DNA from: Fibrobacterota bacterium
GTDB taxonomy: Bacteria > Fibrobacterota > Chitinivibrionia > Chitinivibrionales > FEN-1185
Length of the DNA stretch: 64,000 nucleotides
Direction: 5' to 3'
Assembly (NCBI GenBank): GCA_003165595.1
Contig: PLWQ01000034.1
Coordinates: 1 to 64,000, forward strand
The notes under the pieces were generated by a model. It saw only the letters and a program-made list of their open reading frames with translations, had not been told where the DNA came from and made no database searches. Numbering within the stretch: the first letter of the stretch is position 1; each line of letters begins with the position of its first letter. Of the stretch, positions 1 through 64,000 are shown one piece after another. The position numbers were made by a program, and so were the translations under genes.

Positions 1-638
1 GGCGTCAACATCGCGATCCCGCTATGTCGGTGTTCGGTGTTGTACCAGGTGAAAAAGTCCTGACAAAACGTTCTGGCATCCTCGATTGATCCAAAGCATT
101 CCGGGAAGCCTGGACGATATTTGAGTGTTTTAAAAGCTGACTCGGAATACGGATTGTCGTTTGACACCTGCGGCCGAGAATGCGTTTTAGTGACGCCAAG
201 ATCCGCCAGCAGTTGACCTACGGTAACAGAAGTCATGGAACTTCCTCGATCTGCATGAAGGGTCAACTGTCCCGGTTTGATCTCTTGCTTCAGCATTGTG
301 TCGGCAATGAGACCTTCGGCAAGTGCGGCAGATTCTCCATGTGCCACCATCCAGCCCACGACATTGCGACTGTATACATCGATGATTTTGTAAAGATAAT
401 AGTAGGTCCATTTAGTCGGGCCTTTTAACTTGGTGATGTCCGCCCCCTTGACTACATCGCCTACAACGGACGAGGCATCGGCCATTGCCCTTTGCGACGG
501 ACTCAAGTGGCGGGAACAATCGTGCAAAAATTCGTTACGTCTGGCATGACGGTATATCGTCGGCCCGATACCGAGGCGCGTCTGCACAGCAACCGGCAGG
601 GATGCGGCCCGCCATGCCGACAATGGCAGTATTACTGC
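1..638 (-). pseudogene. IS3-family transposase (OrfB/integrase) remnant, cut by window edge
   Basis: Read on the minus strand from 638 down to the edge there is one open frame without a convincing start. It contains the rve integrase core of IS3-type transposases: DITKLKGPTKWTYYYLY, then LTLHADRGSSMTS, then NDNPYSESAFKTLKYRP, and EHRHSGI just before the edge. The three catalytic acidic residues (D of DITK, D of HADRG, E of YSES) are all kept. The stretch between the N-terminal IYRHARR...LSPSQRAMA part and the core looks about 60 residues shorter than in usual OrfB proteins, so I read it as internally deleted. No orfA or terminal inverted repeat was seen. It could still be the 3' end of an element that continues outside the window. 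Confidence 0.75.
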
Positions 639-656
639 TCAGTACTGGCGGCAGAC

Positions 657-944
657 TCATTTCAATCTCAACAAGGTTTTGATGGCCGAAGGAAATTTGT
701 TGCCCCACTGGAACAGTGATGCGAAAGTCAAGCCGACAATGCCAGCGCTTGCGGCTCCTACGGGGCAACCCTGTTGCCCGCAAAAAGGGCAGACCGACCC
801 CATTGCGAACAGTCCGGCGAATCCGAAGAACCAGCCCGAGAACTTGAGCAACTTACCGGTTATGGTGGTTCCAACGGGAGGATCATCCTTGCCGGTACGG
901 CACGACGATGAATGAATGTGCTCGTTTGATGCGGGTTTGTTCAT
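657..944 (-). CDS. small membrane protein with CPFC motif
   Basis: A 95-residue protein begun at the ATG at 944; an in-frame TTG at 965 is the alternative start. Residues about 35-75 are hydrophobic and hold CPFCGQQGCPVG, so cysteines sit within or next to the membrane segment. The N-terminus is rich in His, Ser and Cys. It lies about 30 bases downstream of the peroxiredoxin-like gene on the same strand and is probably co-transcribed with it, which hints at a redox or metal-related role. I do not recognise a family. The frame stops just ahead of the transposase remnant. Confidence 0.6.
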   Translation of the reverse strand: MNKPASNEHIHSSSCRTGKDDPPVGTTITGKLLKFSGWFFGFAGLFAMGSVCPFCGQQGCPVGAASAGIVGLTFASLFQWGNKFPSAIKTLLRLK

Positions 945-975
945 ACTTGAAGAATTCGTTTCCAACCGCCGAATA

Positions 976-1620
976 TTACTTCGCTTCTTTTGCGGCCTTC
1001 AGCAAATCGTCCGGATTAACGCGAACTTTGATGTCCGGATTGAAATAAACAAATCGAATGATGCCCTTTTTGTCAACCACGAATGCAGCGGGTACAGGCA
1101 GCATGTGAAGGCTGTTGCCTGTGCTGGAATCCAAAGATATCCCGCGTTCCTGCATCTTCGCCAGAATTTCCCGGCTCACGCGATATGCCAGCCCAAATTT
1201 TCGAGTGAGCTGCATTGACTGATCCGACAGCAAAGTGTAGCTGATCTGATGCTTGCCCAGGCTTTCCTTAAGTTTTTGTGGTTTGTCCGTGCTTATGGCC
1301 AGCAGCTGATAGCCCATTTTCGAAAGGTCCGGCTGGATTTTTACCAGTTGTCCCATTTGCAAATTGCAATAGGGACACCAGCCGCCACGGTAGAAAATAA
1401 CAACGCTCGGTTTACCGGCGAGCAGCTTTTTGAACTCAACGTTTTTGCCCGCAATTGTTACCAATGCGCCGCCGGGCGTCGAGTCTCCAACAGCCAGCGG
1501 GTGAACCTCCTGGGCAGTGAGCGGAATAGAGTCATCCAAAGGAGCTGCCGGTGCAATGGTTAGATAAATTCCCACCAGCAGAGCGGATTTAATAAAGCCG
1601 GTCATAAGTGTTCTAAGCAT
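976..1620 (-). CDS. peroxiredoxin-like (AhpC/TSA, thioredoxin-fold) exported protein
   Basis: 214 residues. An N-terminal hydrophobic segment (residues about 7-27) looks like a signal peptide or anchor. The rest is a thioredoxin-fold AhpC/TSA-like domain with FYRGGWCPYCNLQMGQL around residues 95-111, the place of the peroxidatic or CxxC cysteines. Later AISTDKPQKL and LPVPAAFVVDKKGIIRF fit the family. A GGAG-type ribosome site precedes the ATG at 1620. The WCPYC pair suggests a thiol oxidoreductase or peroxiredoxin acting outside the cytoplasm. The small CPFC protein follows directly downstream. Substrate cannot be read from sequence. Confidence 0.82.
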   Translation of the reverse strand: MLRTLMTGFIKSALLVGIYLTIAPAAPLDDSIPLTAQEVHPLAVGDSTPGGALVTIAGKNVEFKKLLAGKPSVVIFYRGGWCPYCNLQMGQLVKIQPDLSKMGYQLLAISTDKPQKLKESLGKHQISYTLLSDQSMQLTRKFGLAYRVSREILAKMQERGISLDSSTGNSLHMLPVPAAFVVDKKGIIRFVYFNPDIKVRVNPDDLLKAAKEAK

Positions 1621-1743
1621 GTTGAAATTCTCCGGATTGGGATGGGCATGCTATTGAGGCTTTTGTCAACGCAATCACAAGGTCGACTTTCTTCAGACAT
1701 AATATTCTATTGGGTGATCTTTCGGATCAAGTTGTTATTTGCA

Positions 1744-2850
1744 TCAGCTACATAGACCTGAAGCTGTAGTATTCGCTGAACCGGAATTGCCATTACCAGC
1801 CAGGGTGCTTACTATACCGGATGAGTTGATCTTTCGGATCATGTTAATACTGTAATCCGCCACATACACATTCCCTGCGCCATCTACTGCCACTCCAAAA
1901 GGAGTGTGAAAAGAAGCAGCTGTACCTGGGCCATTGATTGAAACACCAGTTCCGCCGCCGGCCAGAGTGCTCACTACGCCTGCCGGGGTTATCATTCGGA
2001 TCAGCTCATTACCTGCATCCGCCACGTAGACATTTCCCGCTGCATCTACTGCCAATCCATATGGAAGGAGAAAAGAAGCCGCGCTGCCTATTCCATTGGC
2101 TGAACCAGCCGGACCACCGCCGGCCAGAGTGCTCACAACACCAGCCGGGGTGATCTTCAGGACCGACTCATTAGCCTGATCCACTACATAGACATTTCCT
2201 GAAGTATCTACGGCAACACCTGTGGGCCGACTAAAAGAACCAGAAAGGGTGCTCACCATACCATCCGGGCTGATCTTTCGGATCGACTTATTGCCCTGAT
2301 CCGCCACATAAACATTTCCTCCGGCATCTACCGCCACTCCTGATGGACCACTAAAAGAGGCGGCTGCCGCAGTGCCGTCGGCTGAACCTGGTTTGCCGCT
2401 ACCGGCCAGAGTGCTCACGACACCGGCAGGACTGATCATTCTGATCAGGTTATTTTCCTCATCGGCCACATATACATTGCCCGCGGCATCTGCAGCTACT
2501 CCCCAGGGAACACGAAATGAAGCAGCGGTGGCTATGCCGTTGGCTGAACCTGCCTGGCCGCTGCCTGCCAGAGTAGTAACCACGCCGGATGGATCGATCT
2601 TTCGGATCAGGTTATTGCCTTGATCTGCAACATAGACATTTCCCGAGGCATCCACAGCTACTCCGGATGGGGCAGCAAAAGTGGCAGGAGACCCAATGCT
2701 ACCGGTAACTAGAAAGATTGGGCCGGCAAGCGTAGTCACCGTGGCTTTACTAAGGTTTGTGCTTACCGGATTGGGATTATTACGATTATTTCCGCACGAA
2801 GGGATAATCACCATGGCAGCCGAAATGATTAATAATATTGACGATTTCAT
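1744..2850 (-). CDS. NHL-repeat lipoprotein, last blade frameshifted
   Basis: 368 residues starting with a lipoprotein signal (IIPSC, Cys19). The body is five to six near-identical NHL units of about 55 residues built on GVAVDASGNVYVADQGNN and LIRKI..GVVSTLAG, which form a beta-propeller in known NHL proteins. The frame ends abruptly after NSGSANTTASGLCS. In the next frame the sequence continues YVADANNNLIRKITQ and stops at 1707-1709, exactly the missing end of a further blade. This points to a small out-of-frame deletion between repeats near 1750-1760. The truncated protein may still be made; the gene could also be on its way to becoming a pseudogene. Function is unknown; NHL propellers usually bind proteins, sugars or RNA. 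Confidence 0.8.
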   Translation of the reverse strand: MKSSILLIISAAMVIIPSCGNNRNNPNPVSTNLSKATVTTLAGPIFLVTGSIGSPATFAAPSGVAVDASGNVYVADQGNNLIRKIDPSGVVTTLAGSGQAGSANGIATAASFRVPWGVAADAAGNVYVADEENNLIRMISPAGVVSTLAGSGKPGSADGTAAAASFSGPSGVAVDAGGNVYVADQGNKSIRKISPDGMVSTLSGSFSRPTGVAVDTSGNVYVVDQANESVLKITPAGVVSTLAGGGPAGSANGIGSAASFLLPYGLAVDAAGNVYVADAGNELIRMITPAGVVSTLAGGGTGVSINGPGTAASFHTPFGVAVDGAGNVYVADYSINMIRKINSSGIVSTLAGNGNSGSANTTASGLCS

Positions 2851-3345
2851 GTTTTGGTGTTCCCGTCTAAGGCAGACCTATTCATTAGTGTGGCAGATAT
2901 CCCGCGTTGCATCCTACTACCACGTGCAAATATCCAGCCAATCGGAATTTGCTTTTACCGAGGCAGGTACAACCTTTATGCAGGCGCCATTCCAGCGGAA
3001 TTATCAGGTGGAAAAGAATTATTCCCACAAATAATAACCGGCAGCGCGAATAGGAGTCGTATCGAAGTCCGTGGCGAGGGGCCGAGGCGCGCGTTGCGGA
3101 GTTTAGCTTGATTTTCGAGGGAATCCTCGCCGTGACATCACGACAATTTCCGGAGGATCCCGCTAATTACAAATTGTTTTGGCAATATCATTTCGATTTG
3201 AGAATGGTTTTCATTACTTCCAGGCTTGGTAGGGATGTAGCGCACATAATTGCGGCAGACGTTGGCTGTGACTTTGCCGTCCATGGCACGAACGGTCTTG
3301 ATGAGCCTGTTTTTGCTGAAAACGCCAAATGCTAAAAAAGAGGAT
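2851..3345. other. gene-poor gap between NHL lipoprotein and ssrA
   Basis: No convincing gene. Next to the ssrA 3' end a minus-strand frame reads FGVFSKNRLIKTVRAM, then VCRNYVRYIPTKPGSNEN, and stops near 3130. It has no start because ssrA occupies the upstream side. It could be the tail of a displaced gene, which would fit an insertion at the tmRNA 3' end. Confidence 0.4.
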
Positions 3346-3698
3346 TGGAGGTGACGGGAATTGAACCCGTGTCCGAAGAGTGATCCAAATGGGCCGCTCC
3401 ATGCTCAGTCTGTCTATTAGTCTCGTTTTCTGCAGCGCTAACAGACAGGCTCTGCAGAAAACCAGCCCCGGTTTATTTCGCCGGGCGGTCGGAACACCCC
3501 GCCCGGCTATCGTTCATGCTTTATCCACCGCCCAGCGAACGCTAACCGAACAGCGGATCGGCTGCCTTTAATTAGGCAGCCATTGCGTAAGAATAATCGT
3601 TGGCGATTATTTTTGGTGTCGGATGTTTTACGAGGCCAACCGACGTCCTCGGCATGCTGCTCAAATCTCTCGCTCCTCGTCGAAACCAGTTCACCCCC
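3346..3698 (-). ncRNA. ssrA: tmRNA (transfer-messenger RNA)
   Basis: The minus strand starts GGGGGUGAACUGGUUUCGAC, the hallmark 5' end, and finishes with the T-arm GGGUUCAAUUCCC and CACCUCCA. The 5' GGGGGUG pairs with CACCUCC (one G-U) to make the acceptor stem, and CCA is encoded. The tag reading frame at about 3573-3605 is GCC AAC GAT TAT TCT TAC GCA ATG GCT GCC TAA, giving ANDYSYAMAA and ending in the AA expected for ClpXP/Tsp targeting. The tag stop lies in a hairpin (GGCUGCCUAAUUAAAGGCAGCC). A possible promoter CTGACA-17-CTTAAT lies at 3748-3720 inside a short-period repeat. The RNA rescues stalled ribosomes. Confidence 0.97.
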
Positions 3699-3703
3699 AT
3701 AAT

Positions 3704-3745
3704 AGATTAAAGATTAAACATTAAGAATTAAAGATTGAAGACTGT
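3704..3745 (+). repeat. six tandem 7-nt units (AGATTAA-like)
   Basis: AGATTAA AGATTAA ACATTAA, then GAATTAA AGATTGA AGACTGT: six degenerate heptads immediately upstream of ssrA. A partial inverted counterpart (AATCTTT ACTCTTT) lies at 3813-3826, ending beside the lacI-type gene's stop. Similar short-period purine-rich runs occur at 39404, 42122 and 61400. Confidence 0.7.
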
Positions 3746-3833
3746 CAGCGCTTGCTCAAAATACATCTATAATACGGCCCATTGAGGATTCTATTAAGAA
3801 TATTTAATATTGAATCTTTACTCTTTAATTTCC

Positions 3834-4823
3834 TTACGCCGATTCCCGCACGATAAACTTTGTCGGCAGTTCCTTGTGCTTGAGCTCCGATTCCCTGCCC
3901 TCTAGTTTGTCAACTATCATGTTGATGGCGTAGTCGCCCATTTCAAGCTTGGGCTGACGGACCGTGGTAAGCATGGGTTCGACAACTTCCGCGGCCGGAA
4001 TGTCGTCGAATCCGACAACGGCAAGCTTGCCGGGCACGGGGATACCGCGCTTTTTAGCTTCTTGCACAATGCCGATGGCCGCCATGTCGCCGGCGGGAAC
4101 GAACACGGCGGTGACCTGCGCCGCCCAGAGTTTCTCGAACGCCGCATGGCCGGCCTCAATGGTATCGTCGTCGACTTCAACAACCAGCGCGGGGTTGAAG
4201 GCGATGTTGTGTTTCTCAAGAGCTTTCTTGTATCCGTTCAACCGGTCTTCGGCCGGAAGGTTCTGCTTGCGGCAGATCACGCAGGCGATGGCGGTATGGC
4301 CCTTGGCGATAAGGTAATCGGTGGCGTCGACCGCCCCGCCCTCGTTGTTGACATATACGGAATCGAGGATGTCGCACTTTCGAGCTACCACGATGCAGGG
4401 AACGCTCTCGTCGCGAAAGATCTTCATCTCGTCTTCCGACACCGTGGTGCCGATGAGAATGGCGCCGTCGATCCGGCGTTCGCGCGCCAGGCGCTGGAAC
4501 AATTGCGATTCGTTTTCCTTTTGCCCCACGGTGTCGAACAGCGTCACAGTATAGTCGACGTCGCGGTTCGTGCTCTTGATTCCCTGCAGGATCCTCACCA
4601 CAAAGGATGAGGCGAGATTAGGCACGATAACGCCGATCGAATTGGATTTTCTCGTGGCAAGCCCGCGCGCGATCACGTTCGGGTAGTAGTTGAGCTCCTT
4701 GGCGATCTTGAGCACCTTTCGCCGTGTCGCTTCGGAAATGTTCGGCTTGTTGTTGATCACCATTGAGACCGTGGCCGATGTCACGCCTGCGCGTTCTGCA
4801 ATGTCCTTGAGGGTTACCGGCAT
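3834..4823 (-). CDS. LacI/GalR-family transcriptional regulator
   Basis: 329 residues, the usual family length. The N-terminus (residues 1-50) is the LacI helix-turn-helix and hinge: TLKDIAERAGVTSATVSMV followed by NNKPNISEATRRKV and LNYYPNVIARGLA. Residues about 60-329 are the periplasmic-binding-protein-like sensor domain (SNSIGVIVPNL, GAILIGTTV, AVVGFDDIPAAE, TTVRQP). Family members repress sugar-use genes and are released by a sugar or nucleotide ligand. No transport or sugar operon lies beside it: ssrA is downstream and a 270-base gap is upstream, so the target is not evident. The gap holds several AT-rich stretches but no operator I could assign. Confidence 0.93.
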   Translation of the reverse strand: MPVTLKDIAERAGVTSATVSMVINNKPNISEATRRKVLKIAKELNYYPNVIARGLATRKSNSIGVIVPNLASSFVVRILQGIKSTNRDVDYTVTLFDTVGQKENESQLFQRLARERRIDGAILIGTTVSEDEMKIFRDESVPCIVVARKCDILDSVYVNNEGGAVDATDYLIAKGHTAIACVICRKQNLPAEDRLNGYKKALEKHNIAFNPALVVEVDDDTIEAGHAAFEKLWAAQVTAVFVPAGDMAAIGIVQEAKKRGIPVPGKLAVVGFDDIPAAEVVEPMLTTVRQPKLEMGDYAINMIVDKLEGRESELKHKELPTKFIVRESA

Positions 4824-5095
4824 AGCAAGAGTCCTTTTATAGGGTGAACTGTTGATGGTCCACTATCGGTATATTCCAATGGCTTTCGACGGAAACGGCC
4901 TCTTAAACTCGGCGTCTGCATTATCTACGTTTTTTCGCGTGGATAATTCAAACCGCTCATAAAGGAGAAAAATCTTGTTCCACAGTTAAAATCGGGGGAA
5001 AAGCGCAAAAAATTTGATAATTAAAACCCCTGGCTTAAAATCCTTACGCTTAGGAACGACAGTGACAATCCCGTCTATTTTCAGGAGAATCCCGG

Positions 5096-6061
5096 TTAGA
5101 AATTCATCGAAGCATGCAGCCCGATTTCCTTGGTTTGAGGATTGAGATCGGGCTCGAGTTTCATCTTGACCCGTGCGTCATGCAGATTCGCATCGACCAC
5201 GGCGTCGAATATTCCGTAGAGATAGAACGCAACGGAATACCACATCCACATGTTGCGGTTGCGAAAAGCCTCGCCCCGCCTTGATTCCCATTTATCCTGC
5301 TGCGGACCCTTAAAAAGGTTATACTGGTCGGCGTTGTTCGGATTTATCGCAGCCTCGTATTTCTCGCAATCCTTCATGATCAGGTGATAGTTGATCGCAA
5401 CATAGGCAAGGTCCATTTGAATCATGAAGATCATTCCCGCCTTGGAAATTTCCCCGTTGTACATCTGGCCAAGCCCTAGCCCCGGGATGGCGGAAAGCCA
5501 TGCTGCGGCTACCGGATCCTTCTTCGAGTCGCTCTTGAAAAGATTGGTGCCCTGGAGCGCGTCAAGCACGTTGTAGTAGTACACGCCCACCATCCACGCA
5601 ATGCTCTGATACAACACATTCTGTTGTTCCTTTTTCTCCATGTCCGCACTGTCGGCTTCGAGCTTCCCGAAAAACGCGCTGTCTATCCCGGTCGTGTCGC
5701 CCGCTTTCCGAACCCAGTTCCTGTAGGGGGCCCACTTCGCACCGGTGCTGTCCGCGTTGTGCTTGAGCGCGGCAGTCACCAAGTAGCGATTGTATATGTA
5801 CAACCCCAGAATCGCTTCCGTTGCAAAAAACAAGCCCCCCATAACGTAATGGCCTGTGTAAATCTGTCCCCCGCCCGGGACCACAAGCGACGCGGCGAGC
5901 GTTATGCCCACGTTCTTTAGCTTTGGCGGTTGGACGAGCTCCTCTTTTGCAATCGCAGTGGAGTCTTCTAGGCCGATACGGCTGGCCGAGTCTCCCTGCT
6001 GCGCAAATCCGAGAGATGCCAACATGAGTAACGATATCGATAAGAACCGGAAATGTTTCAT
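5096..6061 (-). CDS. DUF5683-like membrane protein with signal peptide
   Basis: 321 residues from the ATG at 6061 (an upstream in-frame ATG at 6106 would add 15 residues ahead of the signal peptide). Residues 1-20 are a signal peptide (FLSISLLMLASLGFAQQ). Two copies of a membrane hairpin motif follow: VPGGGQIYTGHYVMGGLFF and AIPGLGLGQMYNGEISKAG, each P-G-x-G-Q-x-Y-x-G plus a hydrophobic segment. The C-terminus (YGIFDAVVDANLHD) fits the DUF5683 family found in FCB-group bacteria. It is probably an envelope membrane protein; no biochemical role is established for the family that I can cite. It stands alone between AT-rich gaps. Confidence 0.7.
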   Translation of the reverse strand: MKHFRFLSISLLMLASLGFAQQGDSASRIGLEDSTAIAKEELVQPPKLKNVGITLAASLVVPGGGQIYTGHYVMGGLFFATEAILGLYIYNRYLVTAALKHNADSTGAKWAPYRNWVRKAGDTTGIDSAFFGKLEADSADMEKKEQQNVLYQSIAWMVGVYYYNVLDALQGTNLFKSDSKKDPVAAAWLSAIPGLGLGQMYNGEISKAGMIFMIQMDLAYVAINYHLIMKDCEKYEAAINPNNADQYNLFKGPQQDKWESRRGEAFRNRNMWMWYSVAFYLYGIFDAVVDANLHDARVKMKLEPDLNPQTKEIGLHASMNF

Positions 6062-6270
6062 TTTTTCATGAGCGGACGCACTGTACGTCCGCGCTCGGGA
6101 GTGCATAGAATGGGCCGGCCGATTTAACCCCTTAAATAATATAATTGATTTTCCCTCGTTGCGCAGATATTTAAGCGGGCATTAAGTAAGGTCCTGAACA
6201 CCACAACGTGCGGATTGTCAATCCATAACAAGCATTCGGAAGATTCAAGGATTCCGCGGAAGATTGATTG

Positions 6271-6879
6271 CTATGCTAGAACGTTGATCGACGAGGTCTT
6301 GGTCTTTACAAGAGGCTTTTTTGTGCCGTCGGCCGAATACGACATGGCAGGAGTAGATTTGGATTTTCCGTTCGGTGGAGTAACCTGAGCCCCGCCGCTT
6401 GAGCTACCGGTTTGCTGGCCCGCTTCATCCCTTCGCGCCTGCTCCTCGGTTTGTTCTGCTTCGGCAGCCACCGCCCTGTCCTGACCCGAAGGATCCGCCG
6501 GAGCCAGCGCGGCGGCCTTGACCGTTTCCATTTTCGCAATGGTCGCCTGCGGGTCGCCTTTGACAGGCGAGGTATCGATGGAGACTTCGCCGCCGATCGC
6601 ATACCTTTTTCCGTCCGGGCCTTCCTGGTATTGGAACGTGGCGCCGCCCTTGACGTATGCTCCACCGGCAGCCATGTGGGCCTGTTCATGCGCGCGCACA
6701 TCCTGGTCGCGCTGCTTGAGCTTTTCAACCTGTTTCTGCTGGTCGGGCGTGAGGCCGTCTTTGGAAGACGCGCTCTTGGGCTGCGAGCCGTTGTCCTTGC
6801 CATCGGGGCTTTTCTTGCCCGAGACGATCCCGAACAGATCCATCTGACTTGTGTACGCTGAGGCTGCGCCGACAGCCAT
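6271..6879 (-). CDS. SprA-related putative metalloprotease-like protein
   Basis: 202 residues from the ATG at 6879, chosen because AAGAAGG sits just ahead; an upstream frame to 6963 is open but has no such site. The core [13 protein letters not shown] (residues about 85-97) contains HEQAH, a zincin-like HExxH, followed by [14 protein letters not shown] and [13 protein letters not shown], typical of the SprA-related family. A Lys/Gln-rich segment precedes it, and a Glu/Gln/Arg-rich coil and Ser/Thr-rich tail follow. The family is annotated as a putative metalloprotease, but catalysis is not shown by the sequence beyond HEQAH. No signal peptide is seen. Confidence 0.75.
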
Positions 6880-7355
6880 GGTAACCTTCTTGAATAGGTA
6901 AAACGAAGAGGCCAGACCCCTCCATTTAGGAGTATCGGATGCGGGAGAAATACGCTTGAGCACATTTTTGGAATTCTCTTTTGGGGGCAGCAGTTGGCCT
7001 TTTTTCGGCAGATACTAGCAAATTCGGCTTGCTCTGCACTGCGATTCCGGGCAAATTTCGCCACGCACACGGTTGCCCCTTTGACTTCTTGCTTGCCGCA
7101 GCGGCAAAGCACGGTTGAAGGGCAAGCACGCATTCTTTGAACGCTTGCGCATCGAAAAATCAAACGTGAAAACAACACCGGTAATCAATTAATTTATATG
7201 ACGAAAATTGGCCGCGGCGCCCCACGGATGTCCGGATCTGGCGCAGGGATGCGAAGCACGCCGGGCGGGTTTGGTCGCCCCGAAACACCGGTTGGCCCGG
7301 GATGCTTGCACCCCTTGCGGGCGACGCAAGACAACGAACGCAATTTGGAGGAACC
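6880..7355. other. intergenic region upstream of htpG
   Basis: No gene or RNA recognised. The AT-rich stretch at about 7180-7200 (ATCAATTAATTTATATG) could hold the htpG promoter; I found no CIRCE-type inverted repeat and no clear sigma-32 pair. Confidence 0.4.
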
Positions 7356-9251
7356 ATGGCAGAAAACCAATCCGATTCTTCTCAGCGGCTCGGGTTTCAA
7401 ACCGAGGCAAAGCAGCTGCTCCAACTGATGATCCATTCTCTGTACAGCCACAAAGAAGTGTTTCTGCGGGAGCTTGTTTCCAACGCGTCCGACGCACTTG
7501 ACAAACTGCGTTTCGAGTCGCTCACGAACAGCGCCATCCTCGGCGACGACACCGAGCTGTGCGTTCGCGTCAAGGTAAACGAGACGGCAAAGACCATTAC
7601 CATAGCGGACAACGGCATAGGCATGACCCGCGAAGAGGTGATCGAAAACATCGGCACCATCGCTCGCAGCGGGTCGCGCGCCTTTGTGGAGAGCCTCACG
7701 GGCGACCAGAAACTGGATTCCAATCTTATCGGCCAGTTCGGCGTCGGCTTTTATTCGGCTTTCATGGTTGCCTCAAAGGTGAAACTCGTCACGAAGCGCG
7801 CCGGCGAGGGCCGCACGGCGGTGGTATGGGAATCGGACGGACAGAGCGACTACGCGATCGCGGAGACTGATAAGGAAACGCGCGGCACCGAGGTCACCGT
7901 CTATCTCAAGGACGACGAAACCTCCTATGCCGAGCCGTATAACGTGCGCTCGATCATAAAGAAATTCTCCGACTTCATCGCGTTTCCTATTTACTTTCCA
8001 AACGAGAAAGGTCACGACGAGGTCATCAACCAGACCAAGCCGCTGTGGAAGCGCCCGCCCCTCGACATCACGAGCGAACAGTACGAGGAGTTCTTCAAGC
8101 AGCTCGGCGGTTTCGACAAGCCCGCCACCACCATTCACAGCAAGGCCGAAGGCATCCTCGAATACTCGTTCGTGCTGTTCATTCCGTCAAAGGCGCCGTT
8201 CGACCTGTTCCTGCCGGAACGCACGCACGGCATCAAGCTGTATGTCAAGCGCGTCTTTATCATGGACCATTGCAAGGAGCTGTTTCCCGAGTATTTGCGC
8301 TTTGTAAAGGGCGTCGTGGACTCCGAAGACCTGCCGCTCAACGTGTCGCGTGAGATGCTGCAGCACAATCCCGTTATCGAGAAAATGAAGAAGACGCTGG
8401 TGGCCAAGGTTCTCGGAAAACTGTCCGATATGGCGGCCAGCGAACCCGCCGGCTTTGCCGCCTTCTGGGACCAGTTCGGGCCGGTGCTCAAGGAAGGCGT
8501 GCACTCCGACTACGAGAACAAAGACAAGCTCGTGGAGCTGTTGCGTTTCCAGTCCACGTTGTCCGACACCAAGGACGACCTCGTGTCGCTCAAACAGTAC
8601 GTCGGCAGGATGCGCGAGGGCCAGAAGCACATTTATTACATCAGCGGCGAGAGCAGGGAAATTGTGGAGAAGAGCCCGCACTTGGAGGTGTTCCGCGACA
8701 AGAGCATAGAGGTTCTGTATTTCCTCGACCCCATCGACGAGTGGCTTGTCAACGACTTGTACAATTACGACGGCAAGCAACTGAGGTCCGTGGCCAAAGG
8801 CGACCTCGATCTCGGCGACCTCGGGGCCGACGACGAGAAACAGAAAGACAAAGTGGAATCGACCTACAAGAAACTCGCCGAACGCATCAAGAACATTCTT
8901 TCCGATACCGTCAAAGACGTCCGCGTAACTGTCCGGCTCAAGGACAGCCCCTGCTGCCTTGTGTCGGACGAACACGACCTGGGACCATTCATGGAAAAGA
9001 TGATGAAGGCTATGGGCCAGGACGTTCCGGAATCCAAGCCTATCCTGGAAATCAACGGATTTCACCCGATCGTCGAGAATCTGCAGGCCGTATACGATAA
9101 GGACCCGAAATCGCCGCTGCTTGACGAATGGGTCAAACTCTTATACGATCAGGCGCTCATCACGGGCGGTGGTCTGCCAAAAGACGTGACCGGGTACGCA
9201 AAGCGGGTAAACGAGCTGTTGCTGAAAGCCTCCAAAGAAGCCGCCGCATGA
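7356..9251 (+). CDS. htpG: HtpG, Hsp90-family chaperone
   Basis: 631 residues, full length for bacterial HtpG. The ATG at 7356 follows TTTGGAGG. Family signatures: [19 protein letters not shown] (N-terminal ATPase helix with the metal-binding Asn), then [18 protein letters not shown] and [12 protein letters not shown] (GHKL nucleotide pocket), the middle domain with [11 protein letters not shown], and the C-terminal dimerisation domain. Hsp90-type chaperones use ATP to remodel client proteins in the cytoplasm. The stop codon overlaps the start of the next gene (ATGA), so the two are translationally coupled. Confidence 0.98.
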
Positions 9252-10012
9252 ACCGGTGCCTCGCCCTGCTCACCGATTTCGGCGCATCGGACTGGTTTGC
9301 GGCCAGCATGAAGGGCGTCATTCTTTCGCTGAATCCGGCAGCCACGATTGTCGATATTGCCCACGACATTCCTCCCGGCGACATCCAATCCGCGGCATTC
9401 TGCCTTGTTTCCTGCTATTCGTGTTTTCCCGAGCAGACGATATTTGCCGTGGTGGTTGATCCGGGGGTTGGAAGCAAGCGGGCGGCAATCGCCATACGAG
9501 CGGGCGGCTATTTCTTTGTAGGGCCGGACAACGGCGTCCTATCGGCCGCAGCCGATAATTTCGACAGCATTGAAGTCCGTTCCATTGAAAACCCTGCCTG
9601 CTTCAGGTCGGGGGTGAGCACAACTTTTCATGGGCGAGACGTCTTTGCTCCTGCGGCGGCCCGGTTAAGCCTGGGATTTGCTTATGACGATCTTGGCCCA
9701 AAGCGCCCTGAAATGGTACGGCTTGCCATGCCTGTGGCGGAGACAAGAGACGGCAAGATCATCGGGACCATCCTCTATATCGACCGCTTTGGCAACTTGA
9801 TCACCAACATTTCACCCTCACTCATAACCAGCAGCGCCTCGCTTCAAATTGGAGACAACGCGATACCCGTGTGCTCCTGTTATGCGGACGTTGTTGAAGG
9901 TAAGCTGCTTGCGATTGTCGGATCGTGCGGCTTCATCGAAATATCGGTGAACCTGGGAAATGCGGCGAAAAAGCTTGGGCTCAGGGTTGGAGACAGGTTG
10001 CTCATCGGCTAG
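9248..10012 (+). CDS. SAM hydrolase / SAM hydroxide adenosyltransferase (DUF62)
   Basis: 254 residues starting at the ATG that overlaps the htpG stop. Motifs of the DUF62/chlorinase-fluorinase superfamily are present: LLTDFGASDWFAASMKG, VVVDPGVGSKRAA, FVGPDNGVL, FHGRDVFAPAAARL and YIDRFGNLITNI. Characterised members of this type split S-adenosylmethionine with water to adenosine and methionine, and the non-halogenating members keep the Asp-Arg-His residues; D of GVGSKR and H of FHGRD are visible here. The coupling to htpG is unusual and unexplained. A C-terminal beta domain (residues about 180-254) completes the fold. Confidence 0.9.
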   Translation: MNRCLALLTDFGASDWFAASMKGVILSLNPAATIVDIAHDIPPGDIQSAAFCLVSCYSCFPEQTIFAVVVDPGVGSKRAAIAIRAGGYFFVGPDNGVLSAAADNFDSIEVRSIENPACFRSGVSTTFHGRDVFAPAAARLSLGFAYDDLGPKRPEMVRLAMPVAETRDGKIIGTILYIDRFGNLITNISPSLITSSASLQIGDNAIPVCSCYADVVEGKLLAIVGSCGFIEISVNLGNAAKKLGLRVGDRLLIG

Positions 10013-10161
10013 GCGCAGGTATTGCCTGAACATCGACCCTTTATGGCGACATCCCTGCTAAAACAGTAATTTCGGCCTCTGCCGACTCTTGGCCGGCTTT
10101 CCGATAGGCCTTCCAGAATTTGCCCCCTGCACCGTTGCCATATATTTTATCTGGCAACCTC

Positions 10162-12051
10162 ATGAGCTCCACTATTCCCCAGGCACGTTCAAGTTTAGTC
10201 ATCGGTCTCGTTGTTGCCGCGCTCGGGGTAGTTTACGGCGACATCGGAACCAGTCCGTTGTATGCATTCCGGATCTGCTTTGACGGCCCGGGCGCTTTGC
10301 CTGCAACACCGGAAAACATCCTTGGTGTGCTCTCCCTCATTTTTTGGGCGCTCGTCGTACTTATCTCCATCAAGTACCTGTCTTTTGTTCTACGCGCCGA
10401 CAACAATGGAGAAGGCGGCATTCTCGCTATCACCACCCTACTCGTCAAAGCAAGCGGGAACCCAATTGCGAAACGTGGAATCGTGCTACTGCTCGGCTTG
10501 TTTGGCGCGTCGCTCCTGTACGGTGACGGGCTCATTACTCCAGTGATTTCGGTGCTAAGCGCCGTGGAGGGTCTCAACACTGCCACGCCGGCCTTTACTC
10601 CCTATATTGTGCCCATTTCAGTTGCCGTCCTGCTCTTCCTGTTCTGGTTCCAGAAACGCGGCAGCGGAACCATCGGCAGGGTTTTTGGACCAATAATGTT
10701 GGTATGGTTTGCCGTCATCGGCATCCTGGGTTTGCTCTCCCTGTGCGCAAATCCCTCGGTGCTTCTTGCCGTTGACCCGCGGTATATTCTGCCGTTCTTT
10801 CTCCACAACCGTATTCACGCCTTTTTTGCGCTGGGGACGCTTTTCCTCGTGCTAACCGGAGGCGAGGCGCTGTATGCGGATATCGGACACTTCGGCACGC
10901 GTCCCATACGCTTTGGATGGTTCTGCATTGTCTTTCCGGCCCTCATTCTCTGCTACTTCGGGCAGGGGGCTTTCCTTCTCCGCAACCCGACGCTCACCGA
11001 CAACCTGTTTTACCGTGTTGCACCGCCATGGGCGATTGTTCCCCTCGTGGCACTCGCCACCGCAGCAACCGTTATAGCGTCTCAGGCGGTGATCTCGGGG
11101 GTGTTTTCCCTGGCGCGGCAATCAGTTCAGCTCGGTTTCTTCCCCAGGCTTTCGATTATTCATACGTCAAGCACCACCATAGGCCAGGTATACGTGCCCG
11201 TCTTCAACGGCCTGTTGTGCGTGGGAACCCTTATCCTTGTTCTTGCCTTCAGGAAATCCGACAGCCTTGCAGGCGCCTACGGCGTGGCAGTGGCCACCAC
11301 CATGCTCATCACCACACTGTTTCTGTTTCTTATCATGAGCAAGGTCTGGAAATGGAACCCGCTTGCCGCCGGAGGCATCTGCGCGGTATTCTTCGCCATT
11401 GATTTCGCATTCTTCTGCGCCAATCTTCTCAAGATCAAGGACGGCGGGTGGATTTCACTTGCCGTGGCCGGATGCGTCATGTTCCTCATGATCACCTGGG
11501 ACGACGGCAGGCGTGTCCTGCGCGAACATGTGGTGAATGCCGCCATTTCCATGAAGGATTTTATCGCCGACGTGATGGCACTCAAACCGATCCGCGTTCC
11601 CGGCATAGCGGTTTTTCTGGCCGGAAGCGCTTCGGGCGTGCCCAGGACCCTGCTTCACAATTACAAACACAACAAGATCCTTCACAACCAGGTGGTCGCT
11701 CTCACGGTTGTCACCAGGGACATCCCGGTTGTTGATAAATCGGATCGACTCGACGTGCAGGAACTCGGCAACGGTTTCTATTGGATCACCGTCCGCTACG
11801 GATTCAGCGAAACGCCCGACATTCCCGCCACCCTGGCTGCCGCATCGGTAAAGGGAATATCCTTTGATCCGATGAAAACAACGTTCTTTCTCGGCAGGGA
11901 AACCCTTATCGTTACGCGTACGAAAAGTCCTATCTCCCAATTGCGAAAAGGCGTCTTCGGGTTCCTATCACGCAACGCATGTGACGCATCGAAGTTCTAT
12001 CGCATTCCGCCGAACAGGGTAATAGAAATTGGAATTCAGGTGGAGCTCTAG
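10162..12051 (+). CDS. kup: Kup/HAK-type potassium uptake transporter
   Basis: 629 residues from ATG 10162. The first membrane helix carries VVYGDIGTSPLYAFR, the diagnostic Kup signature, followed by NNGEGGILAITTLL, GDGLITPVISVLSAVEGL and GGEALYADIGHFG. About twelve hydrophobic segments fill residues 10-450; the remaining 180 residues are the cytosolic C-terminal domain. Kup proteins bring in K+ together with protons. No strong ribosome site or riboswitch was seen in the 150 bases upstream. Confidence 0.96.
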   Translation: MSSTIPQARSSLVIGLVVAALGVVYGDIGTSPLYAFRICFDGPGALPATPENILGVLSLIFWALVVLISIKYLSFVLRADNNGEGGILAITTLLVKASGNPIAKRGIVLLLGLFGASLLYGDGLITPVISVLSAVEGLNTATPAFTPYIVPISVAVLLFLFWFQKRGSGTIGRVFGPIMLVWFAVIGILGLLSLCANPSVLLAVDPRYILPFFLHNRIHAFFALGTLFLVLTGGEALYADIGHFGTRPIRFGWFCIVFPALILCYFGQGAFLLRNPTLTDNLFYRVAPPWAIVPLVALATAATVIASQAVISGVFSLARQSVQLGFFPRLSIIHTSSTTIGQVYVPVFNGLLCVGTLILVLAFRKSDSLAGAYGVAVATTMLITTLFLFLIMSKVWKWNPLAAGGICAVFFAIDFAFFCANLLKIKDGGWISLAVAGCVMFLMITWDDGRRVLREHVVNAAISMKDFIADVMALKPIRVPGIAVFLAGSASGVPRTLLHNYKHNKILHNQVVALTVVTRDIPVVDKSDRLDVQELGNGFYWITVRYGFSETPDIPATLAAASVKGISFDPMKTTFFLGRETLIVTRTKSPISQLRKGVFGFLSRNACDASKFYRIPPNRVIEIGIQVEL

Positions 12052-12158
12052 CGAACGATTTGATTCACCCATTCCTGCCTGAATTTTATATATTAACTAC
12101 GGATTGCGGGAAACACTGTGAGGCCGGCAGCGCCGGTTCCCGTGGCAGGGGAAAAGTC

Positions 12159-13064
12159 ATGGATTTCGTTTCGTACGACGAGGAATTATACCGCTTAAAA
12201 TTCAGGGAGTACCTCCGCAGGAAAAAAGGCCTGCCGGCGTCTTCCCTGGAAAACCTTCTTGTTGCAGACACCATTATACAGAAGAAACCCGACCAGAAAA
12301 GACCTGTCGGGCGCGATCGCGGGGAAATTCGGCACGCGATTATCGACGAAGACTCGGCGGATCAGTCAGTTATCGGCGAACACGGCACTGCCGTCGACAG
12401 GATTCCCGAACAATCCGATCCTTCGCGCCTAGATGCGGCGCGCGAATCCCTCCCGGCTCCAGCCCAGGCCAGGATAGCCATGGAAGAGGGTGTCCGAAAG
12501 TCAAAACGCAGCCGCGTCCCGTGCCCGCATTGCAAACCGGGAAGGGTGTGTGCGCTGCCGTTTATCCGGTGCGGGGAAAGGATGCAGTATTCCACGCGCG
12601 AATCTCTCTCACAGCAATCAAGACCTCACCGGTGTAATTACGATCCCGCAAGCGCCGGTTCGCATGTTCTGGTGGTCTCTCGTAACAAAAGCGTCAGCGA
12701 CTTTCTGGCAAACTCTCTTGTCCTGTTCCTGCGGTTCGACCCCGCAAGCGTCATCCGGGCCCGCTCCGGCGAGGAGGCGATCGTGCTCCTCAACGATTGC
12801 AAACTGGGAAACCGTCGTTGCAGCCTTGTCGTAAGCGACATTGCAATGCCGGGCATGAACGGCTTTGAGCTGGTTAACGAAATCTTTTCCAGAAACTGGG
12901 AAACCAACGTTATCCTGATGAAGGAAAAGAAGGGATGCGTTCCCAAACCAAAGCACTATACCGGCGACACCGAAATCGTTCCGGGCGAACCACTGGTGCG
13001 GGCAGTAATCGAAAAGCCGTTTCATTCCGATGACCTCATAAAGATCGTCGCGGCGCTGGTGTAG
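12159..13064 (+). CDS. cysteine-motif protein with degenerate response-regulator receiver domain
   Basis: 301 residues from ATG 12159 (preceded by GGGGAAAAG; an upstream ATG at 12060 is less likely). Residues 1-45 are basic and helical (DEELYRLKFREYLRRKKG). Around residues 143-162 there is CPHCKPGRVC then IRCGER, a possible zinc-binding cluster. Residues about 175-300 are a receiver fold: SHVLVVSRNKSVSDFL, LVVSDIAMPGMNGFEL with the phospho-acceptor Asp, and VIEKPF with the conserved Lys. The acidic pair that binds Mg after strand 1 is replaced by Ser-Arg-Asn, and the switch Thr by Met-Lys, so normal phosphorylation is doubtful. It opens the regulatory and polysaccharide run and precedes the SpoIIE-type phosphatase. 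Confidence 0.75.
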   Translation: MDFVSYDEELYRLKFREYLRRKKGLPASSLENLLVADTIIQKKPDQKRPVGRDRGEIRHAIIDEDSADQSVIGEHGTAVDRIPEQSDPSRLDAARESLPAPAQARIAMEEGVRKSKRSRVPCPHCKPGRVCALPFIRCGERMQYSTRESLSQQSRPHRCNYDPASAGSHVLVVSRNKSVSDFLANSLVLFLRFDPASVIRARSGEEAIVLLNDCKLGNRRCSLVVSDIAMPGMNGFELVNEIFSRNWETNVILMKEKKGCVPKPKHYTGDTEIVPGEPLVRAVIEKPFHSDDLIKIVAALV

Positions 13065-13131
13065 GAACCTTTCTTTCGCCACTCTCCGCTCATTGCCTCC
13101 GTTGCGTCCGGCAGCTGTCCCGCGTTTGGTG

Positions 13132-13160
13132 TAGACATTTGCAGGGCAAAGATTTATAAT
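13132..13160 (+). promoter_or_regulatory. sigma-70-type promoter
   Basis: TAGACA (13132-13137), 17-base spacer, TATAAT (13155-13160), about 75 bases ahead of the SpoIIE/HATPase gene start. Confidence 0.65.
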
Positions 13161-13235
13161 TTAGAAGCCCAAAAAACCCATTTTTGCCAGACGTTGACAA
13201 TAGCGTTTTGCGGGGCGTTCCGGTCTGGATATCCC

Positions 13236-14492
13236 ATGAAAAAGAACAACAATCCAAAGGCGGCGCAATCCCGTGTTGGGGACAGGTCCCTCACCGCATC
13301 CGAGAAGCGGATCCGGGATGAACTGTCCATTGCGCGTACCATCCAAACCGCCATGGTTCCCCAGCGCCTTCCCGCAATGGAGGGAATTGAGCTTGCCTCG
13401 TTGTATCTCCCTTCGGAACAACTGGGCGGCGACCTCTACGATGTCATTCAAATCAGCGAGGATGTTCTCGTCATAACCATTTTCGACGTTGCAAGCAGCG
13501 GCGTCCCTGCCGCGTTGCTCGCTTCGCTTGCAAAAGTGTCCTTTGCCAATCACGTGAGGCAGGTCTCGTCTCCCCGCGCAGTCATGGAACGAGTCAACGA
13601 AGATATGCTCCGCAGCGTGTCGGCAAAGTACTACATTACCGCACTGGTCGCCTACCTCGATTTGCACGACAACAAGCTCACCTACTGTAACGCGGCTCAC
13701 CCTTACCCCATTATTGTGCGGAAGAGTGCAAACCTACTGGAGCCCATCAAATCGACCGGCGTGTGCATGGGATTGTTCGAAAAGTGCCTGTTCGAAGAAA
13801 AGAGCCTGTATCTCAATTCGGGCGACTGGCTGCTGTTCTTTACGGATGGTCTCTACCGTCTCTATTCCGGAGACACGGAGCTTGCCAATCGCAGGCTGCT
13901 CGAAGCCGAAGTTCTAGCCTCGGCCGCAAACGGGTCGCCCGGGCAGTTCGTGAACCAGGTGGGACACCGTTGTGCTGCGGCTGAGGATCGCGGCGGCGCA
14001 GGTGACGACATTACGGTGCTTGTCATAGAGTTTCTCACGCAGTCGCGCAAGAACCTCATCAAAGACAAACTCGGCTTCAAGGAGAACGACCCGGTCTACC
14101 TGCAGTTTATCAGCTACTTTGAGGAAATGGACAAGGCAACGTCCATTATCCTAAGCGCCATGGATTCTCTCGGCTATGCAGATGAAAGCATCAGAAAGAT
14201 GAAGATCATTCTCACCGAGCTGTTCGCAAACGCGATCTATCACGGCAACAAGGGCGATCATTCGAAGAAGGTGACCATCGGTCATGTTATTGACAAAAAG
14301 AAAGTGACCATCTCCATAATGGACGAAGGCGACGGCTTTGATCCGTCGAAAGTCCCCGATCCCACGCTGCCGGAAAACCTGGTGAAGGACTGCGGTCGCG
14401 GCATCTACATCGTGAGAAGCTATGCCGATAAACTTGAGTTCAATCAAAAGGGCAACCGGGTAAGCATAACAAAATACCATGTCACAAGATAA
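13236..14492 (+). CDS. SpoIIE-type PP2C phosphatase fused to HATPase (RsbU-RsbW-like)
   Basis: 418 residues from ATG 13236; an upstream TTG at 13194 is possible. Residues about 30-245 are a PP2C/SpoIIE phosphatase: ARTIQTAMVPQRLP, GGDLYDVIQI, FDVASSGVPAALL, YCNAAHPYPI, LLFFTDGLY and GGAGDDITVLV, supplying the metal-binding acids. Residues about 290-415 are an anti-sigma-type histidine-kinase-like ATPase: ILTELFANAIYHGN (N box), DEGDGFDP and GRGIYIVRSYAD. Such proteins act in partner-switching, where phosphatase and kinase modules control an anti-sigma-factor antagonist. Having both on one chain makes it a two-way switch. Its end overlaps coaE by 14 bases. Confidence 0.93.
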   Translation: MKKNNNPKAAQSRVGDRSLTASEKRIRDELSIARTIQTAMVPQRLPAMEGIELASLYLPSEQLGGDLYDVIQISEDVLVITIFDVASSGVPAALLASLAKVSFANHVRQVSSPRAVMERVNEDMLRSVSAKYYITALVAYLDLHDNKLTYCNAAHPYPIIVRKSANLLEPIKSTGVCMGLFEKCLFEEKSLYLNSGDWLLFFTDGLYRLYSGDTELANRRLLEAEVLASAANGSPGQFVNQVGHRCAAAEDRGGAGDDITVLVIEFLTQSRKNLIKDKLGFKENDPVYLQFISYFEEMDKATSIILSAMDSLGYADESIRKMKIILTELFANAIYHGNKGDHSKKVTIGHVIDKKKVTISIMDEGDGFDPSKVPDPTLPENLVKDCGRGIYIVRSYADKLEFNQKGNRVSITKYHVTR

Positions 14493-15078
14493 CCAGCCCC
14501 TGCGCATAGGCGTGGCCGGGTACATGGGTGCCGGCAAGTCGACCTGCGCCGTCTTGTGCGCCGAAATGCGCGGCATGCGGATCGTCGATGCCGACGCGGA
14601 AGCTAAACTTCTGATGGAAAACGATACGAGAATCAGGAACGAACTTGCCCTCGCCTTTGGCCCGCGTGTCGCGGGCCGCGAAGCGGTCGATTTTTCTGCG
14701 CTCGGAAGCATCGCCTTTTCGACGACGGATGATATGCAAAAGCTCAACCGCATCGTGCATCCGCCGTTGGTGCGCCGACTTCGCGATCTCGTGCTGTCGC
14801 CTCCGGGCCCCTGCGTTCTCGACGCGGCGCTCATCCCTCTCTGGAGCATCGACGATTGGTTCGATTGCCTCTTGTGGGTGAAGGCATCGCCAAGTGTTCG
14901 TTTGAAACGCGTGTGCGAAAAAACCGGGCTTCCCGAAAATCGGGTAAGGCAACGGATGCACGTGCAGGAAGCGCTCATGTCCGAGCCTTTGGGCCCGAAG
15001 TGGGCATTTATCAACAACGAGGGAACGCGCGACGACATGGCCTCCCTGCTGGACAAGAATGTGCGCAGCCGGCCATAG
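14479..15078 (+). CDS. coaE: dephospho-CoA kinase
   Basis: 199 residues. P-loop GYMGAGKST at residues 14-22 and DADAEAKLL at about 33-41 match CoaE, the last enzyme of CoA synthesis, which phosphorylates the ribose 3'-OH of dephospho-CoA. VHPPLVRRL, LDAALIPLW and VCEKTGLPENRVRQRM fit the lid and CoA domains. It starts inside the upstream regulator gene, so translation is coupled. A housekeeping gene inside a surface-polysaccharide run is simply co-transcribed, as far as I can tell. Confidence 0.92.
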   Translation: MSQDNQPLRIGVAGYMGAGKSTCAVLCAEMRGMRIVDADAEAKLLMENDTRIRNELALAFGPRVAGREAVDFSALGSIAFSTTDDMQKLNRIVHPPLVRRLRDLVLSPPGPCVLDAALIPLWSIDDWFDCLLWVKASPSVRLKRVCEKTGLPENRVRQRMHVQEALMSEPLGPKWAFINNEGTRDDMASLLDKNVRSRP

Positions 15079-15180
15079 GAGCCAGACGTCTTCTCACACA
15101 GCAACGAGGCACGCTTCCATCGCGGCACACATCGGAACCAGCTTCATGTTCACCTCCCCGACCGGTTGAAGGAGACCGCC

Positions 15181-16212
15181 ATGAACACTCGCTTTTGGGT
15201 AACGGCCGGACTCGCGATTCTGGCGTCTGCCACTCTCTTGTGCGTCAAGAAGGCGCCCGAGGTGCAGAATACGTTGTCGTGTATTATCGGAAGCGACACC
15301 CTCACCCAGACGGGCGTGTCCCAACTCGTCCCAGGAGCGCTGCCACCGGCCGGAAAAATGTCGCGGGCGGCTCTGCAATGCGCCCTGTCGAAGCAGGCAT
15401 GCAGGGGGACCTTCACGGAAAAAGACCGGGAGTTCTTTTCCGATTTGTCGAGCCAACTTGGCTCCGGGACCGGGGAGTCGTGGTCACCGCAGGCTGCCGC
15501 GTCGCTGTATCGTGCAGCCAAGGCCCTGCAGGCCAAGACCCGCGAACTCCCTACCGCACTCGAGGTGGCGTCGTACGTCGATTCGCTGTTCGCCTCCGCA
15601 GTACGACGGTCCGACTCGGGGATTGTTTGCCAACTGCTTGTAAACGATTCACTCCTGAGGAGCATGGGAAGCATCGCGACGCGCGAGGACCTGGAAAGGA
15701 TTCTTGCCGAGGTCTTTTGCATACCCCTCAAGAGCGCCGGCATCCTCACCGATTTTCTTATCTCCGAAGAAATGGAACAGAAGGCCGTCACGGAGGCATC
15801 ATCGCACGTCAAGGGGCTTGTTTCGCGCGAAACGACGCATGTGCGCAAGCCTCCGCAGGTCGGGGCCCCGTCAACGCTGGCAAAGGCCCAGGAAAACCTC
15901 AAGCTTGCACTCATGTATCGCACGCAGCAATCAATTACCGATTCCATAAAGCGGCATCTTCCGAACCTTGAGGCACTTTACAAGAGGCACCTCAAGATTC
16001 ACCAGTCGCTGTCCGGTACGGTGTGGGTCACCTTCGTGATAAACCCGGATGGCCGCGTGGCATCGGCGCGCATCAAGTCGACCGACATCCCGGAGAAAGA
16101 TTTCCTGAATCCGTTTTGCACCTACGTGGAAAAGATGCATTTTCTAAGGATACCCGACGACCTCGGGCCAATGACATTCGAGTTTCCTTTCGAATTTTCA
16201 CCGGAACAGTAG
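15181..16212 (+). CDS. exported protein with AgmX/TonB-like C-terminal domain
   Basis: 343 residues from ATG 15181, behind GAAGGAGA. Residues 1-25 are a signal segment; the CV pair at about residue 22 is not a clean lipobox. The middle (residues 60-240) is helical with no family recognised. The last 90 residues (SIKRHLPNLEALYKRHLK, GTVWVTFVINPDGRVASARI) match the AgmX/PglI C-terminal domain, a TonB-C-like fold found in envelope proteins of myxobacteria and relatives. The membrane-facing protein is followed after 15 bases by the glycosyl-phosphate transferase, so it may serve surface polysaccharide or energy-coupled envelope work. Confidence 0.7.
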   Translation: MNTRFWVTAGLAILASATLLCVKKAPEVQNTLSCIIGSDTLTQTGVSQLVPGALPPAGKMSRAALQCALSKQACRGTFTEKDREFFSDLSSQLGSGTGESWSPQAAASLYRAAKALQAKTRELPTALEVASYVDSLFASAVRRSDSGIVCQLLVNDSLLRSMGSIATREDLERILAEVFCIPLKSAGILTDFLISEEMEQKAVTEASSHVKGLVSRETTHVRKPPQVGAPSTLAKAQENLKLALMYRTQQSITDSIKRHLPNLEALYKRHLKIHQSLSGTVWVTFVINPDGRVASARIKSTDIPEKDFLNPFCTYVEKMHFLRIPDDLGPMTFEFPFEFSPEQ

Positions 16213-16226
16213 GCGCCTTGCCCGGC

Positions 16227-17603
16227 ATGCTCAAGGAACATCCATCATTTGTTAAGCAGGCGATCGCCGCGCTCGACTGCGCGCTCATCCTCGCGGCCTT
16301 TGCGCTGTCCTATTCGATTGTCGGGCGGCTCAAACCGCTTTCCGATGCCGTCGATTACTGGTTCATGGTGGTCGGGTTTATCGGGTTCTACCTGTATTTC
16401 GCTTGGACGCGTCAGCTGTTCTCGGTCTTGCAATTCAATTGGACGACCCGCCTCTCGTGGCGGGTCGTCATGATATTTCTGAGCGCAGGTGTTCTCGGCG
16501 CTTCGATATTGTACGTGGTACCCGATAAATTCCACAGCCGGACCCTATACCTGTTTTTTGCCGGCATCTCGTTCGTCTTTATCGGCACGGAGAAGTTTCT
16601 TCTGAGGCTGTTCTTCTCCCAGCTGCGGCGCCGGAACCGCAATATCTCTCCTCTCATCCTCTTCGGCAGGGGCAGGCAAGCCGCGCAGATGTGCCAGGAG
16701 ATGCGTTCCCACCCGGAATGGGGATTTCGTGTGACCAGGATTCTGGACCTGAAAACCACGCCTGCCCAGTTCGAGGATATCCTCAAGAAGAACTACGTCG
16801 AGGAAGTCTTCTTCTGCCTGCCGCGCCAGATAACCAAGAGCGGATTCATCGTTGACCCATATCTCCAGATCTGCGAAGAAATGGGCAGGCCCGCGCGCGT
16901 GTTTCTCAATCTGCTCGATTCCACGCGTTTTGCAAGCTGGAAATATCACAAGTTCCTTGAACGGCCCACCCTCATTTCGCACACGGTCGAGCTCGATCCC
17001 GACCAGGTCCTGTTCAAGCGCATCTTCGACATTGCCGGCGCCTTCGTGGGACTTTCGATAATGGCTGTCCTGTTTCCTTTCCTGTTTGCCGCAATCAAAC
17101 TGGGTTCGCCGGGGCCTGTTTTCTTCACGCAGGAACGCGTCGGACGAAACGGAAAGCGATTCCTTATCTACAAGTTCCGTTCGATGATCGTCGAGGCCGA
17201 GGAGCAGAAACTGCTGCTTCTTGACAAAAACGAACTGCGCGGCGCCGTCTTCAAGATTCGCGACGACCCCCGTGTCACTTCCCTGGGCCGCTTCATGCGA
17301 AAATTCTCCATCGACGAGCTGCCCCAGTTTTTCAACGTGCTGCGGGGCGACATGTCCCTCGTTGGAACAAGACCGCCGACTCCCGACGAGATGCGCAACT
17401 ACCAGAAATGGCATTACCGCAGGATGAGCATCCGTCCCGGCCTTACCGGGCTCTGGCAGGTGAGCGGCCGCAACAGAATTCAGGATTTCAACGACATCGT
17501 GAAGCTCGACCTCAAGTACATCGATTCGTGGAGCATGTGGCTTGACATAAAGATATTATTCAAGACCTTGTTCGTTATTTTCCAGAGGGATGCGGCGTAC
17601 TGA
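16227..17603 (+). CDS. polyprenyl glycosylphosphotransferase for exopolysaccharide
   Basis: 458 residues from ATG 16227. Four N-terminal membrane segments (residues about 12-130) lead into a Rossmann-like CoA-binding domain (LILFGRGRQAAQMCQEM), a fifth membrane segment (FVGLSIMAVLFPFLFAAIK), and the catalytic bacterial sugar transferase domain with VGRNGKRFLIYKFRSM, DELPQFFNVLRGDMSLVGTR and RPGLTGLWQVSGRN. This WbaP/EpsE-type enzyme transfers a sugar-1-phosphate to undecaprenyl phosphate and starts repeat-unit assembly on the inner face of the membrane. The Wzi-like porin follows after 32 bases, in keeping with capsule or exopolysaccharide production, though polymerase and flippase genes are not in the window. 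Confidence 0.94.
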   Translation: MLKEHPSFVKQAIAALDCALILAAFALSYSIVGRLKPLSDAVDYWFMVVGFIGFYLYFAWTRQLFSVLQFNWTTRLSWRVVMIFLSAGVLGASILYVVPDKFHSRTLYLFFAGISFVFIGTEKFLLRLFFSQLRRRNRNISPLILFGRGRQAAQMCQEMRSHPEWGFRVTRILDLKTTPAQFEDILKKNYVEEVFFCLPRQITKSGFIVDPYLQICEEMGRPARVFLNLLDSTRFASWKYHKFLERPTLISHTVELDPDQVLFKRIFDIAGAFVGLSIMAVLFPFLFAAIKLGSPGPVFFTQERVGRNGKRFLIYKFRSMIVEAEEQKLLLLDKNELRGAVFKIRDDPRVTSLGRFMRKFSIDELPQFFNVLRGDMSLVGTRPPTPDEMRNYQKWHYRRMSIRPGLTGLWQVSGRNRIQDFNDIVKLDLKYIDSWSMWLDIKILFKTLFVIFQRDAAY

Positions 17604-17635
17604 CCATAGGTATCTTCAATCAATCGCGGAGCACA

Positions 17636-19174
17636 ATGAGGTCTCGTTGCCTTGAGGAAGTTCTTTCAACCGTGTGCGTGGCTGTTGTCCTTCTAGCTTC
17701 TTCCTGCCCCGCCGCGGCCCAACTTGACAACTGGCGATTTCCCTACTACAACCTTGCGGGGCGGCTCGGGCTTTATTCCCCTTCGCCCAGCGGCATGTTC
17801 TGGGATGACCTGGGGTTTTTGCCGGATTCGGCCGGATTCCTTGACAAAACCATTTGGCCCGACAGCGCCCGGAACGCAGAGAACCACTGGATCCTTGAGC
17901 CGGCCGCGTTCGGGTCGATAGGAAACACGAACGCCTACTTCGGCAAGAACTCGGCGCTTGGCGCCACATTGCTCAACGACATCCGCTACAAAGGATTTCT
18001 TACCCGTCAGGTCGTAGACGTCGATTCGAGGTTCATCAACGATCCGCAGTACCCATGGCTTCACGACCGCGGCACCGGGGCGCGGGTGAGCGAGGCATAC
18101 CTGCAGTACGGTTTCACCTACGGATTCTTGCGCGTTGGAAGGCTCTACAGGAACTGGGGGCCGTTTGCCGACAGGAGCCTGATTCTTTCCGCCAATCCCT
18201 ACAGCTACGACGGCGTAGAGTTCGGCCTTCATTCGTCCTGGTTCGAATTCCGACACTTTTTTGCGGCATTTCCAACCAACGGCATTGGCATAGACCTCGA
18301 CACCACCGGCGCAAGCAGGTATTTCACAGCCCATTCGCTCAATTTTCTCCTCGGTAGATTCGGTTCGGTGGGCGTCACCGAGTCCGTTGTATTCGGCAGG
18401 AAGAGCGGGATTCCCGACTTGCAATATGTCAACCCTGTTTCGGTGTACTTTGTCACCAACACCAACGGGGAGGGAGTTGGAAATCTCATGGAAGCGTTCC
18501 AGTGGGACCTGCATCCGTTTACCGACAAAATCTCCCTCAAGGGCCAGATTCTCATCGATGATATTCAGATTGACAACAACGGCCCCGGGGACCAGAAGCC
18601 AAATCACTGGGGCACCGATCTTGGCGCGTTCTGGAACAATTTTCTTCCCCTTTCTTTGCCTCATGGGCTTTCGGTGGAATATCGCTTTCTTTCGCGGTGG
18701 GTATACACTGCCTCCGACGACAATACCGCCAACGGTGAGCGTTACACATACCTCGGAAGAAGCCTCGGCTTTCCCACCGATGACGGAGACAGCCTGAACA
18801 TGTCCTTTACAATTGCCGGAAAGAACTACTGGGGATCACAGCTGGGGCTCAGCTACAAGCGCCAGGGACAGGGGACTGTTCAGTCTTTGTGGCATGACGA
18901 TAGTCTATCGAAGGCCGACCCTTCAAAGTATTCGCGTGACGCCCTCGGCTACCGAACGGAGCCGTCCATTCCCTCGGGCACTGTGGAAAGCACATTTGAC
19001 GTGTTTGTCAACCTATTCGGCTATTACAGCAATTATGTCGATTTTCAGGCCACGCTCCACAACCGATGGGTGACAAACAAGGGAAATATCATTTCGCCTT
19101 TCGTGTACGATCCGCAGATTTCCGTGACGCTTAGCCTTCACTACTGCGACTTCTTCATGAAGCTGCCAAAATGA
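17636..19174 (+). CDS. Wzi-like capsule assembly outer membrane protein
   Basis: 512 residues. Residues 1-28 form a signal peptide (VCVAVVLLASSCPAAAQ). The rest has amphipathic beta-strand periodicity and matches the Wzi/capsule-assembly family in parts such as GFLRVGRLYRNWGP, FEFRHFFAAFPT and YLGRSLGFPTDDGD. It ends FFMKLPK instead of the classical C-terminal Phe. Wzi binds capsule at the outer surface in enterics. The gene sits directly after the initiating sugar transferase, and its stop overlaps the YkgJ-like start (ATGA). Confidence 0.8.
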   Translation: MRSRCLEEVLSTVCVAVVLLASSCPAAAQLDNWRFPYYNLAGRLGLYSPSPSGMFWDDLGFLPDSAGFLDKTIWPDSARNAENHWILEPAAFGSIGNTNAYFGKNSALGATLLNDIRYKGFLTRQVVDVDSRFINDPQYPWLHDRGTGARVSEAYLQYGFTYGFLRVGRLYRNWGPFADRSLILSANPYSYDGVEFGLHSSWFEFRHFFAAFPTNGIGIDLDTTGASRYFTAHSLNFLLGRFGSVGVTESVVFGRKSGIPDLQYVNPVSVYFVTNTNGEGVGNLMEAFQWDLHPFTDKISLKGQILIDDIQIDNNGPGDQKPNHWGTDLGAFWNNFLPLSLPHGLSVEYRFLSRWVYTASDDNTANGERYTYLGRSLGFPTDDGDSLNMSFTIAGKNYWGSQLGLSYKRQGQGTVQSLWHDDSLSKADPSKYSRDALGYRTEPSIPSGTVESTFDVFVNLFGYYSNYVDFQATLHNRWVTNKGNIISPFVYDPQISVTLSLHYCDFFMKLPK

Positions 19175-19944
19175 CTGCGAAGACTCGTCGCATTGCGAAG
19201 CGCCCGTCCACACCCAAGCGCGGATTCTCCCGCCGTCGCGGCCCTGTTGTTCCTGCAAGAGCAAGGCGCATAGAACGGGAGATCGTTGCGATTCTCAAAC
19301 GGCTGCTGGCCGAGGCGTACCCGTCGTGTCTTGACAAGAGGTTTGCCGCCGCCTATGGCGAAGTCCTCAGGCTCTTCGCTGATTACCAGCGTGAGGTGCT
19401 CGCCGCATACCCCCACCGCGTGGCGTGCGGCGCTTCCTGCGGCGTTTGCTGCAACCACTGGCCCGAAGACGCGTATTCGTTTGAGGTGCAATTGATTGCC
19501 GATGCCCTCCGGCGCACGCGGCCGCGCGACCTCGGGATCATCCGGGCTGCGCTGGCGGGCGACATCGCCTGCCTTGACGGAATCAGACGAGCAGTTGACG
19601 AAAAGTTCGACAGTCCGGTACAACGCGAGGCGCTTGGTGACATCGACCCGTACGATGTTGTGCTGTCGTCCTTCTACCAGTTCCAACGCCCCTGTCCGCT
19701 TCTGGACAAAAAAGGGTCGTGCGCCATCTACCGCATCCGTCCGCTTACCTGCAGGGTGTATGTGAGTTTTTCGCCGCCAGAATTGTGTAACCCGGGCACT
19801 ATTCTGGGCGACGAGGCGCGCACGTATCTGCTCGACCTGGAACGCGACTCGAGCGAACTGTTCGACAAACTGCATTTTATGTATGACGTTTTTGACGGAG
19901 ACACGGGTTTCAGGTCGATGCTGCACAGGGCGTTGGAGGAATAA
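19171..19944 (+). CDS. YkgJ-family cysteine-cluster protein
   Basis: 257 residues. The first 35 are very basic (KTRRIAKRPSTPKRGFSRRR). The cluster CGASCGVCC at residues about 87-95, with CPLLDKKGSCAIYRIRPLTC at about 175-195, is the YkgJ (CxxCxCC-type) signature, thought to bind zinc or an Fe-S cluster. Function is not defined for the family. It is coupled to the Wzi-like gene by a 4-base overlap. A second member lies at 61471-62070. Confidence 0.88.
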   Translation: MTAKTRRIAKRPSTPKRGFSRRRGPVVPARARRIEREIVAILKRLLAEAYPSCLDKRFAAAYGEVLRLFADYQREVLAAYPHRVACGASCGVCCNHWPEDAYSFEVQLIADALRRTRPRDLGIIRAALAGDIACLDGIRRAVDEKFDSPVQREALGDIDPYDVVLSSFYQFQRPCPLLDKKGSCAIYRIRPLTCRVYVSFSPPELCNPGTILGDEARTYLLDLERDSSELFDKLHFMYDVFDGDTGFRSMLHRALEE

Positions 19945-20046
19945 GTGCCTAGGTCGTGGATTTCCGATTGACTCAAGTTCGGCTTTCGGGGAATATACAA
20001 AATGTAGGATAACCGTCATCAATGGATGGGATTGCCGCGATTGCCA

Positions 20047-20244
20047 TCAATCGGCATGCCTAGCAAGTAACTTCCTTACCGAAGGAACCAACCTGTTGGG
20101 GATTTCCATAACGGTCCGGGCGCGATCCCGATAGGCCGATTCGTCCTCACGGGTGGCCTCATCAGCTGTTTGACCCTCATAATGTTTGATCACCCTCTTG
20201 ATTTTGTCATCAGTCCATTTCGGCGGCAGATGATTTTTTTTCAC
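20047..20244 (-). CDS. putative antitoxin of DUF4258/BrnT-like pair
   Basis: 65 residues: MKKNHLPPKWTDDKIKRVIK, then a Glu/Asp-rich stretch and VMEIPNRLVPSVRKLLAR. Highly charged and helical. It overlaps the upstream toxin-like gene by 4 bases in toxin-first order, as in brnTA. No DNA-binding domain is certain; the C-terminal IPNRLVPSVRKLL might be a ribbon-helix-helix part. The role is inferred from position. Confidence 0.6.
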   Translation of the reverse strand: MKKNHLPPKWTDDKIKRVIKHYEGQTADEATREDESAYRDRARTVMEIPNRLVPSVRKLLARHAD

Positions 20245-20534
20245 TTTTTTCCTCTGCTCTTCAAGCGGCGTTTATATGCAGATAACGGTTTCCCAGTTAA
20301 CTCGTAAGCGGTGATTATGAATACGCTATCCTGTTGATCCGGAACATATATGACCTTTAAATAACGCCCATTCCGCGTTTTTCCAAGAGCTACCCGTGAC
20401 CCTTCTCGTCCGGCCCGGTCTTCTCCGGGGAAGAGAAGAACGTCTTCAACATCTTCTTCAGTAACCCGGTGCCTGTAAATATGCGGACAGCCGTTTTCAG
20501 GATCAATATAATACCGTACATTTAGTTCCGCCAT
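20241..20534 (-). CDS. BrnT/DUF4258-like toxin
   Basis: 97 residues from ATG 20534 (TTG 20543 is an alternative). The order VRYYIDPENGCPHIYRHRVT, EDVEDVLLFPGEDRAGREGS, VALGKTRNGRYLKVIYVPD and SVFIITAYELTGKP follows BrnT/DUF4258 small ribonuclease-like toxins: helix with acidic residues, G-R-T-x-x-G-R/K-x-L strand, then I-I-T-A-Y/R-x-L. Members of this fold cleave RNA and block translation. The partner gene directly follows. This region is AT-richer than the polysaccharide run before it. Confidence 0.68.
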   Translation of the reverse strand: MAELNVRYYIDPENGCPHIYRHRVTEEDVEDVLLFPGEDRAGREGSRVALGKTRNGRYLKVIYVPDQQDSVFIITAYELTGKPLSAYKRRLKSRGKK

Positions 20535-20683
20535 TATTATCAAATCCCAGGTAAAACGGTATTCTCTTAGCGAAGAAGAATTGTAAGAAATATACCTTAC
20601 TGATCAGCGACAGTATCCATGGGAAATTGATCCTGGAAGGTTTTTGCAAACACCACGTCTTATTGATCAAAAAGGAGGTCGAT

Positions 20684-20821
20684 ATGGCACAGGATTACAA
20701 AGCGGTTTGTCAGAACGCGAGCTGCAGGCATGTGGAGTATTACAACAAGTACCCGACATGCAGCGTTCGCTGCCCCAAATGCGGGTCCGCCATGGTTCCG
20801 AAAAAGGTAGAGGACCGTTAA
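20684..20821 (+). CDS. 45-residue zinc-ribbon-like protein
   Basis: ATG 20684 follows AAAGGAGGTCGAT, one of the best ribosome sites in the window, so this start is chosen over upstream ATG 20627. Cysteines at 9, 14, 25, 29 and 32 (VCQNASC and CSVRCPKCGSAM) suggest one zinc ribbon. No known family; probably cytoplasmic. It precedes a larger orphan gene on the same strand. Confidence 0.7.
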   Translation: MAQDYKAVCQNASCRHVEYYNKYPTCSVRCPKCGSAMVPKKVEDR

Positions 20822-20905
20822 GGGGCAAGGGTCGGCAAAGGCGTGACCTTCTTGCCCTTGACCAGCCGAATTTCCGATTATGCAGCCGGCCGGAAGGAGC
20901 CTGGA

Positions 20906-21607
20906 ATGATGTCGCACACGGAAGTTTCTTTTCAGATGGCGTTTGTCCTGAAGCTGTTCAAACATAGTCTTGGGAAATACGGATATTCCTACCCCTTCAT
21001 CGCCACTTTCAATAAGGGAACAAAACTGCCTATGGACGTAAAAGCGGATTCGCTGCTTGAGCAAAAGACTTATTCAGTAAGGAACGGATGGAATATTAAG
21101 AGCGATGATTTAGAGAAACGCGCGCGGTTCATGCCAGACACCGAAGATGTGTATGTCTCGATTCTGTTGCTCAAACTTAGTTCGAAAGAGGACGAAAAGG
21201 AGACCCTTAAATTATTCAAAAGGTTAGCCCGGCAATACGATCCGGACGCCATCGCATATATAAATAGCTGTTGGTACAATGAATATGAAAATCCCGATAG
21301 TGTTTCGGATGAAGAGGTCCTCACAAATCCGGACTCCGTGAGAGCCATCCATTGCTGTTACTATAAGAGGGAGGATAACATCGCCCGCATGTGCATCCTG
21401 CCTTTCATTTACAAGGGAAAACACAAACAGGAACATCCCGCATTTGAAGAAACAGAAAACATCGGTGACCCGGAATTACGGCATGACGTTCTTGTCTGCG
21501 GTTGCGGCTGGTTCACGAATTATCCCAAGCTCGGGCCTTTTGTGAAGAACCCGTATCGTGGAGTGAAGAGATTCTTGCCCGGAAAGGGAATTTCGTTGTC
21601 GCAATAA
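20906..21607 (+). CDS. hypothetical protein, unknown function
   Basis: 233 residues from ATG 20906 with AAGGAGCC ahead (a second ATG follows at once). No signal peptide or membrane segment. Notable parts: LLKLSSKEDEKETLKLFKRL (helical), INSCWYNEY, IHCCYYKREDNIARM and LVCGCGWFTNYPKLGPF, so several Cys and aromatic residues lie in the C-terminal half. I do not recognise it. It sits between the zinc-ribbon protein and a small membrane protein, all with strong ribosome sites, in an AT-richer accessory patch. Confidence 0.75.
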   Translation: MMSHTEVSFQMAFVLKLFKHSLGKYGYSYPFIATFNKGTKLPMDVKADSLLEQKTYSVRNGWNIKSDDLEKRARFMPDTEDVYVSILLLKLSSKEDEKETLKLFKRLARQYDPDAIAYINSCWYNEYENPDSVSDEEVLTNPDSVRAIHCCYYKREDNIARMCILPFIYKGKHKQEHPAFEETENIGDPELRHDVLVCGCGWFTNYPKLGPFVKNPYRGVKRFLPGKGISLSQ

Positions 21608-21655
21608 AAAGTCAATTTCCAACTCCCTCGTCCAAAATAGCAAAGGAGTCACGGT

Positions 21656-21946
21656 ATGGAATCTCTGGCAATCGCAATTCTCACCAACAAATACCTGATA
21701 ATCGGAGTCACCATCCTTGCGGCACTTATCGCAATCTGCATTGCAGGATGGCTGGCGAGGTTTCTTATTAAACCCGCACTAATCGCCGGCATTATTTTTC
21801 TGGCAGCGATCGTGTTGTATTCCGTTGACTCGTCCGCGGGCAACCGGGTGATTTCAAAGGCCGGGGTGTGTTTTGAAGGAATGAAGAAGCAAACTGAGCA
21901 GGCAAGCAAGGTGGCGGTGGGGCGGATTCGGGAGAGGGAGAAGTGA
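21656..21946 (+). CDS. small membrane protein
   Basis: 96 residues, ATG after AAAGGAGTCACGGT. Two hydrophobic segments (LIIGVTILAALIAICIAGW and LIAGIIFLAAIVLYSV) are followed by a basic, helical cytosolic tail (MKKQTEQASKVAVGRIRERE). Unknown function; last gene of the small plus-strand group before the convergent helicase gene. Confidence 0.7.
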   Translation: MESLAIAILTNKYLIIGVTILAALIAICIAGWLARFLIKPALIAGIIFLAAIVLYSVDSSAGNRVISKAGVCFEGMKKQTEQASKVAVGRIREREK

Positions 21947-21984
21947 AGCCGGAGCAACGTTGACTTTTAGGGCGGCAAAATCTC

Positions 21985-22018
21985 TTCCTTCCATTTTTTG
22001 GTTAAGAAATGGAGGGAA
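21985..22018. terminator. hairpin between convergent genes
   Basis: TTCCTTCCATTT and AAATGGAGGGAA form a 12-base stem (one G-U) with a 10-base loop, between the ends of the small membrane protein and the SNF2 helicase. There is no clear U-run, so it may be a weak two-way terminator or an RNA-stabilising end. Confidence 0.4.
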
Positions 22019-22032
22019 ATCCGCACCTTCCC

Positions 22033-24471
22033 CTATTTGTTCCCTCCGACAATCGAGGCAACCTTTGCCAAAAGCGCCGTAATCGTCGCCTCCTCCGGCA
22101 TCGGAACCTTCAGGTACTGCCTGCCCGAAACCGGATCTTTCTCGACAAGCGAAGACGCCTGCCCGTTTTCACCGGAAGCGAGTGAAGCGGCCAAGCCGCG
22201 CAGAAAGTCCGCGCCATGCTCAAGCAATTTTTGAAACGAATCGACGCGACTGGCCGAAACTCCCGCCGTGCCATTCGGGGGGTATTCTTTTGTCAAGACG
22301 GCAGGCGAATCGTCGCCGGTTGCGATGGTTTCTTGTCCGGAAAGCGGTTGCGGCAATACCGCCGGATCGGCGGCAACCGCGGGAATTTCGCCCGCGACTT
22401 TTTCCACGTCTTTCATAAAGCGGTTGAGGCGCGATTCGCCCATGAAAACCGCATCTTCTCCTCCGTCAAGCACTCCCGCGAAAAGCGACCGTTTGAACGC
22501 CAGAACATTGAGCATGCCGTGTTCGATGGTGCCTTCGGCCACGAAGTTGATTACCCGCACCGGCCGTTTCTGTCCGAGCCGGTGTACCCGGCCGATTCGC
22601 TGCTCCAGCACGGCCGGATTCCACGGTACGTCGAGATTGACCACTGTTGAGGCGTTTTGAAGATTAAGCCCGGTGCCGCCCGCGTCGGTCGAGAGAAAGA
22701 CCCGAACGCTTTGATCGTTTTTGAATACGTCGACCAGGGTGCCTCGCTCTTTCGCGGGTACGCCGCCATGCAGAAAGACGTACCCGATTTTGTTTTTCTT
22801 GAGCACGTTCTCCACCAGTTCGTGCATGCGGTGCCACTGGCTGAAGACCACGGCCTTTTCTCCCTCGGATTGTAACAGGTCGCCGAGAAATGCCGTCAAC
22901 TCATCGATCTTCGGTCCGTGGTGATCGCCTTTGTCAACAAGATAAGTCGAGTCGCACGACATGCGCATGTACTGGAGCGCGACCATCAGCTTTTTCCGGT
23001 CGGATTCCGAAAGGTGCCGGATTTTCTTCCAGCGGGCAACTACCTGCGCCACGACATTGGCGTTGTCCTGGTGAATGGCCATTTGTTCGGAGGTCATGGG
23101 TACGAAAAAGTTTTTATCGAGCCGTTCCGGAAGCTGGGTAAGCACTTGTTTCTTCGTTCGGCGCAGAAGAATTGGAGACAATGTTTCTCCGATACTTGAT
23201 AAATTGCGATACCCCGTTACCTTGCCGGAGCCGTTTTCCGTCACCTGATGACGGTCCAGAAATCGGAAAAGCGGACCAAGCTTGAACCGGTCGATAAACG
23301 ACACAATTGAATGCAATTCTTCAAGCCGGTTTTCGAGCGGCGTGCCGGTAAGGGCGATTGCATATTGCGACTGGAGCGATTTGACGGCCTGGCTTGTACG
23401 GGTTTTCCAGTTCTTGATGCGTTGCGTTTCGTCGAGGATGATGAGATCCCATTGAATCCGCCGAATCCATTTGAGGTCACGAAAAATCTGCTCGTAGTTG
23501 GCGATGGTATAAAAAGTCGCCGCTTCGTAACACCGCAAACGAGCATGAAACTGACCTTCAACGATTGATGCGTCGCGGTCGCAAAATTTGTCAATTTCCT
23601 GTTTCCATTGATATTTGAGGGATGTTGGGCAGACAATGAGGGCGCGCTCGACCCCGAAATGCCGCGCCATGATTTCCGCTGCCGCAATCGCCTGTATCGT
23701 TTTGCCCAGTCCCATTTCATCCGCAATGATGCTGCGCCCGGCCCGTGCGGCGAAAATGGCGCCCTCATATTGGTAAGGATACAGCGACGTCTTGACCCCC
23801 GGTAATTCAGTCTTCTTTGCGTCCACGAGCTCGCCGATTGCGCCGTATGTGTCGTTGATAGTTTGCATACGGTGTAACGCGTCCCGCCATTCCGCGACAA
23901 ATTGGAGAGCGTCGTCATAGACCGTTAATGACGGCTCGATTTTCCGGCCGGTCTTGAGAAAATCTTCGAAACGGATCGCGCCGGTCTTCGTCAGAACGCC
24001 TGTTTGGTCAAAAAAGGTTTTTGCATGTTCCATCATCTTGCGTGGAGCGTTCTTTCCCAAAGCGAAGACGAGTTCCCTCTTCGCGCCGTACCGCAGATAG
24101 ACCTCGCTGAATGCGGGTGAAAACGGCGCCAGCAAAAGACCGCGTTGTCTTTTGTTGCGTCTGAGTCTTCGCAACACGGCTTCAATATGTTTACAGGTGC
24201 CAAGCGTGTTTATGGCGTAGTCGGGGCATGAGCAATAATTGACACCCGACCGATCGCCCCGGATCGAAACACGGTATTCACCGCCGGTAACAGGGTTGGA
24301 AACGGAAAAATCGGAAAAAATCGGATGGCCGCCGGTGTTCCTCAACCTGAACCGCTCTTTTCTCGCGGCCTGAGCCCGCAATCCAGCCTGCCATTCTTCC
24401 AAGGTCATGTCGTCGGGTTTGTGAATGGAGGATAATTCGGATTTGATTGCTCTCTGGTTGATTTTTTTCAT
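22033..24471 (-). CDS. SWIM zinc-finger SNF2-family helicase
   Basis: 812 residues from ATG 24471 (another ATG 9 bases earlier). Residues about 60-105 are a SWIM zinc finger (CSCPDYAINTLGTCKHIEAV). The SNF2 core starts near residue 230: YPYQYEGAIFAARAG, DEMGLGKTIQ (Walker A), IILDETQRIKN (motif II as DETQ instead of DEAH), LTGTPLENRLEEL. The C-terminal helicase lobe has VFSQWHRM, GGTGLNLQNAS and QRIGRVHRLGQKRPV. The last 170 residues are a low-complexity tail. Such ATPases translocate on double-stranded DNA and displace bound proteins; free-standing bacterial ones have been linked to transcription recycling and defence. No partner gene is adjacent. Confidence 0.94.
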   Translation of the reverse strand: MKKINQRAIKSELSSIHKPDDMTLEEWQAGLRAQAARKERFRLRNTGGHPIFSDFSVSNPVTGGEYRVSIRGDRSGVNYCSCPDYAINTLGTCKHIEAVLRRLRRNKRQRGLLLAPFSPAFSEVYLRYGAKRELVFALGKNAPRKMMEHAKTFFDQTGVLTKTGAIRFEDFLKTGRKIEPSLTVYDDALQFVAEWRDALHRMQTINDTYGAIGELVDAKKTELPGVKTSLYPYQYEGAIFAARAGRSIIADEMGLGKTIQAIAAAEIMARHFGVERALIVCPTSLKYQWKQEIDKFCDRDASIVEGQFHARLRCYEAATFYTIANYEQIFRDLKWIRRIQWDLIILDETQRIKNWKTRTSQAVKSLQSQYAIALTGTPLENRLEELHSIVSFIDRFKLGPLFRFLDRHQVTENGSGKVTGYRNLSSIGETLSPILLRRTKKQVLTQLPERLDKNFFVPMTSEQMAIHQDNANVVAQVVARWKKIRHLSESDRKKLMVALQYMRMSCDSTYLVDKGDHHGPKIDELTAFLGDLLQSEGEKAVVFSQWHRMHELVENVLKKNKIGYVFLHGGVPAKERGTLVDVFKNDQSVRVFLSTDAGGTGLNLQNASTVVNLDVPWNPAVLEQRIGRVHRLGQKRPVRVINFVAEGTIEHGMLNVLAFKRSLFAGVLDGGEDAVFMGESRLNRFMKDVEKVAGEIPAVAADPAVLPQPLSGQETIATGDDSPAVLTKEYPPNGTAGVSASRVDSFQKLLEHGADFLRGLAASLASGENGQASSLVEKDPVSGRQYLKVPMPEEATITALLAKVASIVGGNK

Positions 24472-24774
24472 GAAAAACATTCCGGGATTGTGTGAAAACC
24501 GATGATTGTTGAAAGGGCAAAATAAGTTTTCGCGAGAGTCGATAAAAGATTTCTACTCACCCCCATCAGTAAAAGGTTTGGGTAATCGTCACTGCATCGA
24601 CAATTTTCCCCTTTTCCACATCAGAATAGGCTCTGATCTATGGTTCATGCATCATGACATGATTCTTTCGGGGAAAGCATCATAATAGCCGCCAACAAAC
24701 CACAACATGGCGGCAATACAACCTGTTCAGCCCAAATGTATTTTTTGACGATACATAAATCGTGGAGGTTTCCA
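24472..24774. other. divergent intergenic region, helicase / nifS
   Basis: About 300 bases between divergent genes. I see no RNA gene; it should carry promoters for both, but no hexamer pair is convincing. Confidence 0.35.
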
Positions 24775-25935
24775 TTGGACCCCGTCATCTATTTCGACAA
24801 CAACGCCACTACCGCAGTTGCCCCCGAAGTACTTGAGGTCATGCTTCCGTTCCTTTCGGACCGTTACGGCAACCCTTCAAGCATGCACCGCTTTGGCGGC
24901 TTGGTGCGCAGGCAGATCGATGCGGCGCGGCAGCAGGTTGCCGCGCTTCTCGGCGCGCATCCTGAGGAGATTTACTTTACAAGCTGCGGATCCGAGAGCG
25001 ACAGCATGGCCGTGGTCGGGTTCACAAAAGTGCACAAATCACGCGCCCGCATTATCACGTCGATGGTAGAGCATCCCGCCATCCGCTCGCTGTGCCACGG
25101 CCTCAAAGCCGAGGGGTTTGAACTCGTCGAGGTGGGCGTTTCCGGCGCCGGGCTTTTGGACCTCGCATTGGTCTCCCGCCTTCCGCTCGACCCGGACACG
25201 CTGCTTACGTTCATGTGGGCCAACAACGAAACAGGCGTTCTGTTCCCGGTTGAGGAGCTTGCAGCTCTTGCACACGACAAGGGAGCGGTGTTTCACACCG
25301 ACGCGGTTCAGGCGGTGGGCAAAATTCCAACGTCTGTGGAGACGTCCGCTATAGACATGCTGTCTCTGTCGGGCCACAAACTGCACGCGCCAAAGGGCGT
25401 GGGCGCGCTGTATGTACGCAAAGGCACAAAATTGTCGCCCTTCCTCGTGGGCGGCCACCAGGAACACGGTATGCGCGCCGGCACCGAAAACGTGGCCTCC
25501 ATTGTTGGGCTGGGAAAGGCCTGCGAACTGGCCATGGGAAACTTGACCGAAGAGAATACCCGCGTGAGGCGGCTTCGCGACAGGCTCGAAGCCGGGTTGC
25601 TTGCGACCTGCGCCGGTGCCCATCTCAACGGCGATCCCGCGAGGCGCCTGCCCAACACCACCAACGTTAGTTTCGAATTCATCGAGGGCGAGGGCATCCT
25701 GCTGTTGCTGGACGAAAAGGGAATTGCCGCATCGTCCGGCTCCGCGTGCACCAGCGGCTCGCTGGAGCCGTCCCACGTGATGATGGCCATGGGCGTTCCC
25801 TACACGCTGGCGCACAGTTCGGTTCGTTTCAGCCTCAGCCGCTACACCACGGACGCGGACGTTGATGCCGTTCTGGCGGCCATGCCCGCAATCGTTACCA
25901 GGCTGCGCTCGCTGTCGCCTTATGTCAAGAGCTAG
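24775..25935 (+). CDS. NifS/IscS-type cysteine desulfurase
   Basis: 386 residues begun at TTG 24775, set by GTGGAGG six bases ahead and by the conserved beginning VIYFDNNATTAVAP; an upstream ATG at 24736 lacks this support. PLP-binding SLSGHKLHAPKGVGALY holds the Schiff-base Lys, and SGSACTSGSLEPSHV the persulfide Cys, in the short-loop NifS/IscS arrangement. The enzyme takes sulfur from cysteine for Fe-S assembly. nadA follows after one base, and NadA needs a [4Fe-4S] cluster, so this copy probably serves NadA, as in other bacteria with nadA-linked nifS genes. Confidence 0.95.
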   Translation: MDPVIYFDNNATTAVAPEVLEVMLPFLSDRYGNPSSMHRFGGLVRRQIDAARQQVAALLGAHPEEIYFTSCGSESDSMAVVGFTKVHKSRARIITSMVEHPAIRSLCHGLKAEGFELVEVGVSGAGLLDLALVSRLPLDPDTLLTFMWANNETGVLFPVEELAALAHDKGAVFHTDAVQAVGKIPTSVETSAIDMLSLSGHKLHAPKGVGALYVRKGTKLSPFLVGGHQEHGMRAGTENVASIVGLGKACELAMGNLTEENTRVRRLRDRLEAGLLATCAGAHLNGDPARRLPNTTNVSFEFIEGEGILLLLDEKGIAASSGSACTSGSLEPSHVMMAMGVPYTLAHSSVRFSLSRYTTDADVDAVLAAMPAIVTRLRSLSPYVKS

Positions 25936-25936
25936 C

Positions 25937-26848
25937 ATGGCTTCCATCGCCGAGAAAATCCGATCCCTTGCCCGGCAGCAGAATGCCGTCATTCTCGCGC
26001 ACACCTACCAGCCCGCAGACGTGCAGGACGTGGCCGACTATGTGGGCGACTCATACGGGCTCAGCATTGAGGCCTCGCGAACGCCGGCCGACATCATTGT
26101 CTTCTGCGGCGTGATGTTCATGGCCGAGACCGCGGCCATCCTCAACCCGAAAAAACGTGTGCTGATCCCGGAACCGGGCGCCGGCTGTCCCATGGCCGAT
26201 ATGATTACCGCCGACGAACTTTCGCGGCTCAAGGTGCAGTATCCCGGCCACATCGTCGTCTGTTATGTCAATTCAACCGCGGATATCAAGGCGCTGTCGG
26301 ACATCTGCTGCACCAGTTCGAACGCGCTCAGGATTGTGCAGAAGATTCCCGCGGACCGGGGCGTGATCTTTGTGCCCGACAAGCACCTGGGCGGCTGGGT
26401 GCAGGAAAAAACCGGGCGTTCCATGGTTCTATGGGACGGATTCTGCCCCACGCACGCGCGAATCACGCCGGACCTTATTACCGCGGTCCGCGCGCAGCAC
26501 CCCGAGGCGACCGTTCTCATCCACCCCGAAGCTCCCAAGGCGTCGCGCGACCTGGCGGACCACGTTTTCTCGACCGGGGGCATGTGCGATTTTGTGAAGA
26601 AGGACGGCAATCGCGAGTACATCATTGCTACCGAGACGGGCATCATCCACACGCTTTCGAAACAGAACCCGGGCAAGCGGTTTTACGCCGTTAGCGAACA
26701 CGCGCTGTGCCCCAACATGAAGAAGATCTCGATTGAGCTTGTAGCCGAAACGCTCGAGGGGGCCGCAGGTCAGGTGGTGGCTGTGCCGGAGGAGATTGCG
26801 GCCAAGGCGAGGCGCAGCCTGTCGAAGATGATTGAGATGAGCTCGTAA
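25937..26848 (+). CDS. nadA: quinolinate synthase NadA
   Basis: 303 residues, the short NadA form. It condenses iminoaspartate with dihydroxyacetone phosphate to quinolinate in de novo NAD synthesis. The three cluster-binding cysteines are visible: Cys57 (IVFCGVMFMAETAAILNP), Cys170 (LWDGFCPTHARI) and Cys258 (EHALCPNMKKISIE). AHTYQPADVQDVADYVGDS is the N-terminal substrate motif. nadB and nadC are not in the window. The start lies 1 base after the desulfurase stop. Confidence 0.97.
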   Translation: MASIAEKIRSLARQQNAVILAHTYQPADVQDVADYVGDSYGLSIEASRTPADIIVFCGVMFMAETAAILNPKKRVLIPEPGAGCPMADMITADELSRLKVQYPGHIVVCYVNSTADIKALSDICCTSSNALRIVQKIPADRGVIFVPDKHLGGWVQEKTGRSMVLWDGFCPTHARITPDLITAVRAQHPEATVLIHPEAPKASRDLADHVFSTGGMCDFVKKDGNREYIIATETGIIHTLSKQNPGKRFYAVSEHALCPNMKKISIELVAETLEGAAGQVVAVPEEIAAKARRSLSKMIEMSS

Positions 26849-26876
26849 CGACGGCAGTCGAACCGCTTGCAGGAAG

Positions 26877-27689
26877 CTACTTTTCCTCTTTCCGCGCACC
26901 GTATTCGATGTTCGTCTTTATCAAGTGGTTCCCTCCGGTTTGATTGAGGGTGATTTTCGTCGATGCGTTCTGCCATTCGGTATGGCAGGCGAGAAACCCC
27001 AGGCTTATTGCAAACCCCCAGTTCTTTTCGTCGCCTTTGTAAATGTCGTTCTTCCAGTCTTTGTCGTCGGAGACCGGCGTACCGTAGAGCCTCCGCAGAT
27101 GCTCCTTGAGATTCTGGAAATCGTCGTAAAATCTCGACGGATTCACGTCGTCCTGCTCGATGAGGTACTCCGCGCCCGACAGCCTGGCATCGACGAACCT
27201 GTACACAATCCTGCTCTTGATGCCGAGCAGCACGAACTTGTATTCCAAGCGGTCTTTTGCATCAGTCAATAACTGCAGCTCTTCTGATTTCTTCACCTCG
27301 TCCCTGGTCATGCCCCAGCGCGCCTTCCGCACGTCGAACGACCGGTCGCTCTTGATCACGTCGACCAGCGCGGTGCGCTCCGGCTCGTCGGCCAACCGCT
27401 TCTTCGCTACCACCCTGGGTTCATTGCTTGCCTCTGCCGCAGCCCTAGTTTTTTCCGCCTCCTTTGCCCGCACTTCTGCGGCAGTGGCTGCAGCAGCCTT
27501 GGCAATGGAATCTTCCTTTGCGGCTTTTTCCGCGGCAATGTCATCCTGCGTTATGTAACGCCATGTTCCATCATCCTTGAGATACACTTGCCTTCCATCT
27601 GCCGCAGTGCCTTTCTGTGGTGCGGCAAACGAGGTAAGACAGAAAACGGCAAGGCCAACACATGCAACGGCGAAGATTTTTCCAGCCAT
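26877..27689 (-). CDS. exported protein with SH3-like N-terminal and coiled coil
   Basis: 270 residues from ATG 27689, after AGGAGC. Residues 1-23 form a signal peptide (AVACVGLAVFCLTSFAAP). ADGRQVYLKDDGTWRYI is a short motif common in periplasmic proteins of FCB bacteria. An Ala/Glu/Lys coiled coil follows (residues 50-90). The C-terminal part (MTRDEVKKSEELQLL, YRFVDARLSGAEYLIEQD, NLKEHLRRLYGTP) resembles small periplasmic domains that read like a tracking or lipid-binding fold; I cannot name it. It has its own promoter at 27742-27770. Confidence 0.72.
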   Translation of the reverse strand: MAGKIFAVACVGLAVFCLTSFAAPQKGTAADGRQVYLKDDGTWRYITQDDIAAEKAAKEDSIAKAAAATAAEVRAKEAEKTRAAAEASNEPRVVAKKRLADEPERTALVDVIKSDRSFDVRKARWGMTRDEVKKSEELQLLTDAKDRLEYKFVLLGIKSRIVYRFVDARLSGAEYLIEQDDVNPSRFYDDFQNLKEHLRRLYGTPVSDDKDWKNDIYKGDEKNWGFAISLGFLACHTEWQNASTKITLNQTGGNHLIKTNIEYGARKEEK

Positions 27690-27741
27690 AAGGGATGCTC
27701 CTGGAATCGAGAGATGGAATTTTGCGGTCGTTTCGATCATA

Positions 27742-27770
27742 ATAGTACATATCCGAGGCTTTCCTGTCAA
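27742..27770 (-). promoter_or_regulatory. sigma-70-type promoter
   Basis: On the minus strand TTGACA (27770-27765), 17-base spacer, TACTAT (27747-27742), about 50 bases ahead of the exported coiled-coil gene's start. Confidence 0.65.
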
Positions 27771-27830
27771 CGGGCAAGTCTTCGATAATTTATATTGTTG
27801 TCTAGTAGGCAAACCTGTTCGGGAGGCACC

Positions 27831-28532
27831 ATGATACGCAGTATCGTCCTCGTGGCGGTTATTGCCGCAACGTGCGCGGCGCAGCAGGCCACCATCGACA
27901 TCGACCAGTACAAAAAGTCAAACAAGCATACCTTCACCGAACGGGCCTACACCGTGGGAAAGCACACGTACCGCGTTGTAAACATACGGCCAATCGGCTC
28001 GTCCGACACCAACTGCATCTCGGCCGTGGTACTGGATAAGCGGAAGTACGTTCTGTTCGACGTTGAGGTTTCGTCAGGGCCTTTCGGTATGATAGTCCCT
28101 TCGGCACAGCCGGTTGCCGGAGGACTCATAATCGTGAAAGCCTCGCCGTACGATGGCAAGCTGTTTCTGATCTTGCCAAGCGGCAAAGTGGTAACGCTTC
28201 CCGGTGCCCAGGTGTTCGCCGACACGGCAGGCTCGTGTGTGTATTGTGTGTGGGAAAACGACAAGACCTTTCGGCTCACCGTGTTCGACTACAAGAACCT
28301 GAAGCTCGTATTGACAACCGCTGGGATCGCGGAGCCCAAGCAGTGGTTTACCGACGGCTTCACCTACGGGTTTGTCTCTTCCGACGGCGTCTACTACACG
28401 GTCGATTTCCTGCAAAAGGCTATTGTCAAGGGGGAAAAGCCGGCGAGCGGGCTTACCGCGGTTTCCTATATCGTCGATCTCGACAAAACGGATAGGGCTT
28501 CGTGCTGCGGGCCGGCGGTGATGAAGAAGTAG
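27831..28532 (+). CDS. exported protein of unknown function
   Basis: 233 residues from ATG 27831 with CGGGAGG ahead. Signal peptide residues 1-16 (SIVLVAVIAATCAAQQ). The body is rich in beta-strand patterns (YVLFDVEVSSGPFGMIVPS, GKLFLILPSGKVVTLPG, GFVSSDGVYYTVDFL), perhaps a small propeller or sandwich. Two cysteines near the end (SCCGP). No family recognised. Divergent from the preceding exported protein. Confidence 0.7.
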   Translation: MIRSIVLVAVIAATCAAQQATIDIDQYKKSNKHTFTERAYTVGKHTYRVVNIRPIGSSDTNCISAVVLDKRKYVLFDVEVSSGPFGMIVPSAQPVAGGLIIVKASPYDGKLFLILPSGKVVTLPGAQVFADTAGSCVYCVWENDKTFRLTVFDYKNLKLVLTTAGIAEPKQWFTDGFTYGFVSSDGVYYTVDFLQKAIVKGEKPASGLTAVSYIVDLDKTDRASCCGPAVMKK

Positions 28533-28538
28533 GGCTCA

Positions 28539-29186
28539 TTATTGCAAAATGATTAAGTCAGCACGAACGTAGATTGGTCTTTCATTTTTGAAACAAACGT
28601 CTTTATCAACATCAGGCCATAGTCTGCTTACTTTGGAACCTTCAATCTTTTTGATGTCCAATTCGCTGGCTGTGGCAGCCTGATCTGAAAAGCCAATAAC
28701 AACCACACCCGCAAATATCTGTGAGCCTTCCTTCTTGGCTAGTTTCTTTGTTGCTTTAAACACCGGTCCCAATTTTTCGATATCCATCTTGATACCTGCC
28801 AACATTTCAGACCCTTTGTTATGCCATCCTTTAAGGTTCCATGTTCGTTTAATTTCAAGAAAAAGTGATGGCAAGCCCAAATTGCTTTTTCTCATATAAC
28901 CAACGATATCAATTTCACCGGACACCTTTGGTCGCGCTTCTGTTGTGTATATGTTCCATTCTAACTCACAGACGATCTCATCTGATTGCAGCGCCGACCA
29001 AAACGCTGACCGTATTTGCTCCTCCTTGGGGATTTCATATGAATACCCTTTCCAAGCTTGGTACTCACCCCCTTTTTTCGGCCAAAGATAAGTGGCACTG
29101 GAACCAACATCTTTAAGAGTCTGACGAACCTGGTAGCTTGCATCCGTAATACGTTCGATGTAATCTTCTTGTGAAAAAACCATCAT
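28539..29186 (-). CDS. PD-(D/E)XK nuclease-like protein
   Basis: 215 residues; AAAGGAGGA lies just ahead of two adjacent ATGs. The catalytic pattern of the restriction-endonuclease fold is visible: helix KEEQIRSAFWSAL with Glu55/56, strand GEIDIVGY with Asp93, strand SLFLEIKRTW with Glu111 and Lys113. No signal peptide or membrane part. Last gene of a four-gene minus-strand group with an FtsK-gamma membrane protein and an FtsK-like protein upstream. AT-rich compared with the genes on both sides, a sign of transfer. By motif it should cut DNA or RNA, but activity and target are inferred. Confidence 0.72.
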   Translation of the reverse strand: MMVFSQEDYIERITDASYQVRQTLKDVGSSATYLWPKKGGEYQAWKGYSYEIPKEEQIRSAFWSALQSDEIVCELEWNIYTTEARPKVSGEIDIVGYMRKSNLGLPSLFLEIKRTWNLKGWHNKGSEMLAGIKMDIEKLGPVFKATKKLAKKEGSQIFAGVVVIGFSDQAATASELDIKKIEGSKVSRLWPDVDKDVCFKNERPIYVRADLIILQ

Positions 29187-29209
29187 TCCTCCTTTGCAAG
29201 GTGTCTCGT

Positions 29210-29584
29210 TCAGGCAATAAAATTTTCCTTCGCCCTCAAAATGCTCCCATATTCCTCATCTTCCTTCTTTATCACCTCCAAAATATCCTTCCTGTTCTTA
29301 TCATAATATTCATTCATGAATTCCAAAAAACGTTTCTCGCTTTTCACTCCCTTGGGTTTGAAAAGCTCCCGATATGGCTTGGCCGTCCCATACGGCTCGC
29401 CGGTGTCCCAATGGTATTCAACGAATTCATAATTGCGGTCAAACTTGAACCTGCTGATTCTGAACCCTTTTTGTTTTACATCGTAAATACCAAGAAAGGC
29501 GTTTCGCGCCGCGATAACATAGAGAAAACCATTCCTACATTCTTCTATCGGTATAAAATTCTTTCCCTGACTCAGCCGTTTCAT
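29210..29584 (-). CDS. small unknown protein coupled to FtsK-like gene
   Basis: 124 residues, start overlapping the FtsK-like stop by 4 bases (ATGA). Parts: GKNFIPIEECRNGFLYVIAA, NAFLGIYDVKQKGFRISRFK, then a charged helical C-terminus (EKRFLEFMNEYYDKNRKDIL). No family recognised. Coupled translation suggests a complex with the FtsK-like protein. Confidence 0.68.
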   Translation of the reverse strand: MKRLSQGKNFIPIEECRNGFLYVIAARNAFLGIYDVKQKGFRISRFKFDRNYEFVEYHWDTGEPYGTAKPYRELFKPKGVKSEKRFLEFMNEYYDKNRKDILEVIKKEDEEYGSILRAKENFIA

Positions 29585-30366
29585 TTTTGGCTCTTGAATG
29601 GGCTTCTTAATCGTATCTGGTCCCGAGCCCTGCTCATTCCAAACATCATTGTACCATCTTTGGGAAGTTTTTCAACTCCTGTCATGAACTGCGCGCCAAA
29701 AATCCGCTCACCGATAACTTGTGACGGCATTCGAAATGAAAGACACGACGTGGCCTGGGAACAAACAGAAGCAGCAAAACAAAGGTCCTGCATTTCCGAA
29801 ATGTTAATGCCGGTTATTGTCACAATGTGAAACGCCGCTCCGAAACCGTACAGCATGGTTAAGTCTTTATGAAAGCCTTTTTTGTAGTCCGTCAACAAAT
29901 CCTGCGCATTATTAGTAATGATAAATAGCGCAGGATATCGATTTTCCGGTGAATATTTTCGGTAATAATTCTCATCACGGTAGTGCGGTGAAAGATACTC
30001 ATTAAGGGTCGGGGGTATTTCTTTGCATTTTGCATAGTCTTTCCAGCATTTTTTGATTCTTGCCCTTAATTTATTTGTCAACCACATCGCCGCTTTTTTA
30101 TCTGCGGCAACTGGCGCATATAGAAACCTGTTATCCGCCAAGGAGCCAAAGATTTCCTGTCGCGTATCTATTATCGCCATTTTCAGCGAATGCGGCGAGT
30201 ATCGTTTTGTGAGGTCTTTGATACAGCCATTCAGCCAAGCCGTAATCCGGGTTTGGTCCATTCCAATGATCAGCAGGTGCTGCAACTTACTTGTGGGAAC
30301 TCTTACAATGGCGCCATTTTTCTTTTCACCAATTGTAACGTCGACTGTGCCATGGCTGGGTATCAT
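29581..30366 (-). CDS. FtsK/SpoIIIE motor-like protein lacking Walker motifs
   Basis: 261 residues. By eye it aligns over its whole length with the FtsK RecA-like motor: LQHLLIIG at residues 28-35 where FtsK has PHLLVAG, then GMDQTRIT (35-42) in place of GTTGSGKS, so the P-loop is gone; SPHSLKMAIIDT as in FtsK strand 2; YAPVAADKKAAMWL as in TPVVTD.KEA; ALFIITNNAQDLL (146-158) in place of the Walker B VVVDEFADLM; and SCLSFRMPSQVIGERIFGAQ (207-226), the FtsK segment RIAFRVSS.IDSRTILD. ATP hydrolysis is therefore unlikely. It may be a scaffold or DNA-binding pseudo-motor. It is coupled to the 124-residue gene. Confidence 0.72.
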   Translation of the reverse strand: MIPSHGTVDVTIGEKKNGAIVRVPTSKLQHLLIIGMDQTRITAWLNGCIKDLTKRYSPHSLKMAIIDTRQEIFGSLADNRFLYAPVAADKKAAMWLTNKLRARIKKCWKDYAKCKEIPPTLNEYLSPHYRDENYYRKYSPENRYPALFIITNNAQDLLTDYKKGFHKDLTMLYGFGAAFHIVTITGINISEMQDLCFAASVCSQATSCLSFRMPSQVIGERIFGAQFMTGVEKLPKDGTMMFGMSRARDQIRLRSPFKSQK

Positions 30367-30463
30367 ATCAAAACTCCAGAAAATGGAACAATGATTCCGT
30401 TAGGTGGCAAATATACGTGTTAATTAGTGGGAAACCCACTAAGAAGAATTATGTGAACAGAGA

Positions 30464-31486
30464 TCAAGTTCTCTTTGCACCTAATATCTTTTCAAGTATA
30501 CCTCTAATTATGCCCAACACCAGTATTATGATAAAGAGAAGCGGTGGTAGAAAGCTAATCCATAGAAGAAATTTCATTCCCGCTCGGTTCTTGAACCATC
30601 CGCGGGAAATTTCCTTTAGGAACTGATCAAACAAGAATGATTCTATGAACAAAATAACACTCCAAAGGATATAACACCAGATTCCAGATCCATTTGCCAT
30701 CTTCCAAATAGCCCATGAAAAGACTGTGCTCAAAAATGAAATGAAGAGAAAACTTTTAAAACCCATTGATTCTATTTTTTTTTGTTTCATAGAATTGGAT
30801 TGGCGTGAAGAAAGGACATTCGCATTGGCAACGGCATCATTAAGCGAAGTATTAATAGGAACGATCCGGATAGGATCTTTCAATTGCGCACGGAATTTAG
30901 ATAGTTCTTTTTGTTGTGCGGCCTGGCGTTCTTTTTCTGACGTATCTTGATTTTCTTTGTTAACTGTTAGTGATTTCCCCTTATTTTCGTCTTCCTCAAG
31001 AGATCGAACCCTTGTGTCGTTTTCCGATGGTAAACCATGGCTGTGGAGTAATGGACTTTTTAGTCGTCTTTTGTTTATCATGGTCTTATCAGAATTATTG
31101 GTTGGCTCTAAGGTCTGTCTTTGTTGGCGCAAATTCTGTATAAGTATCTCAAGTTCATCAGGTTTTAAATGAACTTCACGAAACCTTGTTCCTTCCGGAG
31201 GCCCAACAATGCCCACCTGATGAAGCTCATCCATGATATGCCCGGCACGCGAATACCCGATCTTCAGCCTACGTTGTAGAAGCGATATGGAACCTTGACC
31301 CATGCTAACGATCAAACGCGCAGCCTCCTCAAATAGTTCGTCCCTGTTTTCGACAATAATCTCCGGTATTTTTGTTGAAGTTATTTCGGGAACCGATGAG
31401 TTTTTCTTAGACGTGGTTTTCTGGCCGCACTGAGGACAAAAATTCACATGGTCAGGAATTTGAAGTCCACAGTTCACACAAAACAT
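30464..31486 (-). CDS. zinc-ribbon + FtsK gamma domain + membrane protein
   Basis: 340 residues from ATG 31486, seven bases after GGAGG. Cys3/6/17/20 (CVNCG and CPQCG) form a zinc ribbon. Residues about 49-106 are an almost canonical FtsK gamma winged helix: DELFEEAARLIVSMGQGSIS, LLQRRLKIGYSRAGHIMDEL, GIVGPPEGTRFREV. In FtsK this domain reads the KOPS DNA sequences and activates XerD. A charged linker (110-240) leads to three hydrophobic segments (about 243-263, 269-287, 304-330). The order is reversed from FtsK (gamma first, membrane last) and no motor is on the chain; the motor-like piece is the next gene downstream. AT-rich. Confidence 0.85.
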   Translation of the reverse strand: MFCVNCGLQIPDHVNFCPQCGQKTTSKKNSSVPEITSTKIPEIIVENRDELFEEAARLIVSMGQGSISLLQRRLKIGYSRAGHIMDELHQVGIVGPPEGTRFREVHLKPDELEILIQNLRQQRQTLEPTNNSDKTMINKRRLKSPLLHSHGLPSENDTRVRSLEEDENKGKSLTVNKENQDTSEKERQAAQQKELSKFRAQLKDPIRIVPINTSLNDAVANANVLSSRQSNSMKQKKIESMGFKSFLFISFLSTVFSWAIWKMANGSGIWCYILWSVILFIESFLFDQFLKEISRGWFKNRAGMKFLLWISFLPPLLFIIILVLGIIRGILEKILGAKRT

Positions 31487-31612
31487 TCTCTTGCCTCCAT
31501 ACGTTTCAATAACCAAGAATGCTTTTTCTTGACCTATGAATCATACAACTTATTTCCAATTGTATCAACATTTTCGCATGTCAAATCTATTCCAAAAAAC
31601 CTGATAGTATGG

Positions 31613-32800
31613 CTAAACTTTTGAAAACGCCAAGGGAAGCAGATCGTTCCGGCAATGTGCGCTTGCAATATCCGCGAATGAAAGTGATTTAAAGTCCAAT
31701 AGGTCCATTGTATCAGCCTCCCTCAACGCCATGACAAGGTACTTCAATGCTTTTTGTTTCCCCCCTTTTTCATAGTAAGTAGCTGACAAATGATTATACC
31801 ATATACTTAGGAAAAGCGATTCGCTGTTGACAACGGTCCTTAAAGTCATGATCTTTTCCGCCTTTTCCGGCTGACCAAGCTGCATGTAATATTCACCAAT
31901 CTGCATGAGTTTTGATGCATTTCTACCCCTTGCGGATACAACGGCGAGTTCGTCCAAGATGTTCTCCGCCCTTTTCCTCATCCCAAGTTTGAGAAAACGC
32001 TCGGCCCGCAACTCCATGCCGGTGGGATAATGGGTAGCTGCCAATTTGAACACACGGTTTGCCAATGAAATCGCTTTTTTCCTCATTCCCAGGGAAAGAT
32101 ACACATCGGAAATATGGTCATATGTTCTTTCACTGTAGGAATCACTGACGCCCTGTTTCTTTCTTAGACAGCTTTGCAGTTCTTCAAGATATTTCAATGC
32201 GCGGCTGATATTTCCGACCGAAACGCATGTTTCAGCAATTTCGCAAAACAAATAATCTCTGTACGGGCCGGGCGGATTTTTCTTCGCCGCAATTCCAGCA
32301 CTCCTTAAGGCCGTTTGCAATAGTTTTTCATCGCCAATTCTAAAAACAAACAATGCGGCATCACAATAGGGAAATTTTGGGTCGCCATTTTCTAGGGAGA
32401 TCCCCAAAACTTGTTTGATTTTTGGCACTAACGCCTTAGGAAAAGCCCGATCTCCATTTCTTTCACATTCCCCGGCGATTCTTAGAAGACCCTTCGCTTT
32501 ATTACTATTGTCGATTCCCTCTAACAAGGCCAAAGCACGCCTTGCGTGATCAAGTTGGGCAAATCTGAAGGCGATTTTGTAGAAATGATAATTTCGGAGT
32601 TTAGCGTCTTTCATTTCATCGGCCAAGGGTAAACTGTACCGAAGTACGAGCAACGCTTTTTTCTTCAGGTCAAATAGGTCAAAGCGATGCGTGATCTCGG
32701 TGAGGGTGCGAAGTTTTACGTCCGGGTTCTGTACGGTTTTGGCCACCTGGAAAGCCTTGTCCAAGAGGCGAATCGCGAAAGGATTGATTTTGTCGTTCAT
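31613..32800 (-). CDS. TPR-like repeat protein
   Basis: 395 residues from ATG 32800, behind AAGGTGAAG; a longer frame to 32902 is open but lacks support. Repeated helical hairpins with small residues at TPR positions: RALKYLEELQSCLRKKQG, YDHISDVYLSLGMRKKAISL, RAERFLKLGMRKRAENIL and GEYYMQLGQPEKAEKIM. No signal peptide or enzyme motif. Lies 126 bases upstream of the FtsK-gamma gene in the same AT-rich, same-strand block, so it may belong with it. Confidence 0.75.
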   Translation of the reverse strand: MNDKINPFAIRLLDKAFQVAKTVQNPDVKLRTLTEITHRFDLFDLKKKALLVLRYSLPLADEMKDAKLRNYHFYKIAFRFAQLDHARRALALLEGIDNSNKAKGLLRIAGECERNGDRAFPKALVPKIKQVLGISLENGDPKFPYCDAALFVFRIGDEKLLQTALRSAGIAAKKNPPGPYRDYLFCEIAETCVSVGNISRALKYLEELQSCLRKKQGVSDSYSERTYDHISDVYLSLGMRKKAISLANRVFKLAATHYPTGMELRAERFLKLGMRKRAENILDELAVVSARGRNASKLMQIGEYYMQLGQPEKAEKIMTLRTVVNSESLFLSIWYNHLSATYYEKGGKQKALKYLVMALREADTMDLLDFKSLSFADIASAHCRNDLLPLAFSKV

Positions 32801-33084
32801 CTTCTTCACCTTTGGATGAAAAACCAGCTTGGCACAAAACGAACGTGTCTGATACCGCTGCGGAAAGGTTAGTAGATTAAGGAAGGAGTATACGCGAAAC
32901 AAAATTTATTTGCAAGAGAAAAATGATCATCGATGCGGGAATTTGGTTACAAAGAATAGCTTTTCTTTCCATGTTCTTCGAGCCCTTTTGTGCAAAAACC
33001 TCCGGCTCGGCCGATTGCGTCAACGGCCTCACCATGCAAAACTTGGGGAATGCAATGACAATGCGCTCGCCTCCGGATTCCCTT

Positions 33085-34233
33085 TTACCCCTTTCCGCCG
33101 TCTTCCAGAATCTTCGCCAAAGGCAGAAATTCCACCATCACGTTGCCGAATTTTTTCTTATAGGCGGTCTTGACGGATGGAGCGAGCACCCAGTTTTCCC
33201 CACGCGGATAGAGGGAACGGAATACCGCCAGATTGTCCGGTTTGAATTTGTCCGGGTTGTTTTTGCATTCGATGGCGGTCACGCTGCCGCGATTTCCGGC
33301 AATAATAAAATCCACCTCTCGGCCATCCTTGTCGCGCCAGTACATCACCTTTTCTTCCCCGAACGCCGCCTGCAGGACATCCAGCACCACGTGTTCCCAC
33401 AGAATTCCAACATCGTCGTTCCTAAGGGTGTCCCAGCCTTTTTCATGACATACAAAGCCTGTGTCGAATCCGTACACGCGCGGCTGGTGTGTGATTTCAC
33501 GTTTATTTCCGCCGTGATACGGTTTGACGGCAATCACCGCATGTGAAAGGGACAATGCATCGATATAGGAAATTGCCGTAGGCCTGCTGATTTCGGATTC
33601 AGCGGCCAGGGATTCGATGTTCAGCGCTCCTCCGCTCTGACGAATAAGCAATTGCAGGCATTTAATGAACCCGGCGCGATTCCGCACATTGAACAGCTCC
33701 TGCACATCGCGGGCGTAAAAGCTATCGAGCCATTCGGAAAAAAAAACCGGATCCTGCCGCATTGCAAGCAGTTGCTGGGGCAGACCGCCATGCAGCAACC
33801 GGCGCCCCAGATCGGAAATACCGGCATCAACGGGACATTCGGTCCACATCACCGGAGGCAAATGAATGGACACTTTCCTGCCGGTGAGCGAATCCCGGAA
33901 CTTTTTTGTCGCAGCCAAGGTCGACGATCCGGTGGCAAGCACGCGAAGATGAGGATAGGCGTCGGCCGCGATTTTCAACAACCTGCCGGGATCGTCGAGA
34001 CGATGGAGCTCGTCCAGAACAATGCGGGTCCCTTGGGGAAATTTATCAAGAAACAGCTCCGGATCAGCCATGCCGCGTACCTCGGACGGCAAGTCGCAAT
34101 TGACGTACTGGCTACGCACCAGCATGGAGGCAAGCGTGGTCTTTCCCACCCGGCGTACGCCCGACAGCCAGATGACGGGCCTTTTCCGCCAAGCGGCCTC
34201 TATCCGTGCAATCCAGAAGGGTCGAAGAAACAT
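33085..34233 (-). CDS. AAA ATPase of the DUF4143 family
   Basis: 382 residues. Walker A GVRRVGKTT (25-33), Walker B IVLDELHR (71-78), sensor ATGSS (about 96-100). The C-terminal DUF4143 part (residues 190-382) holds a winged helix (LAAESEISRPTAISYIDAL) and a nuclease-like core: YWRDKDGREVDFII then SVTAIECKNN, a D...ExK arrangement. Large families of these ATPases occur in bacteria and archaea without a firmly known role. Independent gene, AT-rich gap upstream. Confidence 0.9.
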   Translation of the reverse strand: MFLRPFWIARIEAAWRKRPVIWLSGVRRVGKTTLASMLVRSQYVNCDLPSEVRGMADPELFLDKFPQGTRIVLDELHRLDDPGRLLKIAADAYPHLRVLATGSSTLAATKKFRDSLTGRKVSIHLPPVMWTECPVDAGISDLGRRLLHGGLPQQLLAMRQDPVFFSEWLDSFYARDVQELFNVRNRAGFIKCLQLLIRQSGGALNIESLAAESEISRPTAISYIDALSLSHAVIAVKPYHGGNKREITHQPRVYGFDTGFVCHEKGWDTLRNDDVGILWEHVVLDVLQAAFGEEKVMYWRDKDGREVDFIIAGNRGSVTAIECKNNPDKFKPDNLAVFRSLYPRGENWVLAPSVKTAYKKKFGNVMVEFLPLAKILEDGGKG

Positions 34234-34394
34234 ATGTAATCCTATTTTACATTTAGTCCGTCTAAATATAAAATATATTTTAGCAACGTATTCGTCACTC
34301 TTTTATAGAAAGAAAGTCGCGGAAGGTCCGATGGTGATTTTTATCTGCCTCAATCCGGCTTGAACATGCCCGGCGTATTTCACTCCTCCCCGCC

Positions 34395-35504
34395 TCAATA
34401 ATTCATCCACACCAGCCACTGCCCGAAAAACGGATTTACATACCGGTACTCATTATCGGTCTTGAACAGGATTTTTAAATCGTCGAGCCTCATCAGCGAT
34501 TTCCTGACCGTGGAAGGCTGGCGGATGCCGGCGGCTGCGAGGAAAGCGCCCGAAAGCGTGTTCTTGCCGCCGAGCCTGGCTACGGTAACGAGGCATATAA
34601 GTTGCGTTGCGGTAATATTGGCCAGGCACGCTTCGTACCCCTTGCGCTCTTCGGCAAAGATCTGCTGCAGGGCTTCCGTCAAGGTGTTCTCGCTCACCGT
34701 GCTGTTGGGATTCGTTACGTCGAACACGGCTGCGCAAAGCTGTTGCGTATCGCCGGGATTTTCATTGGCAATGTGCAATATCCGTTCGATTGTCTCGGGG
34801 GCGATCCTTATTTTTGCCTCGCCGAACTTACGGGCGATGAATTTCCTGAAGGCAAAGTGATCGATGGTACCCACCTCAATCGGCAGCGCGGACTTGAAGA
34901 ACGGGCTATCGTGGTCGGTAAAGATCGTGTGCATTTTCCCGCGTATGCTCCCGCAGAAAACAAAAGGGACGTTGTGGAGGAACTGGATCTTACCCCGCAT
35001 GACAGCCAGGACCTTGTACGCTTCCGGAAGGTTCAGGATGTCCTGGAATTCGTCGATGACCACAACGGCGTTACGGTATTCCCGTCCGGAAAAGATGTCG
35101 AGCAAGCCTTCGAGTGATTCCGGAAGGAGCCTGGCGGCGGCATGGATCGAAAGGGATGGCGAGCCATTCAGCGGATCAAAGGATAGTGTCGGCCGCAGGG
35201 CCACCACGCTCTTCAGGGCGGTTTGAATGAAATTTGCGTTTCCTTCCGCTTTGACTATCCCGTTGAGCGTGCGTTTGTGCACGTCTTCGATTGTCCGGAC
35301 TTCAAGCATATCCACGTACACCAGGCGTTTTGAAGTGATCCCGACCACTGTTTGAATGACAAGCGATGTCTTGCCCGTTCTGCGCTCGCCTTCCAGATAG
35401 GTGTTCTGGACTGCGAGCAACCGTTGCCTCAGCTTTGCCTCCAGCTCCGGACGGCCGCAGTAATTTTTCCTGGAGACGACGCGGCCATAGGTGAAAGGGT
35501 TCAT
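34395..35504 (-). CDS. AAA ATPase of the archaeal/STAND-like type
   Basis: 369 residues. Walker A EGERRTGKTSL (38-48), Walker B AVVVIDEFQDIL (about 146-157), sensor-like FVFCGSIRG. C-terminal winged helix (TATQLICLVTVARLGGKNTL, AAGIRQPSTVRKSLMRLDDL). This is the pattern of Orc1/Cdc6-like or MoxR-unlike archaeal-type ATPases used in bacterial signalling, toxins or defence. A 7-base inverted repeat lies just ahead of its start, suggesting self-regulation by a dimeric repressor. Confidence 0.85.
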   Translation of the reverse strand: MNPFTYGRVVSRKNYCGRPELEAKLRQRLLAVQNTYLEGERRTGKTSLVIQTVVGITSKRLVYVDMLEVRTIEDVHKRTLNGIVKAEGNANFIQTALKSVVALRPTLSFDPLNGSPSLSIHAAARLLPESLEGLLDIFSGREYRNAVVVIDEFQDILNLPEAYKVLAVMRGKIQFLHNVPFVFCGSIRGKMHTIFTDHDSPFFKSALPIEVGTIDHFAFRKFIARKFGEAKIRIAPETIERILHIANENPGDTQQLCAAVFDVTNPNSTVSENTLTEALQQIFAEERKGYEACLANITATQLICLVTVARLGGKNTLSGAFLAAAGIRQPSTVRKSLMRLDDLKILFKTDNEYRYVNPFFGQWLVWMNY

Positions 35505-35514
35505 GCCACCTCCT

Positions 35515-35539
35515 TGGTGTACCTATCGGTATTACACCA
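35515..35539. promoter_or_regulatory. inverted repeat, probable operator
   Basis: TGGTGTA-11 bases-TTACACCA: perfect 7-base arms (35515-35521 and 35533-35539), 10 bases upstream of the AAA ATPase start. Related half sites (TGGTACT, TGGTGCA) follow at 35553-35570. Confidence 0.55.
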
Positions 35540-35757
35540 TTGAGTATACTATTTGGTACTAATTGGTGCAACACTGAAAAGCACATTTATCGACATCATC
35601 CAAATAGAAGGCTCGGGCCGTGACTTTTCGCGGGCGCCGCGTTCGTAATCGCGCAGGGAATCGGTGAGAATCGCGTAGAACCCGAACGAGTCGACAATCA
35701 TTGCGGGGGGCCATGACCTTTTCCCCCATGCAGCCGTTTGCGAAGTGTGCCGTGCGA

Positions 35758-37491
35758 TTACTGTTTCCTTATCAACTCGAAATTGCATATTCGCGCGTCG
35801 AACCCGCCTGTGGCATCCTTCATGATTGCGCCCGCAGGATCGAGGGCCAGGAGAATGTCGTTTCCTTCGAGCAGAGACCCGTCGTACCCGAGGTCGAGAA
35901 GCCTGTGCTGCAGGGCGCCGAAGATTTTCTCATATTCGGAAGGAGAGATAACGTTCTTGGCGCTGGCGCTCACCAGATCGATAGGCCTGTACAGTTGTCC
36001 TTTCTGATCGGCAACCCAGGAATCGGACCCATTGAAATATCCGCGGATGGAGATGTAGTTGCGGTTTTCAAGTAGAATGGGATTGCCGTCGGGGCCGGCG
36101 AGGTTCTTGTGCGACTCGTACCGCCTCCGGTCGGTGGACTGTTCCACCTTCTCGCTTCCGGTCATGTAGATCGCACGAACGTACACCGCTCCTATTCCTT
36201 TGTCAATGAGAAACTGCGCGATGGCGAATTCTTCAAACGGGCTGTTGAACCCGAATTCCACGGCCTTCCGAACGTGGTCCTGAGACGGGCCGCTCACGGG
36301 CGTTTCACCGACGCGCGACGTTTTCCAGACGATGTGCACATTGTCCTTTGTCACCGTGTAAAAGACCTCGTTGTCTTCCGAAAGCCGCCAACTCACGGTC
36401 CTTCGCCATCGCTCTGGCAGGAAGTAGTCGAACAGGCGCGCGTTGCGCCCCACCACCCACAATTGGCCGCCCGTGCTCTCCACGTGGCCGTGAATATACG
36501 GCACGCCGAACACCTCCATCGACTGCAGGTAGGGCGGCAGGGGTGTTGGAATCAGCCGGTCGCGCTGGTCGTCGAGGTAGGAATGACGGCGGGAATACTT
36601 GACTTCCTCTTCGTGAAGCGGCGTGCGGAGCAGCAGCTCGTAGTCGACAACCGAGTAGTTGCCCTCCTCCACAAGCCCGTGCACGAATTCCACCTGTTTG
36701 GTGCGCGCCGCCTCGCCGCACGACATCCCCATGTCGGCGATGACCTTGGTATAGTCCTCGCCCAGAATCACGTGTGCTGGCTTCATGTCGGCTACGACAT
36801 ATCCCTTTTTGTCAAGATCATTGATCGCCTTGCGGGTTATGGGCTCCAAGGCGACGGAAAGCTCCTCGGCCGACAGCCCCAGGTCCACGAAGGTGTCCAC
36901 CACGTTCTTTCCCTGGATCCAGCCGTACACCAATTTGTACTGGCGCAGGATGTCGAGGTCGACGCCGGGATGGCGTGCCTTGATCTTGTTGATCTTGGAC
37001 CGCGAGCGGCCGCTTTGCCACAACTGCATCTTTTCGGGTGGGACGTAAATCGCGAGCGGTTCCTGCGTATTGATGACGACGCCGGCGGGTCCGTATTTTC
37101 CCTCGCGCAGTTCCATGACAAGAGAGAATTCCTCCCAGGGACTGTTGAATTCCGCGTTGATGAACTCCATAAGCGTGTGCGTATCGAGCGGAACGTCTTC
37201 TCCCACTCGGCAATTCTTCACCACGAGTTCGATGCTCCTGCCGTCAATGGTTTTGGTGGGCACCCGATACACGGCGCCGGTACCCTGCAGGTGTTCGCGA
37301 TGCTCCTCGAACCATTCCTTTTCGTACCAGTTCTCCACGGCCAGCAGCGACGCGAGCGGCAGCCCGTGAGGCGTGAAATACATGTCGCCGTTGTCGATGG
37401 TCTTCTTGTGCACGTACACAACGCCGAGAATGCTGATGAGGGATTCAGGCGCGACAATCACGTGCAGGTTTGCTGTTTCGTGCTGTACCAT
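35758..37491 (-). CDS. tandem protein-kinase-like (pseudo)kinase, 577 residues
   Basis: No standard family recognised, but kinase landmarks appear. First half: Lys92 in ELVVKNCRVGE, the loop VVADMKPAHVIL (residues 232-243) with Asp235 and Lys237 as in H-x-D-x-K-P-x-N, and IADMG (251-255) in place of DFG. Second half repeats the N-lobe: IVWKTSRVGETP (388-399) and FGFNSPFEEFAIAQFL (413-428) correspond to residues 91-100 and 115-126 (EFNSPWEEFSLVM). Its loop GYDGSLLEGNDILL (about 537) has lost the catalytic Asp-x-Lys. So it reads as an active-like kinase domain followed by a dead copy. Cytoplasmic; 253-base gap downstream. Confidence 0.65.
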   Translation of the reverse strand: MVQHETANLHVIVAPESLISILGVVYVHKKTIDNGDMYFTPHGLPLASLLAVENWYEKEWFEEHREHLQGTGAVYRVPTKTIDGRSIELVVKNCRVGEDVPLDTHTLMEFINAEFNSPWEEFSLVMELREGKYGPAGVVINTQEPLAIYVPPEKMQLWQSGRSRSKINKIKARHPGVDLDILRQYKLVYGWIQGKNVVDTFVDLGLSAEELSVALEPITRKAINDLDKKGYVVADMKPAHVILGEDYTKVIADMGMSCGEAARTKQVEFVHGLVEEGNYSVVDYELLLRTPLHEEEVKYSRRHSYLDDQRDRLIPTPLPPYLQSMEVFGVPYIHGHVESTGGQLWVVGRNARLFDYFLPERWRRTVSWRLSEDNEVFYTVTKDNVHIVWKTSRVGETPVSGPSQDHVRKAVEFGFNSPFEEFAIAQFLIDKGIGAVYVRAIYMTGSEKVEQSTDRRRYESHKNLAGPDGNPILLENRNYISIRGYFNGSDSWVADQKGQLYRPIDLVSASAKNVISPSEYEKIFGALQHRLLDLGYDGSLLEGNDILLALDPAGAIMKDATGGFDARICNFELIRKQ

Positions 37492-37551
37492 GGAGTCGAC
37501 TGCTCCGGTCGTTGGTTGTTGACGCCGGCTAACCCGGCCAAAAGTTTGTTT

Positions 37552-38292
37552 TTACTTCGGAGAAAATAGTCCCTGCCGCACATCGCCCATTGCCCGGAGC
37601 GAGCGCCCGGCGGGAAGCGTAAAGGCATTGCCGGATACGCCCTTGTTGACTAAAGCCCTGGAAATAAGCACCGTGTCGGATGTAAGCACGCCGCTGCATC
37701 TTTTCCGGATTACGATGCGCACCGGGAAATCGTACACCCGGCCCTGCTCATCGTAGCGCGCCTTGATTTGCCGGTACATCTCGCCCTGGTCGTCGAAGCT
37801 TTCTATGCAATCGAGCGCCCCCGATTCTCTGCTGTACGCCAGCACGTCGGTTGCATACCGGTCTTTTCGGGCGTAATAGCGGTGGTCGTCCGTTTGCCCG
37901 GCCATTATCATCGACGCGGTGTCGGTATTGACACATCGGAGAAACGCATCGAAGAAATGAACCGACTCGTATAAATCGTCACAACCGCGGGGCCCTTCGC
38001 CGCGACGCGCCGTGTAGCCGCCGCCATGCCTGGCGTCGATGCCGAACATTGCGGTGTCGTTGATTATGAACCTGAAACCGAACGGCGCGCCGTACTCGTA
38101 CGCTGCCGCGCCTGCCGCCGCATCGTAGAAAAAACGGCCTTTGGCGACCTTTGAAAAGCCGTTACAGGCGTTCTTCCTGATAATCGTACATTCAACCGAA
38201 GATATACGCCGGGGCTCGGGCACCTCATCCTGCGCAAGAAGCGCGGATTGCGCCAGAAGAAGAGCGGCGGGCAGTAGAATGATTCGCTTCAT
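37552..38292 (-). CDS. exported LolA-like protein
   Basis: 246 residues with a signal peptide (IILLPAALLLAQSALLAQ). The succession VECTIIRKNACNGFSKVAKG, GRFFYDAAAGAAAYEYGAP, FGFRFIINDTAMFGID and RQIKARYDEQGRVYDFPVRI suggests the LolA/LolB-like half-barrel found in lipoprotein carriers and outer-membrane lipoprotein-sorting proteins. Three internal cysteines. No Lol partners nearby, so the assignment is by fold impression only. It could also be another periplasmic beta protein. Confidence 0.6.
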   Translation of the reverse strand: MKRIILLPAALLLAQSALLAQDEVPEPRRISSVECTIIRKNACNGFSKVAKGRFFYDAAAGAAAYEYGAPFGFRFIINDTAMFGIDARHGGGYTARRGEGPRGCDDLYESVHFFDAFLRCVNTDTASMIMAGQTDDHRYYARKDRYATDVLAYSRESGALDCIESFDDQGEMYRQIKARYDEQGRVYDFPVRIVIRKRCSGVLTSDTVLISRALVNKGVSGNAFTLPAGRSLRAMGDVRQGLFSPK

Positions 38293-38355
38293 GTTGGCGC
38301 TTTACTTGCGGCTCCGCTTAATGATAGAATATTTGTTCCGGCCGCACACGGTGTT

Positions 38356-38384
38356 TTGACAGGGATGTCATTTGATTATATATT
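38356..38384 (+). promoter_or_regulatory. sigma-70-type promoter
   Basis: TTGACA (38356-38361), 17-base spacer, TATATT (38379-38384), giving a leader of about 90 bases to the barrel-like gene. Confidence 0.75.
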
Positions 38385-38481
38385 GATGATGATCCGGAGA
38401 AAAACACTTTTTGGGGTACCTGCGCCGGAGACAAGAACCAATCACGTATCGTTCCACACCTTATCGCAAGGGGGTCTCACA

Positions 38482-39402
38482 ATGACACGTCATTCAAAAC
38501 ACTTTCTTTGCGCAGCGGCATTCGTTCTGGCAATGAATATGCCGTCTGCGGCCTTGATTGGAATTGGCGTGCATTATGGGCTCGATTATACGCTGGGGAT
38601 GAAGAACACCGTCGGACTCGGCGACCAGGTGACCTTTGACAGTTTGAAACTGGACCTGGGGCAGGGTGCTGGTTCGGTCATCTCCGGCGCGGAAATCCCG
38701 GCCTATGTCAGCCGTACCAATTTCAAGTCTGACTTTGCCTTTGGCGGCAAGATATACATTGACGTCATCCCGTTTATCGACGCCGTTGAAGTGTCGGCGG
38801 ATTTCGGCGTGTGGGACTACGTAGGCCAAATCTACTATCCTTCGGGCCTGAAATCAACGCCCCCGCCCAACACTCAGAATTATGCAGATACGGCAAATTT
38901 TAACTTCACTTCGGAGAAATTGACGCTTAATAATTTTGGGCTCGGCTATTTCGGCCTCGACAACACTCCCTACGCCAAATTGCAGCTCGACGCCACGATT
39001 CGCAAGTACATTGTCCGTTTTCCTAAAATGCTCAAGGTCGTCAATATCTATGGCGGCGCAGGCTTTACGGTCAATTTCGCCACGCCCATGCTTTCCAACA
39101 ACCTTGTGCAGGATGTCATCAATGAAGACGCCCAGGGAACAAAGACAGTTTCGACACTGGGAACAAGCCTGCTCGGCAATTCCGACATCATGAAAGGCGT
39201 CGTCAACAAAATCATCGAAGGCCTCACCCAGCCCTCCTACGGCGCGCACATCGACCTGGGCCTCATGGTGAAAATTCCGGTTGTCCCCCTGGGCGTCTAC
39301 GTTGACGGGAAATTCATGATTCCCTTCGGACAACTCGACAAGTACGTTAACATCGGCGGCATGGGCGTTCTGGTGAATGCCGGTGTGGCGCTGGCGTTTT
39401 GA
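38482..39402 (+). CDS. outer-membrane barrel-like protein
   Basis: 306 residues from ATG 38482. Signal peptide residues about 1-25 (FLCAAAFVLAMNMPSAA). Long alternation of hydrophobic/polar residues with Gly and aromatics (GGKIYIDVIPFIDAVEVSAD, FGVWDYVGQIYY, VPLGVYVDGKFMIPFGQLD), and it ends in Phe (VNAGVALAF), the usual barrel insertion signal. No named family. Near-consensus promoter upstream suggests steady expression. Confidence 0.72.
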   Translation: MTRHSKHFLCAAAFVLAMNMPSAALIGIGVHYGLDYTLGMKNTVGLGDQVTFDSLKLDLGQGAGSVISGAEIPAYVSRTNFKSDFAFGGKIYIDVIPFIDAVEVSADFGVWDYVGQIYYPSGLKSTPPPNTQNYADTANFNFTSEKLTLNNFGLGYFGLDNTPYAKLQLDATIRKYIVRFPKMLKVVNIYGGAGFTVNFATPMLSNNLVQDVINEDAQGTKTVSTLGTSLLGNSDIMKGVVNKIIEGLTQPSYGAHIDLGLMVKIPVVPLGVYVDGKFMIPFGQLDKYVNIGGMGVLVNAGVALAF

Positions 39403-39403
39403 G

Positions 39404-39443
39404 AGTTGAACAGTTGAGAAGTTGAAAGGTTGAAGAGTTAAGG
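39404..39443 (+). repeat. five tandem 8-nt units (AGTTGAAA-like)
   Basis: AGTTGAAC AGTTGAGA, AGTTGAAA GGTTGAAG, AGTTAAGG directly after the barrel gene's stop codon. Same A/G-rich, short-period type as the runs at 3704 and 61400. Confidence 0.75.
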
Positions 39444-39512
39444 AGTGCGTCGTTCCGCATTTGACGCATTGCCTTATCGGCCCTTTAGTCATCGGTAAAG
39501 GAAACACGACAC

Positions 39513-40013
39513 ATGGACAAGCTCTGGGCGCCCTGGCGCATGAAGTACATCAAGGATGAGATAGACAATCCGGACAAGGGCTGCATCTTCTGCGCAAAGC
39601 CCAGGCAATCGGACGACAAAGCCAACCTCATTCTTTACAGAGGCGAGTCCGCTTTCGTCATCTGCAACAAGTTTCCGTACAACAACGGTCACCTCATGGT
39701 GGTTCCGTACCAGCACACCTGCAGCCTCGACGACGTGACGGACGAGAGCAGCCTTGAATTATGGCGGCTGGTGGCGCTTTGCCGCAGGGTGCTTGCAAAA
39801 GCATTTTCTCCCGACGGCTTCAACATCGGCATGAACCTTGGCCGCGTGGCAGGGGCGGGCATCGACACGCACCTGCACGTGCACGTTGTGCCCCGCTGGA
39901 ATGGCGACGTTAATTTTATGCCGGTGATAGGGGAGACGAAGGTGATTTCGCAGAGCCTGGAGGAAACCTATGAGGCGTTGAGGGGGGAGTTCGAAAAAGC
40001 GGCCCCCCGCTGA
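39513..40013 (+). CDS. HIT-family nucleotide hydrolase/phosphorylase
   Basis: 166 residues. HLHVHVVPRW gives the histidine triad His120-x-His122-x-His124. CIFC (Cys24, Cys27) and YQHTC (His68) resemble the zinc site of HIT proteins. NNGHLMVVPYQHTC is the usual substrate-side motif. The class includes Ap4A phosphorylase-like and Hint-like enzymes that act on nucleotide phosphate bonds. Convergent with lpxH, 5 bases apart. Confidence 0.95.
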   Translation: MDKLWAPWRMKYIKDEIDNPDKGCIFCAKPRQSDDKANLILYRGESAFVICNKFPYNNGHLMVVPYQHTCSLDDVTDESSLELWRLVALCRRVLAKAFSPDGFNIGMNLGRVAGAGIDTHLHVHVVPRWNGDVNFMPVIGETKVISQSLEETYEALRGEFEKAAPR

Positions 40014-40018
40014 TTATA

Positions 40019-40771
40019 TCATGTCGCAATCTCTTCCGCTGGCTTGTCCTCAAACCACTCCCACAGCCGGATTTCTCCCTTTTCCATCTTCGCAAACGTG
40101 TATTTCCTGATCCATTCCCCTGTGTTAACGTACGTCTTGTCGCCGTACTTCCGTATTTCGGGCTTGTGCGTGTGCCCGAAGATCACGATATCGCTTGTTT
40201 CAAGCAGCCTTCTGGCATGCTGACGGTATTCCTCAAGCTTCTCCTCGGTGAGCCAATTGGCGAGCATTTTCCTGCTGTTGCCGGAGAAGAACGTGCCGAG
40301 CGGCACGCCGATGTCCGGGTGCAGGAGTTTGTAAAGGCGCTGGTTAACCGGGTTGCGCAGAATGCGCTTGAGAATACGGTATCCAACGTCCTTCTTGACC
40401 AGTCCGTCACCATGGTACAGATGGACTTTTTTGCCCTGGATAATGGTTTCCAAGTGTTCCTGGTGGACATGCACGCCAACCCTTTCCCGCAGAAACGGGC
40501 CCAGAGCGAAGTCGTGGTTTCCGGCAAGATAATGAATTTCCACGCCCGACTCCACGAGCCGGCCAAGGCGGGCCACGACCGAGTAATAGTCCGGCCGTAT
40601 GGCACATCTATATTCGATCCAAAAATCGAACAGGTCGCCCACGATGTAAAGCGACTCGGCACTTTCGGTAATGGAATCGAAAAAGGAAAAAAGCCGCTGC
40701 TGCCGGTCGTCGTGCCCACGTATTGAGATACCCAGGTGCGCGTCCGAAACAAAGTAGGTGGCCGATCTCAT
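40019..40771 (-). CDS. lpxH: UDP-2,3-diacylglucosamine diphosphatase
   Basis: 250 residues. Metallophosphoesterase motifs in order: SDAHLG (9-14), YIVGDLFDFWIEY, YLAGNHD, YHGDGLV, FGHTHKPEI. DLFDFW is the part that sets LpxH apart from general phosphoesterases. It makes lipid X (2,3-diacylglucosamine 1-phosphate) in the lipid A pathway at the inner face of the membrane, so the organism should have an LPS-type outer membrane. Downstream of the tiny acidic gene on the same strand, perhaps sharing its promoter. Confidence 0.93.
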   Translation of the reverse strand: MRSATYFVSDAHLGISIRGHDDRQQRLFSFFDSITESAESLYIVGDLFDFWIEYRCAIRPDYYSVVARLGRLVESGVEIHYLAGNHDFALGPFLRERVGVHVHQEHLETIIQGKKVHLYHGDGLVKKDVGYRILKRILRNPVNQRLYKLLHPDIGVPLGTFFSGNSRKMLANWLTEEKLEEYRQHARRLLETSDIVIFGHTHKPEIRKYGDKTYVNTGEWIRKYTFAKMEKGEIRLWEWFEDKPAEEIAT

Positions 40772-40923
40772 TGAGAATACCGCTGTTCTTTACGCTGGGA
40801 AGTGGAAAGCCGGACCTAGTACGGGGAAATACACGGTACAACGGGAAAGGGGCAAACCAACCGGACCGCAGCCTCTGCGGCGCGCACGCCCTGTTTCGCT
40901 CTCATGCGCCGCCGCGCTTCCCG

Positions 40924-41103
40924 TCATTCCCATAAGTCGTCGGTGCTATCGAGATCGCTTGCCATGTCGCTGAAATTGGCATTTTCGTCGTGGAGCGTGC
41001 CGAAGTTTAGTTCCCTCATGTCTTCGGGAGTGTCGGCATCATCGTCGCATTCATCAACGTCACGCAGGATTTCGTCTGCGTCAAACTGCTCATCAAGAAC
41101 CAT
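40924..41103 (-). CDS. tiny acidic protein, 59 residues
   Basis: ATG at 41103 behind GGGAGGTGATATCGA; stop at 40924. The sequence begins MVLDEQFDADEILRDVDECD and ends DMASDLDSTDDLWE. About 40% of residues are Asp or Glu, with one Cys. It has the best promoter in the window (TTGACA-17-TATAAT) 57 bases upstream and a strong ribosome site. Too short for usual gene finders. No family recognised; such acidic peptides can act as regulators or RNA polymerase partners, which is speculation here. lpxH follows 150 bases downstream. Confidence 0.75.
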   Translation of the reverse strand: MVLDEQFDADEILRDVDECDDDADTPEDMRELNFGTLHDENANFSDMASDLDSTDDLWE

Positions 41104-41159
41104 TCGATATCACCTCCCTTCCTCTCATGCTTTCATCATTCGCTGCAATTTGCAAGAGA

Positions 41160-41188
41160 ATTATAATGGATTTTAGAACCCGTGTCAA
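41160..41188 (-). promoter_or_regulatory. perfect-consensus sigma-70 promoter
   Basis: On the minus strand TTGACA (41188-41183), 17-base spacer, TATAAT (41165-41160). A second AAACATTGAC lies 16-18 bases upstream of the first, a direct repeat that could bind a regulator. Confidence 0.85.
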
Positions 41189-41421
41189 TGTTTTTGTTGA
41201 AGTCAATGTTTTTCTTAACAAGGTCAGGTCCAAAAATGCAGTAAACCAATCGGCTTTTCGGCCGATACTATTGAATAACACAGCCCGCGCATTGCAGGCT
41301 GCTCATTGTGGCGTACATCCGGTTGTATTCGCGGTCCCCGCGACTTGGCGCGGCGTTCTTCAATAGGGATTATCCGCACCGATTCTACGGGCGGCCGACC
41401 CCACATGGTAAGGGGTGTTGT

Positions 41422-41715
41422 ATGATAAACGATTCTCTCATCGCACAAAAGATCTCGGAGCTCGTTCTGGAGGCTCAAACCGGGGTAAAACGGCCCACAA
41501 CGCCGGACGTACCGCTCACTACGCAGGACTCGGTTACGATATCCGACAATGCGGCCGCCATGCAGAAACTGGCAACGACGACAAACAACGGCCAGGACAC
41601 GGGGCGAGCAGCGAATATCGAATCAGTCAAGGAGCACGTTGTGGGGGAAACGTCTGAGTTGTCGGAAGAAGTTGCGGAGAAAATCGCGCGGCGGATACTC
41701 GGTCTTGCGGCCTAG
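41422..41715 (+). CDS. FlgM-like anti-sigma factor
   Basis: 97 residues from ATG 41422. The pattern DSVTISDNAAAMQKL, then an Arg/Asn helix (GRAANIESVKEHVVGETSEL) and SEEVAEKIARRILGL follows FlgM: conserved D-x-V-x-(I/L)-S, a disordered Thr/Asn-rich middle and a C-terminal helix ending in I-A-x-x-I-L. FlgM holds back sigma-28 until the flagellar hook is done. No flagellar genes are in the window, so this is a weak homology call. Its stop overlaps the convergent small membrane gene by 4 bases. Confidence 0.55.
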   Translation: MINDSLIAQKISELVLEAQTGVKRPTTPDVPLTTQDSVTISDNAAAMQKLATTTNNGQDTGRAANIESVKEHVVGETSELSEEVAEKIARRILGLAA

Positions 41716-41972
41716 GACGAACCCTCCTTCTTGAGGATGTCGTTGATCTCCTGCTGGACTTTTGCTTTGTAAAGCACCTCTTCCAGATCGTGGGCGATCT
41801 GTTTTCCTTCGCACAGCATAGCGGCCCGCTTCTCAAGCAACGCGAGTTCCAACTCGCGCCGTTTGTTCTCTTCCTTGCGGATTCGGAAAATAACCACCGA
41901 ATGGCCGAGTGAAAGCCCCAGAAGGAGAATAAAGACCTGGACGATCCAGAAAATGAGGTATTCTTCAAACAT
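41712..41972 (-). CDS. small membrane protein with coiled coil
   Basis: 86 residues. One N-terminal membrane segment (IFWIVQVFILLLGLSLGHSVVIF), then a charged coiled coil (KEENKRRELELALLEKRAAM, VLYKAKVQQEINDILKKE). Unknown function; likely anchored in the inner membrane with a cytosolic helix. Convergent with the FlgM-like gene. Confidence 0.7.
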   Translation of the reverse strand: MFEEYLIFWIVQVFILLLGLSLGHSVVIFRIRKEENKRRELELALLEKRAAMLCEGKQIAHDLEEVLYKAKVQQEINDILKKEGSS

Positions 41973-42121
41973 CCGAATCCACCCTGTTTCGCTGGCTATA
42001 GTATCTCTTCCCCGGTGTCATTCCAAAATCACCCTAAAAATATCTCCGGCATGCGGTGATTTCAATAATTATCTCGGCGGCCTTTTTTCGCTTTTTCAAC
42101 CTAAATGCCACAGATAAATTC

Positions 42122-42290
42122 TCACCACAAAGACGCAAAGGACGCAAAGAGGTGATTTTTTTGGAGTTTTTCAGTCACCGACGCTTCGTTCTACTATATG
42201 CAGAATCTCCATTTTCCTTTTCAGCAAGTTATTGACTTCCAATCCGGCTTCCTTTGCGTAACTTTGCGTTCTTGGCGCCTTTGCGGTGAA
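42122..42290. repeat. inverted pair of CGCAAAG-type short repeats (REP/MITE-like)
   Basis: CACCACAAAGACGCAAAGGA at 42123-42142 (9-base units CGCAAAGGA) and its reverse-complement counterpart CCTTTGCGTAACTTTGCGTT...CCTTTGCGGTGAA at 42251-42290 enclose about 100 bases with no gene. The two arms could fold into a long hairpin. The 41973-42315 gap holds nothing else I recognise. Confidence 0.65.
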
Positions 42291-42315
42291 CTGCATTATT
42301 AAGGTTTCAAGGACT

Positions 42316-44799
42316 TTAGACCACGGGAAAAGCGTCCGTATTGAAATTCATCCTGCGCGCAAACTGAACCAGGCGGATAACGGTGTCCCGATGCGCCGAC
42401 TCGGGCGATTTCTTGAATTCATCGTACAGGGGCACAAGGGTTGTCCTCATGATCGAAAAAAACAGGTCTTCGGTCTTGTTTTTCGGCAGGGGGATGGCGA
42501 ACCGGTCAACGATGTTCAGGAGGTACCGCATGCGTTCCACCGAGACCTCACCCAGCGTTTCCTCGAAAATCTTGAGTTCCGCGACAAGCAATTCGAGCAG
42601 AAGCCGCGCGCTCTCGGCGTAATCGATGGCAATGCCGTACTTGCGCGTTTTGTTCCATAAGTCAAGAAGCCGGGTCCACACGTCGTCCTCCCGGCCGTAG
42701 ATTTCTATCTCATTGATGGTGGTGTTCCACTGCGCCGTGAGAACGTACGCGATGGGAGCCACCACATATGCCGGCAGCGGAACGCCCAGGGCCGACAGCG
42801 AATCGAGGCTTCTTTCGTTGCGATCCATCCACGATGCATACTTCTCTCGCGTGTCCTTCGAGATTTCTCCAAGAAAGTAGCCGGCAAGCCGGACTTTCGA
42901 TTCATCGAACAGCGACGACAGGCCGAGCGTGACTGATCCGGGCGGGGCTTTGAAGCTTTCGGGAGCCTGGGTATCGGTTTCGGACATTGCCGCTGCGCCG
43001 CGGGGGACGCACCAGGCGTCGAGACGGCCGTCGCCTTTGGCAAGACAGAGGGAAAAATCCGCCTGCTCGCCGCTGCCGGTGTTGCATATGCGGGCCGCAA
43101 ACAGGTTGCACCCAACCTTGTGCGTCCGCTCTCGCTTGGAAAGCGAAACCTCGTAGCCGTAATAGTCGAATTCAAGATCGTTTGCCATGTCCGGCGCAAC
43201 GGCTCTCTCCGCGATTGCGGTGAAGCACAGGATTTCGAGGTGGTGCAGATATGGGGCGGCCGCCTCCCGGAAAAGGGTGGCGCCGTCCTTGTCCGGAATA
43301 TTACTCTTCGCCGCCGAGAGAAGCTGCACGAATTCGGCCGTCACAGCCTCTTTCTCCGGCTCGTCAAGGCCGAGCTGCAGAGCCCTTCCCGCGTACATGA
43401 TGTTCTGCACCGTCTCGATGCCGCTGACGTCGGAAAAAAACCACCCGCACGAGGTAAATGCGAACAGCATGTACTTCTGCGCCTCCAGCATGCGCTTGAG
43501 CGCCATGGCAACATCATCGGAGCATCCGGCAGGGACGCCATATTCAACAAGGTGCACCTTGAATTCCCTGAGCGTCTTGACGCCTGCAAATTTCTGATAT
43601 CCGTCACGCAATTTCCACGGATCCTGCACATACGGCGAGACTTTCTTTTCAAAGGCATCGTCGATATGCTTCTGCAGCCTTTCGAATGCCGTTCGCAGCG
43701 GCCCCCGCCAGGCCTGGTTCCACGACAGCGGGCCTCCGGCCTTGCATCCGCAATCACGCGACCACCTGCCCACGCCGTGGGCGCAGCTCCAGGCGGTACC
43801 CTCGCCGAACTCGTTCTTGAGCGTCACCTCAAGAGCGGGCGGGTTCTTCTCCAGGTAGTAGCCGAAATTGACAGGCACGATATTCATCTCGGCCGCAACC
43901 CTGCTGAAGAAATAGGCAAGGCACATGTCGCCGAACGGCTTGTGGTGGCCAAACGTCTCCCCATCGGTAGCGATTACCACCGTCTGGTCGCCGCCGATGG
44001 CATCGTCGTAGCAGGAGCGGATCTTTGCGCCTAGGGTATTGGCGTTTACCAGCAGATCGCCGAAACTCACCTCTCGGGAAAGGCCCTCGTTAAAAAAGAA
44101 CGTGTCAAGATGGCCGCCCAGCCGTGTGCCGTCGGGCGCACGGTTGAAAATGCGATAGGTCCGCCGCGTGTCGATCCCGCTGCCGGGAGACTGCCATGGG
44201 TCCCTTCCGTCAAGGGACCGGAACGATTCGGCCTGGGTGGGAGACAGCACCACGAATTTCACGCCTTCTTCGATGAGGCATTGCACGGTTTCCATATTGA
44301 TGGCGGTCTCCGCGAGCCAGAAGCCCTCGGTTTCACGTTTGTAACGCCTGCGGAAAAACTCTTTTGCCCAGCGTATCTGCGTGAGTTTGTCGCGGCGCGG
44401 CGCGAGCGGCAGGATCATGTGATTATATACCTGGGCAATGGCATTTCCGTGCTTTTTGAACGCCACGTAACTTTCGCGGTCCGCGGCAACGATCTTTTCG
44501 GCAACCTTCGGATGATTTTTCTCGAGCCACAGGAAGAGCGTGGGGCCAAAGTTATGGCTCAGGTGCAGATAGTTGTTGTGGATATCCACAATCATGCCGC
44601 GCGAATCGAGAATGCGCGAAAACGCATTGGGTCGGTAGCACTGGTCGTAGATGCGCTCGTTCCAGTCGTGATACGGGGACGCGGAACCCTGTTTTTCTAT
44701 GAAATCAAGCCACGGACTCTCGCGCGGCGGCTGGTAGAAGTGGCCGTGAACAACCACATACCTGGTTGGGCCGCGGCCAGCGGCATCATTGCCAGTCAT
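42316..44799 (-). CDS. glycoside hydrolase family 57 with DUF3536
   Basis: 827 residues from ATG 44799, overlapping the 81-residue gene by 14 bases. N-terminal GH57 barrel: YVVVHGHFYQPPRESPWLD, YDQCYRPNAFSRILDSRG, LSHNFGPTLFLWLE, EGFWLAETAINMETVQCL and VVIATDGETFGHHKPFGD, the last near the GH57 catalytic acid. The C-terminal half matches DUF3536 (YEVSLSKRERTHKVG, LDSLSALGVPLPAYV). GH57 enzymes work on alpha-glucans (amylase, amylopullulanase, branching or transferase). No signal peptide, so it likely acts on glycogen-like polymers in the cytoplasm. Confidence 0.9.
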   Translation of the reverse strand: MTGNDAAGRGPTRYVVVHGHFYQPPRESPWLDFIEKQGSASPYHDWNERIYDQCYRPNAFSRILDSRGMIVDIHNNYLHLSHNFGPTLFLWLEKNHPKVAEKIVAADRESYVAFKKHGNAIAQVYNHMILPLAPRRDKLTQIRWAKEFFRRRYKRETEGFWLAETAINMETVQCLIEEGVKFVVLSPTQAESFRSLDGRDPWQSPGSGIDTRRTYRIFNRAPDGTRLGGHLDTFFFNEGLSREVSFGDLLVNANTLGAKIRSCYDDAIGGDQTVVIATDGETFGHHKPFGDMCLAYFFSRVAAEMNIVPVNFGYYLEKNPPALEVTLKNEFGEGTAWSCAHGVGRWSRDCGCKAGGPLSWNQAWRGPLRTAFERLQKHIDDAFEKKVSPYVQDPWKLRDGYQKFAGVKTLREFKVHLVEYGVPAGCSDDVAMALKRMLEAQKYMLFAFTSCGWFFSDVSGIETVQNIMYAGRALQLGLDEPEKEAVTAEFVQLLSAAKSNIPDKDGATLFREAAAPYLHHLEILCFTAIAERAVAPDMANDLEFDYYGYEVSLSKRERTHKVGCNLFAARICNTGSGEQADFSLCLAKGDGRLDAWCVPRGAAAMSETDTQAPESFKAPPGSVTLGLSSLFDESKVRLAGYFLGEISKDTREKYASWMDRNERSLDSLSALGVPLPAYVVAPIAYVLTAQWNTTINEIEIYGREDDVWTRLLDLWNKTRKYGIAIDYAESARLLLELLVAELKIFEETLGEVSVERMRYLLNIVDRFAIPLPKNKTEDLFFSIMRTTLVPLYDEFKKSPESAHRDTVIRLVQFARRMNFNTDAFPVV

Positions 44800-45031
44800 A
44801 GGGCCGCCCGTCCGGATAGGTGACGGTCTTGGCGCCGAGCCTGCGTTTGAGAATGTCGAGGCCCTGGGCAATCACGTCTTCCCGCGTTTCGGAAATGTTG
44901 TCGAACCATTTCTCAACCTCGGTTCCGATGCGGGTGTAACATTTGTCCCCGATCTTTCTGTCGCCGAGCTGTATTTCAATCACGCTCTTTGCGCCGTCGA
45001 CGAGCACGTTTTTGATCCATCTGATGGCCAT
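44786..45031 (-). CDS. small conserved-looking protein, unknown
   Basis: 81 residues: MAIRWIKNVLVDGAKSVIEI, then GDRKIGDKCYTRIGTEVEKW, ISETREDVIAQGLDILKRRL and TYPDGRPYDWQ. Mixed strands and helix, soluble. Overlaps the GH57 gene that follows, so it is made together with it. No family recognised. Confidence 0.7.
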   Translation of the reverse strand: MAIRWIKNVLVDGAKSVIEIQLGDRKIGDKCYTRIGTEVEKWFDNISETREDVIAQGLDILKRRLGAKTVTYPDGRPYDWQ

Positions 45032-45115
45032 TGCTCTCTCCAGGAAAGAGGAACATGCATTGGTTTCGACAAATATACTTTATGGAAAACCACGGTCCGG
45101 GGCAAGGAGGACTCA

Positions 45116-46552
45116 TCAATGACGCGGCGACAGCTCCAGATTCGCAAGGATCAGCTTCGCCTTGATCGCGAACACATCGCCGGGATGCGACAGCACAAGC
45201 TGTTCCAGAACCTTGGAGCCCTCGGCGATTGAACCTTGCCTTATAAGAATGTCGCCGCGGAAAAACGTGAGCTCGGGTCCGGCCTGGTCGGGCGGGATCT
45301 GGGAAACTGCTTTGGCCGCGTCGTCTGCAAGGTTCTTCTCCAGCAGCGCGGCAACGACATCGCACGCAAGCATCTGCCTGGCCATTGGTGCAAAGGCCGA
45401 GAGCGACATTGTCGCGGCCCTTTTCGGCTGCCCAAGCCATAGCGCGTATTCCGCTGCTCCAAAGTCTCCGCATGCCTCGGGCGAATCCTTGAGCAGTTCC
45501 AGCTTATAGCGGTAGGCGAGTATCTCGCGGCCATACTCCCATCCCGGACGGACAGTGAGGGTGTCTATCCACCCTTCCAGGGTGTCGGCGCGTCCGGAAA
45601 ACACGCTCGTGCGAATTTTCCAGATAGCCGCCGCATCGCGATCGCCCCGGATGGCGGCCGAAAGGTCGGCCGCACGCATCAGGTTGCCGGTAAACAGTGC
45701 CTGGCGGACGGCGAGCGTGTCGCGGGAAACCGACGGGGGCAAGCCTGCCGCGAGGCTATCTGCTCTGTCAAGCAAGCCGGCACGCTGCAAAAAGCCCACC
45801 GCCTGCGCGCGGAAGCGAGGGTCCGAAAGTTCGGTGCGCGGGAGCCACAAGGCCGCGTCGGCATTCTTCCCGATCCGCTGATAGCACTGGTACACGATGG
45901 TTGCGGCCAGAGATTTTTCGGCCGCCGCGGGACAACGGCGAAACGCTTCCATGGCAGGGACAACCGCTTCCGCAACGAACCCCATGCCGAACCGCTCCCG
46001 GGCAACATCAAGAAATTCGTGGGCAGAGGGGAAATGCGGCGTGTCGAGCTCCCGGAGCAGGTCGGTCTCTTCTGTAAACATGGAATACGAACCGTAGGCG
46101 CGCGACAGCCATTGTTTGATCCGGAGCGTGTCGCACCGATCCCGTGCAAGCGCGCATTGCCTGTAGGCCGTAAGCGCCAGCCGCCTGGTCTCCACCGGTT
46201 TGTCCTTGATAATCTCAAAAAACCGGGTGCACGCCATGGCCGCGAGCCCGGGCTCCCTGGCGCCGGCTTTGCAGCACAGCACTCCGGCATCGTAATATCT
46301 GGCCAGCGCCGCCTTTGCCGACATCCATGCAAGGTAGTCCAGCGCGTAAAGGCCGCCGGCCGAATCGGCGAGGGAAAGCAGGCTGTCCGCTTCCACAACG
46401 TTCCCCCGTTCGAGACCGGCAAGACCGCGAACACGAATCCCCTGGACCACAGAACGGTCGAGGTGCGAAAAAGGCGCCAGCACCGGTTGCGCCGCCGCGG
46501 CGCCGCAGAACAGCGCCGCAAAAACAACGAAAGCATTATTGATGCTATGCAT
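45116..46552 (-). CDS. exported TPR-like repeat protein
   Basis: 478 residues from ATG 46552 (GTG at 46555 also possible). Signal peptide (AFVVFAALFCGAAAAQP). The rest is helical hairpins with TPR-like spacing (AREPGLAAMACTRFFEII, LEKNLADDAAKAVSQIPP, GDILIRQGSIAEGSKVLEQL). Starts 6 bases after the BamA-like gene ends, so they form an operon; it may be a periplasmic partner, as BamD-like TPR proteins are for BamA, though it is not a clear BamD. Confidence 0.75.
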   Translation of the reverse strand: MHSINNAFVVFAALFCGAAAAQPVLAPFSHLDRSVVQGIRVRGLAGLERGNVVEADSLLSLADSAGGLYALDYLAWMSAKAALARYYDAGVLCCKAGAREPGLAAMACTRFFEIIKDKPVETRRLALTAYRQCALARDRCDTLRIKQWLSRAYGSYSMFTEETDLLRELDTPHFPSAHEFLDVARERFGMGFVAEAVVPAMEAFRRCPAAAEKSLAATIVYQCYQRIGKNADAALWLPRTELSDPRFRAQAVGFLQRAGLLDRADSLAAGLPPSVSRDTLAVRQALFTGNLMRAADLSAAIRGDRDAAAIWKIRTSVFSGRADTLEGWIDTLTVRPGWEYGREILAYRYKLELLKDSPEACGDFGAAEYALWLGQPKRAATMSLSAFAPMARQMLACDVVAALLEKNLADDAAKAVSQIPPDQAGPELTFFRGDILIRQGSIAEGSKVLEQLVLSHPGDVFAIKAKLILANLELSPRH

Positions 46553-46558
46553 CACATT

Positions 46559-48331
46559 TTACCGTCCCATTCCCGCCGAGATTGGATTCATGATCGACAC
46601 GTGCACCCTTCCCAGGCTCTTGGTATCCTGGATGTTTCTTCCCCATTCAATGGCGGCGCTGCCGAGTTTTGACGGAATGCGAATGCCCAGACCGTAGCCG
46701 AAAAGCTTGGTTGCGGCGGACATCGTGAGGTTGTCCTGGGCGCCAAAGCCGACGCCGGCATCCGCAAAAGGATAAATGGAGCCCTCCGGACTAAAATAGA
46801 ACAGGCACTCGGTCTGACCATAGGCCACGGTCTTAAACGAGAATTCGTCGTCCGAATAGCCGCGCAGGGACTTGTACCCGCCCACGCGGTAGAGTTCCGC
46901 GGGACGCAGCGAATCGGCAGGCTCCGAAATAATGGTATTGCCCGTGATGCGGCCCGCCACGGCCCACCGCTTTGTCAAGGGCAGGTGCAGGCTTCCCGAC
47001 AGGTCCACATGCCAGCGGTTGTACTGCTGGCCGTTGTTTCGCGCGATGCCGCTGCCGGATCGAATGGTAAATCCGCGGGAGATCTCTCCCGCACGGTATG
47101 CGGTGGCGCTCCGGCTCAGGATAATGTCGACTCCCCCGTATTCGGACGACGAACCCGCCGAGTCACTGGAGACTTGCACCTCATGCGCGGTTACCGCCAC
47201 TCCTGCCTGCCAATAGGCGCGCAGTTCCATCAGCCCCTGCAAATCGCCATGAAGGTATCCATAGGAATTCTGGTGAATTTCGAGGCCGAAATCCCCGGAG
47301 GCGAACACGGGAAAGTTAAGCAGATACGGTTTGGAAAGCGAGAGTTCCATGCGTTGCAGGTCCTGCTGTCCATTGTAGGAAAGCTGCGCGGTTTCACCTG
47401 CATGCAGGATGTTGAGCAGCGAAAGGTTGACAACACCGTAGAAACTGTTGGCGAGCGACGCTCCACCCGCCTGGAACGTGAGCGCGCCCTCAAAACCGAA
47501 CCCGGTCTTGTCGGCGCACAGGAACGGGACGATCACCTTGTCGAGCTGGGGAACGGCTGCCGCACGGCGGCCGGTGTCGGGGGTGAACGCGGCGTCAAGC
47601 GCCACGGCGGGCGATGACACGTCAACCGATGTGACGTAGGCGCGCGAAAGAAGCCGCTCCCTGGCTTCCTCAACCTTGCGCACGTCGAAAGGCGAACCCT
47701 CGCGAATAGCAACGTCGTGGAGAAGGAGTGTGCGGCTGGTTTTGAACGTGCCCACGAGCAGGGGCTTGGCAAATGCATAACGCCCGTTATCGCGCACGTC
47801 AAAAACGACGTCGATCGACTGGCGCCGCCCGGTCCGGAGGGCGGACGAGGAATCAACAGAGGACCGGAGCGAAATTGAAAGACTTGCAAAGGGATACCCG
47901 CGGCTGCTGAGAAAATATATCGTCTTCTTCGCAAGCGACTGGACATATCCCGCATCGTAGAAGAAGGGCAGCTTGATCTTTGCAACAGAATCGAGCGGCA
48001 AGGGGATGCTGCTGCGTATCAGCAGCGTATCGACGCGGCTGCGGTTGCCCGGACTGATGTGAACGGTGCGGTCGGGAAGCGTGTCGCACGCGCGCAGAAA
48101 GAAACCCAGCGAATCGAGGAGCGCGCCCACGGCTGCGGCTTTTTTGCCGGAAGGGGCTTTTTGCGCACGATCGAGCGCGAGCGGGGGCTTGAGCTCGGGA
48201 GACTCCCCGATAACAAAAACGCGTCCAGAATCGGAAAAGGAGGCCGCGGACGGCGCCGGCTTGGCGCCAATGGCTGGAAACGGGATAAGAAAAAGGGAAA
48301 GAAGGAGAATGAAACGAGGCAACCGCGACAT
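46559..48331 (-). CDS. BamA/TamA-like (Omp85) outer membrane protein
   Basis: 590 residues from ATG 48331. Signal peptide (FILLLSLFLIPFPAIGA). One or two POTRA-like domains (residues about 110-250: AGYVQSLAKKTIYFLSSRGY, VEEARERLLSRAYVTSVDVS). The C-terminal D15/Omp85 barrel has GGYKSLRGYSDDEF, the conserved (V/L)RG(F/Y) loop that lies in the barrel lumen. It ends with NPISAGMGR and has no terminal Phe. Fewer POTRA domains than BamA, so a TamA- or TpsB-like translocation role is more likely. The TPR gene follows. Confidence 0.88.
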   Translation of the reverse strand: MSRLPRFILLLSLFLIPFPAIGAKPAPSAASFSDSGRVFVIGESPELKPPLALDRAQKAPSGKKAAAVGALLDSLGFFLRACDTLPDRTVHISPGNRSRVDTLLIRSSIPLPLDSVAKIKLPFFYDAGYVQSLAKKTIYFLSSRGYPFASLSISLRSSVDSSSALRTGRRQSIDVVFDVRDNGRYAFAKPLLVGTFKTSRTLLLHDVAIREGSPFDVRKVEEARERLLSRAYVTSVDVSSPAVALDAAFTPDTGRRAAAVPQLDKVIVPFLCADKTGFGFEGALTFQAGGASLANSFYGVVNLSLLNILHAGETAQLSYNGQQDLQRMELSLSKPYLLNFPVFASGDFGLEIHQNSYGYLHGDLQGLMELRAYWQAGVAVTAHEVQVSSDSAGSSSEYGGVDIILSRSATAYRAGEISRGFTIRSGSGIARNNGQQYNRWHVDLSGSLHLPLTKRWAVAGRITGNTIISEPADSLRPAELYRVGGYKSLRGYSDDEFSFKTVAYGQTECLFYFSPEGSIYPFADAGVGFGAQDNLTMSAATKLFGYGLGIRIPSKLGSAAIEWGRNIQDTKSLGRVHVSIMNPISAGMGR

Positions 48332-48399
48332 ATCACCCGGGGCGCGGGGAAGGATCACAAGAACGGGCGCACGAAAACCGGGAAAAAGGACTTTTCCCG

Positions 48400-48918
48400 T
48401 TATGAGGCGCTTTTCTGCTTTCGTTTTTCCAATATTTCCTTGCCCCTCACGGAGTACTTTGCGACCGGGACTTCTTCCAATCGTTCCACCGGGATGGCTT
48501 CCCCGGTGACAAGGCAGATGCCGTACGTCCCTTCTTCAATACGTTGGAGCGCCTCATCTATTTGCTCCAAATATTTCTGCTGGCGTTCGGCCAGCCCCAT
48601 GGAGAATTCCCTGCCGTAGGCAAGGGATGCAGTGTCGCCGAGATGGTAACTATACCGTGAATTTTCACCCGATTGATCGGCAATTGATGTCTTGAGGTTC
48701 TCGTTTTGAATTTCACCCATCTCCTCGAAAACCCGCTTCTTCTCTTTGTTGAGCCTGTCCTTGAAATGCTGGAAATCTCTCTTGGTGAGTTTTCGCACGG
48801 ACGCACTTTCCTGGGACGGCGCCTTCTCCGGCTTGCTGGGCTTGTGCGCCTTCTGGGATTTCGACGGCTTCCGGGAAGAAGGTTTCGACCGCTTTTTCGG
48901 CTGTGATTTCTTGTTCAC
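48400..48918 (-). CDS. TraR/DksA-family protein without zinc cysteines
   Basis: 172 residues from GTG 48918, with AAAAGGAA nine bases ahead. A basic Lys/Ser/Pro-rich N-terminal tail (residues 1-45) is followed by the DksA-like coiled-coil (FQHFKDRLNKEKKRVFEEMG, YLEQIDEALQRIEEG) and a finger-like end GTYGICLVTGEAIPVERLEE. Only one of the four zinc cysteines (Cys in GIC) remains, as in several FCB-type relatives. DksA proteins act in the RNA polymerase secondary channel; the missing metal site makes this role uncertain. Confidence 0.82.
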   Translation of the reverse strand: MNKKSQPKKRSKPSSRKPSKSQKAHKPSKPEKAPSQESASVRKLTKRDFQHFKDRLNKEKKRVFEEMGEIQNENLKTSIADQSGENSRYSYHLGDTASLAYGREFSMGLAERQQKYLEQIDEALQRIEEGTYGICLVTGEAIPVERLEEVPVAKYSVRGKEILEKRKQKSAS

Positions 48919-49324
48919 GATGGCGTTCCTTTTGGAAAAAGAATTTCTCAAATATAGTTCCGGAGGCGCCAAGAAGACAATTCTTTGTTTCCGGGAATCC
49001 GATTCCTTGCAATCATTGTATCATTGCCAAATGGACGTTGCCACAAGAAAAAGGCATCCAGCTTCTCCTGCAATGTTCTGCCTGCACTGCCATCGGCGTT
49101 TACTTCGAAAGACCCCTAATCTATTTTTGTGTGTGTCCGATGTGCTCTTCCGCAAAACCGTCCTGCTGTCCGTGCGGACGCAAAATTCCTGACACGCCTG
49201 CGGGAACTCGCTGGTCGCCGAGGCGTTACAAGGAACGTTGCGGGCAGAGCGACTACAACCACGGCACATGCGGGCACCCGGAATCGGCATGGCCCCATAA
49301 TAAGAAAGTAGAATTGATTCCCCC
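48919..49324. other. intergenic region upstream of thiC
   Basis: About 400 bases. A plus-strand frame rich in Cys runs through it but has no start site or family resemblance, and I treat it as noise. I looked for a TPP riboswitch (CUGAGA, ACCUGAUCUGG-type core) and did not find one. Confidence 0.4.
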
Positions 49325-50608
49325 ATGATACGAGTTGCATCCGCCAAGAAGGGTATTGTCACCCAGGAAATGAGAAAAGCGGCGGCCTCCGAGAACATGG
49401 CTGCCAAGGCCCTTTGCAGAGCCCTGGCCGACGGCTCGGTCGTTATTGCCCGCAATACCAGGCGTCGAATCTCGCCGCTTGCCATCGGCGCAGGCACCAG
49501 GATTAAGATCAACGCCAATATCGGCACGTCGTCGGCAAAGGCGGATATCAAGGAAGAATTGCAGAAAATGCGCGTGGCCGTGAAGTACGGCGCAGATGCC
49601 ATCATGGACCTTTCCACGTCCGGCGACCTCACTGAGATACGCGCCGCCATTCTGCGGGAATGCCCGGTGGCCGTGGGAACAGTTCCCCTGTACGAAATGG
49701 CCCTTGTCGCACAAAGCAAGAAGAAGTCGGTGCTGAAAATATCGGCGAACGAGATGTTCGACGTCATCGAGCGGCACTGCGAGCAGGGCGTTGACTTTCT
49801 CACGCTGCATTGCGGAGTGACGATGCACTCCGTGGAACGCTTCAAACGCGCCGGGCGCCTTGCCGGTTCGGTTTCGCGCGGCGGCACCATTATCATGGAA
49901 TGGATCCATCATAACAAAAAAGAAAATCCTTTGTATGCGGAATTCGACCGCCTGTGCGAAATCTGCGCACGGTACGACGTGTGCATCAGTCTCGGCGATG
50001 CGTTTAGGCCGGGCGCTCTTGCGGACGCAACCGACCGCGTGCAGGTTCAGGAGCTGGTTACTCTGGGCGAACTCGTGCGGCAGGCTCGGGAAAAGAACGT
50101 GGGAGTGTTCGTGGAAGGCCCCGGCCACGTTCCGCTCAATCAAGTGGCCTCAAATGTGCAAATCGAGAAGACGCTGTGCAACAACGCGCCCTTCTACGTC
50201 CTGGGCCCGCTTGTTACCGATGTGTCGCCCGGCTACGATCATATTTCCGCCGCCATCGGCGGCGCGGTCGCCGGCATGGCGGGAGCGGATTTTTTGTGTT
50301 ATGTGACGCCCGCCGAGCACCTGCGGCTGCCTTCGGTGGAGGACGTCCGCGAGGGCGTCGTTGCATCACGCATTGCCGGCCACGCCGCGGATGTCGCCCG
50401 CGGCCTGCCGGGCGCCGAGCAATGGGACCTGGCGGTCTCGCGCGCGAAAATCGACCTCAACTGGAATAAGTTTATGTCCCTGTGCGTGGATCCGGACAAG
50501 GCGCGGGCCTACCGCGCCTCGCTGCCGCCCCGGGGCGACGAGTCGCCGTGCAGCATTTGCGGCGAGTTCTGCGCCATCAAGAGATCGAAGCAGGTTCGGT
50601 CGTCGTAA
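49325..50608 (+). CDS. thiC: ThiC-family phosphomethylpyrimidine synthase
   Basis: 427 residues, the short ThiC form. It turns aminoimidazole ribotide into HMP phosphate for thiamine by radical SAM chemistry. Conserved parts: INANIGTSSAKADIKEEL, KYGADAIMDLSTSGD, VDFLTLHCGVT, VEGPGHVPLNQV, YDHISAAIGGAVAGMAGADF, LCYVTPAEHL. The C-terminal cluster motif is CSICGEFC (CxxCx3C), one residue shorter than the CxxCx4C of E. coli-type ThiC. The paralogue BzaF (anaerobic hydroxybenzimidazole synthase) is the alternative. Confidence 0.9.
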   Translation: MIRVASAKKGIVTQEMRKAAASENMAAKALCRALADGSVVIARNTRRRISPLAIGAGTRIKINANIGTSSAKADIKEELQKMRVAVKYGADAIMDLSTSGDLTEIRAAILRECPVAVGTVPLYEMALVAQSKKKSVLKISANEMFDVIERHCEQGVDFLTLHCGVTMHSVERFKRAGRLAGSVSRGGTIIMEWIHHNKKENPLYAEFDRLCEICARYDVCISLGDAFRPGALADATDRVQVQELVTLGELVRQAREKNVGVFVEGPGHVPLNQVASNVQIEKTLCNNAPFYVLGPLVTDVSPGYDHISAAIGGAVAGMAGADFLCYVTPAEHLRLPSVEDVREGVVASRIAGHAADVARGLPGAEQWDLAVSRAKIDLNWNKFMSLCVDPDKARAYRASLPPRGDESPCSICGEFCAIKRSKQVRSS

Positions 50609-50651
50609 GCGCGATCGTCGCACGAAAATTACCAACACATGGAACGTTGCT

Positions 50652-51506
50652 ATGCGAGCCTATTGCCTCACGTGTGAACTTTCTCTGGAGTCAAGCGAAC
50701 TCGCTCAGGCTCAATGGTACGGCATCGGCATGCTGGGCTGCGAGGAAGAGGCCGCGGGAAAGAACGTGAGGCTCAAATGCTATTTTCCCACAAGCGCGTC
50801 GCTGCATACCGCCGAGTTTCACCTGATGGATCTAAACCCTTCACAGCCTCTGTCAATTACAGTGGTGCCGGACGAAGACTGGAACGCGCGCTGGAAGCAA
50901 TCGATGAAGCCCGTGCAGGTTGCTCCGGGCATATGGGTGTCGCCGGCCTGGCTGCGTCCCCCGATGTCCCCCGGCCACAAGTGGATAAAGATCGAGCCGA
51001 AAATGGCTTTCGGAACGGGGCACCACGAAACCACCAGGCTCGCGTGCCTTGCATTGCGCGAATGCGCCGGCAAAGCCGGTAGGCCGCGCGCGGTCCTTGA
51101 CATAGGAACAGGATCGGGAATTCTGTGTTTTGTCGCCGATCACCTGGGCTCCTCCTGCGCCGTGGGCATAGACGTCGACCCGGTGTGCGCTACGAACCTG
51201 GCCGAGAACCGGCGCAGGAATCGGCCCAAGTCTTCCGTCGCCTTCGCCGTGGGCGACGCGCGCTGTCTTTCCATGGACGCTCGTTTCGACATTGTGGTGA
51301 TGAACATTATTTCGGCGGAAGGCATGCCGATGGTCGACGTCATTGTCCGGCTCCTGAAAGACAACGGAATTCTTATCTGGTCGGGGCTTCTCCTCGAAGA
51401 AAGAAAAGACATTCTGGTTGCCGCAAACGCAAAAGGCTTCGCTCTTGACAAGGATGCTCACGAAAACGAATGGTGGTGCGCCACATTCGTCAAGACTCTT
51501 CCCTAG
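50652..51506 (+). CDS. prmA: ribosomal protein L11 methyltransferase-like
   Basis: 284 residues from ATG 50652. PrmA signatures: PDEDWNARWKQSMKP, KIEPKMAFGTGHHETTRL, VLDIGTGSGILCFVADHLG (SAM motif I), VGIDVDPVCATNLAENRR and DIVVMNII. PrmA trimethylates ribosomal protein L11. It sits between thiC and the membrane kinase, 43 bases after thiC. Confidence 0.9.
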   Translation: MRAYCLTCELSLESSELAQAQWYGIGMLGCEEEAAGKNVRLKCYFPTSASLHTAEFHLMDLNPSQPLSITVVPDEDWNARWKQSMKPVQVAPGIWVSPAWLRPPMSPGHKWIKIEPKMAFGTGHHETTRLACLALRECAGKAGRPRAVLDIGTGSGILCFVADHLGSSCAVGIDVDPVCATNLAENRRRNRPKSSVAFAVGDARCLSMDARFDIVVMNIISAEGMPMVDVIVRLLKDNGILIWSGLLLEERKDILVAANAKGFALDKDAHENEWWCATFVKTLP

Positions 51507-51516
51507 GTAGTTGGCC

Positions 51517-53427
51517 ATGGAAAACGGCATCCCGAACCGTCCGGTAGAGCATGCGGGCGCCGACGCGGCCGCGCCCCGCCCCGGCATTCTCTCCCGGGAG
51601 ATTACGGTCTTGCCCGACGGCGCAACACCCATGCCCCTGGGCTCCGGCACTACCGTGTCGGTGCTGGGGGAAGGCGGCGCCGCCATTGTCTACGAGATCT
51701 GGGTGGAAAAGCTCGGAATTTCCCGCGCAGTCAAGGTACTCAAACCGAACGCTTCCATCGAATCCACCGACAGGTTCCAAACCGAAATGCGGATCACGGC
51801 CCAGTTGCGCCACCCCAACATCATCGAAATTCACAACGTTGGAGAATGGCACGGCCTGCCCTATATCGAGATGGAAAAAATAGACGGGTTCTCCCTCGAC
51901 GCGGTGATCCGCGAACGCGGATGCCTGCCGCTCAGGATCTGCACGGCCATTGCGATCATCACCTGCCGGGCGCTCAACTTTACCCACAACCATGTCTATC
52001 TTGTCAACGACAAGGAGCACCGGGGCATCCTGCACCGCGACCTCAAACCGGGCAACATCATGATCTCCCGCAGCGGCGTGGTGAAACTCATGGACTTCGG
52101 GATAGCGACGCCCACGGGCATTTCGATGCACACCATGGAGGGAACAGTCGTTGGCTCTATGCAGTATATCGCGCCCGAGCTTCTCGAGGGCACCAAGGGG
52201 GCCGACGCACGTTCCGATATCTTTTCGCTCGGCTGCCTGCTGTACGAAATGATAACCGGCCACAGGACATTTCCGGAAAAGAACATGGCCAAACTCGTGA
52301 CCGCCCGGATGAAGAATTCCTACAAACCCCTCCGCGAATTCAAGGTGAACTGCCCGCGGTCGCTTGTGAAGCTTGTGAACGCCTGCCTCGCATTTAATCC
52401 GGACAAGCGGATTTCAACGGTTGCGGAAGTCCTCAAGAGGCTTGAAAAAATTCACGCTCGATTGTCCCCTCACAAGCCGGAAGATCTTGTTGAGTACTAC
52501 ATCAACAGCTCCCTTCAGAAGAATACGGTTTTGTTCCGGGGGCCGGCGCCATGTTCCCGCGTTGTTGCGGCCGGCGCCGTCGCGGCGATAGCGGCGTGCA
52601 TCTGTCTGTATGCGGTGCCGGACCTTCCCTACCGGATTATTCGCGCCTTTGGAAAGATCGGTGCCGCGATCAGCCTCGGTGTACAAGGAGCCGGCATCGG
52701 ATCTGCAATGCATTCGCGTATGTCCGTGCGGTTGGGATCCAGGCAGGAGTCCCGCTTTGGCTCGGACCTTTCTCTTCCGACCCGTAAACTCCCGGCCATG
52801 GAAAATACGACTTCCGCAGGAGGCCAAAGGAACCCGGCAACAGCCGGCAGCATCCTGCCCGAGCTGGACGGCAGGGCGCACCTTGCCTCCTTGAAGAAGA
52901 AGTACGGCACGAACGACCTGCTGGAAATACTCGGCCGCGAAACAGACAAAAACCATTTCGTAGCCGCGCTCCAGCTGTTCGATGCACTCGACAAGGAGAG
53001 TGCCGCCACCGTGCGGGCACGGCTGTACAAGTTGCGCGCGCTGCAGGGGCTCGGCAACAAGGAAGCGCTCGACGCCTTCTTCCTGCGTCCCGACATCCCG
53101 GACAAGGAATACTACCTGGCCAAGGCGCAGTACTTCACGTCCCTCAAGCGGTTTATCGAAGCAATAGACATGTGCGAAAAGAGCAGGCAGTCGCCGGCAT
53201 GCATCGGCGGGTCCGACTCTCTCGACCGCATGTCGTCATACATCAAGGCGTCGTGTCTCACAAGCCTGTTTATCGCATCGTCGACCGACGAGGCCAGGAA
53301 ACGCGCCATCGACAGCTGGAACGATCTGTTGGCCCAGTTGCGCGACAATCAGGATCATCCGTTCTACGCATTGGCCCAAAAGAACATCCACCTTCTTGCC
53401 GACCAGACGAACAGCGCAAAGCCATGA
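51517..53427 (+). CDS. membrane Ser/Thr protein kinase with helical-repeat exterior
   Basis: 636 residues from ATG 51517. Kinase domain: glycine loop GEGGAAIV (51-58), Lys73 (AVKVL), Glu90, HRDLKPGN (173-180), DFG (193-195), APE-like IAPELLEG. All catalytic residues are present. A membrane segment lies at about 348-367 (AAGAVAAIAACICLYAV). The remaining 270 residues, outside the membrane, are Ser/Arg-rich then helical repeats of TPR type (LFDALDKESAATVRARLYKL, YYLAKAQYFTSLKRFIEAI). This is the PknB-like layout with a TPR sensor in place of PASTA. Its stop overlaps the next gene. Confidence 0.95.
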   Translation: MENGIPNRPVEHAGADAAAPRPGILSREITVLPDGATPMPLGSGTTVSVLGEGGAAIVYEIWVEKLGISRAVKVLKPNASIESTDRFQTEMRITAQLRHPNIIEIHNVGEWHGLPYIEMEKIDGFSLDAVIRERGCLPLRICTAIAIITCRALNFTHNHVYLVNDKEHRGILHRDLKPGNIMISRSGVVKLMDFGIATPTGISMHTMEGTVVGSMQYIAPELLEGTKGADARSDIFSLGCLLYEMITGHRTFPEKNMAKLVTARMKNSYKPLREFKVNCPRSLVKLVNACLAFNPDKRISTVAEVLKRLEKIHARLSPHKPEDLVEYYINSSLQKNTVLFRGPAPCSRVVAAGAVAAIAACICLYAVPDLPYRIIRAFGKIGAAISLGVQGAGIGSAMHSRMSVRLGSRQESRFGSDLSLPTRKLPAMENTTSAGGQRNPATAGSILPELDGRAHLASLKKKYGTNDLLEILGRETDKNHFVAALQLFDALDKESAATVRARLYKLRALQGLGNKEALDAFFLRPDIPDKEYYLAKAQYFTSLKRFIEAIDMCEKSRQSPACIGGSDSLDRMSSYIKASCLTSLFIASSTDEARKRAIDSWNDLLAQLRDNQDHPFYALAQKNIHLLADQTNSAKP

Positions 53428-53900
53428 AGAATCACTTTGTTGCTTGTCGATGGTTGCCGGCGTGCATGGTGATGCTCTGCTGCGCGGTGCGCGCTTTCCC
53501 GGACGCCAGCGTCCTCAAAGGCAGCGGCCCCGACTACCCGCTCGATATAGACAGCGTCTTCTTCTTTGTATGGTACGATTCGGCAGGCAGGACGGATTCT
53601 CTCGTAAAGGCGCTTCCGGCCTCTTTCTATGCGGAATTGCGCGACAACGTCGATTCGGTGTACAATTACGCGGCGGCGCTGGCACGCCACCGGCGGGAGC
53701 TAAACGGATGTTCTCCCGGCCGACCATACGACGCCTGCCTTTCGTTCTTCACCATGGGAACGGCGTCACTCAAAATTCTGTTTGCATGCGGGGACTACCA
53801 TAGCGGCAAGCTGCTTACCGCGACAGACAGGTATCCGTACGTCGTGAAGTTGACACGAGGTTTTTCCGCGAAGCTGCGAAAACTTTCGCACGGCAAGTAG
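53424..53900 (+). CDS. small exported protein coupled to the kinase
   Basis: 158 residues, start overlapping the kinase stop (ATGA). Signal peptide (LPACMVMLCCAVRAFPDA). Parts: YPLDIDSVFFFVWYDSAGR, ASFYAELRDNVDSVYNYAA, ACGDYHSGKLLTATDRYP. Unknown family. Tight coupling suggests a periplasmic partner or input for the kinase's outer domain. Confidence 0.68.
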   Translation: MKNHFVACRWLPACMVMLCCAVRAFPDASVLKGSGPDYPLDIDSVFFFVWYDSAGRTDSLVKALPASFYAELRDNVDSVYNYAAALARHRRELNGCSPGRPYDACLSFFTMGTASLKILFACGDYHSGKLLTATDRYPYVVKLTRGFSAKLRKLSHGK

Positions 53901-53920
53901 CGGTCCCGTGCCGCGTCCCG

Positions 53921-54964
53921 CTATTTCCCGCGACTCTTGTGCGTCAACTTTACCTCTCGCCAGAGAGCGGTGCGCGGGTCCTTCACCAGCTTGATATGCG
54001 GCGTTTCCCCGCCGTCGAAAATCATAAGCTCGTTGTCGGTAATCACCGTGCGCCCGCGCAGCGTCACGCCCATCTTGTTGATGACCCGGTACTGGGTAAC
54101 GAGGTGGTCCCGCATGTGCTCGAAATCATCGCGCTGCTCGCCGAAAGCGAAGAACAGCGTGGCGATGCCGGCCGATTTGAGCCTCCGGTACACTTTGAGA
54201 GGAAATTGTTTGATTTGCCGCCGCCGCTCGAAACCGCGTTTCTGATAGATGGAATTCCTGTCGGTAAATATCACGTAGCAGAATCGGGCATCGGGAAACA
54301 GCGTGGCAAGCGGCTCGAACAGGTTGCCGACAAGGTCGTCGGCATCTATGGTGAGCTTCTCCAGTTTGCTTTCCAGCACCAGGATTGTGCGCTTGAGGAA
54401 ATAGCGGTAGTCGAACAGGCCGTCGAGTTCCTTGATGTTTTCGTAACCGAATTTGCCTTTGCCGGTTTTTTTGAGAATAACGAGGTTCGGGTACTTTCGG
54501 ATTTTGAGAATGTACTGTTGTGTATTTGCGATGATAAAATCGTCGCGTTCCGCCGGATTGAACCGCTTGTCGAATATGCCGCCGGTTTTGCCGTGCGGGC
54601 TCGTGTGCTTGAGCCAGTACTTGGTGACCCGACGCGCGATGCGCTCCGCGATGTCGCCCTCGATATTGCCCCACGCGGTACTGTCGAACGCGTATCGCGC
54701 GCTCAGCAAATCCTCCACGGTGTACAGCGGATAGCTGATGCCTTGTATCCGGTACTCGATAATCACCTTGTCGAGGTTATTACGGCCCTCGTTGATTTCG
54801 TCGTTTGGATTGTGAAGACGGTACGAGCCCCGCACGCCGTGGTCGCGCCGCAGGGAATGAATGACGCTTTCCCCCTCGCCCGACACGCCGGAAGGGTTCC
54901 AGGCGACCGGCTCAAAACCTTCGAACAGCAAATAGGGATCGTCCGAAGCGGTCATAGGCGGCAA
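53921..54964 (-). CDS. hypothetical protein, possibly nuclease-like
   Basis: 347 residues; the ATG at 54955 would shorten it by 3. Soluble, basic. Parts: HNPNDEINEGRNNLDKVIIE, FDSTAWGNIEGDIAERIARR, YRYFLKRTILVLESKLEKL, and a C-terminal RGRTVITDNELMIFDGGETP. The strand TILVLESK preceded by an Asp in FDYRYF could be an ExK site of a restriction-like fold, but the match is thin. I do not recognise a family. It is divergent from the phosphatase gene and convergent with the kinase operon. Confidence 0.7.
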   Translation of the reverse strand: MPPMTASDDPYLLFEGFEPVAWNPSGVSGEGESVIHSLRRDHGVRGSYRLHNPNDEINEGRNNLDKVIIEYRIQGISYPLYTVEDLLSARYAFDSTAWGNIEGDIAERIARRVTKYWLKHTSPHGKTGGIFDKRFNPAERDDFIIANTQQYILKIRKYPNLVILKKTGKGKFGYENIKELDGLFDYRYFLKRTILVLESKLEKLTIDADDLVGNLFEPLATLFPDARFCYVIFTDRNSIYQKRGFERRRQIKQFPLKVYRRLKSAGIATLFFAFGEQRDDFEHMRDHLVTQYRVINKMGVTLRGRTVITDNELMIFDGGETPHIKLVKDPRTALWREVKLTHKSRGK

Positions 54965-55138
54965 CGGGGGCCAGCTAATTTACAGGCGCTTGCATAAGGT
55001 GCCATGGTAGGGTAAATAATCGATGGGCGCCGCCCGGTGCAACAATGAGCGATAGGCGCGGCCGGCACTTGCGGCTTTGCATCGTTTGGATGCATATTTA
55101 CACGACGAAACGTACCGCCACGCAACCGCAAGGACAGT

Positions 55139-55900
55139 ATGTTCTACGATGCGGAACTCAAAGCCGCGCTCGATGCCGCCCAGGCCGCGGGAGCAATCCA
55201 ACTCGATTGCCGCACCAAACGCATCGGCGTGGAAACCAAGCCCGACGCGTCGCCGGTGACCGAGGTCGACAAGCGGTGTGAGGCCGTGATCCGCGATCAG
55301 CTCATGCGTCAATTCCCCCGCGATGGATTCCTGGGCGAAGAGACCGGTCAGGCCGACGGGGCAAGCGGCAGAACGTGGATCGTGGATCCGCTTGACGGCA
55401 CGCGGCCCTACCTGCATGGCATTCCCACCTACAGCGCGCTTATCGCCCTGGAAGACGAGGGCCGGCTTGCGGTAGGCTGCATGCATCTGCCTGCGCTGTG
55501 CGAAACCTATTGGGCCCGGGAAGGCGGCGGCGCGTTCTGCAATGGCGCGCCGATTCATGTTTCACAAACCACAGAGCTCTCCAGGGTTATGGGCAGCAGC
55601 CTCGGGTTTGTGGAAAAATCCCCGGGGCGCGGCGGAGAGAGGCTGCTTTCCCTCATGAAAACCTGGGACTACGCATATGGTTTCATGGACGCGTATTCTT
55701 ACGCCGGGGTAGCGAGCGGGCGGCTTGACGTGTGCGTCAACCTCCTGGATAAACCGTGGGACTGCGCCGCGGCCGCGTGCATCGTATCCGAGGCCGGAGG
55801 ACGATTCTCCGATGTTAAAGGGAACCGTTCGGTGCGCAATGGATCGGTGATTCTCTCCAATGGTTTTGTTCATGATGCGGTCTTAGAGTATTTTCAGTAG
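55139..55900 (+). CDS. inositol monophosphatase-family phosphatase (HisN-like)
   Basis: 253 residues. IMPase metal motifs: FLGEETG (residues about 62-68), WIVDPLDGTRPYLHGIPTYS (80-99), and LDKPWDCAAAACIVSEAGG near 205-223. The form DPLDGTRPYLHGIP is closer to histidinol-phosphatase (HisN type) and CysQ-like members than to plain inositol monophosphatase. Substrate cannot be fixed; no his or cys genes are nearby. lepB follows 65 bases on. Confidence 0.88.
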   Translation: MFYDAELKAALDAAQAAGAIQLDCRTKRIGVETKPDASPVTEVDKRCEAVIRDQLMRQFPRDGFLGEETGQADGASGRTWIVDPLDGTRPYLHGIPTYSALIALEDEGRLAVGCMHLPALCETYWAREGGGAFCNGAPIHVSQTTELSRVMGSSLGFVEKSPGRGGERLLSLMKTWDYAYGFMDAYSYAGVASGRLDVCVNLLDKPWDCAAAACIVSEAGGRFSDVKGNRSVRNGSVILSNGFVHDAVLEYFQ

Positions 55901-55964
55901 TTCTTTTGTGTTGTTGCTGCGGCTGCCGCAGGCACCGCGTACGACGGATAATCCGGAGGTTCTT

Positions 55965-57005
55965 TTGGACAAGAAAGCAGGGACGAAACAGGCCGACGAA
56001 CAGAAACCTTCGCAGCGGAGATCCGAGAAAGCGGGAATAACCCATTTCACAAAGGACATGGTTTCCGCGCTCGCCATGGCGCTCGTCGCAATCGTCTACG
56101 TTATTCAGGCGTTCAAGATACCAAGCGGGTCCATGGAGGACAGTCTGCTGGTGGGCGATTTCCTGCTGGGGCTCAAGTTTATTTACGGCGCGCCGGTGCT
56201 GCCCTTTATGTACACAAAGTTTCCCGGCGTCACCAATCCCAAACCCGGCGACGTCATCATCTTCAAGTACCCGGGAACCGACAAGAAAGACTACATCAAG
56301 CGGTGCGTGGCCGGGCCGGGCGACACCGTCCAGATCGACACCTCCAGGGTGATGGTCAATCACCGCCCGTTCGTGCTGCCCCCGAAAGGCAAGTATATTC
56401 TCGGCGGCCTGCTCGACTCGAGCATCGCCAATTTCGCTCCGCTGCGCGTTCCCACGAAGGGAGACACGCTCCGGCTCGGCGCCGACGTTCCCTGCCGCGA
56501 ATTCCTGTATTACAAGCATCTTGTCAAGCAGGAGAACCCACGAACGCCCATCGCCGTCAAGTATCAGCTCTACATCAACGGCGCGTTCGCCAACAACCAG
56601 AAAGTGCTCGTCAACGGCTATTGGGAAATCCCGTTCGGCGACATCGACTTCAACAAGATCGACAATTGGCTTGAGATCGACAAGGTGCTTCGGCAGGTGC
56701 CGGGCCAGTTTCCCGACAAGACCGTAGAAATCCGCAAGCTGTTGTACCTCAACAACAATCTCGTGACGCAATACATTGTGAAGAACGACAACTATTTCAT
56801 GATGGGTGATAACCGCGATAACTCAACCGATTCGCGGTACTGGGGATTTCTCAACCGCAATTTCGTGAAGGCAAAGGCGTTTATCCTCTACTTTTCCTGG
56901 GACAGCAGCCGCCCCTTGTGGGACCCCCTCAAGATACGCTGGAACAGGATCGGAAGGCTTATCCGGTCGTGGGACGGCACCCGCCAGATCGCGGGCGCCC
57001 GGTAG
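55965..57005 (+). CDS. lepB: signal peptidase I
   Basis: 346 residues begun at TTG 55965, set by GGAGG five bases ahead; an upstream ATG at 55908 lacks such a site. After a basic 30-residue tail a membrane segment (SALAMALVAIVYVIQAF) precedes the catalytic Ser56 in IPSGSMEDSL. Lys112 in KDYIKRCVAGPGD is the partner base, and GDNRDNSTDSRYWGFL is box E. About 130 residues between the Lys box and box E form a large insertion, as in E. coli LepB. It cuts signal peptides at the outer face of the inner membrane. Confidence 0.96.
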   Translation: MDKKAGTKQADEQKPSQRRSEKAGITHFTKDMVSALAMALVAIVYVIQAFKIPSGSMEDSLLVGDFLLGLKFIYGAPVLPFMYTKFPGVTNPKPGDVIIFKYPGTDKKDYIKRCVAGPGDTVQIDTSRVMVNHRPFVLPPKGKYILGGLLDSSIANFAPLRVPTKGDTLRLGADVPCREFLYYKHLVKQENPRTPIAVKYQLYINGAFANNQKVLVNGYWEIPFGDIDFNKIDNWLEIDKVLRQVPGQFPDKTVEIRKLLYLNNNLVTQYIVKNDNYFMMGDNRDNSTDSRYWGFLNRNFVKAKAFILYFSWDSSRPLWDPLKIRWNRIGRLIRSWDGTRQIAGAR

Positions 57006-57038
57006 GCCGGCCGCTCCGCGGGGATTACTTTCTGTTAA

Positions 57039-57974
57039 TCACGCGAGTTCGACGCGCCAGTAGCGGAGAAGATCGTCGAGGGTCTTTTCAATCGGGATTT
57101 TCGGCTCCCATCCCGTTTCCGCGCGCAGTTTGCGGTTGTCGCCGGCGAGCCGGCGATAGGTCTTTACTTTCCGTAGTCTCGCGCTCTCCTCAATCACGCG
57201 CAGAGGCACCGAAGATTTCTTCGTAACGAATGCAAGAATCTCCGAAAGCGGCCGCGTAACGCCCGAACACACGTTGTACACCTGCGACCTCCTCCCCTTC
57301 TCCATGATGAGCCAATACGCGTTTACGACGTCGCGGACATCCGAAAAATCAATCTCGACGTTAAGATCGCCAACGTGGATTTCCCGGGGTATATCGCCCT
57401 TTTCGGCACGCGCGATTTGCCTCGCCCAGTCGGAGCAGACAAACAGCTGGGACTGTCCCGGCCCGGTGTGATTGAACGACCGCGTGAACAGGATATCGAG
57501 CCCGTACTGCCGGCAGTACTGTTGTCCGATAAGCTCGGTGGCATATTTGGAGATGCCGTAGAAATTTGACGGATTCGGCAGCGATTCCTCGGAAATAAGC
57601 CCTTCGGCTTTGGTGTCGTATTCCTTTGAGGAACCGACCACCAGAAGTTTTCCCTGAGCGCAGTACCGTTTCATGGCATCGATTACCGAAATGGTGCCCG
57701 TGATGTTGATATCAAGCGCGCTCCGGGGCGTGCGGTCGGCCTCGGCGGGGAAGCTCACCCCGGCGAGGTGGTATATTTCCTGAGGTGCAAGGCGCGCAAA
57801 CGCCTGCGCAACGCTGTCGCTGTCTGTAATGTCAACCACTTCGTACGGGATATTGTCCACCGAGCAGGTCGCCTCGATGCCAAGACCCGCAACACTCCGG
57901 CCTTTTTCGAGCAGCAAAGCGGCAAGGTGCCGGCCGGCAAAACCATTGATGCCGGTGATGAGCGACGTAATCAT
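57039..57974 (-). CDS. NAD-dependent sugar epimerase/reductase (GDP-deoxymannose reductase-like)
   Basis: 311 residues from ATG 57974. Rossmann motif TGINGFAGRHLAALLLEKG, Ser in VVGSSKEYDTK, catalytic YGISKYATE (Tyr-x3-Lys) and RSFNHTGPGQ. EIDFSDVRDVVNAYWLIME and the C-terminus are closest in style to Rmd/GDP-4-keto-6-deoxymannose reductases, which make GDP-D-rhamnose. Last gene of the dprA-to-GT9 run; supplies a sugar nucleotide for the glycosyltransferases upstream. Exact substrate unproven. Confidence 0.85.
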   Translation of the reverse strand: MITSLITGINGFAGRHLAALLLEKGRSVAGLGIEATCSVDNIPYEVVDITDSDSVAQAFARLAPQEIYHLAGVSFPAEADRTPRSALDINITGTISVIDAMKRYCAQGKLLVVGSSKEYDTKAEGLISEESLPNPSNFYGISKYATELIGQQYCRQYGLDILFTRSFNHTGPGQSQLFVCSDWARQIARAEKGDIPREIHVGDLNVEIDFSDVRDVVNAYWLIMEKGRRSQVYNVCSGVTRPLSEILAFVTKKSSVPLRVIEESARLRKVKTYRRLAGDNRKLRAETGWEPKIPIEKTLDDLLRYWRVELA

Positions 57975-58065
57975 TGATTCTCTCGATCGTTTACATGACA
58001 CGGAACATCTCAATGCCGTTCCGCAGTTTTTACTGTATGCAAAATAGATGGCTCCTTGCGACGGA

Positions 58066-59037
58066 TCAATTCTTTCTTTGCACAGCCATGCACGACTCAA
58101 ACACGTGGGCGACCGCGACGGTGTTCATGCACGGCTTGGCGTTCGCATTGGCATCCGGATGACACGGAAAGCAACCCTGCTCTCCGGCGCAAACGATTGC
58201 CACATTGCGGCCCCGTGGCGCCCACACCGCAGGATCCGACGGACCGAACAGAACCACGCTTGGCGCTCCGGCGGCCACGGCGAGATGAGATATTCCCGAG
58301 TCATTGCCAACAAACAGAGAACTGCGGCTCAGCACACGAACCAGCGCGGGAAGCGGCGCGTCGCGAAAGACCCTTTCCGGTGCGGGAAAAGAAAACTGAC
58401 CCTCCTCCGCCGGTCCCGCTATCCAGACAATACAAAAGCCCTGAGCACGCAGCTTCTCCGCCAAATCAAGATACCGATCGAACGGCCAATTTTTCTTCGG
58501 GCTCCCGCTGCCCGGATGAATCGCCGCGATCCTTTCGCCCGGGCCCGCGGCGGCGTCGGGTTCGGCCGCGCCCGCCGGGTGCGGCGTGAGCCGCGGATAC
58601 GCGGCGCTATGCGGCACGCCGCCATGCTTGACGCACGAGAGGTGGTAATCGCAGATGTTAATTCTGTCCGGTGGAAACGGGTCATGCACAATCAGCCGTG
58701 ACAGCCCCAACCGTTCAAACCGGACGCACAGCGGCGACGCGGCCGCAGCGAAAAGAAAGGCCGCGGTCACTCGTGCCAGCGCTTTCGATACCGGCGCGTC
58801 GAGCGGCGCATCGGCCAGGTACAGGCGCGCAAATTCCGGCCGTTGCGCGTCCCATACCTCGTCGAACAGCCCTTCGCCGATTCCCAAAATGCCGTATGCC
58901 GGTTTACCGAGGAGAATTCTCCGGAGCCCGCCCGTACGGCCGTTCCACGCCGCCATGGCAGGCATGGCGGTAATGAAATCCCCGAGGCCGCCGGCGTGGT
59001 AGATGAGAGAGCATGGTGAGGTTGGATGCGATGACAT
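58066..59037 (-). CDS. glycosyltransferase family 9 (heptosyltransferase-like)
   Basis: 323 residues. GT9 features: IYHAGGLGDFITAMPAM at the N-terminus, AAIHPGSGSPKKNWPFDRYL, then SLFVGNDSGISHLAVAAGAP and VVLFGPSDPAVWAP in the C-terminal nucleotide-binding domain. Such enzymes add heptose or related sugars to lipopolysaccharide core. The cluster C-terminal GCFPCHPD with CMNTVAV is the usual Cys pair. 35 bases after the GSCFA gene. Confidence 0.9.
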   Translation of the reverse strand: MSSHPTSPCSLIYHAGGLGDFITAMPAMAAWNGRTGGLRRILLGKPAYGILGIGEGLFDEVWDAQRPEFARLYLADAPLDAPVSKALARVTAAFLFAAAASPLCVRFERLGLSRLIVHDPFPPDRINICDYHLSCVKHGGVPHSAAYPRLTPHPAGAAEPDAAAGPGERIAAIHPGSGSPKKNWPFDRYLDLAEKLRAQGFCIVWIAGPAEEGQFSFPAPERVFRDAPLPALVRVLSRSSLFVGNDSGISHLAVAAGAPSVVLFGPSDPAVWAPRGRNVAIVCAGEQGCFPCHPDANANAKPCMNTVAVAHVFESCMAVQRKN

Positions 59038-59072
59038 TGCCGAACACGCCGGCGCAGGCCGGTTCCTGTTGA

Positions 59073-60071
59073 CTAATTCGATGCCAGGCCCGTAAAATAC
59101 TCAACGGCCCGCACAAAGTTTACTTCCGGGTATTTTGCACCGATGGCGCGAAGCCTGTCGAGCTGCATCCGCGCGAATTCCCTCGTCGCGCCACCTGCCG
59201 TTTCCGACACAACATGATTCATGGCTTTTCGCAACGGTTCCCATTCGGCGATAAACCGGGCCGACCTGGCCTCTACGCATGCAGCCACGAACCGTTCCCA
59301 CAGGTAATCGACGGCGATCGGCGCCGGGTGTGCCATGTCCCGGTCGTAGAAACGGTAGTCCCGGAGTTCATCCATTATTATCTCGTAGGCCGGAAAATAG
59401 TACAGCTGCGGAAAGGCCTCTTCCAGTTTGTGAAGAGCGCACACGAGCGTGGATTTGCTTACCAGATTGTCGTGCGCGCAGTTTCTCAGGTGACGCACCG
59501 GACTCACGGTTGCAATGCACATGCAGTCCGGCCTCGAGACAAAAAGGCGCTCCAACGCATCCTTCAATTCGGCCGCGATTTCCTCTATGGAAAGCAACCG
59601 CCGCGTAAACAGCGTCGCAGGCTGTTTGTGGCAATTCGCGACAACGGCGCCTGTTTGTGTATGGACGTATGCGAAAGCGGTGCCGAGGGTAATCATAAGG
59701 ATATCGCATTTGTGGAGTGTCTCGCATCCTTGTTCAAAACTCGCGTCTATCCGGTTGCGGCACTCGTCGGCCGACCCGGCGGAAAACGAACCGTGGTGGT
59801 CCCAGCTGCGCCACAGGCCGTCTGCGAAGAAAAGCTCCTCGTTCGTGTACATTCTGCCGCTCGCAAGCCTGCGCAGGCCGGCGGCAATGGACGCGGGGTT
59901 GAATACAATGCCGAAGGGATTGACGCATGCGTCAAACAGGTTCTCGTGCAGCAGGCCGCCCATGGTTTCGGCGAAGCACGAGCCCAGGCTCAGGATCGTG
60001 TGGGTGTGGTTGATGGAAAGCCGGCTTTTGGGGGCGTCGACAACGGTCCGGAATCTGTCTGCTGCAGTCAT
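59073..60071 (-). CDS. GSCFA-domain protein
   Basis: 332 residues. ILSLGSCFAETMG (residues 26-38) is the GSCFA motif that names the family; VNPFGIVFNPASIAAGL and YFPAYEIIMDELRDYRFYD follow as usual, with DMAHPAP further on. The GSCFA fold is related to SGNH esterases (GSC Ser/Cys, Asn/His further on) and occurs in Bacteroidetes and alphaproteobacteria, often next to surface glycan genes. It may acylate or deacylate glycans. Start overlaps the GT2 stop by 4 bases. Confidence 0.9.
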   Translation of the reverse strand: MTAADRFRTVVDAPKSRLSINHTHTILSLGSCFAETMGGLLHENLFDACVNPFGIVFNPASIAAGLRRLASGRMYTNEELFFADGLWRSWDHHGSFSAGSADECRNRIDASFEQGCETLHKCDILMITLGTAFAYVHTQTGAVVANCHKQPATLFTRRLLSIEEIAAELKDALERLFVSRPDCMCIATVSPVRHLRNCAHDNLVSKSTLVCALHKLEEAFPQLYYFPAYEIIMDELRDYRFYDRDMAHPAPIAVDYLWERFVAACVEARSARFIAEWEPLRKAMNHVVSETAGGATREFARMQLDRLRAIGAKYPEVNFVRAVEYFTGLASN

Positions 60072-60907
60072 GTTTCCTCCGGGACGGCATGGACGTCCAC
60101 TGCGCCGCTCCGGTGCCCCTCGATTCCCTTGGCCGCCCAGTACTGCTGCGGGAAACAGAGGCGATGGTAGGTCTCGGCGTCATGGGGCATGGGATCGGAC
60201 CGGTGGAACAGGTGGTATTGCAGCGCCTCACGGGTAATTGTCTTGATACGCAGGCCTTTGAGCCTGAACCGTTCGGTAAGATTGATGTCCTCAACTCCCC
60301 TGCCGACAATGGCTTCATCGTAGCCATTTACAGACCGGAAGTCGGCCTCATGAACGGAGAAATTGCTGCCCACGACCCAGTACCGCTTTCCAAACGCGTT
60401 CTCAAGGGCAAATGATCCGGGCACATAGATTCCGTGCTTGCGCTGCCCGGAAAGGCAGCCGTTCCACCAGAATCCGGGCCACTCCAGACGTTTCGATGCC
60501 ACATCGGCGCGCGTTATCCGGGCCGTGAGCGATTCGGACAGCATCACCCTACGGCCCGCGAGCACCAGGCCGTGTCTTTTGTGCCGGTAGTGCGCTTCGA
60601 CAAACCGGTGATGGAGAACGCAATCGCCGTCGATAAAAATAAGATAGTCGGACGCGGCCTGCGCGGCCGCTTCATTGACAATAATGGTCTTGCGGAATCC
60701 CGCATCTTCGTGCCGCACATGTCGCACGGGTATCGGCGAGACGCCGCGGAACCGCCGGACCTCCTCGGCAAGGTCGGGCCCGGAACCATCGTCGGCGATG
60801 AGGACCTCAAAATTCGTGAATGTCTGCAGCGAGAGGCTCGCAAAGATCTTTTCGAGGAAGTCGGGCCGCTTGTACACCGCGACGATAAGCGATACGGCAG
60901 GGTTCAT
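60068..60907 (-). CDS. glycosyltransferase family 2
   Basis: 279 residues. GT-A fold: SLIVAVYKRPDFLEKIFASL, VLIADDGSGPDLAEEV, YLIFIDGDCVLH (DxD-like metal site), then GSNFSVHEADFRSVNGYDE and GRGVEDINLTERFRLKG (acceptor/catalytic ED motif of the GT7C type). Likely adds a hexose to a surface polysaccharide. Overlaps yqeY upstream and the GSCFA gene downstream by 4 bases each. Confidence 0.93.
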   Translation of the reverse strand: MNPAVSLIVAVYKRPDFLEKIFASLSLQTFTNFEVLIADDGSGPDLAEEVRRFRGVSPIPVRHVRHEDAGFRKTIIVNEAAAQAASDYLIFIDGDCVLHHRFVEAHYRHKRHGLVLAGRRVMLSESLTARITRADVASKRLEWPGFWWNGCLSGQRKHGIYVPGSFALENAFGKRYWVVGSNFSVHEADFRSVNGYDEAIVGRGVEDINLTERFRLKGLRIKTITREALQYHLFHRSDPMPHDAETYHRLCFPQQYWAAKGIEGHRSGAVDVHAVPEET

Positions 60908-61365
60908 GCCTGGGGTCCGGAGAGTTTGGCCGCCACCACCTCGTTGATGATCTTGCCGTCGGCCTTGCCCTTTACCTGCGGCATCACGAGTTTCATCACC
61001 TTGCCCATGTCCTGCCTGCCCACGGCTCCCGCCTCGGCGATCGCCGCCGTCACGATGGCCTCGATTTCTTCTTTGGAAAGCTGGGCCGGCAGATATTTTG
61101 TAAAAAGGCCGCTCTGGAACTCCTCGCGGTCGGCAAGATCCGTGCGGCCCGCGGCCTTAAACTGCTCCGCGGATTCGGCGCGCTGTTTGATGGCCTTTGC
61201 AATGACGCCCGCCACGTTGCCGTCGGAAAGTTCCTTTTGCTCGATGAGTTCGAGGTTCTTGATTTCCGCGTGCAGCGTGCGCAGCGAGAGCAGTTTTTCC
61301 TTTTCCTGCGCCTTCATCGCCGTCTTGATATCGGCGAGCAGCGCGTCGAGAATGGTGGATGCCAT
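60904..61365 (-). CDS. GatB/YqeY-domain protein
   Basis: 153 residues from ATG 61365 with AAAGGAGG ahead. LLADIKTAMKAQEKEKLLSL, RTLHAEIKNLELIEQKELSD, and the C-terminal QLSKEEIEAIVTAAIAEAG with GKVMKLVMPQVKGKADGKII are the YqeY family, related to the GatB tail that holds tRNA in transamidases. Standalone YqeY function is not settled. Coupled to the GT2 gene by a 4-base overlap. Confidence 0.94.
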   Translation of the reverse strand: MASTILDALLADIKTAMKAQEKEKLLSLRTLHAEIKNLELIEQKELSDGNVAGVIAKAIKQRAESAEQFKAAGRTDLADREEFQSGLFTKYLPAQLSKEEIEAIVTAAIAEAGAVGRQDMGKVMKLVMPQVKGKADGKIINEVVAAKLSGPQA

Positions 61366-61399
61366 ATAGCCTCCTTTGTTCGAATCGATAGACTCATGG

Positions 61400-61513
61400 T
61401 TAAAAGTTGAAAGTGCAAAGTTGAAAGCATGAGAGACTCTCCGTCTCTCCTCGTCTCCATCTGTCACTTTTCACTTTGAACTTCCAACTTTGAACTTTTG
61501 ACTTCTTACCTTT
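61400..61513. repeat. inverted runs of 7-nt A/G-rich units
   Basis: TTAAAAG TTGAAAG TGCAAAG TTGAAAG (61400-61427) faces CACTTTT CACTTTG AACTTCC AACTTTG AACTTTT (61465-61499), about 35 bases apart, forming a possible long hairpin. The second run enters the 3' end of the YkgJ-like gene and encodes its last residues. Confidence 0.7.
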
Positions 61514-62070
61514 GAACCAGCAGATGCATTCTCTGGAAATAATATACTATTGGGAATTGCGCGCCTCAGGACCTGATCCAGCGTGAATCGCTTCGGCGAA
61601 AGGGACGCAGCCCCGGCCGCCATGCAAAAGGCCGTGTTGAGCCTCATCAGGTTGCCGGTCACCGCTGCCGTGTCGAACACGTGGCTTCGGGGAAGCGAGG
61701 CTGGAGAAACCGACGTGAAATTCAGATCACAGCTTGAGAACACGGTCGCACCCGTGTCGGCGAGCAGGGCCGCGCCGTGCGTCCGGCATATCATGGGCCG
61801 CGCCGGATATGCCGTGCATTCTCTGTTCGCAAGGAGCGCACACAGGTGCTTTCCCCTTTTCCGCTTTCCGCGCCGCCGCGGAAGCCCGCTCAGATATGCT
61901 GTGAGCGCATGCGCCTCGATCGCGCACACGCTGTGCAGCTCGCAGCAGCCATGGCACCCTGGTGCACAGCGGATCTCGCTCTTGTACAACCGGAGAATCG
62001 AAGAGAAGAACGAATCGCAACACGAGCACAGGGTAGCGTAGTTGTCAAGGATGGCCCGGATGGTGGTCAT
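61471..62070 (-). CDS. YkgJ-like cysteine-cluster protein
   Basis: 199 residues. CAPGCHGCCELHSVC at about 35-49 and CTAYPARPMICRTHG at about 84-98 form the Cys-cluster pattern. The C-terminal SAGSKVRSQKFKVGSSK is basic and is encoded by the short-period repeat described at 61465-61513, so the natural end was probably nearer residue 182. Function unknown; the upstream gene recO starts the DNA part of the run. Confidence 0.82.
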   Translation of the reverse strand: MTTIRAILDNYATLCSCCDSFFSSILRLYKSEIRCAPGCHGCCELHSVCAIEAHALTAYLSGLPRRRGKRKRGKHLCALLANRECTAYPARPMICRTHGAALLADTGATVFSSCDLNFTSVSPASLPRSHVFDTAAVTGNLMRLNTAFCMAAGAASLSPKRFTLDQVLRRAIPNSILFPENASAGSKVRSQKFKVGSSK

Positions 62071-62076
62071 AACACC

Positions 62077-62892
62077 TCACCGTGGGGTCCAACAGGCGGG
62101 CTCGGCGGCGCGAGCCGCGGCCGGCGCACGGAGCAGGCTGTCCAGGAAATCTATTGACTTGAAATCGGAAGATGTCTGGAAATGATACTGGCAGAACCGG
62201 GCAAACAGGTGGATGATACGCCGCGCGTCGGCAGCGGAAATGCGCCGTGATTCCGGAGCATGGTCCGCGCCGGCTGCATCGGAAAGGGACGCCAGCACGG
62301 CCGCGGGGAGGAATGTGCCGTGCGCCGGCGCGCGCCGCGAGCACTCGACGCACTCGCATGTCCCGCTTTCCAGGAGCAGGTGTGCTCCCGATGTTTCGGC
62401 AAACGGCCTGCCGCAAAGTACACAGGTGTCGATGTTTGGCCCGAATCCCATGAGTGACGAGAAATCGTACAGGAACTGCCAGGCCATGGCCGGGAAACAG
62501 CGTTGCGGCGGCAGAGTTTCCAAACGGAAAAGAAAGCCCGCCAGATAGGAAAAAACATCGGGATGCGGAGCGTCGGTCGACATGGTCTTGATGATCACCT
62601 CGAACGCCATGTCACGTACTGCGTTCTTGTGCAAGTCGGTGCGAACGTTGGGAAAGAAATCGAGGATGGAGATTCCTGCCAGCGTATGCAGATCGCGGTG
62701 CGGCCTGGCATACAGCAGCAACTCTGCAAGAAATCCTCGTTCAAGGCAGGGCAATCCGCTCTTTTTCCTGCGCACACCCTTGGCAATGCCGTGCACAAGC
62801 CCGTGACGTTCGGAATACAGATACAGGAGGCAGCTTGACTCGCGGTATGGGTTCGCCTTGAGGACAAAGGCTTTTGTTTTTTCAATGGTCAT
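62077..62892 (-). CDS. recO: DNA repair protein RecO
   Basis: 271 residues from ATG 62892. N-terminal OB fold: TKAFVLKANPYRESSCLLYL, YSERHGLVHGIAKGVRRKKS; helical part PNVRTDLHKNAVRDMAFEVI; zinc motif CVLCG with CECVEC. RecO with RecR loads RecA on gapped DNA. recR is not seen in this window. Starts 64 bases after ftsB. Confidence 0.93.
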   Translation of the reverse strand: MTIEKTKAFVLKANPYRESSCLLYLYSERHGLVHGIAKGVRRKKSGLPCLERGFLAELLLYARPHRDLHTLAGISILDFFPNVRTDLHKNAVRDMAFEVIIKTMSTDAPHPDVFSYLAGFLFRLETLPPQRCFPAMAWQFLYDFSSLMGFGPNIDTCVLCGRPFAETSGAHLLLESGTCECVECSRRAPAHGTFLPAAVLASLSDAAGADHAPESRRISAADARRIIHLFARFCQYHFQTSSDFKSIDFLDSLLRAPAAARAAEPACWTPR

Positions 62893-62956
62893 TGACGCCG
62901 CCGTCCCCGCACGTCGCCCGTTGACCGGAGAAGAGCGCGCTTCGATTGGGGCATGG

Positions 62957-63262
62957 TTATTTCGGCTCCTGAATAAATTTGTACACCTTCTCGTCTTTGC
63001 GCGCCATGCCCAGTTTTTCCCGGCCGATTTTTTCCATGTATGCGGTATCGGTCTTGAGCCGGGAATTCTGTGCCGAAAGGGAATCCAGATCCGCATGCTC
63101 GCGCGCCAGAGCGCGTTCTTTTTTCTTTACGTCAAGCACTCCGCGGTATATCTGCATCACCCCGGCCTTGCCGACAAAGAGGGAGGCCGCAAGCAATAGT
63201 GCCACGCCGAGCGCGATCCATCGTCCGATCTTCCTGGGCCTTGTTGTTGGACGCGCATTCAT
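62957..63262 (-). CDS. FtsB/DivIC-like septum protein
   Basis: 101 residues from ATG 63262, two bases after the dprA stop (GTG at 63268 is possible). A basic cytosolic tail, one membrane segment (WIALGVALLLAASLFVGKAG) and a periplasmic coiled coil (VLDVKKKERALAREHADLD, LSAQNSRLKTDTAYMEKIGR) ending in LGMARKDEKVYKF, the usual DivIC end. It joins FtsL and FtsQ in the divisome. Confidence 0.87.
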   Translation of the reverse strand: MNARPTTRPRKIGRWIALGVALLLAASLFVGKAGVMQIYRGVLDVKKKERALAREHADLDSLSAQNSRLKTDTAYMEKIGREKLGMARKDEKVYKFIQEPK

Positions 63263-63264
63263 GG

Positions 63265-64000
63265 TCACTCAACCCGAACATACTGTTGCCCGGCGACCTG
63301 GCGGATAAGGCCTTTGAGCTCGAGGTTGAGCAGGATGTCGAACAACTGCGACACCTCGCGCCCCGCTTTCTCGGCAATGGTGTCGAGCCGCAGCGGTTCC
63401 GCCGAAAGCACGCCTACGATCCGCTGTTCGTCCGTCGACAGCAGATCCAGGGGCATTGCCTGAACCACGCCGACCCCCGGCGCCTTAACATCTGCGAATC
63501 CGGGGAGCGAGAGGTGTTCCATGTTCTCCACGATGTCGGAGCCGCCTCTCACGGGAATCGCCCCGCTCTTGAGCAGATTGAATGTGCCCTCGCTCGTGGA
63601 CGAAAAAATCGGACCGGGAACGGCAAACACGTCGCGCCCCTGCTGCAAGGCGTAGTTTGCCGTGATCAGGCTGCCGCTCTTTACGGGCGCCTCAACCACC
63701 AGAACTCCCGCCGACAGGCCGGAAATGATCCTGTTGCGCCGCGGGAAATGATATGCCTCGGGCTCGGCACCCAGGCCGAATTCCGATACCAGCGCGCCCG
63801 ATTCCACGATGCGCTCGGCAAGGCCGCGGTTGGCGGCCGGATAGACATTGTCGACGCCGCCGCCCAGAACCGCAATGGTGACGCCGCCGCTTTCCAGGCA
63901 GGTCTCGTGCGCCACCGTGTCGATGCCGTGCGCCAGGCCGCTCACAATAACGACTCGCTTCTCCACCAGCTGCTTCACAATGTGCGCTGCGGCGGTTCTG
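63265..64000 (-). CDS. dprA: DNA processing protein DprA, partial at the window edge
   Basis: The last 240-odd residues; the frame runs open through the edge (TAAAHIVKQLVEKRVVIVSG upstream of the visible start). Rossmann-like core: VSGLAHGIDTVAHETCLESG, VTIAVLGGGVDNVYPAANRG, FPRRNRIISGLSAGVLVVEA, KSGSLITANYALQQGRDVFA. A C-terminal winged helix follows (LRLDTIAEKAGREVSQLFDI). DprA loads RecA on incoming single-stranded DNA in transformation. The ftsB start follows its stop by 2 bases. Confidence 0.96.
   Translation of the reverse strand, partial: RTAAAHIVKQLVEKRVVIVSGLAHGIDTVAHETCLESGGVTIAVLGGGVDNVYPAANRGLAERIVESGALVSEFGLGAEPEAYHFPRRNRIISGLSAGVLVVEAPVKSGSLITANYALQQGRDVFAVPGPIFSSTSEGTFNLLKSGAIPVRGGSDIVENMEHLSLPGFADVKAPGVGVVQAMPLDLLSTDEQRIVGVLSAEPLRLDTIAEKAGREVSQLFDILLNLELKGLIRQVAGQQYVRVE

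Follow-up and report, generated by a model that had tools for sequence, protein, structure and literature searches.

Several described systems resemble parts of the protein analysed here. The JAK/TYK2 kinases carry an active and a dead kinase domain (JH1/JH2) in one chain. Haspin, PRPK/Bud32 and RIO2 have atypical or reduced C-lobes, and haspin and PRPK are protein kinases that lack a canonical activation segment. Other divergent kinase folds, such as SelO and SidJ, perform AMPylation or glutamylation. WaaP (PF06293), one of the LPS heptose/Kdo kinases, is a small, single-domain enzyme in which the catalytic Asp is followed five residues on by His instead of Asn; the motif of E. coli K-12 WaaP reads HRDCYICH...VIDLHR. 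AceK, the isocitrate dehydrogenase kinase/phosphatase, shows that a bacterial PKL enzyme can govern a single branch point of central metabolism. The key residues of the PKL superfamily have been laid down in a scheme of 20 families (PMC1821047). A review of the PEP/oxaloacetate node describes GTP-type PEP carboxykinases (PEPCKs) as devoid of allosteric control (PMC8100219).

The gene considered here lies in a window of 64,000 nucleotides from a Fibrobacterota genome. Translation and an 82-member alignment define an ORF of 577 aa on the minus strand, running from 37491 to 35758 with its stop codon, in agreement with the coordinates of an earlier note on this DNA (35758-37491); all parts of this ORF and all other window ORFs located below are likewise on the minus strand. 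Comparison with a congener gave a dN of 0.15 and a dS of 1.1, with third codon positions accounting for 248 of the 409 differences, and the ORF is a real gene under purifying selection. Judged from sequence and structure prediction, its product is a kinase-like copy joined to a disabled copy in a single chain, and represents an undescribed family. The novelty lies in the family and its architecture, within a known fold superfamily (PKL). The arrangement recalls JAK/TYK2, and the earlier note had suggested that the pair may work by JAK-type control; the family, however, is bacterial, has minimal C-lobes and carries the active copy first, in reversed order. Among open-access papers, searches for pseudokinase or kinase-like partners of PEPCK and for bacterial pseudokinase families brought up no title or abstract that describes it. 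A large conserved family of uncultured and little-studied phyla, covered by no Pfam or NCBIfam model, resembles a kinase with a built-in pseudokinase.

Internal duplication and predicted fold

Repeat 1 (residues 16-315; 36547..37446), delimited from alignments and residue counts, is kinase-like and holds all catalytic residues; repeat 2 (residues 316-577; 35761..36546), assigned from hhalign, AlphaFold2 and Foldseek, is a degenerate kinase-like domain. Comparing 82-sequence alignments of the two halves, hhalign put the probability of a match at 99.8% and its E-value at 2.5e-30; the 234 matched columns run in the same order in both repeats, from the first beta-hairpin through the DFG-like motif. 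A rerun gave E 5e-29, eight column-shuffled decoys gave 0.011-0.58 and a reversed control 0.4. The duplication is visible in the window sequence itself, where BLASTP detects the repeated N-lobe segment at E 2e-4; the paired stretches on which the earlier note had based this recurrence (ELVVKNCRVGE with IVWKTSRVGET, and EFNSPWEEFSLVM with FGFNSPFEEFAIAQF) are present as quoted.

The AlphaFold2 model of the whole chain, from an 82-row alignment, has a pLDDT of 89 and a pTM of 0.75; repeat 2 alone reaches 93 and 0.91. Searched against the PDB with Foldseek, the whole chain matches CDK9 best (E 5.5e-4, probability 1.00), with kinases only among the 50 matches listed. Haspin leads for repeat 2 (E 2e-3, probability 0.98), TYK2 JH2 and PRPK stand further down, and the matches listed, WEE1 among them, are all kinases or pseudokinases. 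No TM-score to a known kinase exceeds 0.44 by target length; such low values, like the modest E-values, would be expected of a divergent, truncated kinase fold. A PKL fold is therefore predicted. Sequence profiles lead independently to kinases in the region of the catalytic loop: to RAD53 and ULK, to ABC1 in 16 of 82 members, and to PglW. With the profile match far above its shuffled controls and with kinase-like models, the tandem of duplicated kinase-like folds postulated in the earlier note stands up, including to the structure prediction it had called for.

The same note knew of no close kinase family, and the databases agree: the 577-aa protein has no Pfam match over the cut-off and none in NCBIfam. 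The best Pfam match, to ABC1/UbiB/ADCK (PF03109), covers the catalytic-loop region of repeat 1 and stays sub-threshold (16 of 82 members, best E 1e-4), the window protein scoring 14.5-16.3 bits against a gathering cut-off of 22.9; the family further differs from ABC1/UbiB/ADCK in its tandem form and its D-x-K-P-x-H and D-[YF]-E motifs. To the eukaryotic-type Ser/Thr kinase model (PF00069) the window protein shows no match and two of the 82 members match weakly (best E 0.029), and both HRD and APE are absent from the family. Pfam cut-offs thus rule out an ordinary Ser/Thr kinase or an ABC1 member. Haspin, PRPK/Bud32 and RIO2, whose solved structures are some of the closest to repeat 2, share about 11-15% identity with it at TM-scores of 0.28-0.44 by target length, and have other motifs. 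No sequence relation to AceK was found; the likeness would be a functional analogy, as the substrate of the present family is putative. NCBIfam, PHROGs and PADLOC gave no convincing match, and a defence role is not supported, since what the weak matches to PglW and PD-T4-6 reflect is the kinase catalytic region.

Catalytic residues of the two repeats

Residue counts were taken from the alignment of 82 homologues, with identity down to about 40%. In repeat 1, G70, K92, E121, D235, K237, H240, D283 and E285 are each invariant (82/82). G70 belongs to a glycine-loop-like segment (LQGTGAVYRV, residues 68-77; 37261..37290), which in the family takes the form R-L-x-G-T-S-x-V-Y-R-V; D373 of repeat 2, with which G70 aligns, varies across the 82. 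K92, within LVVK92, is the beta-3 (VAIK-type) lysine (37216..37218). E120 and E121 lie in helix C (residues 116-130, NSPWEEFSLVMELRE; 37102..37146), where NSPFEEF resembles a helix C and the modelled helix spans 118-130. The catalytic loop is V-A-D235-M-K237-P-A-H240 (residues 233-240; 36772..36795), with the family form V-x-D235-x-K237-P-x-H240. The numbering of D235 and K237 in the earlier note was right, as was its impression that the first copy looks intact. Its choice of IADMG as the DFG motif fails: that stretch falls in a lineage-specific insert (residues 249-266; 36694..36747), occupied in 14-17 of the 82 homologues and missing from 66, whose occupancy corresponds to a 16-member clade that includes the window. 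The true equivalent is D-Y-E (residues 283-285; 36637..36645), with the family form V-D283-[YF]-E285, which pairs with N570-F-E572 of repeat 2.

Of the PKL key residues, G52, K72, E91, D166 and D184 find their equivalents in G70, K92, E121, D235 and D283; the place of N171 is taken by the invariant H240, as in WaaP, Val stands where kinases have the HxD His, and the D220/helix F region is absent, repeat 2 and single-domain relatives stopping near DFE. Measured against the published scheme (PMC1821047), the superfamily core is present and none of the family signatures testable here is. Because the full catalytic set is invariant, we infer that repeat 1 is catalytic: it very probably binds ATP-Mg and transfers phosphate, with K92 and E121 holding ATP, D235 acting as catalytic base, and D283 and H240 serving as putative metal ligands.

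The non-canonical active site, with His for Asn and DYE for DFG, could also suit another nucleotide chemistry on a kinase fold, such as AMPylation or glutamylation, for which SelO and SidJ set a precedent among divergent kinase folds. We regard this as very improbable: no SelO or SidJ family match was obtained by sequence (Pfam, NCBIfam), and the catalytic Asp that is missing in the SELO family (PMC3281104) is invariant in repeat 1.

Repeat 2 has lost both the catalytic Asp and the DFG Asp, the mark of a pseudokinase, much as the earlier note had read it. Its degenerate catalytic loop (GYDGSLLEGND, residues 535-545; 35857..35889) has L540 at the Asp position, a column occupied by N in 45, L in 13 and D in only 5 of the 82 sequences, and its DFG equivalent is N-F-E (residues 570-572; 35776..35784), with N570 in 81/82 and E572 in 80/82. 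The beta-3 lysine position, K390 (36322..36324), is K in 57 and R in 19 of 82. Helix C (residues 416-430; 36202..36246) retains E420 in 82/82 and E421 in 80/82. Since E420, E421 and E572 are kept, repeat 2 is a degenerate copy with a conserved pocket and not a decaying one. It can be read as a catalytically dead copy whose most likely role is regulation, docking or sensing.

A conserved but altered pocket of this kind (E420 82/82, N570 81/82, E572 80/82), together with the His in place of N171 and the Val in place of the HxD His in repeat 1, would fit a protein in which neither copy is catalytic and which serves as an allosteric adaptor, binding PEPCK (or OadA/pyruvate carboxylase) according to its ATP/GTP state. 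Such an adaptor seems quite unlikely to us, as the invariance of K92, E121, D235, K237, H240 and D283 over 82 highly diverged sequences is hard to account for without catalysis, and we continue to read repeat 1 as a probable active kinase.

Family distribution and single-domain relatives

Of 61 relatives covered by a genome search, 13 carry the family. When GTDB contigs were scanned, it turned up at 129 places, and 80 of these were retained as loci. Carriers belong to Fibrobacterota, Verrucomicrobiota, Lentisphaerota, Kiritimatiellota, Planctomycetota, Spirochaetota, Elusimicrobiota, Omnitrophota, Nitrospirota, Myxococcota, Thermodesulfobacteriota and others; the family thus spans at least a dozen phyla in a patchy distribution. 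A tree built from 82 members places the window within the fully supported 16-member clade, which mixes at least six phyla, so that interphylum transfer is likely, mis-binned contigs remaining possible. One genome (G032) carries tandem paralogues. Two full-length paralogues in tandem (4983-6731 and 6836-8578) are followed at locus L015 by a PfkB-type sugar kinase gene, and locus L005 likewise adjoins such a gene.

In four genomes of the Verrucomicrobiota sample, single-domain relatives occur as open frames of 306-356 aa. They match repeat 1 only, retain K, E, D-x-K-P-x-H and D-x-E, and end near DFE. All four (L107, L108, L109 and L110) directly adjoin argJ, not PEPCK; ribosomal protein genes lie near some of them. 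Such natural forms show that repeat 1 can stand as a module by itself. They also show the minimal C-lobe, which follows from both repeats ending near DFG, to be real. Since single-domain and tandem forms both exist, the origin and role of a pseudokinase could be studied by comparing them.

The truncated C-lobe bears on the nature of the substrate. Without D220, APE or an activation segment, a different mode of substrate choice is to be expected; recognition of a protein substrate is not inferable from the fold, and the lack of an activation loop, APE and the helix F-I region makes a small-molecule acceptor possible. The protein might then serve central carbon or envelope metabolism as a small-molecule kinase, with repeat 1 acting on a metabolite of the PEP/oxaloacetate pathway or on a sugar, lipid or LPS component, repeat 2 in a structural or product-sensing role and PEPCK as a pathway neighbour rather than a substrate. 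The minimal C-lobe, the D-x4-H in place of D-x4-N found also in WaaP, and sub-threshold matches to ABC1, WaaY and Kdo kinases are in keeping with this. The WaaP parallel, however, is confined to the motif: WaaP has DLH at the DFG site, profile-to-sequence comparison found no alignable similarity beyond the motif, and homology to WaaP was rejected. Moreover, haspin and PRPK also do without a canonical activation segment and are protein kinases, and what recurs beside the family's gene codes for an enzyme, neither for a transporter nor for a separate metabolite pathway. A small-molecule kinase is, in our judgement, unlikely, though to be reckoned with.

Linkage to PEPCK and putative function

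The gene context was analysed by clustering the flanking ORFs of 85 loci. The only genuine recurrent neighbour family is PEPCK of the GTP type, found at 10 of the 85 loci in at least five phyla and confirmed by PF00821 in all six loci checked (L009, L010, L017, L026, L079 and L091). PEPCK lies downstream at L009, L010, L026, L045 and L047, upstream at L017, L023, L025 and L091, and is divergent at L079; at least six changes are needed to place this adjacency on the tree. Of the next large neighbour clusters, some are antisense shadows of the family's own genes, and others consist of promiscuous domains (response regulators, ABC ATPases). Three further loci (L071, L077 and L081) adjoin a PYC/OadA-type carboxyltransferase (oxaloacetate decarboxylase/pyruvate carboxylase-type subunits).

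A test of 50 family-bearing genomes from many phyla found GTP-PEPCK in every one; three draft genomes with the family (G031, G533 and G654) yielded PEPCK of neither kind. In the window's order, PEPCK accompanies the family in 11 of 12 genomes and occurs in 7 of the 28 that lack the family (Fisher p 1.3e-4, for genomes that are not phylogenetically independent). Co-occurrence is uninformative in Verrucomicrobiota, where 173 of 195 genomes have PEPCK, and in Elusimicrobiota (2/2 with the family, base 66/120), and Spirochaetota show no enrichment (3/5 with the family versus a base of 107/179). Many genomes with PEPCK do not carry the kinase-like family. Co-occurrence was consequently discarded as stand-alone proof, PEPCK being near-universal in Verrucomicrobiota and the association flat in Spirochaetota. 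Adjacency and co-occurrence both point to a PEPCK-linked function, adjacency strongly and co-occurrence informatively in some lineages only, and the main functional evidence is gene linkage. ATP-PEPCK was dismissed as a partner, with none over the cut-off in the sample of the window's phylum; among 53 family-bearing genomes no separate ATP-PEPCK was found, weak PF01293 matches overlapping GTP-PEPCK ORFs. By score, the GTP-PEPCKs form two classes, one with E about 1e-155 to 1e-177 and the other with E about 1e-95 to 1e-110. Both sometimes occur in the same genome, and the kinase-like family is linked to both.

The linkage might also be incidental, with the function lying elsewhere, for example in envelope or stress-control signalling. 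PEPCK is missing from the flanks covered at 75 of the 85 loci, many flanks being incomplete, and within the genus of the window the neighbouring position is taken by an uncharacterised ORF of 246 aa. Shared synteny, however, hardly explains ten loci spread across the tree in three arrangements, and we hold an incidental linkage to be improbable.

Our preferred reading, tentative and held at somewhat less than even confidence, is that repeat 1 is a kinase and repeat 2 its regulatory pseudokinase, and that the protein acts at the PEP/oxaloacetate node, with PEPCK as the likeliest target. It would probably work with GTP-type PEPCK, or else with a different enzyme at the PEP/pyruvate/oxaloacetate node. 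Phosphorylation of PEPCK, or nucleotide-dependent binding to it, would set the direction or amount of PEP-oxaloacetate flux, much as AceK acts on isocitrate dehydrogenase. Repeat 2 may dock the substrate, which could be why PEPCK-linked members are tandem and argJ-linked ones single. A more specific version, doubtful but worth stating, is that the family would be the first dedicated kinase-pseudokinase switch of GTP-PEPCK, in which repeat 1 phosphorylates PEPCK, repeat 2 senses the nucleotide or metabolite state, and the pair sets the PEP/oxaloacetate direction. As GTP-PEPCKs are without allosteric control according to the review of the node (PMC8100219), a dedicated partner would fill a gap. 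If true, the switch would decide in many phyla between PEP to oxaloacetate (fermentative, energy-conserving) and oxaloacetate to PEP (gluconeogenic). A PEPCK-adjacent kinase-like partner would offer a testable route to bacterial switching of this node.

The kinase-like gene of the window does not itself adjoin PEPCK, which this genome encodes on a different contig (C3). The 246-aa ORF (37552..38292) is located upstream, about 60 bp away on the same strand; it has no match in Pfam and by eye is perhaps LolA-like. A similar ORF also lies upstream in the congener (G001, locus L002), and in the window's genus it may share a transcript with the kinase-like gene. Directly downstream are two consecutive ATPase genes (33085-34233 and 34395-35504), AAA_14/DUF4143 and ATPase_2-like, the latter below the cut-off; the congener has a different gene at this place. 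GC content falls to 0.41-0.46 at 28000-32000, from about 0.55 around it, which suggests that DNA close to the two ATPase genes was acquired. By eye, the ORF at 30464-31516 has an N-terminal zinc-ribbon-like CxxC...CxxC segment, a stretch (RDELFEEAARLIVSMGQGSISLLQRRLKIGYSRAGHIMDELHQVGIVGPPEG) resembling an FtsK gamma winged helix and C-terminal hydrophobic helices, and the next ORF (29581-30366) may be FtsK/EssC-like; the pair would be unusual if this domain reading is right.
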